A stretch of 64,000 bases of DNA from Ureaplasma urealyticum serovar 8 str. ATCC 27618 (GTDB lineage Bacteria; Bacillota_I; Bacilli_A; Mycoplasmatales; Mycoplasmoidaceae). This document shows positions 1 to 64,000 of this stretch, piece by piece. Location: NCBI RefSeq assembly GCF_000169535.1, contig NZ_AAYN02000002.1, positions 488,642-552,641 on the forward strand, in the 5' to 3' direction. Under the pieces are notes generated by a model. That model had not been told where the DNA came from. It did no database searches and was given only the letters and a program-made list of their open reading frames with translations. Every line of letters begins with the position of its first letter. Positions within the stretch are counted from its first letter, which is position 1. Made by a program: the position numbers and the translations under genes.

Positions 1-91
1 TTCTTTTAATATTTTATAACAAATTATAAATTTAAAAGTATTGATATTGTTTATAATTAATCTAAATTAGTTCAATACTAGGAGTTTGATT

Positions 92-697
92 ATGAAATTT
101 AAAAGATTTGATAGCAAAAAATCAATTTTACGTTTTTTACACGTCGATGAAGCAAAGCGTGAAATTAATTTATCATTTAATGATACAACTGATTTTATTT
201 TCTTTTTAAAAGAAATTGCTGAAGATCCTAATATTGCTAAAAAGAATGCTAAAAAAATGACTAATTTATACGTTGAAATTAGTGATAAATTAGGTAATGA
301 TGATAATACTGATTTAAGTGCTTATGAAACAAAATGCAACAACTTAATTGAAGCTTGTGTTATTGATGAAGCTATTTTTTTAATTTATATGGCTAAAAAC
401 ATGATTATTTTTTTAGCTCATAACAAACTTGATATTTTACAAAAAGATTTTTTTGATAAATTATTGCTAATCGAATCACACTTTAGTTTTGATCAAAACC
501 TTAGTTATTCATATATTAAAAACTCATCAATTGCTTTATTAATTTTTCATTTAAAACAATTTGTTGCTGTTTATGATGAATTCTTAAATGATTTTGAAAA
601 AGTAATTAATGATGTTTTAGAAAATGCCATACCAACAAAAACTAAATTAAACCAACAAATTAACCATCTTCATACTCTAAAACGTCGTCCATCATAA
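92..697 (+). CDS. Conserved hypothetical protein, unrecognised
   Basis: A 201-aa soluble protein, mostly predicted helical, with no signal peptide and no motif I recognise. The start is set at the ATG at 92 because a GGAG at 81-84 sits seven bases upstream; a TTG at 86 is too close to that site. The C-terminus is basic (ends KRRPS). It stands alone, followed by a clear terminator, and converges on the permease genes. No function can be assigned. Confidence 0.75.
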   Translation: MKFKRFDSKKSILRFLHVDEAKREINLSFNDTTDFIFFLKEIAEDPNIAKKNAKKMTNLYVEISDKLGNDDNTDLSAYETKCNNLIEACVIDEAIFLIYMAKNMIIFLAHNKLDILQKDFFDKLLLIESHFSFDQNLSYSYIKNSSIALLIFHLKQFVAVYDEFLNDFEKVINDVLENAIPTKTKLNQQINHLHTLKRRPS

Positions 698-723
698 TTT
701 TATATAATTAAATTTAGATAATT

Positions 724-754
724 AACTTTTGATACTTTTTATCAAAAGTTTTTT
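724..754 (+). terminator. Rho-independent terminator of the first gene
   Basis: Perfect 10-bp stem (AACTTTTGAT / ATCAAAAGTT) with a 7-base loop followed by a T run, 27 bases after the stop codon at 697. Confidence 0.85.
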
Positions 755-765
755 ATTCACAAAAA

Positions 766-793
766 TAAAAACTTCTCCATTACAGAGAAGTTT
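766..793 (-). terminator. Terminator of the permease cluster
   Basis: A 9-bp stem (AAACTTCTC / GAGAAGTTT) lies just after the stop of the minus-strand permease gene. Read on the minus strand it is followed by a T-rich tail. Confidence 0.75.
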
Positions 794-795
794 AA

Positions 796-1842
796 TTATG
801 ATCTTAAAACTTTATAAATGAAATATGGTCCGATTAATAAAGGTAATATTGCCCCAATGTGATGAACATCCATTCCAATCAATGAAATTCCAATTCAGTA
901 CGTAATTAATGTTGATAGCATTCCATATAAACCTGAATTTAATATTCCATATGAAAAACTATTATTACGTTTTCGCATGGCTGCATTTCCAGCCAATAAA
1001 CCAACATAAACAAAATCACCAGATACTGAATAGCTTGCCCCAACCATTATACCTACAAAAACTAAAGCTACAAAAATTTGAAAATTAATTTTTATCCCTA
1101 ATTGTTTAGCAACTTGTTGGTTTGTTGAAATAATATTTAATTTATACGAATTAAATAATAATCACAATAAACCTAAAATTACAAAACTTGATGCAATAAT
1201 TAATGTATTTAAAGGTGCTTTTTGCACGCTTCCAACGATGTGACCAATAACATAATCATTAGCATGATAATTTAATCAACCACGAATACTTTGTGCAATA
1301 GCTACTAAAAAGAAAGTTAAAATTACACCAATTAAAATTAGTTTTTTATAATTAAAATTTTCTTTTTGACGTGATACTATAAAATAAACAATCATCAAGC
1401 AACAACTCATGGACATAAAAATTCATGGTTCTTTTTTTTGTAAAATATTTAATTCATTTGCACTTGTAAAATCAATTGGAATACTTAATGCACATAAAAG
1501 AATTAAATTAATTGTTCCAATTCCCATTATGGACACATCAGCAAATCGATTTCGTGTGATACGCTGTAGTACATAACTACTCACACCCAATGCTGCCCCA
1601 GTAATAATCATTTGCACAACTTCTTGTCATATAATTTTTGCTAATTCACTAAAGTTTAAATCATTAGCTAATGTAACTGAAAAGATGAGAATGATAATTA
1701 TTAATAAAGTAATTAATAAAATCATTGTTGTTAACAAAGGTTTAAAACGATAGGGAACAAAACTTTTCTTATTTAGTTCTAAAAGTTGTTTTTGTCCAAT
1801 AACATTTTGTTTATTTTTAAAGAAATTAAATTTTGTTTTCAT
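796..1842 (-). CDS. FecCD-family ABC transporter permease (second of two)
   Basis: A 348-aa polytopic membrane protein of the BtuC/FecCD family, which forms the channel for iron-siderophore, haem, cobalamin or other metal-chelate import. The N-terminal 40 residues are cytoplasmic and basic, then hydrophobic segments follow to the end. Family-like stretches include GAALGVSSYVLQRITRN near the start and GLLAGNAAMRKR late. It starts 10 bases after the stop of the other permease (1852), so the two are co-transcribed with the lipoprotein upstream. In-frame TGA codons encode Trp. The substrate is not evident, and no ATPase gene is adjacent; a FecE-type ATPase sits at 39304. Confidence 0.88.
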
Positions 1843-1851
1843 AATTTATTT

Positions 1852-2871
1852 TTATTCAACATTCTTACGATATTGTTTTGAAACAAAAATGTATGCAAAA
1901 ACTGGTAAAGCAGCAATCGCTGAAAAGAAGTTAATATCAAATTGATTATAAACACTAATTAATCATCGTGATGATGTTAGTAATAATAAAGAAATCATAA
2001 ATGATAATAACAATTGTTGAAAACTGTTACCTTTAGGGTTCAAAATACGAGCTACATGGGGCGCAATCATCCCCAATAATGTTAAAACACCAACTAAAAT
2101 AATGCTTGACACTGTTGAAACAATTGCAAAGAAAGCAGTTAATCAAAATACTAAATCAACTTTAATGCCTAATGATTTTGCTAATAAGTAATCTTTGGAA
2201 ATAATTGTATAATACGGAGCCATAAATAAATTAGCTAAACCAGAAATAATAATTAATGGACCCCCAACATATAAATGTTGTCATTGAAAATTAATTGGTG
2301 GTTCAACAAAACCAGTAATTTTAATATGAATATCTTTAGCAAAATCTTCTAATAAAACATTGATACCAGTAATAATTCCACCAATCGCAAAACCAACTAA
2401 AATTGGTTTAAAACTTGCTTCTAATGCATTTCCTTTAACTAAAAAGAAATTAATAACAATTAAACATGATGCAAAAACGATTCCAATAATAAAAGGCAAA
2501 TATAACACATGATTAATTGCAAGTTTACTAATTGCTAATCCCAAAATAGCTGCTGGTAAATAACCTAGTGTTGTTGGTGAAGCCAGTGGATTTCGTGAAA
2601 CGACTTGCATACTATATCCACTAAATGATAGTGCTAAAGCAGATAAAAAAATAGCAATTGGTGTTCCAATAAATTTACGAGTATATGAACTGCTTCCTTC
2701 ACTTATTTCTTCGCCAATAGTTTTAAAATCCATTAATTCACGTCCATCAAAAAGGCAATAGCATATTAATACACAAATACTTAGAATAGTTAATAATGCT
2801 ATTGCGACTTTTCTTAAACATGTTTTTCAATCTAGTTTAGTTTTAAAACTTAAAGATTTGTTTTTAAACAT
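1852..2871 (-). CDS. FecCD-family ABC transporter permease (first of two)
   Basis: A 339-aa integral membrane protein. The family signature SRNPLASPTTLGY (compare RNPLADPxxLG in FecCD/BtuC proteins) lies near residue 90, and the late GMIAPHVAR stretch matches the conserved cytoplasmic loop that contacts the ATPase. It starts 15 bases after the stop of the substrate-binding lipoprotein (2887-4335) and is followed by a second permease, giving a binding protein-permease-permease operon. It probably forms a heterodimer with the 796-1842 product. Iron or another chelated metal is the likely cargo by family; the sequence does not say which. Confidence 0.9.
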
Positions 2872-2886
2872 GAATATTTATTTTGT

Positions 2887-4335
2887 TTATTTTTTAGTTG
2901 TTGGATCAACTCAATTTAAAACTTGTTTACCATTAACTGAATGTAATTTATTTGTTTCACGATCATAAAATTTAAAATCAGTTTGTGAACGAGAACGATT
3001 TGTATCACCACGTTCTGTTTCTACACGTTTTAAGATTTCTTTGCCCTCACCTATACTTTCTTTAAAGCTTCTATTGATATGTGAATTATTACCTGCTAGA
3101 GCATATAATTTCATGCCAGCAAGATTTTGAGTTTTGCCACTAAATTCTTCGAATTTTGTTTTTGTATCATCAACTAAATCAACTAAAAAACCAGGTACTT
3201 TAGGATATGTTTTACCTTGTTTGTTTGTAAATGAAGAATAATCTGGTTGAATTCCTAAAGCAACACAATGATCTCATAAGTTATAGAAGAAAATACCGAA
3301 ATTTTGATATTTTTCATCTTTATTATTTTTTGGACGAATGTGTTTTAGTGTTTGTTTTGTTGGTAGAGTTCAATCAAGTTTAACAGTTGCTAATTCGCTA
3401 TCACTTACTCCTAATTTTTTGGCAAATGATTGTATTAAACGCACTGTTCCAATTGGCCCTCAAATTGAACTATATTCAATTTGGAAATCAACTGGAATAA
3501 TTTTGTCATTATTAACTGTTGATTTAAAGAAGCTTTCAAATTGTGACTTTGTAGTTTCACCAGCAAGTTTATTTGAATCATAGTTGTAGAAAACATAATC
3601 AGCTGTTCTATAAAAAGCTTCTTGCATTGACAACATTCAATCAAAATCATTTTTTGATGCATTATTTTGAGCTGCACCAATTCCATGTCAGTTATCAAAG
3701 TATTTATCAGCTTTATGATTTTTTGGTTTTGGGAAACGTAAACCTAATCCTGGAACATTAGCATCATCTGGTTGAGAATATAATAAAGGGAATAAATCTT
3801 GTTGTTGGAAATAGTATAAATCTAATTTAGACTTATCTGAACTATCAAATTCTTGAGTTGATTCTGCTCATAAAACAGTTGTGTTATTATCTCTTAATTT
3901 TTTAATAGTTGGTAAATTAGCAACTTTTCTAACATATTCACGAACTTTAGCGTTAATATCTTTTGCATATTCTAAAAAGCTTGATTTTCCACTATTTTTT
4001 AAAGGTTCGTGTGATGTAATTTCATAACCTGCTTCATCTAATGATTTTGCAAACATTTCAAATGCTTTATATGGATCTGTTAGCGTATTAAAGAATTGGC
4101 TATTTTCATTACTTTCACTTAATTCATATTTTTCACTAACTTCAATAGCGCTTTGCTTTTGAGTGCTTTTTGTAATTAGTTTATTAATTGTTGTTTTGCC
4201 CTCTTTTTTAATATCATTATTATCATTATTTGTTTTACTACATGCTGTAGCAACTGCAATTGTTGAAACGAAAATTGTTGAAACGCCCATAAATAAAGCG
4301 ATCAACGACTTTTTGTTTAATTTTTTCTTAAACAT
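2887..4335 (-). CDS. Lipoprotein, presumed substrate-binding subunit of the FecCD-type importer
   Basis: A 482-aa lipoprotein with a positively charged start (MFKKKLNKKS), a hydrophobic segment and a lipobox ending in Cys32 (VATAC), so it should be anchored on the outer face of the membrane. Position directly upstream of two FecCD permeases, with 15-base spacing, is the main evidence that it is the FecB/FhuD-like binding protein. The mature part is long for the family and I do not see a decisive binding motif. Trp residues encoded by TGA interrupt it in the standard code. GAGG lies upstream of the ATG. Confidence 0.75.
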
Positions 4336-4457
4336 ATTTTATTAACCTCATAAAGATTTTTATTAAAATTTACTAAAAAATGGGTGTTCTATTTTTTATA
4401 CAAAACACACAAAAGTAATTGTAATATCAAAAATCAATATGTTATGTTTTTATATAC

Positions 4458-5612
<1,155 letters not shown>

Positions 5613-5630
5613 TCACCATTTTTTAACTAT

Positions 5631-5646
5631 TATAATATTATATAAT
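5631..5646 (+). promoter_or_regulatory. Candidate -10 elements between mnmA and the secreted protein gene
   Basis: Two TATAAT hexamers (5631-5636 and 5641-5646) lie in the 113-base divergent gap. They fit a promoter for the gene at 5714. No convincing -35 box was seen, as is common in mollicutes. Confidence 0.4.
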
Positions 5647-5713
5647 TTTTAGATAGTGAATTCTTGAAGTAAGAATTTATTTATTAAAACATTAATTTAA
5701 GGGGTTATATTAA

Positions 5714-6610
5714 ATGAAAAAAGCAATTTTAATTTCTATTGCATCTTTAGTTGGAGTTAGTGCAATTGTTGCAACTAGTACTTTTTTATCATTATCAGCT
5801 AAAACAGATGTTTATGCAAAATCAATCCAAGCAAGTAGTGTTAATCAAAGTTTAAATTACACTAATTTGTCAAATGCTAATGTAGGAATTAAAGAAATGC
5901 TTTTAGGTACTAAAAAAATTAATAATGGAAATTATGTTTTATACATTGGTACACAATCAAATCTTGACAATTTAGATTTTGTTTATAGCAATCAAGCAAA
6001 TCATATTAATTCAGTTAATGATTTACAATACAATGATAATCTTAATTTTAATGGATCATTATCAAAAACAATCAATAATGTTAAAAATTATGCTGACAAA
6101 GATATTTATGAACATGTTCCACAATTTTATAGTTTTATTGATTTAATAAATAGTGATGTTTTTAAACAAAAACAAGAATATGAAAATTTAATTAAACAAA
6201 ACAAATCAAGCACTATTAAAGAGGATCAAAATTGAGCTAATAATGCTCCAGCTGAATACTCTTTTGATGTTAACAAAAAATATAAAGATAAAAATGGCAA
6301 AGAAGTTTATTTCCGTAATGATGCTCAAGCTATTAAATTTCGTGAAATTTTAAATTTCTTAAAAACTTATTTATCAAAAGAAAAATTAGTTGAACTAAGT
6401 GCAACAAAAACTCCTGGAATTGTCTTATTTTATTCACAAGATAACCTTAGCAAAGGTCCACGAGTTTATGCTAGTTCTAAAACATATGATCAATCAAAAA
6501 ATGAACGCAAAGAATCATATCCATCAGGTAATAATGTATATAATTCTGCACAACCTGAATTTGGCGGAGATTTAAACGCTGCGATTTATAGCATTTATGG
6601 TAAAAAATAA
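5714..6610 (+). CDS. Secreted or membrane-anchored protein, unrecognised
   Basis: A 298-aa protein with an N-terminal signal-like segment (MKKAILISIASLVGVS and on to about residue 28) that lacks a lipobox cysteine, so it is either cleaved and secreted or held by an uncleaved anchor. The mature region is polar, rich in Asn, Lys and Tyr. The start has GGGG (5700-5704) about nine bases upstream. One TGA (Trp) interrupts it in the standard code. I recognise no domain. It has its own strong terminator, so it is probably expressed as a single gene. Confidence 0.8.
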
Positions 6611-6622
6611 TTAAAAAACTAG

Positions 6623-6680
6623 AAAATAAAAACAAGGCTTAACGTTTCTTTGTAAAAATGTTAGACTTGTTTTTATTTTT
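6623..6680. terminator. Bidirectional terminator
   Basis: Long hairpin with outer arms AAAATAAAAACAAG (6623-6636) and CTTGTTTTTATTTT (6666-6679), plus a partly paired inner GCTTAAC / TGTTAGA stem. A-rich on one side and T-rich on the other, so it can end transcripts from both directions. Confidence 0.8.
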
Positions 6681-6693
6681 ATACTTGACTTTC

Positions 6694-6711
6694 TATATAT
6701 ATATATATATA
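6694..6711. repeat. Dinucleotide repeat (TA)9
   Basis: Uninterrupted (TA)9 in the intergenic stretch between two converging genes, downstream of the terminator at 6623-6680. It is not in front of any gene I can support. Confidence 0.9.
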
Positions 6712-6785
6712 ATGTACTTGTATAAAAAATAAAATGATTGAAATTGTTAATGTTTGAATCAATTTATAACAGTATAAACAAATAA

Positions 6786-6802
6786 ACTAGTTACGTGCTA
6801 GT
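6786..6802 (-). terminator. Short inverted repeat after the transposase remnant
   Basis: ACTAG / CTAGT arms with a 7-base loop, flanked by partly complementary AAACAA and TTGTTT. It lies just past the stop of the minus-strand gene ending at 6809 and could be a weak terminator. Confidence 0.4.
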
Positions 6803-6808
6803 CTTGTT

Positions 6809-7606
6809 TTATTTCAAAATACGTTTGTTAATAAAAATAAAACGAGCACGTTCAAAATCGTTTGAACTATGATTTTTTAGCGACATTAATAATTCATCAT
6901 CATTTTTAAATAAGATTTTATAACTAATCACTTGGGGATGATGCATAGCAATTTTTGCAATAATGTCATTCCATCATTTGTTTTGTAAATTATTAATAAC
7001 TCAAAAACCTAAAATAGTAAGCTGTTTATCTAAGCTTTTGGTAATTACAATTGTTAAATATTTATTAGTTGATAAACTAAACCCATCAATAAAGATTTGA
7101 TCAACATCAATATTATTTAATTCTTGCTTTTTATTTTTTAAATAATCATAAACTTTTAAAGCAATTTCATTGCGTAATTTATCAATGGTTTTATCGTTAT
7201 AAATATCATAAAAGTCTTCTAGAATCTTTTCGTATTCGTTTAGTTGTAAATTATTAATACCTAATGATAATAAACGATATTCAAAGCGTGAAATATCTAC
7301 TTGGTATTTAGAAATGATTTTTGATTCAAAAGCACCATTTCGATCACGTGGAATATTAACTAAAATTTTTAAATCATTCATATGTAATTGTTTTTTAGAA
7401 AAACCATTACGATAATTTCGAGAACTATTACTTAAATAACGTTCAAATCGTTCGTAGTTTAAATGATATTTCATTTCAATTGTTAAAATATATTCTAAGA
7501 AAGTTCTTGTGAAGTTACTAATATAATCATCAAGGATAGGTTTGTATAAATATTCGTATTTTTTAATTAACTTTTCTAGAATTGTAAAAATATTTTTTTT
7601 GTCCAT
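6809..7606 (-). pseudogene. Truncated IS256/mutator-type transposase
   Basis: An intact 265-aa frame that resembles the N-terminal two thirds of IS256-family transposases: RNYRNGFSKKQL, then VNIPRDRNGAFESKII, then the first catalytic-domain block IDGFSLSTNKYLTIVITK and ILGFWV. Family members are usually about 390-400 aa. The C-terminal half with the DG...Gl..a and C..H..RN blocks and the last acidic residue is missing, and the tail instead ends in unrelated basic sequence. It is therefore unlikely to transpose. The start is the ATG at 7606 because GGAG lies six bases upstream; an in-frame ATG at 7618 overlaps that site. No terminal inverted repeats were found. Confidence 0.7.
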
Positions 7607-7640
7607 GAAAAACTCCATTGCAAAATAACAATGTTTAAAA

Positions 7641-7659
7641 TTAATTAATTAATTAATTA
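7641..7659. repeat. Tetranucleotide repeat (TTAA)n
   Basis: About five tandem TTAA units immediately upstream of the transposase remnant and downstream of plsY. It is short and its role is unclear. Confidence 0.8.
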
Positions 7660-7692
7660 TTAAATTGTTTAGCGAATTACTTGTTAATGTTG

Positions 7693-8451
7693 CTAAATAT
7701 TATTTTTTGGTTTTGGTTGAAATAAAAATGTTTTGCGTTCTTGCTTTGTAGCAATACTCAAAATATTTGTTTTGTGGCGATATATTAATATGCTTGCACT
7801 AATTAACAAGAATAATCAAACATACCATGTGCCTTTTATAACATGATTTAAATCAAATAAATATTCGACAAAATGTTCATTGTAGTATGGAATGTAATTG
7901 ATTCCAGGAATTAAAACTAAAAAACAAGTTATGGTTGCTGTAATCATAGCAGATAATGACATATATTTAGTGATTAATAAAATAATTAATAACGTTATAA
8001 TTCCAATTACTGCAACAATTGGGTCAATTGTAATCAAAAAACCACCATAAGATGCAACACCTTTGCCTCCTTGAAATTTAAAGAAAATTGGGTAACAATG
8101 ACCAATAATAGTAAATATACCTCCAAAATAAACTAAAATCGCTTGATTAAAACCATTACTTAAAACAAATGGTGCGTTTAGAGCATATTTGTAAATAATG
8201 TATGTTAAACTAATGGTAATGATTGGTTTAACAATATCTAAAAAGAGTGTTAATATACCTAACTTTTTACCATAAACTCGTGTCATGTTAGTCATACCTG
8301 CGTTTTTAGAAGCAAAATGACGAATATCTTGTTTTTTAAGAAGTAGTGATAAAATGATACTTGCATTTAAACTACCTATTAAATAAGAATATAAAGGAGA
8401 AATGATTAATGTCAGAATATAAGCCATGGCGACACTATAAACTTGATCCAT
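7693..8451 (-). CDS. plsY: Glycerol-3-phosphate acyltransferase PlsY
   Basis: A 252-aa membrane enzyme that transfers the acyl group from acyl-phosphate to glycerol-3-phosphate, the first step of phospholipid synthesis. All three PlsY active-site blocks are visible: GSLNASIILS near residue 26, KNAGMTNMTRVYGKKLG near 50, and GHCYPIFFKFQGGKGVAS near 125. Several hydrophobic segments surround them. The start has AAGGAG five bases upstream of the ATG. The C-terminal tail is basic. One TGA Trp codon near the end (position about 7816) hides the last 40 residues in the standard code. Confidence 0.95.
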
Positions 8452-8620
8452 AAAAACTCCTTTCTTTTTAATTAATTCACATTATAGTTTTAAAGCAAAT
8501 GTTTAAAAAATAAATTTTCCATATTTGCCATATTAAATATAGCACACAACTTCAATTTTAAAAATGGAAAAATAAAAATTAATATAAGCATAAAATTCAA
8601 TTTTGCAATGGTTTTTTGTC

Positions 8621-8626
8621 TATAAT
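8621..8626 (+). promoter_or_regulatory. Candidate -10 box for the membrane protein gene
   Basis: TATAAT 36 bases before the TTG start at 8662. No clear -35 box. The rest of the 210-base gap between plsY and this gene is AT-rich with nothing else I can support. Confidence 0.4.
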
Positions 8627-8661
8627 AATAGTTAAATGATGAAAATAAAGGACGTGATGGC

Positions 8662-9858
8662 TTGATTAATAATAAGAAATTTGTTAATAAAACGTTAGAT
8701 AATGCTAACCAAATACGCATCCAAAATAATTTAAAAACTTATGCACCAAAATTTTTAAATTTAATTATTTTGAACAATTTATTTTTGTTAATTATGATTG
8801 TTAGTTTGTGTATTTTCTTTTCAGATCCACGCTTTTTGTATCGAAATGATGTTATTTCAAACCAGTATCGACAATTTATATTTACATATCAACAAACATC
8901 AATTGCAATCACTTTATATACTTTAGCATGATATATCATGGTTAATTTCTTCTTTTTTGGTTACATATTAGAGTATGTTAAGTTAAATAAGTTAGAAACA
9001 TTTAATTTTGCAGTTGCTTCAATTTTATTTAATCCTTACGCTTATGTGATTATTGCTAAAAATTGAACATCATGAACTTATTATTGACAACGTAGCTTGT
9101 ATCACATTTTAAGTGAAAATAATAAAATTGAATTTAATATTAAAGATTCAAGATCAATTTTTGCTTTAATTTTTTTGATTATCGCAATTCCTTTTATTGT
9201 TTTTTCATCAATTGATTATGTACCTAAAAATCCAGGGCGTTTAATTATTTTTGATAAAAATAGTATGGGGACTGAAATCATTTACACAAATAATATTTGA
9301 TTCCACAATATGCACTATTTTACTTCACAAGGTAATTGAATGTGCATTGGAATGGCATTTTTGTATTTTATTAATCCTAAAGCACGTTTTGTTAAAAACA
9401 ATCGAGTTCTATTAATTGTTTTATCTTATATTCTAATTGTTAGTTCTATTTGATTATTTGTTTTATTTCCTGTGTTTTCACAACGATCAACTTGAGTTTG
9501 ATTTAATAATATGGTTGGTTTTTATAACCATTTAGTTACACCAGTTACTTTTACAATTTTTGCTTACTATTGCATTGTTAAAAATAAATATGTAATCCAT
9601 TTAAAGTATTTTTATGCTTGAAAAGGTTTCATGTTCTATGTTGTAATTTATGCGATATATGCAATGTTTTTACCACTTTTAGCTAATGTTACTGTTTATG
9701 GAGCAATTACAAATATTTGACCAAGTGCTAATGGTAATCCTATTTTTACAACAATGTTATTTGCGCTCATTGGTTATGAAATTCTAATTTTTACTATTAA
9801 TTGAATGATTTTAAAATTTATAAACAAGCGTAAGAAAGCCAAAATTTTAATTAATTAA
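8662..9858 (+). CDS. Polytopic membrane protein, possibly DUF1600-like
   Basis: A 398-aa integral membrane protein with about eight hydrophobic segments and many Trp residues encoded by TGA. The start is a TTG at 8662: AAGGA at 8648-8652 is placed for it, and the only ATG nearby (8657) opens a short wrong frame. Mollicutes carry a lineage-specific family of this kind (DUF1600), but that assignment is from general resemblance only. No transport motif or catalytic residue is evident. It converges on grpE. Confidence 0.75.
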
Positions 9859-9905
9859 ATGTAATTAATTATCTTCAATTAATAATTTTTTAACACACAA
9901 GCAAT

Positions 9906-9941
9906 AAAAAAGTGATAGGTGTTAACCACTTATCACTTTTA
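9906..9941 (-). terminator. Terminator of dnaJ-grpE
   Basis: Stem AAAAGTGATA...GTG / CAC...TATCACTTTT between the grpE stop (9943) and the converging membrane protein gene. On the minus strand it is followed by a run of T. Confidence 0.85.
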
Positions 9942-9942
9942 A

Positions 9943-10599
9943 TTATTTAGCAACTTTAACAACTGCGAATTTAATGACTTTATCATTATATTTAAAACCA
10001 TCACTTATGACTTCAGTAACATGCATTGAAGGTTTATTAGTATTTTGAACAACTTCAAAAACTTCCATTGTATCATCATTTAACATGTCATTAATTTGGG
10101 GTGATATTTTTGTGATTTTTAAATTTTCTAAACCATCAATCATGTTTTGAGAGAACATTTTAAAACCTTCGATAAAAGCTTGAATTTTAGGATCATCATA
10201 GTTTTGGTTAACAATCTTTGTAAAATGATTAATTGCATCTAATAATGGTTCCATTTTAAATTTAAAGATTTTAAAAACAGCATCATTTACTTTTGTTTCA
10301 TGACGAGCTTCAAGTTCATTAACTTTTTGCTCTAAAATTTCTTGAGCTTGTTTTGTTTTAGTTTCTAATTGTTTAACAAAATCTTGATTTAATTGATTAA
10401 TTTGTATTTCTAATTGTTGATTTTTGTTTATTAATAATTCATTAACGTTTTGTAATTCCTTATTCTTTTTTAGTTCATGTTCATACAATTCTTTGTATTT
10501 AAATTCTTGTTTAGCATGATTTTTAGTTTCTTTTTTATCAACTTGGTCATGAAGTTTGCCTTCATTTTGGTGTTTGATATTTTCATTATTTTTACTCAT
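9943..10599 (-). CDS. grpE: Nucleotide exchange factor GrpE
   Basis: A 218-aa protein that releases ADP from DnaK. Residues 1-100 are highly charged and heptad-like (long Lys/Glu/Gln coiled coil), followed by the four-helix and beta-wing regions (FKFKMEPLLDAINHF, then MEVFEVVQ...VTEVISDGFKYNDKVIKFAVVKV at the end). Its ATG overlaps the last base of the dnaJ stop codon (TAATG), and AGAGG inside the dnaJ end serves as ribosome binding site, so translation is probably coupled. Regulation follows the CIRCE-like operator in front of dnaJ. Confidence 0.93.
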   Translation of the reverse strand: MSKNNENIKHQNEGKLHDQVDKKETKNHAKQEFKYKELYEHELKKNKELQNVNELLINKNQQLEIQINQLNQDFVKQLETKTKQAQEILEQKVNELEARHETKVNDAVFKIFKFKMEPLLDAINHFTKIVNQNYDDPKIQAFIEGFKMFSQNMIDGLENLKITKISPQINDMLNDDTMEVFEVVQNTNKPSMHVTEVISDGFKYNDKVIKFAVVKVAK

Positions 10600-11726
10600 T
10601 ATTTATTAACCTCTTTTAATAATTTATTTTTATAATACTCAACACTTTGGTTGGTACGAGCACTAATATTTTTTAAATAAGCAATTTCTTCTTTAGTTAA
10701 TTCAAGTGGTTTTGCATAACGAATTGTTGTGTAAAAATCTCCATTTTTTTTGCTAAAAATATTTGGTTTTTTATTAACAATTCCAGCGCCACTAATTCTA
10801 AATTTTTTACCTTCTGGAGTATTTGGTGGAATTTCAATAGTTTTAATTCCACTTGTTGTTACTACTTCAATTACACCACCAACAATTGCTTTAATAGGAT
10901 CAACATAAGTTTCTGAGTAAATATCTAAACCATCGAATGCAAAATATTTTGATGGTTTAACGCTAATATGTAAATAAAGATCAAATTCTTGGTTATTTAT
11001 GATATTACCTTTTTTACTTACTACTAATTTTTCATTATCTTGTGTACCAGCAGGAATTTCAACTGTTAAATTAACGCGTTCATTAATAACTTTTTTGCCA
11101 TAACATTGTTCGCATTTGCTATTAGCAACTTTTCCAGTTCCCTCACATTCATGACATTCAACTTCTTGTTGAATTGTTCCAAATAATGAATGAACGTTTT
11201 CAATTGTAGTTCCACGACCATGACATTTTGTACAAGTTTTAACATCTTTAGGATCTTTTGCTCCTGTTCCTTGACACTTGTTACATGTGATTTTACGATC
11301 ATAACTAATATTTTTAGAAACACCCTTAATAGCTTCTATAAATTCTAAATGTAAACGTAAATGAATGTCATACGTTTCATATTGGCTTGATGAACTACGT
11401 GAGCTAGCACCATTTTTAAAAAAACTTCCAAAAATGTCGTTGATGTCAAAATCAACACCGCCAAATCCATCACTAAACCCAGAAAAGCCACCAGCTCCAG
11501 CAAACCCTTGCGGTCCATCATGACCAAATTGGTCGTATTGAGCACGTTTTTTAGGATCTGATAACACCTCATAAGCTTCATTAATTTCTTTAAAAACAGT
11601 ATCATCAGCAGATTTGTTTCGATCTGGATGGTGCTCTTTTGCTAATTTACGAAACGCAGTTTTAATTTCTTCAGGGCTTGCTGATTTACTAACACCTAAA
11701 ACTTCATAGTAATCACGTTTTGCCAT
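10599..11726 (-). CDS. dnaJ: Chaperone protein DnaJ
   Basis: A 375-aa type I J-protein, co-chaperone of DnaK. J-domain at 1-70 with HPD at 33-35, a Gly/Phe-rich stretch from about 73 to 103, and a zinc domain from Cys148 with [24 protein letters not shown] and CEQCYGKK; the fourth repeat ends in Lys instead of Gly. Two beta-sandwich substrate-binding domains follow. AAGGAAG lies upstream of the ATG. It forms an operon with grpE in the order dnaJ-grpE; dnaK is not in the window. The promoter (TATAAT at 11771-11776 on the minus strand) has a -35 region overlapped by a CIRCE-like inverted repeat. Confidence 0.97.
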
Positions 11727-11793
11727 ATTTAAACCACTTCCTTTAAAATCTCATATTTACAATAGTATATATTATAACCTAAAATGCTAAAAA

Positions 11794-11820
11794 TTAGCAA
11801 TCAGATATTGAGATTGCTAA
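11794..11820. promoter_or_regulatory. CIRCE-like operator upstream of dnaJ
   Basis: Perfect inverted repeat TTAGCAATC - 9 bases - GATTGCTAA. The architecture 9-9-9 is exactly that of CIRCE (consensus arms TTAGCACTC / GAGTGCTAA), with one changed base per arm. It overlaps the presumed -35 (TTGCTA on the minus strand) that is 18 bases upstream of TATAAT, so a bound HrcA would block RNA polymerase. hrcA itself is at 27203. Confidence 0.85.
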
Positions 11821-11843
11821 AATAATTGTAATCAACATTAAAA

Positions 11844-11866
11844 AAGAATAGTTATCAACTATTCTT
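11844..11866 (-). terminator. Terminator overlapping the end of the HTH gene
   Basis: Perfect 10-bp stem AAGAATAGTT / AACTATTCTT with a 3-base loop. On the minus strand it is followed by TTTTTT. The stop codon of the HTH gene (11859-11861) is inside the stem. Confidence 0.85.
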
Positions 11867-12329
11867 CATTTTCGCAATGTTCATGGCGATGTGCATCATA
11901 GTCATGATGACAAGGTTTACATAAATCCATTTTATTCATATAAAGATTAATTGTTTTGTAATTTAACTTAACATTATATTGAGTTTCAAGAATTTTTTGA
12001 ATTTTACGACATCCAACATAGTGTTTATGGCTTTTACAAATTTTTTCAATTAAATCCATATTTCTTTTTTTAATTGGACACACTTGATCAATTTTTAAAT
12101 CTTCTAATCATTTATAGTATCCAGAAATTGAAACATCAAACAATGGAATTAATTTCGTTAAATGCATTTGGTGATTTTTGATTAATTCATGAATCATTTT
12201 AAATTTCTCTTTTTTTGATTCATGATGGCGATAAGCATTAATCACCTTAATAATATGATTTTGCTCTCATTCTTCATAGTGATCAATTCTTAATGCTTTA
12301 GTATCAATATTATCGATGATTTTTGACAT
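11859..12329 (-). CDS. IS3-type OrfB N-terminal HTH remnant, possibly domesticated
   Basis: A 156-aa protein resembling the first part of IS3/IS150-family OrfB: a helix-turn-helix with VSISGYYKWL, then an HTH_21-like block (YVGCRKIQKIL, NYKTINLYMNKM). The catalytic rve (DDE) domain that should follow is absent; the protein ends in a His/Cys/Glu-rich tail (CHHDYDAHRHEHCENEE). It could bind DNA but not transpose. The frame is clean and its start overlaps the end of the upstream membrane gene by 20 bases, so the two are likely co-transcribed. GGGAG lies 11 bases before the ATG. No inverted repeats of an IS element were seen. Confidence 0.65.
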
Positions 12330-13230
12330 AAGCGAAATAACTCCCTTCTTGACTATACTTTATATTATATTTGTTTATATAAACTTTTTGCAAGTAATAA
12401 CGTATTAAATACCCTACCACAAAAATAGCATACATGAACAAACACATAACCAAAGCGTTTAAACGATAATCTAATTGCAAAACTTGTGCCACTGTACTAT
12501 ATTGAGCGTACACTGGTGAATATCAATCACCAAAACTAAATCCACTAGCGTTATTTTTCACATTAAAAATTACAATCATGACATTAACGTAAATAATATA
12601 GCCAATTAAAATAGTATGGATAATGATGTATATCCAATATATTTTAATTGTTTTACGTGTATTTACAAATAAATAAAAACCAAAAACACACAAATAAAAG
12701 TGTAAAGCAAAATAAATGGTATTAGGAGATTTACCAATGAAAACATAATTTATTAAATTCTCTCACCCAATTGCTTCATCACCAACTAATCCACCAACAA
12801 TTGTTAATAATCCAAAGCAAAAACATAAAAAACCTAAATAATTAACAATAATTTGTTTTTTATCAAAAATAGCGACAATAGAAATTAATACTGAAAAACA
12901 AGGACATCAATCCAATAAAAATGTACGGGAAAAGGTAATTGATGCTTCATATGAATTGATATAGTTAGCATATTTGTCATTTAAAGTTTTAATTATTTCC
13001 ATTTCATTACTAAAAAAATCTTTAGCACCTGGAGCTCATCGTAAACAACAAAAATAAATTAAAAAACTAATACTAATTAAAATATTAATAATTCATTTTG
13101 TGTTGATAAAATGATTTCATGTTCATCAATTAATTTTTTGTGTTTGAACTGGTTTAATAAAAAAATTACCTAAACCAATACAAATAATAGTCAAAATTGT
13201 AATGGCAATTAAAAAATAATTCGTTGACAA
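12310..13230 (-). CDS. Polytopic membrane protein, unrecognised
   Basis: A 306-aa integral membrane protein with about seven hydrophobic segments and many TGA-encoded Trp. The start is a TTG at 13230: GGGGAG sits eight bases upstream and no ATG or GTG is available. The loop GWENLINYVFIGKSPNTIYFALHFYL is broken by no motif I can name. It resembles the YwaF/DUF5378-like type of mollicute membrane protein only loosely. It runs into the IS3-type HTH gene with a 20-base overlap and diverges from ileS. Confidence 0.7.
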
Positions 13231-13255
13231 ATAACAAGCTCCCCTTATTTTTTAG

Positions 13256-13261
13256 TATAAT
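13256..13261 (+). promoter_or_regulatory. Candidate -10 box for ileS
   Basis: TATAAT in the 149-base gap between the divergent TTG-started membrane gene and ileS. It would give a leader of about 110 bases that contains the hairpin at 13313-13346. Confidence 0.4.
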
Positions 13262-13312
13262 TCTAGATATTAATTAGAATTAATTTATGTTTAATTTTAA
13301 TATATTATATTG

Positions 13313-13346
13313 CAACATTGCTATGATTCTTGCAATGTTGTTTTAT
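13313..13346 (+). promoter_or_regulatory. Hairpin with T tail in the ileS leader
   Basis: Perfect 9-bp stem CAACATTGC / GCAATGTTG, 10-base loop, followed by TTTTATT, 34 bases before the ileS ATG. It has the form of a factor-independent terminator placed inside the leader, so it may attenuate ileS-tsaD-metK. No T-box core sequence is present. Confidence 0.5.
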
Positions 13347-13379
13347 TGAATAAGCTAAATATAGAAGGAAAAAGAGAGT

Positions 13380-16082
13380 ATGAAAGATTATAAAAGCACC
13401 CTTAATATGCCTAGCACCGCTTTTGAAATGCGTGCTAATTTAAACATTAAAGAACCAAAAATTCAACAATTTTGAATTGAACATGGAATTTATGAAAAAT
13501 TATTAGCTAAAAACAAAGACAAAAAACCTTTTGTTTTACATGATGGACCACCATATGCTAATGGGAACATTCATATTGGGCATGCTTTAAACAAAATCTT
13601 AAAAGATTTTGTTGTTTCATATCATAATATGAATAATTACTACTCGCCTTATATCCCAGGATGAGATACACACGGTTTGCCAATTGAAGTAGCCTTATCT
13701 AAAAAAGTTAAATTGTCAAATTTAAGTGTTAACGAACGTCGTGAACAATGTAAGAAATATGCTTTAGAACAAGTTGATAATCAAATCCAACAATTTTTAA
13801 GATTAGGAATGGTTTCTGATTTTAAACAACGTTATTTAACTTTAGATCATAGTTATGAGATTGATCAACTAAAACTTTTTGCTAATATGTTAAAAAAAGG
13901 TTTTATTTATCAAGATTTTAAACCTGTTTTTTGATCATGATCATCACAAACAGCATTAGCAGAATCAGAAATTGAATATGGCGATCGTCAATCACCAGCC
14001 ATTTATGTAAAAATGCAAGTTGTTGATAGTAGTGAATTATTTAATGATAAACCAACATCATTTGTGATTTGAACAACAACTCCTTGAACACTACCAGCTA
14101 ATTTAGCAATCGCAATTCATCCTGAATTAACTTATAGTTTAATCGAATATAAAAACGAAAATTATGTAATTGCTAAATCACTCGTTGAAAGTTTTACTAA
14201 AAAAGTTGGTTTTGAAGATTATAAATTAATTAAAGATTTTAAAGCTAGTGCATTAGAAAAAATTAAATATATTTCACCAATTACTAAAAAACACGCTTTT
14301 ATTATTATGGATGAGTATGTTAGTGCTAATGATGGAACTGGATTAGTTCATAATGCGCCAGCATTTGGTCTAGAAGATTATTATGCATGTAAAAAATATG
14401 GTATTGAAACAGAAGTTATTATTGATCAGTTTGGTAAATATAATGCATTAGTTAATGATTCAGAATTAGAAAATATGTTTTATGAAGATGCTAATCAAGT
14501 TATCTTAGATCGTTTAATTTGTAATCAACTATTAATTCACCATGAATTAATTACCCATAGTGTAGCACATGATTGAAGAACAAAAAAACCAGTAATGTAT
14601 CGTGCAACAAAACAATGATTTGTTTCAATTGAAAAAATCTTACCTAATATCTTACAAACTCTAAAAAATGATGTTAAATCAACTAGTTTTAGAGGTATTG
14701 AAAGAATGCATGAAATGATTGTTAATCGTAAAGAATGATGCATTTCACGTCAACGTGTATGAGGTGTTCCTATTCCCATGATTTTTGATGAAAATCATGA
14801 AGCAATTATGGATCCTGATTTAGTTGAAAATATCATTAATGTCTTAAATGAAAAAGGCGTTAATGCATGATTTGATTTAGATGTTAATGCTTTTTTAACA
14901 CCTAAATATTTGAGTATGAAAAACAAAACTTTCTATAAAGAAAAAGACATTATGGATGTATGATTTGATTCAGGTAGTTCATACAATGTTTTACAACACT
15001 ATAATTTACCTTATCCAGCTGATGTATATTTAGAAGGTTATGATCAATACCGTGGTTGATTTAATTCTTCATTAATTACAGGAACCATTTTAAATAATAA
15101 AGCGCCTTATAAATATTTAGTAGCCCATGGAATGGTTTTAGATGGTGAAGGTTATAAAATGTCTAAATCAAAAGGAAATGTTGTTGATCCTTTAGATGTA
15201 TGTAAAGTTTATGGAGCAGATGTTTTAAGACTGTGAATTGCTAATTCAGATTATCAAAATGATACAAGAATTTCAGAAGAAATCCTAAAACAAAATGCTG
15301 AAATTTATCGTCGAATTAGAAACACTTTATTTAAATATTCACTATCAATTCTAAATGATTTTGAACCAAGCGTTGATTTTAGTTTTGATGTTCGTCAAGA
15401 AGACCAGTTTGTTTTAAACGAATTTAATGAATTACATTTAAAAGTTATTAAAGCATATGAAAGTTTTGATTATCAAACAATTGTTAAATTATTTAATAAA
15501 TTTATTTTAGATTTATCATCATGGTATTTTGAAAATATTAAAGATGATATGTATTGTTTAGCGGTTGATGATCCAATTCGGAAACAAATCCAATCAACAG
15601 TTTATTGAATTTTAAAAAACTCATTAATTGATTTAACACCAATTATTCCACACACAACAGAAGAAGCTTATTCATTTTTAAATGATGCTAATAAAAAAGA
15701 GTCAATTCGTTTAGAAGACTTTTATGATCAATCACAATTTCAATTTAAAAAAGGTATTGCCCATGTTAAAGCATTCTTTAGTATTAAAGATGAAATTTTT
15801 AACGAACTTGAAAATGCACGAAAAAATAATGTTTTAAAGAAAAATAATGAAGCATTAGTAACAATTGCTAAAAATCTAATTTTAGATGATTACTTATTAA
15901 ATAATCCAAAACTACTAGCTAAATGGTTTGGTGTTGCAAAAATTGAATTTACAAATACTACAAGTGTTGTTAATGCTAATTTTAAAAAATGCCTACGTTG
16001 TTGAAATCATTTTGCAGATGATGAAATGTATGATGATGAATTATCAATGAATTGTTATAAAGTGATTAATAAAATAAAATAA
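13380..16082 (+). CDS. ileS: Isoleucyl-tRNA synthetase
   Basis: A 900-aa class I aminoacyl-tRNA synthetase that charges tRNA-Ile. HIGH motif as HIGH at 65-68 ([10 protein letters not shown]), KMSKS at 593-597, and the large CP1 editing domain between them (TTPWTLPANLA). The C-terminus has one zinc-type knuckle (CLRCW) but the second Cys pair of many bacterial IleRS is reduced to a single Cys (SMNCYK). The start follows GGAAAAAGAGAG. It begins an operon with tsaD (8 bases downstream) and metK. Confidence 0.98.
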
Positions 16083-16090
16083 AATAAAAT

Positions 16091-17053
16091 ATGGAAGAAA
16101 AATATTTAATTTTAAGCATTGAATCAAGTTGTGATGAAACAAGTTTAGCATTATTTGAAAACAATAAATTAATTGCCCACAAAATTAGTAGTTCAGCCTC
16201 TGCACAAGCTTTTCATGGTGGTGTTGTTCCAGAATTAGCAAGTCGTTATCACGAACACAATATTAATCGTTTATTTGTAGATATTTTAAATGAAACAAAA
16301 ATTGATCCTTTAACAATTACTCATGTTGCATACACTGCTATGCCGGGTTTACCAGGTTGTTTACATGTTGGTAAAGTTTTTGCAAAACAATTAGCTTCAT
16401 TAATTAATGCAGAACTAGTACCTATAAATCATTTACATGCACATGTATTTAGTGCAAGTATTGATCAAGAATTAGTTTTTCCATTTTTAGGTCTTGTTGT
16501 TTCAGGTGGAGAGAGTTGTTTATATTTAGTGAGTGATTATGATCAAATTAAGATTTTAAATCAAACACAAGATGATGCAATTGGCGAATGTTATGATAAA
16601 GTAGCGCGTATTCTTGGTTGAAACTACCCTGGTGGACCAATTATTGATAAAAACTATCAAGAAGATTTAGCAACTTTAGAATTTATTAAATCCCAACCTG
16701 CTGCAAAAAATTTTAGTTTTAGTGGTCTAAAAACAGCAGTGATTAATTATGTTCATAACTCTAAGCAGAAAAAACTAGATTTTGATCCGATTGTGATTGC
16801 TTCAAGCTTTCAAAAATTTGCTATTAATGAAGTAATTAAAAAAGTTAAATACTATTTAGATTTATATCAATTAAAACGTTTAGCGATTGGTGGAGGCGTG
16901 TCAGCTAATAGTTTGTTACGTAAAAAAATTCGTGATTTAAACGTTATTTCATATATCCCCCAAATGATTTATACAGGTGACAATGCTGCTATGATTGGCG
17001 CTTATGCTTATGCTTTAATTAAAAATCATAAAAAATCAATATTAATAAAATAA
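16091..17053 (+). CDS. tsaD: tRNA threonylcarbamoyladenosine synthase subunit TsaD
   Basis: A 320-aa ASKHA-fold protein that transfers the threonylcarbamoyl group to A37 of ANN-decoding tRNAs. It begins ILSIESSCDETSLA (residues 7-20), carries the metal-binding histidines in NHLHAH (His114 and His118), and has GLVVSGGESCLYLV and the late GGGVSANSLLR and TGDNAAMIGAYA blocks. The length is usual. It lies between ileS and metK in one transcription unit. A TGA Trp near 16620 splits it in the standard code. Confidence 0.96.
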
Positions 17054-17067
17054 GTAAGGAAGAATAA

Positions 17068-18204
<1,137 letters not shown>

Positions 18205-18242
18205 AAAATGATATGGAATTTGATGTTCTCATATCATTTTTT
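18205..18242 (+). terminator. Terminator of ileS-tsaD-metK
   Basis: 11-bp stem AAAATGATATG / CATATCATTTT with a 14-base loop and a T tail, starting at the metK stop codon. Confidence 0.85.
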
Positions 18243-18254
18243 AAACTAATACAA

Positions 18255-18336
18255 TGGTGCTCAAGAAGGGACTCGAACCCTTATGATTTCTCGGTTGATT
18301 TTGAGTCAACTGCGTCTGCCATTTCGCCACTTGAGC
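18255..18336 (-). tRNA. tRNA-Leu (anticodon CAA)
   Basis: 82 bases folding as a cloverleaf: acceptor GCTCAAG / CTTGAGC, anticodon arm GTTGA-CTCAAAA-TCAAC giving anticodon CAA (reads UUG), a class II variable arm (CGAGAAATCAT), T arm AAGGG-TTCGAGT-CCCTT, and an encoded CCA end. The D loop contains the usual AAATGGCAGACGC. It lies between the metK terminator and mutM. Confidence 0.96.
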
Positions 18337-18398
18337 AAATTAAACTCTAATTATTATAGCAATTTTGAGTTTAAAAATATTAGTAATTAACAATAATA

Positions 18399-19232
18399 TT
18401 ATTTTTGATTTTGGCAATTTGAGCAATAATAAGTTCCACGTCCATTAACTTTTGTTTTTTGAATAATTGTGCCACAAGTTTGACATGGTTTTTTAGCGTG
18501 AGTGTGTACTAATAACATTTTTTGAAACATCCCTGTTTCATCATTGCCAAATTTATAAGTATGAATTGTTGTTCCTTTATTTTGGATTGATAATAATAAA
18601 ATTCTTTTAGCTTCTTTTGCAATATTTTCATAATCTTTTATTGTAAGATCTTTAGCTAAAGTAGTGGGAAAAATCTTAGTAGCAAACAAAATTTCATCAG
18701 CATAAATATTACCAATTCCAGAAACATTAGATTGGTCTAATAAAGCAGTTTTAATAGCTTTATTACTTTTTTTAAGTTTTTCATACAAGTATTGGGGCGT
18801 AAAATTAGCATCAAGAGGATCTAAAGCAATCTTTTTTAATTCTTTAGAATCTAAAAAAGATTCTTGTTCATAAATATGAAAAGTACCAAACTGACGTGTG
18901 TCATTATAACGTAGTTGCATTCCATTCTCAAATTCAATAATAATATGAGTATGCGCTAAATTAAATCACTCATCTTTTGGTTGGTAATAAAATTTTCCTT
19001 CCATTCGCAAATGCACACTTAATACTAAATTATTATCTAAAAAGAATAATAAGTATTTGCCAAGGCGTTTAATATTAGTAATTTTATGATTAACTAATAA
19101 ATTCTCAAATTCAGCAGGTGTTTTATTTTTTAAAATTTTTGGTAAATGGACAATTACTTTTTTAATTAATAAATTTAAAACATTAAGATTTAAATAATCA
19201 ACAATGGTTTGGACTTCTGGTAGTTCTGGCAT
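18399..19232 (-). CDS. mutM: Formamidopyrimidine-DNA glycosylase
   Basis: A 277-aa bifunctional DNA glycosylase/AP lyase that removes 8-oxoguanine and formamidopyrimidines. The N-terminus MPELPEVQT carries the catalytic Pro2 and Glu3 once Met is removed; this, plus AAGGAGG just upstream, fixes the start at 19232 and not at the in-frame ATG at 19256. QSNVSGIGNIYADEILF is the conserved H2TH helix and the C-terminus has the zinc finger CQTCG...YYCSNCQ. It is followed by nothing on this strand before the tRNA and preceded by the 5'-3' exonuclease gene. Confidence 0.97.
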
Positions 19233-19268
19233 TTTAAAATCCTCCTTAAATAGCATTTTAAATATACA

Positions 19269-20138
19269 CTATTTATAATAATTGTGCATATTATTTATTT
19301 TTAAAGATTCAAATAAAGTATCTAATTCTTGAATATTATAAGGCTTTAAAATAAAATTTTCTAATGTTTCATCTAATAATAAATCAGTTTGAATTGTTGC
19401 TATTTTTTTTGATAAAAAAGCCATTTTTTCATGTTCAATTAGCTTATTTTTAACACTAGGAGTTATTTCTTCTAAATTAGCATAAATATTTTCAAGATTA
19501 GTGTATTTTAAAATTAAATTAATAGCAGTTTTTGGTCCAATTCCTTTAACGCCAACTAAATTATCACTACTATCACCCACTAAACCTTTATAGTCAATGA
19601 TTTGTTTTGGAAGTAAACCATTATTTAATAGTGCAAAATTAGCTAAATTAATTTCTTGAACAATACTTGTCCCTGTTTTTAATAATTTAAGTTTTGTGTT
19701 TGGATTAATTAACTGTAGCATATCACGATCTGTACTATAAATGATGGTATCAATATTTGATTTACTCATTAAATTACTAAAAGAACCAACAAAATCATCA
19801 GCTTCAATTCCAGGTTGTGAAATAATATGAAAGCCCATAGCAGTAAAAAGTTTTTTTATATAAGGTAATTGAACAACTAATTTTTCATCCATTGGCTTGC
19901 GTGTTGCTTTATAAGCAGCATATTCTTGAGCACGAAAAGTTTTTTTAGAAGCATCTAGTGCAATTAAAGCGTAACTAAATTGATCTTCATTTAAAATTTT
20001 AAAAATCATTGAAGCAACTAATTTAATCGCATTAGTGGGCATTAATTGGTTTTCAACAGCTCATTCAGCTTGTTTATAAGTTGCGTGAAAAGCACGATAA
20101 ATTAATGAATTTCCATCGATTACAATTGCTTTTTTCAT
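19269..20138 (-). CDS. 5'-3' exonuclease (DNA polymerase I N-terminal type)
   Basis: A 289-aa stand-alone flap/5'-3' exonuclease, the domain that precedes the polymerase in PolA of other bacteria. Conserved acidic metal ligands are seen in [12 protein letters not shown] (Asp8), [21 protein letters not shown] and [24 protein letters not shown], which also holds the helix-hairpin-helix. There is no polymerase domain. It should remove RNA primers and repair flaps. It starts three bases after the dnaE stop (20142), so it belongs to the dnaE operon. Confidence 0.94.
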
Positions 20139-20141
20139 ATT

Positions 20142-23051
20142 CTAGACCCTTTGTTTAACACTTACAATAAAATTAAAATGATTTAATAATTTAACACCAA
20201 AAACATAAATTCCATTAATGTCAATTTCATCAACTAAATGCTTACTATTTTGAAAAATTGTTAATTTTTCTTTTTTGTTTTCAACTAGTACATCCAAATA
20301 AAAAATATCATTACCTTTTTTAGTTTTTGATTGCACGATATTTAAAACTTGAGCTACAATATTTACTTCATAATTTGTATTGATTTCATTAAAACTTTCA
20401 ATTTCATATTTTAAATTGCTATAATCAATTTCATTAGTATAATTTGTGTAATTTAAACTACTTAAATTAATTCCTAAATATTGAATTTCATCTTCTTGAA
20501 AACGTTCATTAATACTCATATCATTTGCATAATCTAAACCAACTAAATTTAAATCAAAAAAATGACCATTCAATCCTGTTTTCTCAAAAATTTCTTCTAA
20601 ATTATTTAATAAAAATAAACGATTAATTTCAAAGCTATCAAAAGCTCCAATGCGAATTAAAATTTCAATATTTTTTAAACTAATGTTACCTTTTTTTAAA
20701 GCATCAATATATGAAATATAATCACTTAATTCTGCATTTTCTAAAGCTAACTTAATTTTTTTAAGTAACTCATCACCAAAACCTTTAATTGTTTTAAAAC
20801 CAAAACGAATAATTTGTTTGTGATTATCAATGACAAAATCATTACTAAAATGTTGAATATCAGGTCCTTTAATACTAATATTAAAATCTTTAGCTTCATC
20901 TAAATAAGATAATAGTTTTTCTTTTGATGCACTCGTATGTGATAGTAAAACACTTAAAAATTCTAGTGGATAATAATGTTTTAAATAAGCTAATCAATAA
21001 CTAATGTATGAATATGCTAGTGAGTGAGAATGGTTAAATCCATAATGAGCAAATGAGAAAATATATTCAAAAATTTGGTTTACTAATGGTTGTTTATAAT
21101 TATTAGCTAAAGCACCATTAATAAAATCATCTTTTAGTTGCATTAAAATTTTTTCATCTTTTTTTGAAATTGCTCGACGGAAATTATCAGATGTTGCAAT
21201 ATCAAAATTAGCAATTGTTTTAACTAATTCAATCACTTGTTCTTGATAAATAATTATTCCATATGTTGGTTCTAAAATTTTTTTTGTTTGTTCATTTCAA
21301 TAACTAAATTCTTCACGTTTGAATCGTCGTTCAACAAATGTTTTAATATTTTGTTGTGGACCTGGTCTAAAAAGTGCTGAAACAATGGAAATATCTTCAA
21401 TATTTTGTGGCTTAACTTTTAATAAAACCTTTTTCATTCCAGGTGATTCTAATTGAAAAATACCATTTGTTTTAGCTTTTGCTAAATCTTGAAAAACAAA
21501 TTTATCATTGTAATCAATATTAAAAAGATCGATTTTTTTATTTTGTGTTTTATAAATCATTTTTAAAACATTATCAATAATTGTTAGGTTTTTTAAACCT
21601 AATAAATCCATTTTAATTAAACCAAAACGTTCTAAATACTCCATTGAATATTGTGATAAAGGACGATCATTAATGCCTAATTGAATTGGAATAATATTTG
21701 TAATTGAACTATTGCTTAAAATTATTCCAGCAGCATGTGTTCCAATTTGACGTGGAGCATGAATTAATTTTTTAGAAATTTCAAATAATTCTTTATGTAA
21801 AACATACATTTCTTTTAATGTCGCACTTTTTTTAATTGCTAAATCAATGTCTTCATCATAATCAGTTTTAATGTTTTTGCAAATTTTATCAATGACTTTT
21901 AAATCAATACCCAAAATCCGCCCCACATCACGAAGGGCCATTTTTGCTTTTAATCGTTGAAAAGTTACAATATAAGCAACGTGATCATTGCCATATTTTT
22001 CAAATAAATATTCAATGACTTGATCACGTTTTTCATCCATAATGTCAGTATCAATATCTGGCATACTTTTTCTTGTTGGATTTAAAAATCGTTCAAAGAT
22101 TAAATTATGTTTAATGGGATCAATATCAGTAATATACAAACAATACGCAACTAATGACCCAGCTGCACTTCCTCGACCAGGTCCTACAATAATTCCATTG
22201 CTTTTAGCATAATTTATAAAATCATAAACAATTAAAAAATAATCATCAAATTGTTTTTCACTAATAACATCTAACTCATATTTTAACCGTTGAGCATAAG
22301 CTTTTTTAACTTGCCCATCATGAGCGTTTAAACGTTGTTTTAATCCACTAATACACAATTGTTTTAAAATTTCACTCGAAACTGTTAAATTGTTTTTATC
22401 ATAAACAGGAATATTAATTGGTAGATCATGAATTTCAACTTGTAATTCATTTAAAACTTTATTTAAATTATCTAAAGCAATTGTTGAAAATAAAGATTGT
22501 GCTTCATGATCATTTAAAAAATAATTTTTATCAAATTCATGACAATCTATAAAATCATCTAATTTTAAATCATTTTTAATAGCAAGCATGGCTAAAAAAA
22601 CTGTTTTATCATTTTCTTGTGCATAAAAAACGCTTTGTAATGCAATAGCATTAGAAGCGTTTTGATTTTGGGCTTGATAAAAATTAGGGTTTTCAAAAAC
22701 TAAACCCCCTTTTTTACAAACAATAATTAAATCATCAAAATCTTCTTGAATTATAAATGTTGTATTTGTCATAATTCAAGATGATCATTTAATTAATTTT
22801 AAATAGCCATTATAATTTTTAGCATAAGCTACTAAAGTTGTGTTTTGATATTCAAATTCTAAACCAATGATGGGAATTAAATTATGTGCTTTCGCTTTAT
22901 CATAAAATTCAATACAACCATACATGTTATTTAAATCTGTTAAACAAACATATGGTTGATTATTATCTAATGCGTGTTGAATTAAATCATCAATACTTAA
23001 AGCGCTATTAAGTAAAGAATAATATGAGTGCACATTTAAATTAATAAACAT
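20142..23051 (-). CDS. dnaE: DNA polymerase III subunit alpha, DnaE type
   Basis: A 969-aa replicative polymerase. The PHP domain begins at residue 1 (FINLNVHSYYSLLNSAL). The catalytic palm has GPGRGSAAGSLVAY and PDIDTD with Asp332 and Asp334. The finger region (IGTHAAGIILS; DLLGLKN; FRPGPQ) and a shorter C-terminal OB-fold region follow. It is about 200 residues shorter than E. coli DnaE and lacks the PolC exonuclease. Four TGA Trp codons split it in the standard code. The start overlaps by one base with the stop of a small upstream gene and the stop is followed at once by the 5'-3' exonuclease. Confidence 0.96.
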
Positions 23052-23263
23052 TATAAATTTCGTTGTTTTTCTTTAATAATCTTTTTAATTTTTTCACGTG
23101 TTTTCTTATCAATTTTTTCATACTCTAAAATGTATGATAATTCTTCGATTGAATGTTGTTCATAAGGTTTTTGTTCATCAATATCATTAATATCAAAAAT
23201 TGATGTTTCTTGCACTTTTGAACGTTCAAATAACTTTTCAAAATCACTTTTTTTATCACTCAT
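23051..23263 (-). CDS. Small conserved hypothetical protein upstream of dnaE
   Basis: A 70-aa highly charged, helical protein (many Lys and Glu, ends KKIIKEKQRNL). It overlaps dnaE by one base and has AGGATG upstream, so it is very probably translated and coupled to the polymerase gene. No domain recognised; size and charge would suit a small accessory or binding protein, but that is a guess. Confidence 0.65.
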   Translation of the reverse strand: MSDKKSDFEKLFERSKVQETSIFDINDIDEQKPYEQHSIEELSYILEYEKIDKKTREKIKKIIKEKQRNL

Positions 23264-23349
23264 AATTTATTACACATCCTTATAAAAATTTCATTTGTTT
23301 ACTATCTAATATTATAAATAAAATTAGTTAGTAAATATATTATTTTTGA

Positions 23350-24315
23350 TTAATCAACAACCTCTTGATTTTTAATTAATAACTCAAGAGCTTTTAATAA
23401 ATCATTTAATTGATCAATATTAGCTAAACTACAACCTGCAGCTAAATCATGACCTCCTCCATTAAATTGATTAGCAACTAAACGCACTTTGTATTTATTA
23501 CTTCGTAATGAGACTTTATAAGTGTTCGTAGTTTCATCAAAATAAACAACAAATCAAATTGGATAGTTTTTAATATTACTTAATAAATAGACTTTATCGC
23601 CTCATCTTGTAAAATTATATTTTTGATTTCAGCTTTTATCAATATTTAAATAAGCAATTTGCTTATGTGTTTTAATGGTTTTAATTAATTCATTATCAAA
23701 TAAAATATCATCTAAATTACGTTCATACAATTGTTGATAAATTTGGTAGTGCTTCACATTGTTTTTAAAAAATCAAGCCATGATTTCATATGTAATATCA
23801 CTTACTTTATCATACATTAGCCGATTTGAATCAGTTGTTAAACCTAATAGTAAATAATTTAATGTTTTTACATCAAAGTTTAAATTAGTGTGCATTAGTG
23901 AATAAGCTAGCATTTCACAAGTAGCAATTGATTGATCATTAATATAAGTAAGATCAGTGTAAGATACTGTTTTTACATGATGATCAACTAAAATTGTTTT
24001 TTTAGCTAGTGTATGTTTTTGTGATAAAACTCGCTCTTGATTGGCTGTATCAACAATAAAAGCTAATGAACCTTCAATAAATTCATCTTCAACTTCATTT
24101 TTATCAAACGTAAAGAAATTTTTAAAATCATTTGGATTTAATGTGTTAATACCAACAATTTTAACTCTTGTGCCAAAAGTATTTAATTTTAAAATTCTTG
24201 CTAATGCAAAAGCTGATCCTAAAGCATCACAATCGGGATTTGTATGAACAAAAATACTAATTTTACTAAAACCATATGTTTGTTCAATTAACTTATTTAA
24301 CAAATCTTTTTGCAT
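23350..24315 (-). CDS. DHH/DHHA1 phosphoesterase, NrnA-like (oligoribonuclease or pAp phosphatase)
   Basis: A 321-aa two-domain enzyme. The DHH domain has VHTNPDCDALGSA (His24, Asp28, Asp30), IVDTAN and ILVDHH, all binding two manganese ions; the C-terminal DHHA1 domain ends with the substrate motif GGGHDLAAG. NrnA-type proteins degrade nanoRNAs and dephosphorylate pAp; some relatives cleave cyclic dinucleotides. The sequence does not tell which activity dominates. It follows thiI by 10 bases in the same direction. Confidence 0.92.
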
Positions 24316-24325
24316 AATAACTCTC

Positions 24326-25504
24326 CTATTTTGATGATAAATTAATTTTAGTAATTTCTTTAGTAAAAACTAATTCATAAATCGCATCTAAAACCAACGA
24401 CTCTTGCTCTAGTTTCATAGCTGTTTGAACATTTGGATTAGTTGTTGGATTTTTAGGTGCAAACAAACTACATGAATCATCATATGGTAAAATTGATAAT
24501 TCATAAGTATTAAATTGTTTAGCTAAGCTAATAATTTCTTGTTTATCATAAGTAATCAAAGGTCTTAAAACTAAAAAATCATTTAAAACACTACTAATAG
24601 TTTGCATACTATTTAAAGTTTGTGAAGCTACTTGCCCAAGTGCTTCACCCGTTACTAAAGCACCTGCTTTAATATCTATTGCTAAACGCTTAGCAATCCG
24701 CATAAAATAACGACGCATAAGCGTAATTCGATAAGATTCTTTAGAAATATGAGCAATTTCTTCTTGTAATTTAGTGAAATTGCATACATATAAATTCGCT
24801 TTAGTTAAATGATTATTTAATGTTATTTGTTTTGCTAATGCAATTGTTTTATCTAAAGCTTTTTGTGAAGTGTGTGGTGGGGTAATAAAAGTAATAAAAT
24901 CAACACTAATACCTCGCTTCATAATTAATCGCGAAGCAACAGGAGAGTCAATACCACCTGATAATAGTACTAAGGCTTTACCATTAATACCAACTGGTAG
25001 ACCTTTAGCACCGGGAATTTTATGACCATAAACAATAGCACAATCATGTTTAATTTCAATATTAATTAACAATTGCGGATGATGAACATCAACTTTTAGT
25101 GTAGGTTGGTTTTGTAATAAATAAGTAGCACAAATTTGTTTGATTTGCATTGAATCATATATAAAACTTTTATCATTTCGACGAGCTTCAATTTTAAAAG
25201 TTTGATCAGTATTATTAACAAGTTTATTGCATGCTAATTGAATTTCATTAATTTCTTTATTGACTTGATAAGCAACGCAAATAAAAGCAATTCCATAAAC
25301 TTGTTGTAAATCATTAATAACTTGTTGTAAGTTATATTTTTCTAAGTTAATAATTTTTAAATTATCATAACCAACTTGGTACACTAATTCGTGATATTCT
25401 AATAGCATTTGTTTAATGTTGTGTACTAAAACTTTAATAAATTGGGCACGATTTTTACCCTTTAGTGTTAATTCGCCATATTTAATATAAATTATTGGTT
25501 TCAT
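24326..25504 (-). CDS. thiI: tRNA 4-thiouridine synthase ThiI
   Basis: A 392-aa enzyme placing sulfur on U8 of tRNA. Order of domains: ferredoxin-like and THUMP region (about 1-165), then the PP-loop pyrophosphatase LLSGGIDSPVA near residue 190 and conserved TGEALGQVASQTL. It ends without the C-terminal rhodanese domain of E. coli ThiI, as in many Gram-positive relatives. The start is taken at the ATG at 25504 (MKPIIYIKYGELTLKGKNR matches the family start); an in-frame ATG at 25540 lies inside the upstream gene. Sulfur would come from the SufS/NifS-type desulfurase. Confidence 0.94.
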   Translation of the reverse strand: MKPIIYIKYGELTLKGKNRAQFIKVLVHNIKQMLLEYHELVYQVGYDNLKIINLEKYNLQQVINDLQQVYGIAFICVAYQVNKEINEIQLACNKLVNNTDQTFKIEARRNDKSFIYDSMQIKQICATYLLQNQPTLKVDVHHPQLLINIEIKHDCAIVYGHKIPGAKGLPVGINGKALVLLSGGIDSPVASRLIMKRGISVDFITFITPPHTSQKALDKTIALAKQITLNNHLTKANLYVCNFTKLQEEIAHISKESYRITLMRRYFMRIAKRLAIDIKAGALVTGEALGQVASQTLNSMQTISSVLNDFLVLRPLITYDKQEIISLAKQFNTYELSILPYDDSCSLFAPKNPTTNPNVQTAMKLEQESLVLDAIYELVFTKEITKINLSSK

Positions 25505-26348
25505 ATTTATTAACTCATACCTTATATCATTCAAGATCATCTTTGCTTAATTTAGGGCTAATCCCTTTAATAATGTATTCTTCATACCAAGTTTTTGCTT
25601 TTGAAATAACTTTTTCAAATTCGTTTAAATTAATTTCATAATTAACTAAAATAATTTCGTTTTTATTAATATCAAAACTTTGTGGATTAATATAATCTTC
25701 GCTTGTTAAAAAAGCAATGGCAAAAATTCCTTTAGTAATTTTTCTTAAATAACAATATAGCCCTAATTGTAATTTGTAATCTTCTGAAATAATAACTTGA
25801 CTTTCATCACTATTAAATCATTTAGCACGTTTATCGCCTTTCTTTTTTACAATTGGTCGATTAAATTCATCTTTTTGCAATACAAGAACATAATCAATTG
25901 TTTTAAATGCAAAACTATCAATAGATGTTGTTTTAATTTCTAACATTGGTTGATTTGGATATAATAATTCGCCATTTTCATCAACTGGTTCACCATCGGG
26001 AATTCCACCAAAAATTAAATTATCTTTAAACACATCATAACCAATTTGAGCAGGTTCGTATTGTTTGTATTTAATTTTTAAAACAGATTCAACATAATCT
26101 TTAATTTTTGGTTCAATTATAACACCTGCTTGCGCATAAATTGGATCGATTGGTTCATTATAAATTTTAACCATCATTGCTCAAGTTTTAACTGGATTAG
26201 CAAAATCACCAACATTTAATATAGCGCCTAATCTACTACCTGTAATCTTTGCAAAATAACGTTGATAACGTTTTTTATAATCATTAGATAAAACAATTTG
26301 ATTATCAAATAACTCAAAATCTTTGTTTGGTGTTTTAATAAAAGGCAT
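25482..26348 (-). CDS. PD-(D/E)XK-type putative nuclease, YqaJ-like
   Basis: A 288-aa protein. A likely PD-(D/E)XK core is visible as GGIPDGEP followed by PMLEIKTTS (Asp ... Glu-X-Lys), preceded by a conserved helix (GVIIEPKIKDYVESVL). This resembles the YqaJ/lambda-exonuclease group; mollicutes carry a conserved family of such putative nucleases. AGGAG lies seven bases before the ATG. With TGA read as Trp the frame ends at 25482 and overlaps thiI by 23 bases. No recombinase partner (such as RecT) is adjacent. Confidence 0.65.
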
Positions 26349-26470
26349 ATACTAACTCCTTGCTTTGATATTCATTAACTTTAAATTATAATTTATTATA
26401 ATCGTTTATTTTTTTATAATTATGTATAAATGGTTAGTAACATTAAACAAAAAAGAAAGATTAAATAAAA

Positions 26471-27199
26471 ATGAAAACAATTAATTTAAAAAAAGAATTT
26501 ATTCAATATTGCTCCAGTTTAAAAACACAAGATTTTGTTCAACAATATTTTAATGATGATCAACTAAAAGAAAAATTACTAAAAAATCGTTTAGTTGGAT
26601 TAATTAGTGTAATTGTTGGTTTTGTAATTGGTGTAGCAATTATAATTTGTGGGGCTTTTGTTAATAAAGGTAATGGGGCAAATTTAAATAGTGGAGCAAT
26701 TGTTTGCATTATTATAGGAATTTTTATTTTTTTATGTTTACTAATTCCTTACTCCATTGTTGCTAATCAAAATAAAAAAATAATGCATGATTATATTGAA
26801 CATCATTTTAATGAAGCTAATGTTGCTCAACTTATTAAAAAAATTAGTACTTTTTTCCAAGAATTTAGATTATTATCAGGGAGTTTTTTAAATTTTAAAC
26901 AAAGTAGTCAAGTTATTAATGTTAATTATTGTAATGTTCAATATAGTTTAATTTACTCGTTCCAACCACAGCCACAAGTGCAATTAATGAAAAATAATAA
27001 CAGTAATAAAATTAGTTCTAAAGAATGAGATTTAAAAGGTAATTATGATTTAAAAATTTATGAACTGCAAAAATGAAATGCAGGTTTTTCTAAATTTTAT
27101 TTTGAAAATAATGTTGAATCAATTGCTTTTCAAATTGAAACAAAACTAGGAACAATTATTAATGACTTTGAAGAATTATTAATTAAAGGTGGATTTTAG
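26471..27199 (+). CDS. Two-TM membrane protein, unrecognised
   Basis: A 242-aa protein with a short N-terminal cytoplasmic part, two hydrophobic helices at about 41-64 and 76-96, and a larger C-terminal soluble domain. It could belong to the DUF3137-like group of mollicute membrane proteins, but I am not certain. Its stop lies three bases before the hrcA ATG, so it is the first gene of the hrcA transcription unit. One or two TGA Trp codons hide the C-terminal 57 residues in the standard code. Confidence 0.75.
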
Positions 27200-27202
27200 T
27201 TC

Positions 27203-28276
27203 ATGAAAAACAATAAAATATTACAAGAACAAATAATAGAACCAAAACTAAGTGATCGCCAAAAAAAAGTATTAAAGTCTATTATTGATGAATACACAAT
27301 TACAGCAACACCTGTTTCATCAAAACTTTTAGTGCAAAAAGAATTTCAAGACCAATCGTCTGCGACAATTCGTAATGAAATGATGTTACTTGAAAAATTT
27401 GGTTTTATTGAAAAACAGCATATTAGTGGTGGACGTGTTCCATCATTAAAAGGATATGATTTTTATAATAAAAATTTAATTAATAAAAATAACGATGTTT
27501 CTGATAATTTTAAAATGCGTTTACACAAAATTTTAAGCAAACGTTATTCTAATATTGATGAAATTCTAAATGCTGCAGTAAGCATTATTAATGAAACTAC
27601 ACAACTGCCAGCTGTTGTTACAAAATCAAGTAGTGAAGAATTACTAAAACGCATTGATTTAGTAAAAATAAATGATAATTCTGCATTAGTATTAATTGTA
27701 ACTTCAAGTGAAAACATTTTAACCCATTCAATTAAACTTGATAAAAACACCAACTTTAATGATTTACAAACTTGCTTTAGTGTTTTAGATGAACGTTTAG
27801 TTGATACTAAATTAAGTTTAATTAGTTCTAAATTAGACTTAATTGTTGATATTGTTCGTGCTAAAATCGAAGAAGCAGAATATTACTTTAGTAAAATTGT
27901 CCATCGTGTATTTGATTTCTATGCTCACAAACCTACTGTTAATTCTAAAACTTATGGTGTTAAGTATTTAACTAAACATTCTGAATTTGAAGATCAACAA
28001 AAACTAAATGATTTACTAAATTTATTAGAAGATAGTACAATTTGACAACAAATTGCTTTAAATAAAAAAACTGATGGCTTAGCAAAGATTATGTTAGGTA
28101 ATGAAATTGGTCATGAGCATTTAGCAATTGCTACTGCTCAAATTAATTTACCAAATACTAATCGTCAAATTACAGTTGTAGGACCAACAAGAATGGATTA
28201 TGCAAAAATCAAAGCTTTATTAGATTTTTTAAAAATTGAAGTTGAAAAGATTTTAGGATCATCAAATGAACATTAA
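27203..28276 (+). CDS. hrcA: Heat-inducible transcription repressor HrcA
   Basis: A 357-aa repressor of chaperone genes. Winged-helix DNA-binding domain at about 15-85 ([19 protein letters not shown], then [20 protein letters not shown] and [14 protein letters not shown]), a GAF-like middle, and the C-terminal [13 protein letters not shown]...[12 protein letters not shown] typical of HrcA. It binds CIRCE operators and depends on GroEL or DnaK for activity in other bacteria. A near-perfect CIRCE is found in this window at 11794-11820, upstream of dnaJ. I see no CIRCE in front of hrcA itself. Confidence 0.95.
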
Positions 28277-28784
28277 AAAAATAAAACAAGAATTTAGCTT
28301 TAGTTATGAGTTAATTGAAAAAGAAATCAAAAACATTATTAAAAATTGAGCAATGTTTAAAAATGAATGAGAATTTTTAATGGCAACAATTTATTTTAGT
28401 TCCAAGGCAATTTTTAGAGAAATATCATTAAATAATTGAAAAAAATTTAGTAGTTATGCTAATGAAATTTTTTTAGAAATAAATGCTAAAAACAACCCTT
28501 TACAAACATTTGATTTAGATTATTGATATTTAGAAATTAAAAAATTAATCCAAGAATTAAGCATTAGCAATCATTTATTAAATGAACAATTAGAACAAAT
28601 TTATTTAAAATTTTTAATATTTTACTGACATAATATTACAATTCCAAAAACTTATGAAATTGGTGATTTTAGCATTGTTTGTTTACGTAATAAAGCACTT
28701 GTTGATTGCATGCAAATTTTACAAGAATATTATCATATAAATGTTGACATTTTAATTGACTTAGTTATTAAACAAATTAAATAA
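28266..28784 (+). CDS. Conserved hypothetical protein
   Basis: A 172-aa soluble, helix-rich and Trp-rich protein; six Trp are TGA-encoded, so it is invisible as a single frame in the standard code. Its ATG overlaps the last 11 bases of hrcA, which supports translation coupling. It is followed after 15 bases (containing AAGGAG) by the DUF402-like gene. No domain recognised. Confidence 0.75.
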
Positions 28785-28799
28785 GGAGATTAGCAAATT

Positions 28800-29510
28800 A
28801 TGGATGAAAAAACACAAGAAAAAAATAAAAACCTACAAGATTTAAGTCAATTAAAAATTGGCGATGAATTAATGGTGCATGCTTATAAACTTAATGGATG
28901 ATTATATCGTTCTTGAAATAATCCCAAAGTTGTCTATATCGATGAACAATTATTAATTTTATCTTCGACTAATACCTTAGTAATTACAAGCGAAGAAAAA
29001 TCGATTCGTAATTTTCCTTCATTTACAAATAAAATGAGTTATTGATTTTTCTTTAAAAACGAGTGGTTTAATCTTATTGCAACTGTTGAAAACGATGGCA
29101 TTAAATTTTATATTAATGTAGCATCACCTTTTATTTATGAAGAACAAGCAATTAAATACTACGATTTTGATTTAGATTTTAAAATTTCATCTGATGATAA
29201 ATGAAAAGAAGTGGATATTAATGAATTTATTGAAAATGCTAAGAAATATCATTATTCAGAAACTTTGATTCAAAAAATTTTAAGCGTTGAAACAAAAATT
29301 GAAAACTATATTAAAGAGGGTTATTTTCGCAAACTTGTAACACGTCAATTATTAATTAAACTTCATGTTTTAGATCGAGTAGAAGGTTTTAAAAATAATT
29401 TTAATAATTACACTAATGAACGCAATTATAATCCCAAAAAATATTTTAATAAAAAAAGTAGTTCACATTATTTTAAAAACAAAAAGGGAAGTAGTAAAGA
29501 TAATGAATAA
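28800..29510 (+). CDS. DUF402-family protein (NtdP-like nucleoside phosphatase)
   Basis: A 236-aa protein. Residues about 18-145 match the DUF402 pattern: GDELMVHAYKLNGWLYRSW, then a beta-rich core, NVASPFIYEEQAIKYYDFDLDFKI and WKEVDINEFIE with the acidic residues that bind magnesium in nucleoside tri/diphosphatases of this family. The last 50 residues are basic and Asn/Lys-rich, an extension of its own. AAGGAG precedes the ATG. It overlaps the next gene by eight bases. Confidence 0.8.
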
Positions 29511-30270
29511 TGATTATAAAGGTCATATCAAAAAATATTTTGATGATATTTTAAAACAAGCAAAACAAGTTTTACAAAAACGTGATTATGGTTATGCATA
29601 TGATTTAATTTCAAACGAATTTAATAATCCATTAATTGATTTAAAAACTCTTCAAGAATTTGAAGATTTTGCTTTAGAAATTAAAAAAAGTGCAGAACTT
29701 GATTTTATTGATGAAAATGAAGCTAAATTAGCTAAAACAGAGTTTTATCATAAAATTCATGATCCAAAAACAACTTATGTAAGCTTAGCTTATTTAGAAA
29801 CTTTTTTAATGCGTTTTATTAACGAAATCGATCAATTAGATATTGCATTTTTAAATAATTTATTATCAAATAAAACCATTAATGGATCAACAAAATTAGA
29901 TATTTTAGATTTATTAGCAGTCAATAATATTGACCAAAATTTTGATTTTTACAATAAATACTTAAAGCAATCCAAAAGCATTAATCCTACCAATCCTAGC
30001 GAGCATCATCTAATGGTTGTACAAATTCAAAATTATTTAAATAATGATTTAGCTAAAAATCCTTCATTACTAAATTTAGCAAATAAATTATTAATGATGT
30101 ATATTACATATCATTTTCCATTTGCATTTACACATGATCCTAATATAATTGCTAAAACAATTATTGATTATACAAAAAGTGCTATGAGTGATTTTGAATG
30201 TGAATATAATCAACAACAAAAAGACATTGTTGCATGCATCAATAAAATTTTAGAAGAAGAGCAAGAATAA
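29503..30270 (+). CDS. DUF3196-like conserved mollicute protein
   Basis: A 255-aa helical protein with repeated amphipathic helices (for example DYGYAYDLISNEFNNPLIDLKTLQEFEDFALEIKK as two adjoining pieces), the style of the mollicute DUF3196 family, whose function is unknown. The start is the ATG at 29503, inside the end of the DUF402-like gene; an earlier in-frame ATG at 29416 lies well inside that gene and is less likely. It ends an apparent run that begins at 26471. Confidence 0.7.
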   Translation: MNNDYKGHIKKYFDDILKQAKQVLQKRDYGYAYDLISNEFNNPLIDLKTLQEFEDFALEIKKSAELDFIDENEAKLAKTEFYHKIHDPKTTYVSLAYLETFLMRFINEIDQLDIAFLNNLLSNKTINGSTKLDILDLLAVNNIDQNFDFYNKYLKQSKSINPTNPSEHHLMVVQIQNYLNNDLAKNPSLLNLANKLLMMYITYHFPFAFTHDPNIIAKTIIDYTKSAMSDFECEYNQQQKDIVACINKILEEEQE

Positions 30271-30325
30271 ATTTTTAAATTTGTTAAAATTAAAACAAAC
30301 AAATAATTAATCATATTTTAGGCAC

Positions 30326-30345
30326 TCGTTTTAAAATTAAAACGA
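30326..30345. promoter_or_regulatory. Perfect inverted repeat upstream of the GT80-like lipoprotein gene
   Basis: TCGTTTTA / TAAAACGA arms with a 4-base loop, 85 bases before the ATG at 30430. There is no following T run, so an operator is as likely as a terminator for the gene ending at 30270. Confidence 0.4.
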
Positions 30346-30429
30346 AATATATAATTATTATGTTGAATAATGATTTCAAATGTAATTTGAAACATTATTT
30401 TTAACATTTTAAATAAAAAGGATAAACTT

Positions 30430-32166
30430 ATGCCTAAAAAATTTAAAAAATGATTTTTATGAATTTCATTAACACTAGTTTCAACTACGACTTTAATTAG
30501 TACATTAGTAAGTTGTGCACAACAAAATAAAATTAGTAAATCAGATTTGTTTGATTTTAGTGAACAAGAACCAACACAATGAGAAAAAGAGATTATTGAT
30601 TCAGCTAAAAACAAAAATCCTACATTTCATATTAATGAATGAAATGCATCATTTGCGTATTTACAAGAATTTAATGCTATTATTGGTGAACTTGAAGCTA
30701 AAAAAGATAATTTAAATAGTAATGATTTTTCAAAAGCTAAAACTAATAAAATCATTACTTTTATTCCTTATGTTGAATTTGATTCTAATAAGTATTTAGG
30801 AAATCAAATAATTTCTGATAATACAAGAGTTAATTGACCATCTATTATTAGTCAATACACTAATAACAAACAACATGATTTAATGGCATTTACTAATGAT
30901 TTATTAATTTATTCTAATTTAAAACAAACACCTAAATATCAAGTAGATAATAAAGATTTAAAAGAAGACTTTGTTAGAAACAATAATTGATTAAATGAAA
31001 ATATTGATTATCATTTAAGTATTTTTAAAGATATTAAATATGATTTTTATTTAAGTCATTGACTATATCAATATTGAATTGATCAAAATCGTTTAGATGT
31101 TGTTTTAAAATTAATTTATCATGCTAATAAAATAATTTTATACCCAGATGGTAATGCTGAATTATATTATGTAGCTAATTATTATGCACAAGCAGTTAAG
31201 AATTTAATTAGTAAAGATCCACATTTATCAAAACAAAAGATTGATGATCATTTACATAATTTCATTAATATGAAATCATTTAAAGAAGCAAAAAACTATT
31301 TTAGTTCAAAATTAAATAATAATAAAGATTGATTAACAGTTTTTGTTTTAAATAAATTATTTAAAATTTTTGCAATTGATGAGAGTTGAGTAGACTGTGA
31401 TTATTTTAAATTTAGTAAAGAATTCATGCCTAAATCATATAAAATTCGTACTAATTATGCTAATGTGCTAAATTCACTAAATTTATCATTAACTGCTAAA
31501 AATCAATTTAAAAAAAATTTTGAATATGCATTTAGAATGCATAATAAAACATTTTTAGATTTTATTGTTGATGGTAAACAATATTATGATCCTAAAAAGC
31601 AAAACTTAATTTTTATGGGTTCTTCACTATTTAAAGATAATGTTTTAAAAGATCGTAAAATTGTTAAACAAGAATTACAACAATGAGCACTAAAAATTAA
31701 AAACAAATATCCTAATGCTAATTACTTTTTTAAATTACATCCTATTTATAATCAAAATCAAGTATTAGATTACATTCAAGAAATCACTAACGGAATCTTT
31801 AAACCAATTATTTTGGATGCAAAAACACCTTGAGAAAATATCTTATTAAGAGATTATTTATCAATTAAAAATAACAAAGCAGTTTTATTTAAAGACAAAA
31901 ACACACCCAATTTTTCATTATGAGGTTTTCAACCAACAACATCAGCACTTCTAACGAGTTTTGATTTTATTCGTAATAATACTAAACTAACAAATGATGA
32001 AGTACAATCAATTATAGGTTTTGATAATTTTTTAGTCGGTAAAAACTATGATATTTTAAGACGAGATTATGAACCAAATAAAGATTATACAAATCAAAAT
32101 TTACAAATTTTAGAAAGAACATATGGTCAATTAATTTTTGCAAAAATTTTAAAAAAATTCTATTAA
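30430..32166 (+). CDS. Lipoprotein resembling GT80 sialyltransferases
   Basis: A 578-aa lipoprotein, lipobox Cys29 (STLVSC), AAGGAT before the ATG. The mature part shows the three landmarks of GT80 (PmST1-like, PF11477-type) sialyltransferases in the correct order: an acidic-Gly motif LYPDGNAELYYV (residues 237-248; compare LYDDGxxEYV), FKLHP at 434-438 (compare FKGHP, with the His that binds CMP), and GFQPTTSALLTSF from 499 (compare the GxxSSLYFS block). The TPWENIL segment between the last two fits the PANISFEVLM region. The middle Asp of the first motif is Pro here, so activity is uncertain. It stands between a palindrome and converging genes. Confidence 0.6.
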
Positions 32167-32172
32167 TTATTT

Positions 32173-32723
32173 TTATAAATATGGATGTTTAAAACTTACT
32201 TTAACTCTAACTTCTTTAGTTTTAAAATCTGATTGATTACTAAATTCTATTTTATCAACAACTACATTATCGACTTTTGTTTCTAAATCTGCTACTTCAT
32301 ATTTTGGTTCTATTGTTAATACTTGACCAATTGGGTTTAAAATACCTTCTTTATTAATGATTGATAATTGTTCACCTTTTTTTAGTTCAAGAGGTAGTTT
32401 AATATAAACTTTGTTATCTTTAATTAAACCAACTGTACTCTGATGGGTTGTTTTTTTATTACTATCAGTAATTGCAACATTAAAATTAAGATTTTTTAAT
32501 GCATCTTTTTTTTATTTTGCTTAATTTATCAAAATTAGTAATATTATAAACACCATAAAAACTTGTTTTATCAGAGTTAGTAGCAAATAAAAAACTATGC
32601 CTAACACTTTCAATTTTTGTTTGTTTTTTAGCATAAGATGATGCAATCGCAACCACACTAGTAGTTAATAAAACTCCACTTAATGACATTGTTAAAAAAT
32701 TTTTTGTTTTTCAATAATTTCAT
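32173..32723 (-). pseudogene. Frameshifted secreted-protein gene (phase-off or decayed)
   Basis: Two open segments meet at a homopolymer. Upstream (32689-32486) encodes a signal-like start MSLSGVLLTTSVVAIASSYA and polar sequence, then stops. Downstream, in the -1 frame, a clean 110-residue segment runs to a stop at 32173 (ends KVSFKHPYL). They join in frame if the A8 tract on the coding strand (32506-32513) loses one A, giving KLSKIKKDALKNLNFNV. The best start, ATG at 32723 (MKLLKNKKF), is also one base out of frame at an A6T6 tract. No family recognised. Confidence 0.6.
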
Positions 32724-32914
32724 TTACGAGAATTTCCTAAATATACTAATTGTGTAAAAATTATTTATATTTTAGATGTGATATGTATTAGCAAATAAAA
32801 TAAAAAATAATTTTATAACAACAATTAAATTTTTAAAATTTGCGAGTATACATTGTAGCAAAAAAACATTATTTTTCACTAAAAAGTTAAACTTTTACAT
32901 CTTAAACACAATAT

Positions 32915-32962
32915 AAAAAACCACTTGTATGGGTCTTTTTATGACCTTACAAATAGTTTTTT
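32915..32962 (-). terminator. Terminator of the ferritin gene
   Basis: Imperfect hairpin: arms around CCACTTGTA and TACAAATAG with an inner GGGTC / GACC stem, 30 bases after the ferritin stop; T-rich on the minus strand. Confidence 0.65.
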
Positions 32963-32992
32963 ATTATCTAATATATAAGATAAATAACTAAA

Positions 32993-33505
32993 TTATTTTT
33001 CTTCCTCAAGCTTCATTTGCTTTAAATATTTACGAATAGCGTATTCAACTTGTAAATTATTATTGCCATTTTCAAAGAAATCATGAATTGTACGAACATC
33101 ATCAAAATCTTTAATACCATCATCTACAAATCATTTAACGAAACTAAAAGTTTCAAAGTCACCTTCTTCTAAGCATACCTTAGCCATATTAGCAACGTGT
33201 TTACGAACTTTTTGTTCTGTTTCTAAGATGTGTTTTACTAATTCTTTAGGATCTGTAGGTTTAAAACTAACATCTACACTAAATTTAGTATGTAATGGAA
33301 TTTCAATTTTACGTGCATATTCTGAAATTAAATCTTTGTGAACACCTAATTTATCATTACTTAAATCATTAATAAATTTTGCTAAAAAAGGCATACTAAA
33401 TTGATCATCAGCTATATGAGCATATTGAGCATACACACTTCCTAATTCTAAATTTAAGTTATAATGTGCATTTAAAACATCAATTACTTTTTGAGATTTA
33501 ACCAT
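32993..33505 (-). CDS. Ferritin-like iron storage protein
   Basis: A 170-aa four-helix protein of ferritin length. Helix A has LNAHYNLNLELGSVYAQYAH, helix C LETEQKVRKHV, helix D WFVDDGIKDFDDV. The start is the ATG at 33505, where AAGGAGG is placed; the in-frame ATG at 33535 is too early. The ferroxidase centre looks changed: the family E-x-x-H is LGVH, and the EQ pair of helix D is DG, while the helix A and C glutamates remain. It may store iron or bind another metal with weak oxidation activity. It lies right behind the urease operon terminator. Confidence 0.85.
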
Positions 33506-33584
33506 AAAATCATCCTCCTTGTGGTTTAAATTCATATATATTATATAAATATTTTATAAATTTATTAAGAATTTTTTAGTAACA

Positions 33585-33620
33585 AAAAACCTTAAAAACA
33601 AGTACGTTTTTAAGGTTTTT
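33585..33620. terminator. Terminator of the urease operon (bidirectional)
   Basis: Perfect 15-bp stem AAAAACCTTAAAAAC / GTTTTTAAGGTTTTT with a 6-base loop, eight bases after the ureD stop. The stem's own A and T ends supply the tails. Confidence 0.9.
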
Positions 33621-33627
33621 AAATCTT

Positions 33628-34491
33628 CTATGGTTTTCGTAAAATTAATGGTTTTTTATTGAATAATTTTCTTCTAAAGTAATCATGTGCAACAGCATTA
33701 ATTTTTTCAACATGGTAATAAGTATTGGCTAAAACTCGTAATCCTAATCCAGGAATATCCATTCGTGATACCCCAAATATCATATCCATATCGGGATATT
33801 TTTCCTTAACTAAATCACGAATTTTAATCACATCTTCTTCAACAACTTCTTGGTTAATTACAATCATTGTTCCACAATAGTGATAACCATCCATAATACC
33901 AAATGCTGATTCATCATTTTTACGTGGTTGAAATTTTAAATTATCAAATAAAACCAATTTATTGTCATAATATATTTTAGTATTTAAATACATTTTTTCG
34001 TATTGATAAGCAGATCCATGTGGCGATCAACCAGGACCAAAACATTCTGTGTAAATTAGTGTAGCAGTTGAATCCATTTTAAAATTGTTAAATTGGGCAA
34101 ATTTTCCATCTTCATACACAATTACATTATCACTTATGTATTCTAAAATACTATTTTTTCCTAATGTAATATTTGTGTGTTGTTCTGAAGTTTTACCATC
34201 AACTGCTTTATAAGCTTTGGCTGATGATTGCGTAGTAATAATGCAACGTGCATTTGCTTCAACTTCAAAATCAGAACGATACACTTCACCAGATACATAA
34301 CCCCCGCCCATACTAATAGTTTGAAAACAGGGATTAATTGGGTCTTCTTCATCTAAAAATAGTGGTTTTGATGAACGATAGAAATTAGTGAAATACACAG
34401 TATGCGCCATTTTGTTGTGTGCTTCATCATATGCTACTTTAATGTATAAATAAGCAGCATAATTGTTAATTTTTTCTTTACTTAAAATCAT
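33628..34491 (-). CDS. ureD: Urease accessory protein UreD (UreH)
   Basis: A 287-aa scaffold protein of the complex that delivers nickel to apo-urease. Family-like blocks are TVYFTNFYRSSKPLFLDEED..., SMGGGYVSGEVYRSDFEVEANA, ITTQSSAKAYKA and FGPGWSPHG. Position as last gene of ureABCEFGD is the usual Ureaplasma order. It starts nine bases after the ureG stop. One TGA Trp (FGPGW) splits it in the standard code. Confidence 0.95.
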
Positions 34492-34500
34492 TTGTTAGTC

Positions 34501-35121
34501 TTATTCTTCAAGTAAAGCTAATTGTAAACGTTTTTCAACTCAATCAGCAACAGATTTTAGACCTTCATCTGTTTTTAAATTTGTTACAAAGAAATCTTTA
34601 TTACCACGTGATTTTAATGTATCAGCTTTCATTACTTCCACATTAGCACCAACATAAGGAGCTAAATCAACTTTATTGATGATGAATAAATCTGATTTAA
34701 TCATTCCTTGTCCGCCTTTACGAGGAATTTTTTCCCCTTGGGCAACGTCGATGATGTAAATTGAAAAATCTACTAAATCTGGACTAAATGTTGCTGATAA
34801 ATTATCTCCACCAGATTCTAAAAATAATAATTGTAAATCAGGGTGTTTATCACACATTTCATCGATTGCAGCAAAGTTCATTGAAGCATCTTCACGAATC
34901 GCTGTATGTGGACATCCCCCAGTTTCAACACCAGCAATACGATCAGCTGGTAAAACAGAAGTATTTAATAAAATTCTAGCATCTTCTTTAGTGTAGATAT
35001 CATTAGTAATCGCTGCCATGCTATACCCTTTTGTTGAAAGGTATCTTGTTAATCTTTCAATTAACATTGTCTTTCCAGCACCAACAGGCCCACCTACACC
35101 AATAATTAATGGTCTTTTCAT
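34501..35121 (-). CDS. ureG: Urease accessory GTPase UreG
   Basis: A 206-aa SIMIBI GTPase that powers nickel insertion into urease. P-loop GGPVGAGKT at 10-18, the nickel-binding Cys70-Pro-His72 (GGCPHTAI), LESGGDNL, and the guanine-specificity NKVD. The length matches the family. AAAGAGAAAGAGGAT lies upstream of the ATG. It acts with UreD and UreF, encoded on both sides. Confidence 0.98.
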
Positions 35122-35197
35122 AATTAATCCTCTTTCTCTTGCTTTTTTTAAAATATTGAATTGATATTTTTACGATTAAGATTTACTAAAACTTTAA

Positions 35198-35902
35198 TTA
35201 TGACATGAACAAGCGAACAGGTGTGTCCTCATGTTCCATTTGTGCAATTTCAAGACCAGGAATATTCTTACAAAAATCTGTTTTAAAATCTAAACTAAAG
35301 ACTTTATCGATAATGTCATCGAAATAAACATGTTTTAGTTTATGAATGATTTTTTGTCCCTTAACTTGTCCTAGCGGAATTGCACGTACACAGTTTTGCG
35401 TTAGCGCAGCAACTGTAGAGTAAAGATGAGTATATAAAGCAGTTTTTAAGTCGATCTTTAAATGCATAGCTAATAAAGCAAACGCAACAGCTGGATTACC
35501 ATAAGATTTTCGATCTTTTATTCTTTGGGCATATTCAACTAAAAGTTCACAATCAAAAAGCTCATTATATATCTTTACCATTTGTTGGCCAATTCGACGT
35601 TGGCCTTCACGAGTCTCTCTTGCTAAACCTTGAAAGTTTATCATTTGATCAATTTCTCAAATAGCATTTATTTTTTGCTTAGGTAATAATTTAAAGATTT
35701 GATAAATTGCTAATAAATCACCATGTAACAATTGCTCATTCATATACAGAAGTAACGCTCTAATTAATGAATCACCATCAAAAACAATATCTTTTCTAAT
35801 GTATGTTTCAATTCCAAAAGAATGACTAAAAGTCCCAATTGGAAAGTTTGCGTTAGTAATCTGCATCAAGTCTAGTAAATTTAAATAGTCACTATTTAGC
35901 AT
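35198..35902 (-). CDS. ureF: Urease accessory protein UreF
   Basis: A 234-aa all-helical protein that joins UreD and UreG in the nickel-insertion complex. The start [25 protein letters not shown] is the family hallmark. I place the start at the ATG at 35902, overlapping the ureE end by 11 bases; an in-frame ATG at 35950 would add 16 basic residues and has no better ribosome binding site. A TGA Trp at about 35655 divides it in the standard code. Confidence 0.93.
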
Positions 35903-36341
35903 CACTACAGTGTCTAAATGCTTCTTTAAGTTTAATCTTTTCTCTTTCATATAGAGCTTTATTATCTTGAAGGTATTGTTCTACTAAATAATCGTATGGA
36001 ACGATCATTTGTGTTTCAGTAAATTGAGCAGGCATATGACGATTACCTAAATTATGCGCAATCTGTGCCATTTCACCAATTGTACGTGCTGTAATGATAA
36101 GCACATCTGATAGTTCTAATCTAATAACAACTAATTTATAATCGTCTTTATACAAGATGTCGCCATCTCTTAATTTTTTGTCCTCTTCTAAACGAATACC
36201 ATATTCAACATTTTGATCTGATGAAATGATAATCACACGTTTTAAAACGTCGTCGCTTGTTAAATGAATGTTCTCAATTTGGTAACTTTCAACATTTTCG
36301 ATGTCAGTAATGTTACCTAAAATTTCTTTAAATACAGTCAA
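35892..36341 (-). CDS. ureE: Urease accessory metallochaperone UreE
   Basis: A 149-aa nickel chaperone. N-terminal peptide-binding domain (1-70) and C-terminal metal domain with [10 protein letters not shown], whose His is the dimer-interface nickel ligand. It lacks the long His-rich C-terminal tail of enterobacterial UreE; the end is Lys/Arg-rich with one His and one Cys. The start is a TTG at 36341 with GAGG seven bases upstream; no ATG fits. Confidence 0.93.
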
Positions 36342-36407
36342 GATTTATACCTCGCTTCTTTTAAATGTAGTTGGAAATTGAATTACTAAATCAAAATAAT
36401 TCAAGAA

Positions 36408-38204
36408 TTAGAATAAGAAGTATCTTTGTGCTAATGGAGCTTCTGTTAGAGGTTCTGCATCAAGTACGTATTTACCGTTTGCAGTTTTCTTTAATTTCTT
36501 AGCTAATTCAGCAGCTGGTTGTTCTAATCAGTTTTCTAAGTCGTTGTAGTCAACAGCAGCATCAAATGTTTGAGGATCAACTTCTAGATTTGGAGTTGCT
36601 GAGTTTCATTTCATGCTCTTCTTGTTGATTGAACGGCAATTCTTAACTGGTAATAATTCTTTTTCTAGTTTGTATTCTTCTTTAATTCCATTTTCTAGAC
36701 CAATTTTTGAAACAAAGCTTACTGATGTGCTAGTTAATGAACGTCCATATGTTCCAAATTGATCACGCATAATTACTGGTTCACATGTTGGAATTGAAGC
36801 GTTTGGATCCCCTGCTACACAACGAGCAATTACACCCATTTTTACAACATAGTAAGGTTTTGCACCAAAGAATTTAGGTTCTCATGCAACAATATCAGCT
36901 AATTTTCCTACTTCGATTGATCCAACGTATGAGTCAATACCATGAGCAATAGCTGGGTTAATTGTATATTTAGCAACATAACGTTTTACACGGTTGTTAT
37001 CGTTAAATTCGCTATCCCCTTTTAATGCACCAAATTGAGCTTTCATTTTGTGAGCCATTTGTCATGAACGAGTTACAACTTCACCAATACGTCCCATAGC
37101 TAATGTATCTGATGACATAATTGAGATTGCACCCATATCGTGTAGTAAGTCTTCAGCTGCAATTGTTTGGCTACGAATACGTGAGTCAGCAAAAGCAACG
37201 TCTTCTGGAACCTTAGGATTTAAGTGGTGACATACCATTAACATATCTAAGTGTTCTGCAATTGTGTTTACTGTATATGGAATAGTTGGGTTTGTAGAAG
37301 CTGGTAAAATATGTGCATATTTAACAGATTCTAGAATATCTGGAGCATGTCCACCACCAGCACCTTCTGTATGGTAAGCGTGGATTGTACGTCCTTTCAT
37401 TGCAGCAATTGTATGTTCAACAAATCCTGCTTCGTTTAATGTATCTGTATGGATAGCAACAGCTACATCAGTTTTTTCAGCAACTGTTAATGCTAAGTCA
37501 ATAGCGTTTCCTGTTGCCCCTCAGTCTTCGTGAATCTTAAGACCACAAGCACCTGCTACGATTTGTTCAAAGATTGGATCTTCCATACCTTGACCTTTAG
37601 CTAAGAAACCTGCGTTAATTGGTAATCCATCAGCTGCTTGTAAAGCAGATTTAACTCAGAATTTACCAGGTGAAACAGTTGTAGCTTTTGTACCATCGTT
37701 CATACCTGTACCACCAGCAATAACAGTTGTAATACCACCATCTAATGCTACTGGAACAATTTCTGGTTCTAATCAGTGAACGTGAGTATCTAAACCACCA
37801 GCTGTATAAATTTTACCTTCACCAGCTGAAACTTCAGTTGAAATACCAACAACCATGTCTACTCCATCAGTTAAATGAGGGTTACCTGATTTACCAATAG
37901 ATGCAATTTTTCCGTTTTTAATACCGATATCAGCTTTGTAGATACCTGTGTAGTCAAGAATTAATGCGTTTGTAATAACTAAGTCCATTACTTCAGCATT
38001 CCCTAACTTGTCGTCTAACTTCATAGTAGAGTTCATCCCCATACCTTCACGTAGAGTTTTACCACCACCGAAGACAGACTCTTCACCATAAGTAGTTAAG
38101 TCTTTTTCAACTTTAACTCAAAGATTTGTGTCTCCTAATCTAACGCTATCACCAGTTGTGATACCATATAGATCTGAGTAATTTTTTCTTGAAATTTTAA
38201 ACAT
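36408..38204 (-). CDS. ureC: Urease alpha subunit
   Basis: A 598-aa catalytic subunit that hydrolyses urea to ammonia and carbamate in the cytosol; in Ureaplasma this drives ATP synthesis. Nickel ligands are visible as His141 and His143 (DTHVHW), the carbamylated Lys223 ([12 protein letters not shown]) and the later [12 protein letters not shown] histidines. The mobile flap Cys is in [10 protein letters not shown]. The GC content and codon choice are visibly higher than in neighbouring genes, as expected for a very highly expressed protein. It ends ...RYFLF, the family C-terminus. Confidence 0.99.
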
Positions 38205-38242
38205 AATGTTCCCCTTCGTCTATATAGAAACTTGTAAATAGA

Positions 38243-38617
38243 TTATTTTTTAAGTTTTCCGTTAACTAAGCCGTTTACACCTCAAACTTCACGTGTTCCG
38301 ACTAAATCAATAACTGAAACTTCTTTTTTGTCTCCTGGTTCAAAACGAATAGCAGTACCTGATGGAATATCGAAACGACGTCCATAAGCAACTTTACGTT
38401 CTTTGTCTTCGTTTCCTTTTTCATCAAAGAATACTAATGCACTATTTGTTTCAAATAAGTGGAAATGTGATCCAACTTGGATAGGACGGTCACCAGTATT
38501 TTTAATGCTGATTACTTTTGCTTCTCTACCTTCGTTCATCACAATTTCGCCTTCAGCGAAGTTAATTGCTCCTGGTACTAATTTACCTGGAGTGAATTGA
38601 TTTGATGATCCTGACAT
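38243..38617 (-). CDS. ureB: Urease beta subunit
   Basis: A 124-aa structural subunit of the (UreABC)3 enzyme. Family core NTGDRPIQVGSHFHLFETNSAL and GRRFDIPSGTAIRFEPGD are intact, with the C-terminal GVNGLVNG. AGGAG precedes the ATG. The penultimate Trp is a TGA codon at about 38282. Confidence 0.99.
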
Positions 38618-38668
38618 ATAATCATTATCTCCTTATAAAATTAAAATTGATTTTACGAATTGTAAAAA

Positions 38669-38974
38669 TTATTTGTAAATTGGGTCGTGTACAGAAACTA
38701 GTTTAGTACCATCTGGGAAAGTAACTTCAACTTGGATTATACCAACCATTGTATCTACACCTTCCATAACTTGATCAACACGTAATACTTCACGAGCAGA
38801 TTGCATTAAGTCAGCAACTAACTTACCATCTCTTGCCCCTTCCACTACGTGGTCAGTAATTAAAGCGACAGCTTCTGAGTAGTTTAATTTTAAACCTCTA
38901 GCTAAACGTCTTCTTGCAACGTCAGCAGCTACTGTTACCAATAACTTTTGGATTTCTCTTAATGATAGATTCAT
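38669..38974 (-). CDS. ureA: Urease gamma subunit
   Basis: A 101-aa subunit beginning [18 protein letters not shown], with [21 protein letters not shown] and [16 protein letters not shown], all canonical. First gene of the operon; AGAGGT lies before the ATG. Upstream is the 329-base divergent region shared with a FecE-type ABC gene. Confidence 0.99.
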
Positions 38975-39303
38975 TTATTTACCTCTAATATATTCTGTAT
39001 ATTAAGTAATAATGCAATTTTATTTTAACGCTTTTAAAGCAAAAAGTTGCATTAAAATAAGAAAAATTGCTTTTTTGGGTACATCAAGGACATCTGTGAT
39101 AAAAAAATGTGCTATTCTTAATAAAGAATTCATAAAATTCAAAAAAATATGTTAAGAGATAATGCAACATTAAGGTCGAAGAAAATAGTTTAATTTTGTA
39201 GTTATTATTTTAATAAAATATCAATCTAATAAAAAGCAAGATAAGTAGCTTATAAAAGATGTGATTGTTATCATAATTAAAAATTTTTAATTTAGGAGTA
39301 AAT
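38975..39303. promoter_or_regulatory. Divergent control region between urease and the ABC ATPase, with three AATGCAA repeats
   Basis: No gene fits in this gap. It holds AATGCAA at 39011-39017, its inverted copy TTGCATT at 39047-39053, and a third direct copy at 39161-39167. The first two form an inverted pair 29 bases apart, 37 bases upstream of ureA. A possible -10 for the ABC gene is TATAAA at 39251-39256. A urease promoter must lie near 39000-39060, but I cannot pick a unique -10. The repeats could be operator sites for a metal or pH regulator; this is inference. Confidence 0.5.
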
Positions 39304-40455
39304 ATGAGTTTTTTCAAAAAAAAGAATGATACAGAAAAAGAAGAACATAAACATGTTAGTGTTGTAGACATGGATGAAATTTTGGGCTATGAAGATGGTG
39401 AAGAGTTTAAGGACGATGAAATTGATTCAAATGAAGCAATTTTTCAACTTAACAATGTTTCATTAGGTTATGGCAAAAAAATGATTATCAAAAATCTAAC
39501 AGCAACAATTCATCGTAATGACTTTATTGTTGTGCTAGGTCCTAATGGTTCGGGTAAATCAACATTAATTAAAGGTTTATGTCGTATTAATAATCCTTCA
39601 AGTGGTTATATAAAATATAGAGATAAATTAATATCAAGACCTTGATTGCCATTGCTTTGATTAGAGAAAGCATGAGCTTCTATTGTTAATGTATTTACAA
39701 AAGATCGTAAAGAAGTTATTAAAACTATTGATTGACACATTAAAAATTACAAGAAAATTCATGCTTACAAATCAAAAGAATTAGCTTTAAATTTAGCATA
39801 TGTGCCACAATTAGCTGTCTTCCCAGAAGCAACATCAATTTATGATTTTGTTAAAATGGGTCGTTTCCCAAGTTCAAACGCTTTAGGAATTAATACAAAT
39901 ACAGAACGCGAAAAACAAATTATTGACGAAGCTTTAAAAAATGTTGGTATTTACGAATTCCGTCATAAAAATTTAGAAGATCTATCAGGCGGACAAAAAC
40001 AAAAAGCATTAATTGCTTTAGCTCTTGCTCAAGATACTGAAACAATTGTTTTAGATGAACCTACTAATCATTTAGACATAAGAAGTCAATTAGAAATTAT
40101 TGAGCTTTTACATAAACTACACCATGAAATGAAAAAAACAATTGTTTTAGTTATTCATGATATTAACAATGGTTTAAAATACGCTCACAAAGTAATGATC
40201 ATGAAAAACGGAGAAATGGTTCGTTATGGAAAACTAAAAGAAACAATTGATCACGAAATTTTATTAGACGTATTTGGCGTTGAATCAATAATCGTAAAAA
40301 ATGAATCAAAATATCCACAGGTTTCTGTAACAGACTTTAGCCTACCAAAAGATTATAAAATTAATGAAGTTCAAGAAAATGAAAGAACTAATTTAATTTA
40401 TAATGATGGCGAAGAAAATGAATTAGAAAAAGAAGTTAGCAAAAAGAAAAATTAA
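39304..40455 (+). CDS. FecE/FhuC-type ABC transporter ATP-binding protein
   Basis: A 383-aa ATPase. Walker A GPNGSGKST (79-87), LSGGQKQK signature, Walker B TIVLDEPTNHLD, H-loop VIHD. This is the class that energises FecCD permeases. Two oddities: an acidic N-terminal extension of about 45 residues and an acidic C-terminal one of about 40, and a 55-residue insertion between Walker A and the Q-loop (from RPWLPLLWLEKAW to ELALNLAYVPQ). GGAG lies before the ATG. It diverges from ureA. It may serve the orphan permeases at 796-2871. Confidence 0.9.
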
Positions 40456-40472
40456 AACATAAAATAATGATT

Positions 40473-40504
40473 AAAATAAACCACGGTTAAGTGGTTTTTA
40501 TTTT
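40473..40504 (+). terminator. Terminator of the ABC ATPase gene
   Basis: Stem AAAATAAACCAC / GTGGTTTTTATTTT with a 6-base loop, 18 bases after the stop. Confidence 0.85.
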
Positions 40505-40584
40505 GTTATTGAACTTTATCTTTAATTAGTTTTAGTACTAACTAAAAGTATAATTAAAGGATAGATATAAAAAGGTGAATTTTA

Positions 40585-41328
40585 ATGAGTCAAAGATTAG
40601 ATCATTATTTAAAAAATACTAATCAATGTGAAACACGATCAAAAGCAATTGATTTAATTAAACGTGGTTTTGTATTTGTTAATAATTTACAAATATTAAA
40701 ACCATCATTTTTAGTTCAAGAAAATGATTTTGTAGACATTAAAAATAATGAAAATAATTTTGTTTCTAAAGGTGGATATAAACTCTTTAAAATTATTCAA
40801 GAATTAAATTTAAAAATTAAAGATTTTATAATTGCTGATTTAGGAAGTTCAACAGGCGGATTTACTGATTGTTGTTTACAATTAGGCGCTAAAAAAGTTT
40901 ATGCAATTGATGTTGGTGTTGATTTGTTACATCCTAACTTAAAAAATCATCCTAAAATTGTTAATTATGAAAAAACTAATGTTAAAAATTTAGATAAATC
41001 ATACTTTTTAGAAGAACTAGACTTAATAGTTGGTGATTTATCATTTATTTCTTTAGAACAAATCTTTCCAACAATTGAAAAAATTTCTTCATGCAAAACA
41101 CTTCTTTTGTTGTTAATAAAACCCCAATTTGAATTAGGAAAAGATATTGCTAATAAATATAAAGGGATAATTAAAAATAAAAACCTACAACAATTAGCTA
41201 TAAACAAAATAATTAATTTAGCAAATAATTATGGTTTTAAATATAAACACTTAACACCTACTGATATTTTTGATCAAAAAAAACAAAACCAAGAATATAT
41301 GATATTTTTACAAAAATATGCAAAGTAG
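40585..41328 (+). CDS. TlyA-family RNA methyltransferase
   Basis: A 247-aa protein with an N-terminal S4 RNA-binding domain (1-60, [11 protein letters not shown]...[16 protein letters not shown]) and an FtsJ-like SAM methyltransferase domain (FVSKGGYKL, then [47 protein letters not shown]). TlyA proteins 2'-O-methylate ribosomal RNA and confer capreomycin sensitivity. It overlaps dinB by 11 bases, so the two form one unit. Confidence 0.92.
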
Positions 41329-42400
41329 TTGTCAAAAAATTATTATGCATCTTGATATTGATGCTTTTTATGCAACAGTTAGTGAATTATTACACCCTGA
41401 ATATAAAAATTTCCCAATTGCTGTTGGATCATTAAATTCACGTACAGGTATTATTTCTTCACCAAATTATTTAGCACGTTCATATGGTGTTAAATCAGCA
41501 ATGCCTATCTTTTTAGCAAAAGAATTGTGCCCAAATTTAATTATTCTCCCTTGCGAACATGATATTTATCAAACTTATTCAAATCATTTTTTTCAAATTG
41601 TTAATAAATATTGCAATAAAGTCGAAATAACTTCAATTGATGAATGTTTTATTGATGCAACAAATTCTATTAAAAAATATCACAATAATGTTCGTTTATT
41701 AGCTGCTAAAATTCAAAATGAAGTTAAAAACAAATTAAATCTTAGTATTTCAGTCGGTATTTCTTTTAATAAAACAATTGCAAAAATGGCCACTGAATTA
41801 AATAAACCTTTTGGTATATCAATTATTGATGAAAATAAAATTACTAATCTAATTCATGAATTAGACATTAGTAAAATTCCTTTTATTGGCGAAATAAAAT
41901 CACAAGAGTTATATGCAATCAATATTTTTAAAATTAAAGAATTAATTGCATCTAACAATAAACAAAAAGCATCATTAGTTTTAGGGTCAATGTATCAAAA
42001 TTTAGTAAACGATTTAAAAGGTTTAAACGAAATTAAAACAATCGAAGATGATATTTACAAATCTATTTCTCACTCAAAAACATTTAATGAAGATTTAAAT
42101 GATTTTTATGAAATTTCTAATGAATTAAATGAATTAATTTCAAATGTTGTGAACCGTTTAAAAAAACATAATTTAATGACTAATAATATTAGTATTAATA
42201 TTAAATACCCCAATTTTCAAACAAAAGTCAAGCAAAAACGACTAGATTATTATACTGATGATTATCAAACTATTTTCTTAGCAATTAAAAATTTATTTAA
42301 AAAAGTTTATAAAGATGAATTAGTACGTTTGATTGGCGTTTCATTAAATAAATTAGTACCAAAAGAAAGTGTTAAAAAACAATTATTTTTATTTGATTAG
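41318..42400 (+). CDS. dinB: Y-family DNA polymerase IV
   Basis: A 360-aa translesion polymerase. Catalytic acids in [10 protein letters not shown] (Asp13, Asp15) and [34 protein letters not shown] and [20 protein letters not shown] are family blocks; the last residues QKQLFLFD look like a sliding-clamp binding motif (QxxLFxF). It overlaps tlyA at the start and overlaps the convergent ruvB by 12 bases at the end. Confidence 0.95.
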
Positions 42401-43327
42401 TTGATTATTTTTTAAAAACTCAATTCCTTTAGCTGTAATTTTACGACCTCTTAAATTTTTGTTAATAAAATGGTGTTGAATTAAATAAGGTTCAATTTTG
42501 GTTTCAATTGTATATTGATCTAAACGTAAAATTTGTGCAATTGATTTTAAACCAATTTCATTTTCTTGTTGGTATAAAACATTTAAATAATTAATATCTT
42601 GTTCTTCTAATCCAAAATCATAAATTTGAATTTTTTCAAAAATATTTTTAATATTATCAAATCCATTAATTTTAAAATCAACAACTCGTTTTAATAAGCG
42701 GTTAGCTAATCGCGGAATACCTTTAGCACTATTGGCAATTAAATCGATTTCTTGATCATTTAAATTAATCTGAAAGTGGATTTGATTATTTTTTAAAATG
42801 ATTGCTGCAATCTCAGATGTTTCATATTCGCTTAAATAAAAAACATGACCAAAACGTTCTTCTAAAGGTTTAGGAATTTTTCCAAGCATTGTTGTTGCAC
42901 CAATTAATGTAAAATGTGGAACTTTTAATCTTGTCATTTTAGCATTAAAATCCTTACCAATACTAATATCGATACAAAAATCTTCTAATACAGAATAAAG
43001 TGTTTCAAATGCTGCTAAACCACATGCGTGAATTTCATCAACAAAAATGACATCATTTTCTTTAATTAAAGATAGTAAATTAATAATATCCACAGGTTTA
43101 TTTAATAAATTCCCTTGTGTCATATGACAATCAACGCCCATTTCATTAGCAATAATTGTTGCTAGAGTTGTTTTTCCAGTTCCAGCTAATCCATGTAATA
43201 GTGTATGATCAAAACTACTTTTTAAGCGTTTAGTAGCATTTAAATAAATCTTTAAATTACTTTTTAATTGGTCTTTACCAATAAAATCTTTTAGATACTG
43301 AGGACGAAATTCATTATTAGTTTTCAT
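42389..43327 (-). CDS. ruvB: Holliday junction ATP-dependent helicase RuvB
   Basis: A 312-aa AAA+ motor for branch migration. [19 protein letters not shown] start, Walker [10 protein letters not shown] near residue 50, Walker [11 protein letters not shown], sensor IGATT, and the C-terminal winged helix ([14 protein letters not shown]). The start is the ATG at 43327, overlapping ruvA by 11 bases; an in-frame ATG at 43354 would lie deeper in ruvA. Typical for a mollicute ruvAB pair without ruvC. Confidence 0.96.
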
Positions 43328-43904
43328 GGCGTAAAGAAATTTCTTTAATAGCACATCCTATAATTTCACTAATATCAATGTTTTGCTGTGTATCAACTTT
43401 AACTTTAGTGATTGCATATTCAATATCTTTTTTATCATAACCTAAATTTTCAAGACCAATACTTAATTCTTTAGCTCAAGGATTTTTCTCACTAACTTTA
43501 TTGATATATTTATAGTTTAGTTGATCGCAAATTAAATTAGCACTGCGTTGGTTAACACCTTTAATAGTTGCTAAAAAATCAACATCTTTAGTAGCGATCG
43601 CATCAATTATTAAGTTAATATCATATTTTAAAATATTAATAGCTGTTTTTGGTCCAATAGAATTAATACTAATTAAATCAATAAATAATAATCGTTCATT
43701 ATAAGTGCGAAAACCATATAAATCTTTAATAATTAAATTTTTATTAGGCATTATACTAGCATACTCATATAAGTATAATTTACAAAACTTATTGACTTCT
43801 AATTCATAATCTTTTGGCACACGAATTTGATAACCAATAAAATTGTGTTCACCAATAACAACGTTTGCATTCGCATAAATAACTTTAAAAACCAAATAGT
43901 TCAT
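43317..43904 (-). CDS. ruvA: Holliday junction DNA helicase RuvA
   Basis: A 195-aa protein. N-terminal OB fold (1-62), helix-hairpin-helix region ([16 protein letters not shown] and ATIKGVNQRSANLICDQL), and a C-terminal RuvB-binding domain (LENLGYDKKDIEYAI). The sequence is divergent from model RuvA, as usual in mollicutes. GAGGTGG precedes the ATG. A TGA Trp at about 43475 hides the last third in the standard code. Confidence 0.92.
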
Positions 43905-43939
43905 TTTATAACCACCTCATTAAAGAGTTAGTAAAAAAT

Positions 43940-45115
43940 TTATGATTTTGATATTTTTTTATTAACTTTAGCTTTTTTAATAAATTTATATAAATCAGTA
44001 ACTAAAAAATAACCAAAACCAAACATGCCAATAAAACTACCTAAATAAATACTAAACGCTCGTCAAATAAAAATAATATTATTAACATCTTGAGTTGATA
44101 AATAATTCATTGCATAACGAATTTGATGTTGATCATTTGCTAAAAAAATTCGCAACATGTATTGAATTGAGCCTTCAGAACCTGGTAGAGGAACGAAATT
44201 GGTTGCTGTTACTGCAACGTTAGTGTAATTAAACAAATCAAAAAAGACATTGTGGGGATTAGATTCAATTAAACGATATGAAATATACATTAACGCATAA
44301 ATAGCAACGTTATATACTATCCCAATAATAAATGCAACTAATGAAACACGTAAATTTTTAAAATAAATTAAATAAATAGCTTTAAAACTAGTGTTTTCAT
44401 CGCTTTTTTGAATTAATTCAGCTTTTGATAAATACTTGAATTTTAAAATTTTTTTAACTCAATTAAAAACCAATGCTAGATTAAAATGTAATTTTTTAGA
44501 AAAGCCTAAAATAAAATAAACACCAGTCATACACAAATCAACAATAACACCAACAACAGCTAAATAATAATAAAATGGTAAAGCTGTTTTATTTTCAACT
44601 GCATAAGTTATTAACTCATAATTAACATAAATAAATGATGGAATCGTTACTATCACTTGTCCTAGTTCATAAAAAGTTGAAGAAACAAGTAATAAAGCCG
44701 AAACTTTTTTTAAATTATGATATCCATTTTTATTTAAAAAATAAATTGAAAAAGGCTCACTACCAACAGAAAAAGGCGTTACAGCGTTTAAAAAAATTAA
44801 ACTAAAACTATATAAAATTCACTTTCATCAATCTATTTTAACTTGATTTTTATAAGCATCAAAAACTGCTATAATTGTAAACATAAAAGCTCTAAAAAAA
44901 CTAAAACCAATAAGAATTAACAATCATAAAACAGCTAATTTAATTGTTTTTAAGCTATTAGAAATTTTCATAAATAAATTATGAAAATCAATATCTAAAA
45001 TAAATAAAATTGAAACAATGATCATTAATAAACAAACTAGTAAACCAATTGATAAAAAACAAATATTTTTTTTGGTTCAAAAATTTGTTTTTTCACTAAG
45101 ATTATTATCTGCCAT
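43940..45115 (-). CDS. Flippase-like membrane protein (LPG synthase TM-domain / UPF0104 family)
   Basis: A 391-aa integral membrane protein with about eight hydrophobic helices. The conserved PLPGSEGSIQYMLR (compare PTPGGxGxxE) and NAVTPFSVGSEPFSIYFL blocks identify the lysylphosphatidylglycerol synthase/flippase-like transmembrane family. It lacks the soluble aminoacyl-transferase domain of MprF, so a lipid-flipping or glycolipid role is more likely than lysyl-PG synthesis. It is co-directional with ruvA (35 bases downstream) and preceded by a terminator. Confidence 0.8.
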
Positions 45116-45178
45116 TTTTTAAAGACCTTTATTATAACTATTAAAATTATATAATTTATTAATAAACTAAAAAAAAAT

Positions 45179-45203
45179 AGAAGGGATAATTTCCCTTCTA
45201 AAA
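45179..45203 (-). terminator. Terminator after the His-rich protein gene
   Basis: Stem TAGAAGGGA / TCCCTTCTA with a 4-base loop and an eight-base T run on the minus strand, 16 bases past the stop at 45219. Confidence 0.9.
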
Positions 45204-45218
45204 AATGATTAAAACTCT

Positions 45219-46223
45219 TTATTTTGAAGATTTATTGGCTGATTCAGTTTCTCATCATGTCTTTTTTAAAACTGGATTAGCTTTAAATTCTTCTTCACTT
45301 ATAATTGTTTTTAATGATGTTTGTTGTTCTTCATCCATACTATCAATAGCAACTATGGCTTGATCAATAATTTCATTAGTCTTTTTTTCCAATTGTTTTT
45401 CATGCTTTTTAGCAACTAAATCATGACCATGAAGATGACGTTGAGCCTTGTGTTTGTTGTGATGATTGTCTGGATCTGCATGTTCGTATTCTTCTTCTAT
45501 GAAATATTCATTGTGAGTGAATTCTGAAATTTCAGGTGCTAATAAACGTTCATCATAAACCATTTGTGCTAATTCTGCTTCATCACGTTTGTTTCAAACA
45601 CTAACATATTTTGATAATCAACTAAAATCATTTTGATCATCATTAATTAAATTTTCTTTTTCAGAAAACATTGATTCTAAAAATAAGTTTTCAGCATATA
45701 CTTTTTGGTTTGAATAAATATTTTCAAAAATTGGTTCTTCAAATTCAAAAGCTACAGGAGTAAATGATGTACGCTTTAGAGTTGGTTCTTCAACTTCATA
45801 AACTGGTGGAGTAATTTCTTCGTTTTCATCTTGAATAGGTTCATTATCTTCAACAATTTGTTCTTCTTGTATTGATTCAATAGGTGCACTTTCGTATTCT
45901 TCACTAACCAATTCTTCTTGGTCATTAACTGGAGTTAATAATACATCGCTATTATCTTCTAAAACTTGTGGTTCTTCTATTGTAATTACTTCTTGTTGAA
46001 CGTTTGTTAATGCTAAATTACGTAAGCTTTTAATTGTTTTTGTGTAATCAACTCACATAAAAACACCACAAACTTTACATCTTACTTTAACTTTTTTAGT
46101 AACAATAGTTTCATCATATAATTGATAAATGCTTTTATCATCGTGCGAAACTTCATCATTTACTGTATTTTGATTTGTTGATAATTCTTGATTTAATTTA
46201 TTCTTTTTACTAAATAATCCCAT
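45219..46223 (-). CDS. Acidic protein with a CxxC knuckle and a His-rich segment, unrecognised
   Basis: A 334-aa soluble protein. It starts MGLFSKKNKLNQ, has CKVCG near residue 50, a long acidic middle rich in Glu, then a cluster of eight His within about 25 residues (HADPDNHHNKHKAQRHLHGHD), and a helical charged end. His clusters of this type often bind nickel, zinc or cobalt. I know of no family match. GGAG precedes the ATG. It lies alone between two terminators or gaps, 7 kb from the urease operon. Confidence 0.75.
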
Positions 46224-46327
46224 AATTTAACTCCAAAAATTAATTGTTTTCTAATTTTAAATTTTAAACTTCTATAATTAATTTAAATTATATATGAAAT
46301 AAACTTTTTTAATCTATTTTATTAATG

Positions 46328-47746
46328 TTAATAAGCTCGTGCGAATAAAGTTAATTTGTTTGTTTTTTTATTTGTATAAAAACATTGTCCACTTTGAGTT
46401 TCATCAAAAATACAACGAGTTGATGCATTTGTTAATAATTTAATTTGTTCATCATCTTCTTTTGAACCATCAAAAAAAGCTTTAGCCATTTTATTTTGAG
46501 CAATTACTTGTTTTAGTTCTTCAATACTATTTACAAAAACAATTGATTCATCTAATTGTTTTTTTGCTTTTTGATAAATATTTGTTTTAATATCTAGCAA
46601 TAATTTTTTAATAGTTGATTTTAAATCAATTAAATTAACATTAATTTTTTCATGTGTATCACGACGAACAAGTACAACTTGTTGGTTAGCAAGTTCTTTA
46701 ACACCAACTAAAATACAAATTGGTGTTCCCTCAATTTCTTGTTGTGCTAATTTATAGCCTACACCTTTATCACTATGATCTTCAAATAAACGATAATCAC
46801 TTAATTCATTACGAATTTGTTCACTAATTGTTAATAATTGTGGATTTTTATTAGCAAAGATCGATAAAATAGCGATTTGGTTAAAAGCAATATCTGGAGG
46901 TAAAATTAAACCTTGATCATCAGCATGAACCATAATTAAAGCACCAATAATACGTGTTGATAAACCAGCTGACATTTGATGTACATAATGCATTTGATTA
47001 TCTTGGCCTTGAAATTTAATATCATAAGCTTTAGCAAAAAATTGGCCTAGATAATGACTTGTTGCTGATTGCAAGGCTTGCCCATCTTGCATCATTGCTT
47101 CGATTGTATATGTTTTTTGAGCGCCGGCAAAACGTTCTCATGGTGTTTTTAAACCTTTAATAACAGGAATGCATAAATAGTTTTGAACAAAATCAGTGTA
47201 TACATCTAAAATTGTTTTAGCAAACTCATCAGCTTCATGTTCACTTGCAAAAATAGCATGTAACTCTTGTCAATGAAATTCAGCATTTCTTAAGAATGGA
47301 CGTGTTGTTTTTTCAGCACGCATCACTGAACATCATTGGTTGTTTTTAATAGGTAAGTCATTATAACTATTAACAATATTTTTAAAATAGTTACAAAATA
47401 AAATTTCACTTGTGGGGCGTATAGCATAGGGATTGTCAAGCTTTTTATCACCAATTTGGTTTACCATAAACAATTCAGGTGCAAAACCTTCAATATGATC
47501 TTTTTCTTTTTGAAATTCACTTAATGGAATTAAAGTTGGCATAGCAAGATTGCGAACGCCATGTTTTTTAAATTCAAGATCAATTTGATTTTTAATAGCT
47601 TCTCAAATTGCTCAAGCATTTGGTTGGAAAACCATCATTCCCTTAATATCTGTATATTGAATTAATTTTGCATTATTAACAATACTTGTGTATCAATCAG
47701 CAAAATTCTCGTTTCTTGTTATAATTTTTTCTAATTTCTTAGCCAT
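46328..47746 (-). CDS. proS: Prolyl-tRNA synthetase (eukaryote/archaea-like type)
   Basis: A 472-aa class II synthetase. WAIWEAIKNQID, YAIRPTSEILFC (motif 2 region with PTSE), WQELHAIFAS, and SHYLGQFFAKAYDIKF followed by VHQMSAGLSTRIIGALIMVH (motif 3) are seen. It is the short ProS without the bacterial editing insertion. It ends ARAY, the usual Tyr terminus of this type. The next gene downstream is far; upstream lies sufU, 57 bases away. Confidence 0.95.
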
Positions 47747-47803
47747 TTTATCTATTTATTCCTACTTTTTTATATTTAATTTTAATAAATATTTAATGTA
47801 ATT

Positions 47804-48253
47804 TTATTGTTTATATTGCTCTAAACATGTTTTTAAAGCGTTTATTCCAATTCGTGCACAACGAATTCGATTCATTTGATTTTTTACATTATGAAAAGCG
47901 ATTAGTTCTTGCATAATATCTTGGTTGTATTCTAAGCCTTGAATCATATTTAAATAATTATTAATTAATTCTAAAGCTTGCTGAAGATCTTGGTTTTTTA
48001 CAAGCTCACAAATAATATCGGTCGATGAAGTAGAAATTGCGCAACCAGTACCTAAAAAAACAACATCAACTATTTTTTGATTAACTAATTTAACATAAAC
48101 TGTAATATCATCACTACAACCCTCTGTTGTATTATGACATGATAAATAATCAGTTTCATTTTGTACAAAGCAAACTTTATTTTTAGGCCGTTCGTAATGT
48201 TTCATAATAATACTACGCAATGTTAGATTGTCATTGATATTATAAGATGCCAT
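47804..48253 (-). CDS. sufU: Fe-S scaffold / sulfur relay protein SufU
   Basis: A 149-aa IscU-like protein. Three conserved cysteines in EGCSDD, LGTGCAIS and RIRCARIG, with Asp between the first pair, are the metal and sulfur ligands. It accepts persulfide from SufS. The start overlaps the sufS end by 14 bases. This SufS-SufU pair, without SufBCD in view, is the minimal mollicute arrangement. Confidence 0.92.
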   Translation of the reverse strand: MASYNINDNLTLRSIIMKHYERPKNKVCFVQNETDYLSCHNTTEGCSDDITVYVKLVNQKIVDVVFLGTGCAISTSSTDIICELVKNQDLQQALELINNYLNMIQGLEYNQDIMQELIAFHNVKNQMNRIRCARIGINALKTCLEQYKQ

Positions 48254-49448
48254 TTAATTCATCTCCTTTTTGATACTCTCTAATTGCTTGAACTAGTTTA
48301 TCAACATCACTAAAATCATTATATATATAAAACGAAGCACGAATAGCACATTCTGTTTGAATGATGTTATTAATAATTTTTGCACATGATAATCCACTTC
48401 TAACAATAATATTTTTTGTTCCTAAATAACTAGCAAAATCTTGACAAAAAACACCTTCATAACTAAAAGTTATTGTACTCGATGTTGGATCTTGAACATA
48501 TGTTTTAATTTGGGGAATTAAAGCTAATTGTTCGCGTGCGTATTGAGTAATTTTTAGTTCATGATCATGGATTTTCTCATAACCAATATCCATTAAGAAT
48601 TTTAAAGCTGCATTAAAACCATAAAAACCAGCTACATGGGGAGTGCCACCTTCAAATTTCATATAATCATCATATAGTTGATAACTATCTAAATCAATAC
48701 TAAAATTCATGCCGCCACCATATTTTAGTGGTTGTAATTTTTTAATCCACTCATTTTTAATATAAGCTACACCAATCCCTGTTGGACCAAGTAGTTTATG
48801 AGCTGAAAAAACCATAAAATCACTTTGACATTTTTCAACATCAAACATACGATGTTGAACACTTTGCGTTGCATCAACACATACTAAAATGTTAGGGTTT
48901 AATTGTTTGATATGTTTAATAATGACATTTTCATCTAAAATATTGCCAATTAAATTGCCGCCTGATGCAAAAGAGACAATTTTAGTTTTTGGTGAAATTG
49001 CATTTAAAAAATCACTAAGTTGAGGAAATTGGTTTTTTTGATTAGCAAAAACAATTTTAATACCAAGATCATCACGAAGTTTATATCACGGCAATAAATT
49101 AGAAGCGTGTTCAACGTAAGTTAAAACAATTTCATCATCTTTTTTTAAATATGGTCTTAGGCCATTAGCAATTAAATTCAAAGACTCTGTCGCCCCACTT
49201 GTAAAAACAATTTCTTCAAAGTCAGCGTTGATAAATTTAGCTACATTAGCCCTTGTTTCATACATGATTTTATGTGGATGAAAAGCAAAATTTGAATCAC
49301 TATTATGGGGGTTAGTTGAATATTTTGTATAATAATCAACAATTGCATCAACTACTACTTGTGGTTTTAGTGAAGTTGCGCTTGAATCTAAATAAACAAC
49401 ATCTTTATTATTTTTAAATCAAGGAAAAAATTGTTTGTAATTATCCAT
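48240..49448 (-). CDS. sufS: Cysteine desulfurase SufS
   Basis: A 402-aa PLP enzyme that takes sulfur from cysteine. VYLDSSATSLKP near the start, TSGATESLN, the PLP-binding Lys in FSAHKLLGPTGIG, and the catalytic Cys in VRSGLSCA. It probably feeds SufU and the tRNA thiolases MnmA and ThiI also found in this window. The start is the ATG at 49448 after GGGGTGTG. Three TGA Trp codons split it in the standard code. Confidence 0.95.
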
Positions 49449-49481
49449 AACACACCCCTACATATTTTTAAAAATAGCATT

Positions 49482-49512
49482 AATTAGTCACGACATTAGT
49501 AATGACTTAATT
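49482..49512. promoter_or_regulatory. Imperfect inverted repeat between sufS and the large lipoprotein gene
   Basis: AATTAGTCA and TGACTTAATT arms (one bulged base) separated by 12 bases, 34 bases upstream of sufS. A TATAAT at 49582-49587 is a possible -10 for the plus-strand lipoprotein gene. Function unproven. Confidence 0.3.
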
Positions 49513-49660
49513 CGCAAAAAACAATACCCTCAATATTTTTTAAAGCTTTAACTTCGTGAAAATACCAACTTGCTTATATAGTATAATATTAAAATTATAT
49601 TGTTTAAAACGATAAAATTATAATATATTATCATAACAAAAATGATATGGAGTTAGATTC

Positions 49661-52600
49661 ATGAAACTTAAAAAAGTTCTTTTAACGAGTGCATTAAGTA
49701 TCTTAGGTGTTGCATCGATTACAAGTTTAGTTGCTGCTTGTTCACAAACAAAAACAAAAGTTAATCAATACAAAGTTGTTATAAATAAATTAGATAGTTT
49801 AAATTTAACAAGTAATTTAAGTACAAAACAAGCACTTAAAAATGCCCTATTTTCAATGGAAGGGCAAAATGAATTTTTATTATCAAACGTTAAAAAAGTT
49901 GTTTATGATTGAGCTAAAAATAACAATGATCCTAAACTAGCACGCGCTGTTAGTGAATATGATACACAATTAGATGATCAACTAAAAAGAATTAAAGAAA
50001 ATGTAAAAAAATCATATCCAAACGATTGAGAAACTGTTTTACAAAGTGAGTTATATGATAGCGAAGGTGGTAGCGAAAAATTATGAAAACAAGCCAAAGC
50101 TATTGATGAAGCATATAAAACAATAACTTCAACAATGTTTGATGATAATAATGATTGAATTAGTGTTTTAAATGAACAAAATCAACTTGTTGATGCTTAT
50201 TCAAATGATGCTACTAAATTATTAGAAAATGAAAATGTTTTTAAAGCAACTAACATTGGTGAAAGAAATAAAATTGTCGCTAAAACTAATAATCCTTGAC
50301 AAAAAGGATATGCTAATTTATTTGATTTTTTAATTGATGATTACATTAAATACAATTTACCCCTATCATTTGCTAATCTTGAATTTAAATATGATGATTT
50401 AAAAAACCAAAATATTTATAATAAAGAATTCTTTAAAAAGGTTCCTTCATCAGGAACATCATTTGATTTCCCTTGATTTGATCCTAAACCAGCTGATAAC
50501 AAGTCAACTAATACAACAACTAATTATTTAGAAGTTGTTAAATTATTAAAAGAAAATAAGTACTTAGATCAAAAAGATAACACTAATAATATTGATAAAA
50601 AGTTCAATAACAATAATGATATTAACAAAAATCTAAATTTAAATGATTTTATTACACAAGATAGTACAAACTCAGTATTAGCTATTGGTTTATTAGCTAA
50701 ATTTTTATCATTATTTGGTAATCAAAATTTTGGTATTCATCAATCAGATAATTTAGATGAAACAAGCATTTTAAATAATTTCATTAATAAAAACCAAAGT
50801 ACTTCAAATTCAGATAGTGTTAATTTATTTTATCCTTTAGCTAAAAAAGATAAAACGGCTTTTTTAAATGATTTTAAAGGTGTTAAAGCTATTCGTCAAA
50901 TTAATGATTTAAAAAATGAATATACTTTATTGCGTAATGAAAAAAGTGTTGATTTATGAGGAATTAATAATTTTAAAAGACTACAACAAGCAACTCAATT
51001 AGGTTTAAATGCCTTATTAACTGAACTAAAAAATGATTTTTTATACAATGGCGCATTATATTTAAATTCACGAAAATCAAGTAGTGTTAAAAAACAAGGT
51101 TTTGATATTAAAGCTAAAATTAAAGACTATTTTAATACTAATAAAGAACGTTTGTTAGCATCATATATTGCCACACACCAAAACGATTCAGACTTCTTGT
51201 TTAAATCAAATTTAAAAAGTCATGCTAAAGTTTTTTCATTCGATCAAAAAACAACCGATATTATTAAACAATATAACGAAATTCATTTACTAAATCATTA
51301 TGATAATTTAGTACACAAACTAAATGATAAATTAATTAAGTTTAACAAAAAAACTTTTATTACACCTAATGTTGATAACTTATATGATAATGGTATTAAC
51401 ACACCAATTTATTTAAATAAAGACCAAAATCAACAAATTAGTTTATTTCAAACCCTAAAAACTAAATTGGTTGGCAATAAAAATCTTGTTGATGAAAATA
51501 AAAAATTATCAACAATGATTAATAATTATGTTGAATCATTTGATGTACAAAAGCATCTTGTTGCAAACAATCAAAAATCACAATCAATTGTTTTTGATGA
51601 TTATATTATAAATAAAGTTTTCACTAAAGGAATTAATAGTGTTTTTGCTAATGTTATTAAACAAAAGCAAATTAAAAAAAGTGTTGCTAACTTCTTTGAA
51701 TTTGCAGATTTTAGTTTTAAAAACAACCTTGTTGAAAATCAAGAAATATTAGCTGCCTTTAATCAAATTATTAAAAACTCAAGTGTTTTAGAAACTGAAC
51801 AAACTAATAGTTTTAGTAGTTTTGATGATCTAAAAAAAGTTTATGAACAAGCTTTAAAATTATGAAATGAAAACTATACTAAAAATGGACCTTATAATCA
51901 ATTATCAATTAATTATCAAAAATATCAAGCACTATTTGAGACATTAGCTGTTATTAGTTACTTATTAGATTTTAAAAACAATAAACCAACATATCAAAAT
52001 TTAATTAATTACCTACTAAAACGTACTGCTAATCATCAACCTTTATTTATTGGTTGAAAAGCATTAAATGATACTACTAAAATCACTGATTTTGGTAAAG
52101 ATTCTAAAAAAGATTTTAGTTTTAAAAAATATCAAGCAAATTTATATAATGGTCTTGATTTATATCAATTAAAAAAAGAAGATGTATATGAATTAGATCA
52201 AACTAGTCAAGAAGTTAAATTCAAAAAAACCTTTTTAGATGCACTAACTTACACTGATGATAAAGTTTATTGAAACTCAACAATTAATAAAGATGGTTCA
52301 ATTTATAATAACTTTATTGGTTTAATTGATCAAAATAACCAAAAAAACAAACTAGGTAAAGCTTTTGAAAAAATCAATTTGTTTGATAAATTAGTTTATG
52401 CTAATAATCCAAGCACTCAATTCAAAGGTTCGTTATATGGTTATGGTAGCAAAGAAAATTTAATTAAAATATTAGATAAATTCACATCTTATCATGACTA
52501 TCAAGCACTTTCTCAATTACTTTATAACTTGAATTTTAATAGCGAAGCAAATGCTGAGTTTAAAACAATTTTAGATAATAAAAAACAAGTTATTCCTGGT

Positions 52601-53047
52601 GATCAAAAAGATAATAAAGTAAAAAATATTGATTTAGCAACTAATGAAATAAAAGCTATTATGATTAAGGGAATTAATAAAATTCCTCAAACTGCTTTTG
52701 AAAGATTAGATTTAGATTTAGTTTATAACAAGTTAGATAAAAATGCTACACCATTAGTTAATAAAGAAAATAATAGCAATTTAAAATATGTACTTTTAGT
52801 GTCACAATTTAATGCAAATGATGTTCAAAATTTAGTGATTAACAATGAATTAAATCAAAGTGCAACAGGGTATTTAGGTTTATCAAAAAACCAATTTTAT
52901 AACTTATTATTTGATTTAGCATTAAATGATCAAACTCTAAAAGTTGAAGCCTTTAGTCAAATTGAAAACGAACATAAAATTAAAGTTTATGATAAACGTT
53001 TAGCTAATAATAGTAATTTAAAAGGTTGAATTATAAATAATTTATAA
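49661..53047 (+). CDS. Large surface lipoprotein, unrecognised
   Basis: A 1,128-aa lipoprotein: MKLKKVLLTSALSILGVAS signal, lipobox Cys27 (LVAAC), then a very long Asn/Lys/Asp-rich, mostly helical ectodomain with no other membrane segment. It contains low-complexity Asn/Lys/Asp stretches at about 290-330. No domain or protease motif recognised. GGAG lies before the ATG. Many TGA Trp codons fragment it in the standard code. Its stop overlaps the start of rpe (TAATG), so rpe depends on its transcript. Confidence 0.88.
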
Positions 53048-53706
53048 TGAACAAACAATTAGTACCATCACTTTTAGCATTTGATAAAAAACAACCTTAT
53101 GAACAATTAAAAATCTTTCAAAAACATCATCTTCAAACAATTCATTATGATGTTATGGATTTAGCATATGTTAATAATACTGCTTTTGAAACTGAACATT
53201 TAGAATGATTGTTAAAAAATAATTTTTTAGTCCACATTCATTTAATGGTTATTAATCCATTACAAAAGATTAAACAATATTTTAAATATAAACCAACTCA
53301 TATATCTTTTCATTTTGAAATGAATGATTATCAAACAAATTTATTAATCATTGACGAAATTAAAAAACATTCTATTTTTGCTGGCATTGCCATTCATCCA
53401 CACTTATCACTAAATGATTACGCTTTTTATTTAAAAGAAGTTGATTATATTACTTTTATGTCTGTTGTTCCAGGTAAAGGTGGGCAATTATTTTTAGAAG
53501 AAAGTTTACTAAAGCTTCAAGAATTATATGATTATAAAATCAAAAATAATTTAACTTTTAAAATTGAAATTGATGGAGGTATTACTTTAGAGATAATTAA
53601 AAAAATTAATATTCCAATTGATTTTTTTGTAAGTGGTTCTTACTTAGTAAGAAATATTGAAAAATTAGATCAAATTATTAATGCATTCAATCAACTTGTT
53701 AATTAA
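53047..53706 (+). CDS. rpe: Ribulose-phosphate 3-epimerase
   Basis: A 219-aa TIM-barrel enzyme interconverting ribulose-5-phosphate and xylulose-5-phosphate in the pentose phosphate pathway. VPSLLAFD, IHYDVMD (metal His and Asp), VHIHLMV, MSVVPGKGGQLF and FKIEIDGGI cover the active site and phosphate-binding loop. The ATG overlaps the stop of the lipoprotein gene by one base, an unusual pairing of a cytoplasmic enzyme with a surface lipoprotein. Confidence 0.94.
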
Positions 53707-53758
53707 TATTGATTGAATATTTTATAAAGTTTTAGTTATTTTTTATCTTTTTTTCTAT

Positions 53759-54693
53759 TTATATTTCTTTCATGGGTCTATTGTATTTTTCTTCATCCAT
53801 TCACTGAATTTTAGAATTTTGTATACCATCTAAAAAAAACTAACAATTTTATTATCACGTTTAATTAAACCAATACGAACATCTCGATAAGCGCCATAAA
53901 TAATTACTCCATCAAGTGCATTTTAATTTTATTACATGTTCTCCTGCTTTTAGAGTTGTTTTATTAGATAATCTTTAATTATTTTTGGAAAGAACATACT
54001 CTTCTGCATCATCAATAAATAATTTAATTTTATATTCTTTTGTTGTTGTAGGGTATTTTTGTTCTAAAATCGATACTCTTTTATAAATGAAATTCAAGGG
54101 AAAATTGCAACAATGTCATCAGAAATTTCTTTTAAAGTACTATATTCACATGCAGTCATTTTAGTTTTCATATATTCAATAAATACGCTAAAACTCGCTT
54201 CTGAGGCACAAATTAATTTAACTAATTTTTCTCAAACTAAATCTCTATCTCAATAATTTCATGGACATTTTCCAATTATTTTTCTTTCCATTATTAAATC
54301 TTTGAATTGTTTGATGCTAAAAATAGTGTTTTCATCATCAATCATTGATCTTGATTTAACATATTCTTCAGCTTCATAAATAGCATTAAAGATTTCATAT
54401 TTTCTTGTTTGTTTTGGATATTTTTTAGCCAAAAAATGATATGCATCTATGAATGAAGTCCAAGGATAAATACCAACTAAATAATCAGAAATTTCTGATA
54501 GTACAAAATATTCGTAGCTAGTCATTTTGGTTTTCATGTATTCAATAAATCCACTAAAACTTGTTTCTGATTTGCAAATAAATGCAACTAAAGCATCTCA
54601 AATTGATTGTACTCCTAAATATAATTTAATATCACGATCTGCTTGATGTCGTTTTTTAATTATTTGCTTGAATTTTTTCATATTTATTTTCAT
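53759..54693 (-). pseudogene. Repeat-containing gene with a decayed 3' half
   Basis: From the ATG at 54693 (AAGGAG upstream) a clean frame encodes two tandem copies of a ~100-residue repeat: copy 1 has FSGFIEYMKTKMTSYEYFVLSEISDYLVGIYPW (in pieces) and KKYPKQTRKYEIFNAIYEAEEYV; copy 2 repeats FSVFIEYMKTKMTACEYSTLKEISDDIVAIFPW but stops at 54064-54066. One base out of frame the copy continues as LEQKYPTTTKEYKIKLFIDDAEEYV. Further pieces to 53759 (DGVIIYGAYRDVRIGLIKRDN, LDGIQNSKI, MDEEKYNRPMKEI) need at least two more frame changes. The intact part, 54064-54693, is 209 aa. It overlaps the DUF4417-like gene by 38 bases. Confidence 0.65.
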
Positions 54694-55396
54694 ATTTATT
54701 CTCCTTATTATTATTATTATTTTTACAACGACTTATTCAAGATGAATAGTTAACAAAAACTACTTTTCGTTTAAATTGATCAAAAACTTCTTTAGGCATA
54801 GGGCCATGCACTAAAATGACTTTTGGTTCTAAAACTTCAATCATTTTTCTTAAACCATTAACAAACATTGTTTTTTCAATTTTTGTTTTAATGCAACCAT
54901 GTGTACTAACTGCATAAATACCTCGTTTTTCAAATCCTTCAAAACAAAAACTAAAACTTCGTTCATCCCCTCATCTTACATTTGGAATAACGTTAATGCC
55001 AAGTTTTTGTAAATATGCTGCTACTTTATGATTTTTAAACTTATTTACCATTTGTAAGCTAAGTGGCATATCAATATATAATGAAAGATCAAACGAAATA
55101 ATACCGCCAAATTGTTTTAAAATGCTAACATACTTATTTGGATTATTAATTACTTGTTTAAAACTATTATCAAACATGTAAAAATGTAAAACTACTTTCT
55201 TTTTATCTATAATTTTATGATGTTTTTCAAATGGAACAATATCAATTGGAATGATAGTATTGTTTGCTTTAATAGTGTCAATATTTCAATTTTTGCTTTT
55301 CACCATAAAGTTAATTAAATTCATGTTTGGTAGCTCCTTGCATTTAAAATAAGAATTATTTTTTATGATATTAATTATTTTTTTGCTATTTTTCAT
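54656..55396 (-). CDS. DUF4417-like protein (copy 2)
   Basis: A 246-aa soluble protein. The core FGGIISFDLSLYIDMPLSLQMVNKFKNH, AAYLQKLGINVIPNVRWGDERSFSFCFEGF and GIYAVSTHGC (given in pieces) fits DUF4417, a family of unknown function common in phages and mobile elements of Firmicutes. The end is basic. The start at 55396 is preferred over the ATG at 55324 because the extra 24 residues (with FKCKELPNM) align with the N-terminus of the neighbouring paralogue. It overlaps that gene by three codons and the next gene by 38 bases. Confidence 0.7.
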
Positions 55397-56069
55397 TTGT
55401 TGTATAGCTCCTGTTCTTTATTTTTTTGTTAAAAAATCCTAATACTAAATTTGATATATCTAAAAAATTTAATTTATTTTTATTAGCAAAAATATCTACT
55501 TTAATTTGTTTATTATCATCATAAAATCAAATTGATAAAGGTTTTAGTTTTAAAATAATTTTTCGCATACATTTTTTAAAACATTTAATATTTAAATCAT
55601 TGTTGATTTTATTGCGAATATCTATTGCATAAATTCCATATTTAAATAAACTTATAAGTGAATAATTAATTGACAAAAAATCATATCAATCAATTGTTGG
55701 GATTACAATTAAACCATGTTTTTGAAAAAAATAAATTAATTGTCGATTTTGGTAAATTTTATAAATATATTCAATAATATTTTCATTATCTTTAATATTA
55801 AGATTGGGCATGATTATTCCTTTGCAAAACTTTATTTTTGCAAACTTTTTATATTTAAAAAGTTTTAAATAATCTTCAAATTTTAGATTAACATCATAGA
55901 AATGAAAGAATAAATTTTCTAAATTATGAAGGTCTTTTATCTTGCTATTAAACGAAACAATGTTATTTAAATCACATTTTTCTTCCCTTTTAATTAAGGG
56001 AATTTCTAAGTCTGTAATAAATTTTGCATCTTTAAGAATTGATGCGAAAAATAAATCATCTTTTGTCAT
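55386..56069 (-). CDS. DUF4417-like protein (copy 1, diverged)
   Basis: A 227-aa paralogue of the next gene: KFITDLEIPLI, LFFHFYDVNLKFEDYLKLFK, FCKGIIMPNLNIKDNENIIEYIYKIYQNRQ, FFQKHGLIVIPTIDWYDF and KYGIYAIDI line up in order with copy 2. The Ser/Cys-Phe-Glu-Gly block of the family is lost (INYSLISLFKYG), so this copy may have changed role. AAAGGAG precedes the ATG. It is the first gene of a three-gene overlapping run. Confidence 0.65.
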
Positions 56070-56294
56070 AAAAATTTATCTCCTTTTTTTATAAAGATGT
56101 TAATGATTAAAATTGCTACTATTTTGAAGTAACTTTTTTAAAATAATGACAAAAATGAAATTTTATACTATAATATTTAATTGAAAAGTAGATTAATATG
56201 CATAATTACAAAATGCACATTAATTAGTATAGAATTTATTTTTGTGGGTATTTGTGATTGTATGATCACCGCCTTTCGCAAAAATAGATTTTTT
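56070..56294. other. Gap between the DUF4417-like operon and the S8 protease gene
   Basis: 225 bases, very AT-rich, no frame supported. It should hold the promoter of the DUF4417-like operon; minus-strand TATAGT/TATAAA-like hexamers lie near 56164-56175. No terminator hairpin is obvious after the protease stop. Confidence 0.4.
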
Positions 56295-58562
56295 TTATTT
56301 TATATCTATTTTTTCTTGTAATTTATTGTATAAGTTTATCTTTTCATCAACACTGATTGATTTAACTAATCAACCATTAAATAAACACGATTTAATAAAT
56401 TCGTGAATACGATTTTTATTATTAATTTCAAAGAAACTAAAAACTAATCCAAATTTTAGTTTTTTATCATAAACATTGTAATTAGAGCGTGTTTTTGCTT
56501 TGAGTGAAAAACCTCAGAAACCATCGCCATAAGCTTTACGTGGTTTAACATTTTTTAGTGAATAATCACTAATGTATTTAATGTTATCTCATTTACGAAA
56601 ATAATTTCGTGCATCGCCTTCAAATAAATTAAGCATTTTATCTTCATCTTGTAAATTATTATTAATTGAAATAATACTTTTTTTATCTTCGTCAATTCTT
56701 CCAAAATGTAAATCTAATTCAACGTTAGTGTAATCAACTCCTTGATTACGTGAACATTGCGGAAAATATGATAAAGTTGCTTTTGCTAAATAAGGATGCT
56801 TATTGGTTTCAGTTGGAATAGGAATTGTGTGAGTATATGTTTCATATTCACTAATACTACCATTAATAAAAAATTTGATTTCATTATCTTTTGCATAAAC
56901 AATGTCATTAATTTTAATAGGTACAACACCATATCCAAGAAATGAAAAATCATGATTTTCTTTAATAGAATCAGCTGCAGCATGAATTAATAAAGCTTTA
57001 GCAACTTCGCGACTAAATCCTAAGATGTTAATTAAATATCCAAGTTTACGGCTAATTCAAGCAGCAGCATATGATGTTCCTTGAACTTTTTTAACTTTAT
57101 TATTACTTTCAAAAACATAACAAGTTCCATAATAAGCAAGATCTGGTTTATTAAAAAAAGATAAAACAATACCTTTGCGAGTATAAAATGCAGGTTCTTG
57201 TTGATCATTAACAGCATTAACTACTAAACTATTGATTGAATCAGCTGGACTACCAATTTTATAATTTTTGGATTCTTTACTTGTTTTGTTTGTTCCAGAG
57301 ACAACAAAAATCACATCATATTCAGCTTGAATGTCATCTAAAATACTAGCTTCAATCGATATAAAATTATCCTTTATTTCATATTTTGTTCCTAATGATA
57401 AATTTCAAACTTTAATATCTTGATTGTTTTCAATAATTGATCGAATCTTTTTAATAAGTTCAAATGTAGTGAAATTTTGACCCATAACACCAAAATGACG
57501 CACTCTAAAAAAACCACATCCATCATCTAAATTAGGATTAAAACTTGGGCCATTAACAATAATCGAGCTCACTTCTAAACCATGAATTGGGTTTTCTTCT
57601 TTTAAAATTGGTTCAAGTTCTTTACTATTTTCATAATGATAATCTATTCATTCATGAAAATATACTTGTGTATGATCAACAATAATAGTATCAATAACGC
57701 CAATTGTAGGTTCATTTGTTGGTTTGTGAATTTTTAGCGTTGTTTTTATTGAGTCATCAATATAATCTAATGATTGATCTAAATCAATCTGATTTAGATC
57801 TTTTACTCCCATAGAAATTAAATAAGGGATTTTTTCTTTAACAATTTTTAATTCATCAATTCGCAAATAAAAGTTTTCATCTTTAATAATTTTACTATTA
57901 TTTAAATTAATCCCAATTTCTTGTAAAATTTCTACAATATTTTTATTGGTTTTATAGAAAGTAATAATGGCATTATCTTCTAATAAGACATCAGAGTAAT
58001 TACAATTAATATTCTCAATATAATAACAATCAACAATAAGACTAACAAATGTTGTTTTTGAAATTTTGTTATTATCAAAAATCTTTTTATATTTATTCGC
58101 ATTAATATCTGCAATAAAACTATAGCTAATGCCTTCAAAATTAATATCAATGGTTTTAAAATTATTTTCAAGCATAGAAATAACAGTTTTTATTTTTTCA
58201 ATTGTTTCATTTAAATTTTGTTTACTAATATTATAAGTTATGATATGTTTTTTATTTTTATCAGCATATCTTTCTCCAATAACAAAATAATTTGGATCAC
58301 ATTCTTTGTTTTCGTCAAAAGAAAACATTTTTTTAGCACGATTACTTTTAGCAACTATTTTTTTATAAGTGATATTTATAATAGGATTAACTCCATAATC
58401 AGTATATGATTCTCATTCATCTAAACTTGTTTGCAAATCTTTTACAATTTTTTTAATATGATCTAAACTAATACTTTGTTTTGCTGGAAGATTACGTGGC
58501 CCTGGTTTATTAGGATTTGATTTTGAATATATTGAACCTTTTAATTCTAAAATATTATTCAT
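56295..58562 (-). CDS. Cytoplasmic subtilisin-like (S8) protease, IetS-like
   Basis: A 755-aa S8 peptidase with no signal peptide or membrane segment, so it acts in the cytosol. Catalytic triad by motif: Asp291 (IGVIDT), His327 (PIHGLEVSSI, compare HGTHVAS), Ser497 (QGTSYAAA). A ~270-residue N-terminal region and a ~200-residue C-terminal region flank it. Its ATG overlaps the end of the AAA+ ATPase gene by eight bases. This two-gene pair, AAA+ ATPase then cytoplasmic subtilisin, is the layout of IetAS systems, reported as plasmid-incompatibility and anti-phage modules. Function here is inferred from architecture. Several TGA Trp codons fragment it in the standard code. Confidence 0.85.
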
Positions 58563-59610
58563 AATCTTTATTTTCCTTTAAATCTTTTGCGATTTTACTT
58601 TTTGAAATATCAGTTAAGGTTTCAATTTCTCTGACTGTAAAACCTTGTTCTTTTAGTATATTAATATCTAGATGATTATCAACCAAATCATAATATAATC
58701 GTTTTAAATATTCATTAGGATCGTTAGGATCAGAAAATGCTAATGATGATTTAATTAGATTTTTTAATTTTCCAGGATAAGGCATAACTTTGGCATTTTT
58801 AATGATTTTCTTAAACAAATTTTTGTTTTTATTAATATTTTCCATTCGTTGTGAATAGTATTCTAAAATAATTCATCCAATATCTTGTATATCTTCTTTT
58901 TCATAATGTGAAAAATCAATAGCATAATCAAATCGACGTAGTAGTGCATCATCAAAATATTGATGTAAATTAGTTGTTGCAATTAATAAAATTGATTTAT
59001 TTAAGTTATCTAAACAAGTTAAAATTGTTGATGTTGCTCGTCCCATTTCACGTGAATCATTATTATTAATACGATCCATTGTAATAGCATCTATTTCATC
59101 TAATAAAATAAGAACATTTTCTGGATTAGGGAACGCATTAATTTCATCAAACAATTCTTTAATATTTTTAGCTGTTCTTCCTAACATACTATCAACAATC
59201 GAAGATAAATTAACTTTATATAATTCTTTTTTCAAAAGACGTGCAAGACTTTTAACAGATTCAGTTTTTCCAGTTCCTGGTGGTCCTTTAAATAAAAATT
59301 TATTTAAATCAAATCCCTTTTTATATGCATTTATTAAACCATCTATTTCTTTTTGAATAGCTTCAGGTATTGGTAGTGGTTCAAATTTGTGCAAATCAAC
59401 TTTTTCAAAAAAATCAGATGTTAATTCACTTTTTAACGATTGAGGAGTAAAAACATTAGAACGACTAATTAGTCCCATAATATAACTCGCAATTTCATTA
59501 TCACCATGATCATCAAAATATTTAGCAATTTCATTAGCTTGATTAATAAAACTATTTTCATCATTACTAACATGGTATTTAATTAGATTAACAATATCAA
59601 CTTTTTTCAT
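58555..59610 (-). CDS. AAA+ ATPase, IetA-like
   Basis: A 351-aa AAA+ protein. N-terminal ~80 residues are family-specific, then Walker A GPPGTGKT (109-116), a pore-like region (SSIVDSMLGRTAKNIKELF), Walker B LILLDEIDAIT (Asp171, Glu172), sensor 1 IATTN and the Arg-finger LLRRFD. The C-terminal part has an HTH-like ending (LKEQGFTVREIETLTDISKSKIAKDL). It overlaps the S8 protease gene by eight bases, which indicates they work as a pair. Its close AAA subtype (spastin/FtsH-like core) matches the ATPase of IetAS modules. Confidence 0.85.
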
Positions 59611-59706
59611 ATTTAATTTCTACTCCTGATATTAATGCAATAAAATTCTAACACATTACAAAAACAAATATAACAATTTTAGGACAAATTTTTCAAAACA
59701 AAAAGA

Positions 59707-59726
59707 AAACACCCTAAAGGGTGTTT
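59707..59726 (-). terminator. Terminator of pheST
   Basis: Perfect 8-bp stem AAACACCC / GGGTGTTT, 4-base loop, followed on the minus strand by TTCTTTTTG, 25 bases after the pheT stop. Confidence 0.85.
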
Positions 59727-59750
59727 AGTTGTTAATAAAAATTTATAAAA

Positions 59751-62069
59751 TTAGAATTGTTTTAAATAGTTATTAACTTCTTGCTCAATAACTGCAATTT
59801 GCTCGCTACTTAAATTAGATGAGTAATCATTAATATAGTATTTAAAAGTATAAATGATTTCATCATCTTTTACATAAAGATCACTAATTTCAACTTTTCT
59901 AATATTTTTAATTTTTTCAATATTATCCATTACATCATTTAAATCAACATTAGAAGCTAATTTAACACTAACATCACGCACTATATCATGATATACACTT
60001 GGTTTAATCACTTTAGTAATTGCTTGTTCTTGATTTAAATAACTAGTTAAATTTAAATTAATAACAAAAATATCATTATTTAAACCATATGTTTTTTTGA
60101 TTTGATTTTTTAATTGACCAATAAAACCAAAAACCTGTTTGTTTTCATTAACTAAAGCTAATTGATTATTTTCATATAGTTCATTAACAATATGATTTGT
60201 ATCATATACATAACTAATATTTAATTTTGTTAATAAAACGTGTAATAAAGCTTTTGTAGTTACGAAATTATTAACTACTATTGAATCATTAAGTTTTGCA
60301 TTAATCAATGGTTTACATAAAACAATTGATAAAATTGTTTGTTGATTTGAATTGATTGGATTAATCTTTGAAATTTCAAAGATATTTTCTAATTCATTTT
60401 TTTGATTTTGATTGTATTCTAATACTTCAAGTAAAGAATTAAGATTATTTAGTTTTAGATGTGAACGTATATTTGAAATTGGATTATTAATTTCATAAGC
60501 TTGTTGAAAATTAAAGAAATCAAATTCATAAGCTTGTGTTTGGCTTTTTAAATTATAAGTTTTACATTCAAACAATCCTTGATCAACTAAAAAATCACTA
60601 ACTTTTTTTTCAAAGTCATAAGCAATATTGTTTTTAAAACTTAAAATATCAAAATTAATTGGTTGGGGTTTAATTTGTTGGATACTAAATTTTTTCATAA
60701 TATCTTCATAAACATCAAACTCATTTAAAACATCATATCGATGACTTGGTGTAATTAAATTAGTTTTATTGATTTTATAGCCCAAACGTTTTAAAAAAGT
60801 ATGTGCAGTGTCCAAATTAATTTTTGTACCCACAAAATCACTTACTTGATCAATTTTATTTTTAATAACATTATGAACTAAATGTTTGAAATAACAAATT
60901 AGTTTTGCATCTAATTTAAAATGTGCTAATAATTTTTTTAAAGTAGCTTTAGTAACATAATTAGTTAAAGGTTTACTAAAACGCATTGCTGCTGTTGTAT
61001 TAATTTTTAAACGACGTGCAGTGTTTGCAATTAATAAGGGATTAAAATTAGCGCATTCAATATAAGCAGTTGTTGTATTATTATCAATTTTAGAATCATT
61101 TGAACCAATAATACCAGCTAATGCTAAAATCTTTTGATCATCTACAATAATTAGATCACCTTTTTTAATTGCATACTCTTTTTGATCTAAACCTAATAAA
61201 ATACTATCTTCTTCAGCGTTTTTAACAATAATTTGACCACTAATCTTATGTGCATCAAAAGCATGAAGAGGATTAGCAGTTAGTAGTGTTAAAAAATTCA
61301 TGTTATCAGCGAAATTATTAACAATTTTGATTTGGTTATTAACTAATACACTTTTAGTATTTCATTTTAAAGTATAGTTTTGAATATTTTTAACTTCAAT
61401 CATTCCATATGAATTAACATCATCAGATAAAATTCTTACATTAACGATCTCTTTATGTGAGCGATGGTTAATTGTCGCATCAATTACATATTCTAAATCA
61501 AAATAAGCACATAGTTCTTTAGCCATTCAAAAATAACCATTTAAATCATTTCGATTTGAGGGAATTGATAAATCTAAAATAACATCATCTAAATTAAAAA
61601 TTTGATTTGGTGTTTTATAATGATCATAACTATCATGTAAAACTAAGATTCCATCCAAATCGGTTTGTCCTAAAAAATGAGCAACTTCAGGATTAATTTC
61701 ACTATAAGCACACAACATTCCATTTGAAACATACCCTCTTAGTTCACGTGGTGTAATTTTTAAACCATTAGCTAATTCAGCATTTATCTTAGCTAAAACA
61801 ACTCAATTGTTAACATTAAAATTATCTGCACCACAAACAATTTCATAAACTTCTTGATTTGCTTTAACTTTAACTAAATTTAAATGATTAGCATTAGGAT
61901 GTTTAGTTTTTTCTAATACTTTAGCAAAAACTAAATTAGTACTTGGTTTAATGGTATTAATCGTTTCAACTTCACAACCTAAATCCATTAAAGCTGTACA
62001 TAATTCATTTAAAGAAATCTTTTTTAGTTTTGGACTAATCTTATGCAATAAATTTAAACTTAAAATCAT
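59751..62069 (-). CDS. pheT: Phenylalanyl-tRNA synthetase beta subunit
   Basis: A 772-aa subunit. N-terminal EMAP-type tRNA-binding domain (about 40-150; VFAKVLEKTKHPNANHLNLVKV), B3/B4 editing domain (LDLSIPSNRNDLNGYF, then LHAFDAHKISGQI), B5 (TKINLDTAHTFLKRLGY, TPSHRYDVLNEFDVYEDI), and a C-terminal anticodon-binding fold (PSVYHDIVRDVSV to the end). It partners PheS, encoded 32 bases upstream. Confidence 0.97.
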
Positions 62070-62101
62070 CTTTTTTTTACTCTTTCATTGAATTTAGGAA
62101 T

Positions 62102-63103
62102 TTATTTAATTTGGGCATTAAATTTAAAGTTGTTTGAATATAAATAACGAATATCATCAATTTCATACTTTAACATAGCAATCCGATCAATACCCACACC
62201 AAAAGCCATTCCTGTTTTAATATCATTAATATTAGCAGCTTTTAAAACGTTTTCATGTAACATCCCTGTTCCCATGATTTCAATTCATGTGCTTTTTTTA
62301 CAAACAGCACATCCTTTTAAATCGCATTTAAAACATTGAACATCAACCTCAAACGAAGGTTCAGTAAATGGAAAAAAACTTAAGCGATAGCGTGTTTTTA
62401 AATTCTGACCAAATAAATATTTAATTAAACTATCAATTAATCATTTTAAATTAGCAACGGTTAAACCTTCTTTAACTCATACAAAATCAACTTGGTTAAA
62501 TTGATGACTATGAGTTGCATCATCATCATCTTTTCGATAAACATTACCAAAAGACATAATGCGAATGTCTTTGTGAGGATTGTTTTCTAAAACTTGAGCA
62601 GTTGTGGTTGTACAATGAGTACGTAACATTTGTACAGAATTAATAAAAAAAGAATCAGCAGTTGCTCTTGCTGGGTGATTTTCATCAATATTTAAATGAT
62701 CAAAATTATAAACTGGTGAAACAACTTCTGGGCCACTTACAATCTCAAAGTTTAGTTTTTTAAAAAATTGGGCAATATCATCAATAATGTTATTAATAAT
62801 GTGATGATGCCCATTTTTAATAAAGGGAGTAAATAAAGTTTTATTTGCTCATTTTTTTAAATCAATTTGATCGCTTTTATTGTTTAATTCCACTAAAGCT
62901 TGGTTTGTAATTAATTCAATTTGTTGCTTAAATTCATTAATTAACAAACCCATTTCTTTTTTGTTATCACTTTTTTTTAGTTCATCATATAGTGGTAATA
63001 AATGTTGTTTTACAAAAATATTTTTTAGTTCAATCAAATGACGTTCATTACTTGCATTTTGTAAGGTTTGTTTTAAATTTTGAATTAGATTAGCAATATC
63101 CAT
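62102..63103 (-). CDS. pheS: Phenylalanyl-tRNA synthetase alpha subunit
   Basis: A 333-aa class II catalytic subunit. N-terminal coiled coil (1-85), then motif regions [62 protein letters not shown], and the late [22 protein letters not shown] (motif 3). Its ATG lies six bases after the stop of the upstream membrane protein. Confidence 0.97.
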
Positions 63104-63109
63104 AAATAT

Positions 63110-63577
63110 TTACTCGCTTTCTTTTTTAAGATCTTCTTGTTCTTGTTTATCTGTTTTTTGAACTTTATTATTTTTTTGAAAATTACGGAACCAGTTTTTA
63201 ACTAGTTTTTTATCTTTTAATTCTGGAATATAAACATTCGAGTATGATCAATAAGCAAAAATATTAATATTAATAATAATGATTAAAAACGAACTTACAC
63301 CAATAATCGAACCATATTTAAACATTTTAATTTGATTATAAGGTGAATCTAAGCGAAAATCTTTTGTTTTAAAAATTTTAATAATATTTTGTTTTAGTTC
63401 ATTATAATCATCAATTCGTGCATAATAATCTTCAACATAATATGATAAGCGAACTGCTGATCATATAAGTATTGCTAATAAGATAGCAACAAAGATGTAT
63501 GAAATAATTGTAATTACTTTAAAACCCTTGATTGTTTTTAAAAAATCATAAAATTTTTTGCTTTTTTTATTATTCAT
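63110..63577 (-). CDS. Small two-TM membrane protein, unrecognised
   Basis: A 155-aa protein with hydrophobic helices at about 20-42 and 88-110 and charged ends (Lys/Glu-rich C-terminus). It overlaps the nadE stop by eight bases and is followed at once by pheS, so it is translated within a nadE-to-pheT run. No family recognised. Confidence 0.7.
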
Positions 63578-64000
63578 GTTTAGTTCCTAATTTATAATTC
63601 AAAAATAATTTTTTCTTATCAAAAACAAAATGTTTATGAGCATTAATTTCATAGCGTTTTTTAATCATATCAGCAATTGTAGGATCAATTTTACGATATA
63701 GTAAAAATTGATCAAGATCAGCGTATGTAAAACCAAAAAAACTCTCATCTGTTTGATGTTCATCATCTTCGTTTGAAGGTGTTGGAGCACGATTTAAAAT
63801 TTTAGTTGGTAAGCTATAGTAAGCACCTAATTCATAAATGTGTTTTTTTAATAAACCAATTAGCATATGATAATCAGCAGCGCTATCACCATGTTTTGTA
63901 AAAAAACCTAAAATATATTCATCATAATTTAAATTACTTACAACAACACCTCTATACGCATTTGCCATTGCATATAAGTAGTTAGTGCGAATTTTTGGTT
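63570..64000 (-). CDS. nadE: NAD synthetase NadE, C-terminal part (runs off the window)
   Basis: The last 142 residues of an ammonia-type NAD+ synthetase: IRTNYLYAMANA, then GVVVSNLNYDEYILGFFTKHGDSAADYHMLIGLLKK (in the family: GT.N..E...GY.TKYGD), PTKILNRAPTP and FFGFTYADLDQFLLYRK. The start and the ATP-binding SGGxDS motif lie beyond base 64000. It makes NAD from nicotinate adenine dinucleotide and would use the ammonia made by urease. Confidence 0.92.
   Translation of the reverse strand, partial: PKIRTNYLYAMANAYRGVVVSNLNYDEYILGFFTKHGDSAADYHMLIGLLKKHIYELGAYYSLPTKILNRAPTPSNEDDEHQTDESFFGFTYADLDQFLLYRKIDPTIADMIKKRYEINAHKHFVFDKKKLFLNYKLGTKHE

Follow-up and report, generated by a model that had tools for sequence, protein, structure and literature searches.

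The locus considered here raises the question of whether a wall-less bacterium can move sialic acid outside its own cell. It lies in a 64,000-nucleotide stretch of Ureaplasma urealyticum DNA (the window, throughout), at 30430-32166 on the forward strand, where translation with code 4 gives a single open frame of 578 amino acids, its 13 TGA codons being decoded as tryptophan. By eye, AAGGAT stands just 5' of the start at 30430; an alternative in-frame ATG upstream, at 30370, would give a product of 598 residues. The gene is present as one copy in its own genome (G000; 881,828 bases in two contigs), and its product has no match to a Pfam or NCBIfam family. A sequence-only reading had taken this product for a surface lipoprotein with the landmarks of GT80 sialyltransferases, and on the evidence of family and fold we describe the gene as encoding a GT80-like surface lipoprotein.

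The location of the protein can be read from its N-terminus. A prolipoprotein signal peptide of the typical mollicute type is recognised by eye at 30430-30516 (+), with KKFKK in the n-region, a hydrophobic core and the lipobox LVSC, ending in STLVSC at Cys29, so that the lipoprotein assignment is borne out. Since the cell has a single membrane and no wall, a lipobox cysteine at this position would anchor the protein on the membrane's outer face and leave the remainder of it outside the cell. The leaders of 33 collected family sequences, among them the near-duplicate L004 and the window's own L001, were also surveyed by eye: 16 have a lipobox-like cysteine, three a hydrophobic leader without the cysteine and five a hydrophobic leader together with a C-terminal membrane helix, while four are leaderless and the N-termini of another five are unreadable. 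With the four rows that are linked to neuA set aside (these are taken up below), a lipobox or hydrophobic leader is found at all 24 readable N-termini.

With the single window protein as query and a threshold of E ≤0.1, relatives turned up in 15 of the 95 genomes of its family. One of these, L015, has only an N-terminal stretch in common with it (E 2.8e-5) and was left out of every alignment. Built from 14 members, the profile A1 extended the distribution to at least 47 of 298 Mycoplasmatales genomes and 8 of 46 genera at E 1e-5, a lower bound, as a clear carrier (G067) is missing from that list. Carriers include U. diversum, Mycoplasmopsis gallinarum, Mycoplasmopsis iners, Mycoplasma bradburyae and Mycoplasma testudineum; within its own genus the gene is patchy, being carried by 6 of 10 genomes. 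Judged by these relatives, the window protein is a member of a genuine mollicute family that carries no name. An origin or a reservoir in viruses was considered and rejected, no relative being present among the IMG/VR candidates. Tandem copies were seen in Mycoplasmopsis iners, with two in one locus (L022:5992-9794), and in L049 (G276).

The three motifs that first suggested a sialyltransferase are found at exactly the residues originally given: LYPDG at 237-241 (31138-31152, +), FKLHP at 434-438 (31729-31743, +) and GFQPTTSALLTSF, which begins at residue 499, GFQPTTS occupying residues 499-505 (31924-31944, +). When these motifs were combined in order and spacing with Glu469 (31834-31836, +), the pattern appeared in none of 20,000 shuffles of the window protein and in one of the 28 stop-to-stop frames of at least 300 amino acids in the window, the lipoprotein frame alone; this pattern is partly post hoc, Glu469 having been added once the family had been seen. 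Conservation is the better test of whether the motifs are more than chance. In the A1 alignment, whose members are 21-33% identical to the window protein, Asp240, Gly241, Lys435, His437, Pro438, Glu469 and Gly499 are all invariant. Across 30 family rows (the window protein included, and L001, L004, L005 and L007 omitted), Gly241, Lys435, His437, Pro438 and Glu469 are each present in all 30, and position 240 is Asp in 24, Glu in two and Asn in four. The full D/E-D/E-G motif is absent: the window protein has PDG and the family mostly SDG, the first acid being replaced by Pro, Ser or Thr and the second kept as Asp or Glu in 26 of the 30 rows.

The sequence-only reading had staked its case on a GT-B fold, and this is the fold predicted, with GT80 enzymes clearly ahead of all others as the nearest solved structures for two distant family members. 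An AlphaFold model of the window ectodomain, made with 19 relatives, reached a mean pLDDT of 79.7 and a pTM of 0.83, with model residues 1-10, 89-100, 119-125 and 135-155 poorly predicted. In a Foldseek search of the PDB, the first ten ranks were all GT80 sialyltransferases (E 9e-7 to 2e-5), followed by a plant glycosyltransferase (E 7e-4); the TM-scores by query length were modest, at 0.35-0.44. Structural alignment with VIA-align placed GT80 enzymes in rows 1-21 (Z 13.5-16.6, rmsd 4.2-4.6, 331-364 residues), the best being 2z4t_A (Z 16.6, rmsd 4.2, 357 residues aligned); rows 22-23 were a GT38 polysialyltransferase, at Z 10.4 (5wc6_A) and 10.1, and generic GT-B proteins stood at Z ≤9.2 among the remaining matches listed. 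Identity to the solved GT80 enzymes is 10-17% across the two programs. A second AlphaFold model, of the distant, C-terminally anchored member L032 (pLDDT 82.5, pTM 0.85), gave a similar picture in VIA-align, with GT80 in rows 1-18 (Z 15.0-16.1), GT38 in rows 19-20 (Z 10.3 and 10.1) and the rest at ≤8.4, and a weaker one in Foldseek, where two GT80 rows (1e-5 and 5e-5) were followed by a plant UGT at 2e-4. On these models, we have very little doubt that the family is related to GT80 by fold.

At the level of sequence the likeness to PmST1 by itself is weak. A search with the GT80 profile PF11477, proposed with the original observation, gave a negative result: the profile matches neither the window protein nor anything in the 95 genomes of its family, and is absent among the matches of the 14 A1 members. 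Against PDB sequences, the A1 profile returned only histone H3.3C (E 2.4), and the window protein as a single sequence returned nothing below E 0.08. In hhalign, the family profile scored 27.0 against PmST1, compared with a maximum of 22.4 in 60 shuffles, at a probability of only 3.8% with PmST1 entered as one sequence; a forced global alignment to PmST1 alone scored 1.1 and was nonsense. The local alignment pairs family positions 437, 438 and 469 with PmST1 311, 312 and 338, and its low-threshold extension pairs 240 with 141. Also by hhalign, IFMGSS at residues 394-399 (31609-31626, +) aligns with PmST1 IFTGTT, the first strand of the second Rossmann domain. The residue pairing rests on the local alignment, its extension and the fold; a joint MAFFT alignment misplaced PmST1 at the N-terminus and beyond Glu338. 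A firmer connection was provided by a bridging protein, the one match over the cut-off in a PF11477 search of 295 genomes of the phylum. This Bacilli protein (L060:6832-8682, -) has the motifs YTDGS, KGHP and SIPVE, and the family profile matches it at a probability of 91% (score 55.9; maximum of 60 shuffles 18.9), which strengthens the sequence link to PmST1. It combines an N-terminal coiled-coil-like stretch with a C-terminal GT80-like domain, and its gene lies in an apparent polysaccharide locus, in a genome of 1.3 Mb that belongs to the same class.

The correspondence with the active site of PmST1 is of particular interest. Asp141, His311, Glu338, Ser355 and Ser356 have been named as important in PM0188/PmST1 (PMC4202792); Asp141 is the suggested general base, its alanine mutant being 20,000-fold less active, His311 binds CMP-Neu5Ac, and Asp140, the first Asp of the motif, faces the protein core (PMC2169525). 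Asp240 aligns with Asp141, His437 and Pro438 with the CMP-binding His311 and Pro312, and Glu469 with Glu338, as had been anticipated for Asp240 and His437. Because the position that differs between PDG and DDG is the non-catalytic one and the equivalent of Asp141 is retained, the caution originally voiced over this replacement falls away. The serine motif fared less well: its probable counterpart lies in GFQPTTS, where Ser505, the residue originally singled out, gives way to Thr503-Thr504, by eye the more probable match for Ser355-Ser356, although no alignment pairs this PmST1 motif with family residues. In the window model, Asp240, His437, Glu469 and Thr503-Thr504 (model residues 211, 408, 440 and 474-475) each lie just past a strand or at the start of a helix, as would be expected of loops around a GT-B cleft.

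We therefore propose that the product is a glycosyltransferase of the GT-B type, lipid-anchored and facing outward, from a divergent family related to GT80. By homology, CMP-sialic acid would lie in the cleft between the two Rossmann domains, its CMP phosphate held by His437 and Pro438 and the nucleotide with the help of Glu469 and the Thr503-Thr504 loop, and Asp240 would activate an acceptor hydroxyl for inverting transfer. The likely products would be sialylated glycans or lipoproteins on the mycoplasma's own surface, and possibly altered host glycans too. We describe the family as GT80-like and do not file it under GT80, because it matches neither PF11477 nor the full D/E-D/E-G motif. The genome has no match to PF02348 (cytidylyltransferase), and an outward-facing enzyme in a cell with no CMP-sialate synthetase match has to draw its donor from the host. 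The reading we prefer, at a probability of about 0.62, is that of a divergent GT80-like sialyltransferase that faces outward and uses a host-supplied donor; here we infer activity, specificity for sialic acid, the host donor, the acceptor and the biological role. A host pool of donor is possible for the members outside the cell: the donor for extracellular sialylation can come from activated platelets (PMC6713473), and in gonococci the acquisition of host CMP-Neu5Ac is a workable strategy (PMC8092323).

The tie to sialic acid itself is provided by a neighbouring gene in another branch of the family. PF02348 matched in 46 of the same 298 genomes, 30 of them over the cut-off, and in four genomes of one genus (loci L051, L052, L053 and L056), probably gut mycoplasmas to judge from their relatives, a leaderless family homologue directly adjoins a CTP_transf_3 (NeuA-like) gene. 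In L051, an SDR gene (3663-4481), a Na+ symporter gene (4487-6193), the homologue (6186-7787) and the NeuA gene (7778-8464), all on the plus strand, overlap or nearly so. The order symporter, homologue, NeuA recurs in L052; in L056 the run is SDR, homologue, NeuA, and the symporter lies further downstream. The L051 symporter belongs to Pfam SSF and has as its best PDB match 5nv9 (E 7.5e-48), which we take to be the Proteus mirabilis sialic acid symporter SiaT. The L051 NeuA has as its best PDB match the CMP-NeuAc synthetase 1eyr (E 5.8e-32); its nearest NCBIfam model is PseF (E 1.3e-45, below that model's cut-off), so the sugar that it activates could be another nonulosonic acid. The four homologues match the exported family at an hhalign probability of 99.6%; in the tree they form a group, on a long branch, with exported members from their own genus (support 94/90). 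As they have no leader, they presumably act in the cell on imported, activated sialic acid, and these arrangements suggest that the cytoplasmic members transfer a sialic acid which the cell has taken up and activated. All four, which make the strongest functional connection to sialic acid, have Asn at the base position (PNG), the counterpart of a PmST1 D141N mutant; going by this residue, either these cousins would work differently or the analogy with PmST1 is blurred. In another mollicute genome (G072), three adjacent genes at L057:1-2628 (-) resemble neuA (fused to a second domain), neuB and neuD, the latter two identified by eye only, and synthesis of a nonulosonic acid is possible there.

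How the donor is obtained separates the preferred reading from a closely related one. Extracellular CMP could be used catalytically, in cycles of trans-sialylation that lift host sialic acid onto mycoplasma glycans and dispense with nucleotide-sugar synthesis. Reverse sialylation has been invoked to account for the sialidase and trans-sialidase activities of the GT80 enzymes PmST1 and Pd2,6ST (PMC10795189), the genome matches neither a CMP-sialate synthetase nor the BNR sialidase profile PF13088, and others have proposed, with no enzyme named, that host oligosaccharides are attached to mycoplasma lipoproteins extracellularly and with no need for nucleotide sugars (PMC4657876). However, the reverse reaction is a side activity in GT80 enzymes and a source of extracellular CMP was not found: a staphylococcal-type nuclease, the one nuclease type searched for, is not encoded in the genome. 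We regard this route as unlikely. Nor did sialidases suggest an association worth claiming, PF13088 being present in 8 of the 298 genomes and in two (G279 and G289) of the 47 carriers. The two routes share an active outward-facing sialyltransferase, which in this broad sense, reversible use included, we consider clearly probable. It is tempting, although we rate it slightly less likely than not, to go further and imagine a widespread outward-facing GT80-type mollicute family that coats the mycoplasma with host sialic acid, by way of either stray CMP-sialic acid or the CMP-cycled reaction.

The fold and mechanism could also be GT80-like with a different donor, be it a nonulosonic acid of another kind activated with CMP or some other nucleotide sugar. 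The departures from GT80 at the first acidic position and at the Ser-Ser motif, the 10-17% identity to solved GT80 enzymes and PseF as the nearest, sub-cut-off NCBIfam model of the linked NeuA are in keeping with this, but the CMP-binding His-Pro and Glu are invariant and the L051 NeuA finds its best PDB matches among CMP-NeuAc synthetases, and we think it improbable. A surface lectin or adhesin that retained the fold and bound sialoglycans or CMP but transferred nothing would suit an exported protein with no evident donor, and some mycoplasma adhesins do bind sialylated receptors (PMC4206340). A lectin, however, would have no reason to retain a general base, and Asp or Glu stands at the catalytic position in each of the 26 rows that are not linked to neuA; we consider such a pseudo-enzyme very improbable.

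Comparison with known systems sets the proposed sialyltransferase apart in several respects. The GT80 enzymes (PmST1/PM0188 and the Photobacterium 2,3- and 2,6-sialyltransferases) share with the family the GT-B fold, as its best structural match, the order of the motifs and the equivalents of Asp141, His311, Pro312 and Glu338. The family differs in escaping PF11477, in having Pro, Ser or Thr as the first acid of DDG and, by eye, Thr-Thr for Ser-Ser, and the window protein is about 150 residues longer than the PmST1 construct and anchored outside a wall-less cell. The GT38 polysialyltransferase (5wc6, 5wcn), a cytoplasmic capsule enzyme, is also GT-B with similar acidic-Gly and HP motifs; it is the second-best structural match at a Z of about 10, clearly below GT80 in both models (10.1-10.4 versus 13.5-16.6). 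Gonococcal Lst, of another family (GT52), sialylates the bacterial surface with host CMP-Neu5Ac, which the bacterium is unable to make; it was described as surface-exposed at first and later located in the cytoplasm (PMC8092323), whereas the mollicute lipoprotein is anchored and faces outward. An externally anchored sialyltransferase is unusual: the surface exposure claimed for Lst was later contradicted (PMC8092323). A further comparison is the glycosylation of lipoproteins in M. pulmonis and M. arthritidis, which likewise takes place outside the cell with host-derived sugar, but involves hexoses, with glycosidases proposed as catalysts (PMC4657876).

According to the same source, mycoplasma surface glycans are built with almost no recognised glycosyltransferases, and the extracellular enzymes that glycosylate lipoproteins had not been identified (PMC4657876). 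A conserved, sialyltransferase-like, outward-facing family in at least 47 of 298 genomes would be a concrete and assayable candidate. Among titles and the opening lines of abstracts, in a collection outside which most subscription journals fall, no mycoplasma GT80-type protein was found. The predicted fold and active-site residues suggest that these wall-less cells may transfer sialic acid at their exterior; if the wider reading of a coat of host sialic acid is true, host sugars would be mimicked without any nucleotide-sugar synthesis. Gonococci resist serum killing by means of sialic acid on their surface (PMC8092323), and the same could be asked of mollicutes.

The gene has hrcA, a DUF402 gene and a DUF3196 gene upstream of it, and a ferritin-like gene and the urease cluster downstream. 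The tested neighbours, from the gene at 26471 to ureG, have no match in the 16.7-kb Ureaplasma diversum locus, and we therefore claim no operon partner for the exported form. Downstream of hrcA, a 172-amino-acid frame at 28266-28784 (+) is without a Pfam match. Convergent with the lipoprotein gene, at 32170-32690 (-), is a short leader-bearing frame of 67 amino acids (32486-32689) that continues for about 110 residues in another frame. The break is close to eight consecutive T residues (32506-32513), which makes a surface gene that varies in phase or has decayed a possibility here.

What the first reader, a model, noticed from the sequence alone, without database searches (positions are those of the whole stretch)
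56295..59610. IetAS-like AAA+ ATPase / cytoplasmic subtilisin pair in a minimal genome
Two genes overlap by eight bases: an AAA+ ATPase with intact Walker A, Walker B and Arg finger, and a 755-aa S8 protease with a full Asp291-His327-Ser497 triad and no export signal. Subtilisins are normally secreted; a cytoplasmic one fused by operon to an AAA+ unfoldase matches the two-gene IetAS architecture described for plasmid incompatibility (ietA/ietS) and later for phage defence. Retention in a genome this small suggests a real selective value, perhaps against mollicute phages or as abortive infection. It sits beside DUF4417-like genes and a decayed gene, which looks like an accessory island.
Basis: partly seen in the sequence, partly recalled or inferred. 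Interest (0 to 1): 0.8.

Follow-up and report, generated by a model that had tools for sequence, protein, structure and literature searches.

The report
Known mycoplasma protease toxin–antitoxin pair
Two overlapping genes in a Ureaplasma genome encode a cell-internal protease and the ATPase that most likely keeps it harmless; this pair is already known from other mycoplasmas as a toxin–antitoxin system, which by itself can explain why so small a genome keeps it, while a role against viruses has not been tested.

Summary
Both match PADLOC's IetA/IetS models, and the IetA profile matches the IetA of plasmid pTiC58 over its full length, so "IetAS-like" holds. The functional reading needs changing. 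The same module in mollicutes (TA132/3) is an experimentally shown toxin–antitoxin pair: deleting the ATPase alone is lethal, deleting the protease or both is tolerated (PMC6755753). Homologues from three further species behave alike, and U. urealyticum is named as carrying one (PMC8562856). My census of 320 related genomes agrees: all 22 intact protease genes have an intact ATPase gene, whereas six genomes, including a sibling Ureaplasma, keep an intact ATPase without an intact protease; none has the reverse. The pair is patchy, horizontally exchanged with plasmid-borne and prophage-like relatives, and sits beside two phage-type DUF4417 genes. Anti-phage activity is possible, but no mollicute test of it was found. 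Two small additions: the ATPase ends in a helix-turn-helix, and the protease keeps a propeptide-like domain. Verdict: real, already described in kind, modest interest.

The parts
58555..59610 (-). IetA-like AAA+ ATPase, 351 aa; most likely the antitoxin. N-terminal helical domain (1-51), AAA+ module (about 70-310), C-terminal helix-turn-helix (about 316-349)
56295..58562 (-). IetS-like cytoplasmic S8 protease, 755 aa; most likely the toxin. N-terminal region, propeptide-like segment (about 183-272), catalytic domain (282-544), C-terminal beta-rich region
58555..58562 (-). 8-bp overlap of the ietA end and the ietS start (likely translational coupling)
59667..59696 (-). promoter-like site TTGAAA-18-TATATT with TG before the second hexamer, upstream of ietA; a consensus match only, promoter-like sites are no commoner here than in shuffles
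59707..59726 (-). intrinsic-terminator-like hairpin AAACACCCTTTAGGGTGTTT followed by a T-rich tail, after pheT; would separate ietAS from pheT transcription
55386..56069 (-). DUF4417 gene 1 (phage-type, diverged), 227 aa; island neighbour, not shown to belong to the TA pair
54656..55396 (-). DUF4417 gene 2 (phage-type), 246 aa; island neighbour
54064..54693 (-). 209-aa ORF with internal duplication, no significant family; island neighbour

Best explanation
A horizontally acquired type-II-like toxin-antitoxin module of the IetAS superfamily, the same module as TA132/3 of Mycoplasma mycoides. One operon, probably with its own promoter, makes the AAA+ ATPase first and the protease second, coupled through the 8-bp overlap. 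IetS is an intracellular subtilase that cleaves one or more essential host proteins when free (toxicity shown in homologues; target unknown). IetA binds it and holds it inactive (neutralisation shown in homologues; direct binding inferred). Loss of IetA frees IetS and kills the cell, so the pair persists by addiction and is lost toxin first. Inferred only: IetA's C-terminal helix-turn-helix autoregulates the operon, and the propeptide-like segment of IetS is a second lock that IetA helps hold. Shown here: sequence, motifs, homology, patchy and horizontal distribution, antitoxin-only remnants.
For: Sequence and motifs. PADLOC IetA/IetS; phage families phrog_3757 (2e-68) and phrog_3964 (3e-102). 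Literature: JCVI-syn antitoxin knock-out lethal, toxin or double knock-out viable (PMC6755753); TA132/3 of 353/757 aa, toxic alone and neutralised by the ATPase, homologues of M. bovis, M. gallisepticum and M. feriruminatoris functional, U. urealyticum and M. hyorhinis listed as carriers (PMC8562856). The M. hyorhinis pair is 47% (ATPase) and 40% (protease) identical to this one. Census of 320 genomes: 22 intact toxins all with an intact antitoxin; six genomes with an intact antitoxin but no intact toxin, plus extra antitoxin copies; no toxin-only genome. Mollicute IetS is not one clade: the tree that holds it together is rejected, AU p 4e-46, with Paenibacillus and a Carnobacterium plasmid nested inside.
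Against: No experiment on the Ureaplasma pair itself. The asymmetry of decay is not decisive alone: the toxin gene is twice as long, and six of six toxin-first losses has p about 0.10 under length-proportional decay; G045 and G051 are also sisters. That the window's genome is U. urealyticum is inferred, not shown.
Confidence: 0.85

Rival explanations
1. Primarily an anti-phage (abortive infection) system: IetA senses an infection product or releases IetS on infection, and IetS kills the cell or degrades phage proteins. Compatible with TA biochemistry; the difference is the trigger and the selective benefit.
For: PADLOC and NCBIfam name the superfamily as anti-phage; relatives occur next to restriction-modification genes (M. 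hyorhinis type III mod genes; hsdR in L124 and hsdS in L109; Shedu beside the Acidovorax pair); relatives lie on plasmids and on phage or viral contigs.
Against: No mollicute member found to have been tested against a phage; the NCBIfam anti-phage equivalogs are far below cut-off (IetS 148 of 900 bits, IetA 114 of 510); mobile-element stabilisation predicts the same neighbourhoods; no background rate for defence genes was measured.
Confidence: 0.35
2. Mobile-element stabilisation or incompatibility module left over from an integrated plasmid, ICE or prophage: it once stabilised the element and is now a chromosomal relic kept by addiction.
For: Close relatives on Carnobacterium and Macrococcus plasmids; pTiC58 prototype on a Ti plasmid; phage-type DUF4417 genes next door; no other Ureaplasma genome held has the pair.
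Against: No integrase, relaxase or portal gene found beside it in the window and no convincing flanking direct repeats; GC equal to the surroundings, so the acquisition is not obviously recent.
Confidence: 0.45
3. A housekeeping AAA+/protease quality-control pair (unfoldase feeding a peptidase, FtsH- or proteasome-like), not a conflict system.
For: The AAA domain resembles PAN, FtsH and Cdc48-type ATPases.
Against: Absent from 9 of 10 Ureaplasma genomes and most of 320 relatives; antitoxin-only remnants; double deletion is harmless in the minimal cell (PMC6755753).
Confidence: 0.03

Closest known systems
TA132/3 (JCVISYN2_0132/_0133; MMCAP2_0132/_0133), AAA-ATPase/subtilisin-like toxin-antitoxin of Mycoplasma mycoides subsp. 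capri and relatives
   Same: Antitoxin-first operon, near-identical sizes (353/757 vs 351/755 aa), AAA plus S8 domains, mollicute hosts, patchy and horizontally spread; U. urealyticum is named among the carriers
   Different: Not compared sequence to sequence here; the Ureaplasma copy is untested and sits downstream of pheT with phage-type DUF4417 genes
IetA/IetS of Agrobacterium Ti plasmid pTiC58
   Same: Two-gene AAA+/S8 order, adjacent genes; IetA matches over the full length (E 3e-38) and IetS over the catalytic region (E 2.5e-9) by profile
   Different: Only about 25% identity in the ATPase; the proteases hardly align without a profile; plasmid-borne
IteA/IteS (NCBIfam) and IetAS (PADLOC) anti-phage systems of Proteobacteria
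   Same: Same superfamily by HMM; same motifs and gene order
   Different: Far below NCBIfam equivalog cut-offs; separate branch in the IetS tree (100/100 support); no phage test in mollicutes found
phrog_3964 / phrog_3757 (phage families, function unknown)
   Same: Near full-length matches, and the best-scoring of the family matches listed, to both proteins
   Different: Annotated only as unknown; phage-borne

Membership tests
Mollicute AAA-ATPase/subtilisin toxin-antitoxin (TA132/3 type) | antitoxin gene directly upstream of the toxin gene, overlapping or abutting, in one operon | tested here: met
   8-bp overlap; operon structure itself shown by RNA-seq only for M. mycoides (PMC8562856)
Mollicute AAA-ATPase/subtilisin toxin-antitoxin (TA132/3 type) | homology to listed carriers over the full length of both genes | tested here: met
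   M. hyorhinis NCTC10121 pair (a listed carrier species): 47% ATPase, 40% protease over 1-753
Mollicute AAA-ATPase/subtilisin toxin-antitoxin (TA132/3 type) | direct sequence match to TA132/3 of M. mycoides | not tested
Mollicute AAA-ATPase/subtilisin toxin-antitoxin (TA132/3 type) | protease toxic alone, neutralised by the ATPase | not testable with these tools
   shown for four mollicute homologues (PMC8562856) and by knock-outs (PMC6755753); the Ureaplasma copy is untested
Mollicute AAA-ATPase/subtilisin toxin-antitoxin (TA132/3 type) | toxin never kept without antitoxin | tested here: met
   22 of 22 intact toxins with an intact antitoxin; six genomes with an intact antitoxin only
IetAS superfamily | HMM match of both proteins to IetA and IetS models | tested here: met
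   PADLOC 2e-56 and 6e-43; control: pTiC58 IetS itself scores only 5e-25
IetAS superfamily | intact Walker A/B, Arg finger; intact Asp-His-Ser triad; no export signal | tested here: met
NCBIfam IteA/IteS anti-phage equivalogs | curated score cut-off (510 and 900 bits) | tested here: not met
   114 and 148 bits
Anti-phage IetAS system | protection against phage | not testable with these tools
   no mollicute test found in the papers searched

The most novel reading that the evidence does not exclude
The mollicute IetAS branch is an infection-triggered toxin-antitoxin system in which a helix-turn-helix-tipped AAA+ ring senses foreign DNA, or loss of its own transcription, and then releases a propeptide-locked intracellular subtilase: a proteolytic abortive-infection mechanism working in near-minimal cells.
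Probability: 0.2. Interest if true: 0.6.

Novelty: already known. Interest (0 to 1): 0.25.

Why it matters
It shows that a 'cytoplasmic subtilisin plus AAA+' pair in a near-minimal genome is best explained by addiction, and it ties three literatures together (Ti-plasmid incompatibility, mollicute TA132/3, phage-defence IetAS) as one superfamily by sequence. The open questions, testable in the synthetic minimal cell, are what the protease cuts, how the ATPase holds it, and whether phage infection releases it.

Tried and rejected
GC content as a sign of recent acquisition: ietAS GC 0.247 is average for the window. Flanking direct repeats as reported for TA132/3 in M. mycoides: only weak AT-rich matches. 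Selection on a solitary antitoxin by comparing the sister genomes G045/G051: two synonymous and two nonsynonymous differences, uninformative. Shared insertion slot downstream of pheT in Ureaplasma: the siblings carry different genes there (hsdS in G004, other unrelated ORFs elsewhere), so there is no clean empty site. Viral-contig scan with the single window protein found no relative; with the alignment it gave 19 loci. The Yamamoto 2009 paper on pTiC58 is not held, so that work is cited through the two mollicute papers. Housekeeping protease reading rejected on distribution.

Full report
WHAT IS THERE. Pfam gives AAA (7e-27) and Peptidase_S8 (1e-38). Walker A starts at residue 109, Walker B is LLDEID at 169-174, the arginine finger is in LRRFD at 224-228; the triad is D291, H327, S497 (positions), and all are invariant in alignments that include plasmid-borne Proteobacterial members. 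A stop lies a few codons upstream of the protease start and there is no hydrophobic N-terminus, so the protease is cytoplasmic. A hairpin terminator follows pheT at 59707-59726, and a promoter-like site with TG lies at 59667-59696 (a consensus match only). The genome is a Ureaplasma by inference: code 4, urease alpha subunit in the window, mba-like repeat antigens on the second contig, 881,828 bases. I could not name the species by tool.

FAMILY. PADLOC matches are IetS 2e-56 and IetA 6e-43. As a control, the pTiC58 prototypes (record NC_003065) score 5e-25 and 3e-71 against the same library, so the Ureaplasma protein is a fully acceptable IetS by that yardstick. Direct profile comparison with pTiC58 gives E 3e-38 (IetA, full length) and 2.5e-9 (IetS, catalytic region). 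The NCBIfam anti-phage equivalogs IteA/IteS are matched but far under cut-off (114 of 510 and 148 of 900 bits), and the Proteobacterial sequences form a separate, fully supported branch in the IetS tree. The best-scoring families are two phage families of unknown function, phrog_3964 (3e-102) and phrog_3757 (2e-68).

WHAT THE LITERATURE SAYS. [quoted passage not shown] removing the protease or both is harmless (PMC6755753). Hill et al. (PMC8562856) showed that TA132/3 of M. mycoides subsp. capri (353 and 757 aa) is toxic as protease alone and neutralised by the ATPase, that homologues from M. feriruminatoris, M. bovis and M. gallisepticum behave alike, and that homologues occur in M. hominis, M. 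hyorhinis, M. agalactiae and Ureaplasma urealyticum. They also relate it to the Agrobacterium ietS system. The finding is therefore already described in kind, and very probably in this species. I did not compare TA132/3 itself letter for letter; the M. hyorhinis pair, one of the listed carriers, is 47% and 40% identical to this one over essentially the full length.

DISTRIBUTION AND DECAY. Of 10 Ureaplasma genomes only this one has the pair. Among 320 genomes of the order, 22 have an intact close-type protease, and all 22 have an intact ATPase. Six genomes have an intact ATPase without an intact protease: a sibling Ureaplasma (G004), G107, G203, G156 (protease broken by frameshifts) and the sisters G045/G051, where only an 85-residue remnant of the protease remains. 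G118 has an extra antitoxin copy and G168 a truncated one. No genome has an intact protease without an ATPase. This is the pattern expected of toxin and antitoxin, but not proof: because the toxin gene is longer, six toxin-first losses would occur by chance with probability about 0.10.

HORIZONTAL TRANSFER. Relatives at 40-49% identity lie in Lachnospiraceae, Fibrobacter, Paenibacillus, on Carnobacterium and Macrococcus plasmids, and on viral contigs. The mollicute proteases are not one clade: a tree holding them together is rejected (AU p 4e-46), and Paenibacillus and Carnobacterium sequences are nested among them. The two DUF4417 neighbours belong to a phage-type family (473 phage records; phrog_8680 and 940) present in only 6 of 320 order genomes and, in the genus, only here. 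Around other members, restriction genes recur: type III mod genes in M. hyorhinis, hsdR in L124 and hsdS in L109, Shedu in Acidovorax. I measured no background rate, so this is suggestive only. In the sibling G004 the slot after pheT holds an hsdS gene.

STRUCTURE AND MECHANISM. The IetA model (pLDDT 85) has a three-helix N-terminal domain, an AAA+ module closest to PAN/FtsH/p97-type ATPases (Z about 18-20), and three C-terminal helices; Pfam HTH_38 hits 5 of 16 members (best 1.6e-6). A DNA-binding tail suggests operon autoregulation (inference). The IetS model (pLDDT 76, pTM 0.81) has a subtilisin core (Z 27.6 to SubHal); residues from about 194 on align with unprocessed pro-subtilisin E (Z 24.6, model 195-556) and EpiP, and by sequence the profile match to ProN-Tk-SP begins at profile position 183, ahead of the catalytic domain. 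IetS thus seems to keep a propeptide-like domain although it is not secreted. My best mechanism: free IetS cleaves essential host proteins; IetA binds and restrains it; loss of the operon or of IetA kills the cell. Toxicity and neutralisation are shown in homologues; binding, propeptide locking and autoregulation are inferred; the substrate is unknown.

DEFENCE OR ADDICTION. The superfamily is filed as anti-phage, and TA systems often act in phage defence, so defence is not excluded. But I found no phage test for a mollicute member, and addiction is enough to explain why a reduced genome keeps the pair. I put phage defence as a main role at about 0.35; it can coexist with the TA mechanism, as can an origin in mobile-element stabilisation, so the confidences of these readings are not exclusive.

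VERDICT. Observation confirmed; family reading right; function better stated as toxin-antitoxin; already known. Interest 0.25.

Noticed in passing
window 54656-56069 (-): Two tandem DUF4417 genes of phage type; the family is absent from the nine other Ureaplasma genomes held and rare in the order (6 of 320). A paper reports DUF4417 fused to ParB-CTPase folds in phages (PMC12704722).
   Followed up: partly
window 54064-54693 (-): 209-aa ORF with two similar halves (FIEYMKTKMT...EISD motif repeated) and no significant family match; unexplained island neighbour.
   Followed up: no
L109:5725-6762 (G004 contig C43): Sibling Ureaplasma keeps a solitary intact IetA next to a fragment of a type I specificity subunit gene, with no protease similarity on the rest of the contig stretch held.
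   Followed up: partly
L042:8356-9651 and L043 (G045, G051): Intact IetA plus an 85-residue IetS 3' remnant, convergent with pheT; pheT is thus next to IetAS in two distant lineages, in different orientations.
   Followed up: partly
L044 (G000 contig C1): Second contig of the window's genome is made of repeat-rich surface-antigen genes (GSGETTKP and coiled-coil repeats), apparently an mba-like phase-variable locus.
   Followed up: no
window 58555-59610 (-), IetA residues about 316-349: C-terminal helix-turn-helix (HTH_38 in 5 of 16 members) on the AAA+ antitoxin; the passages of the two mollicute papers read here do not mention it.
   Followed up: partly
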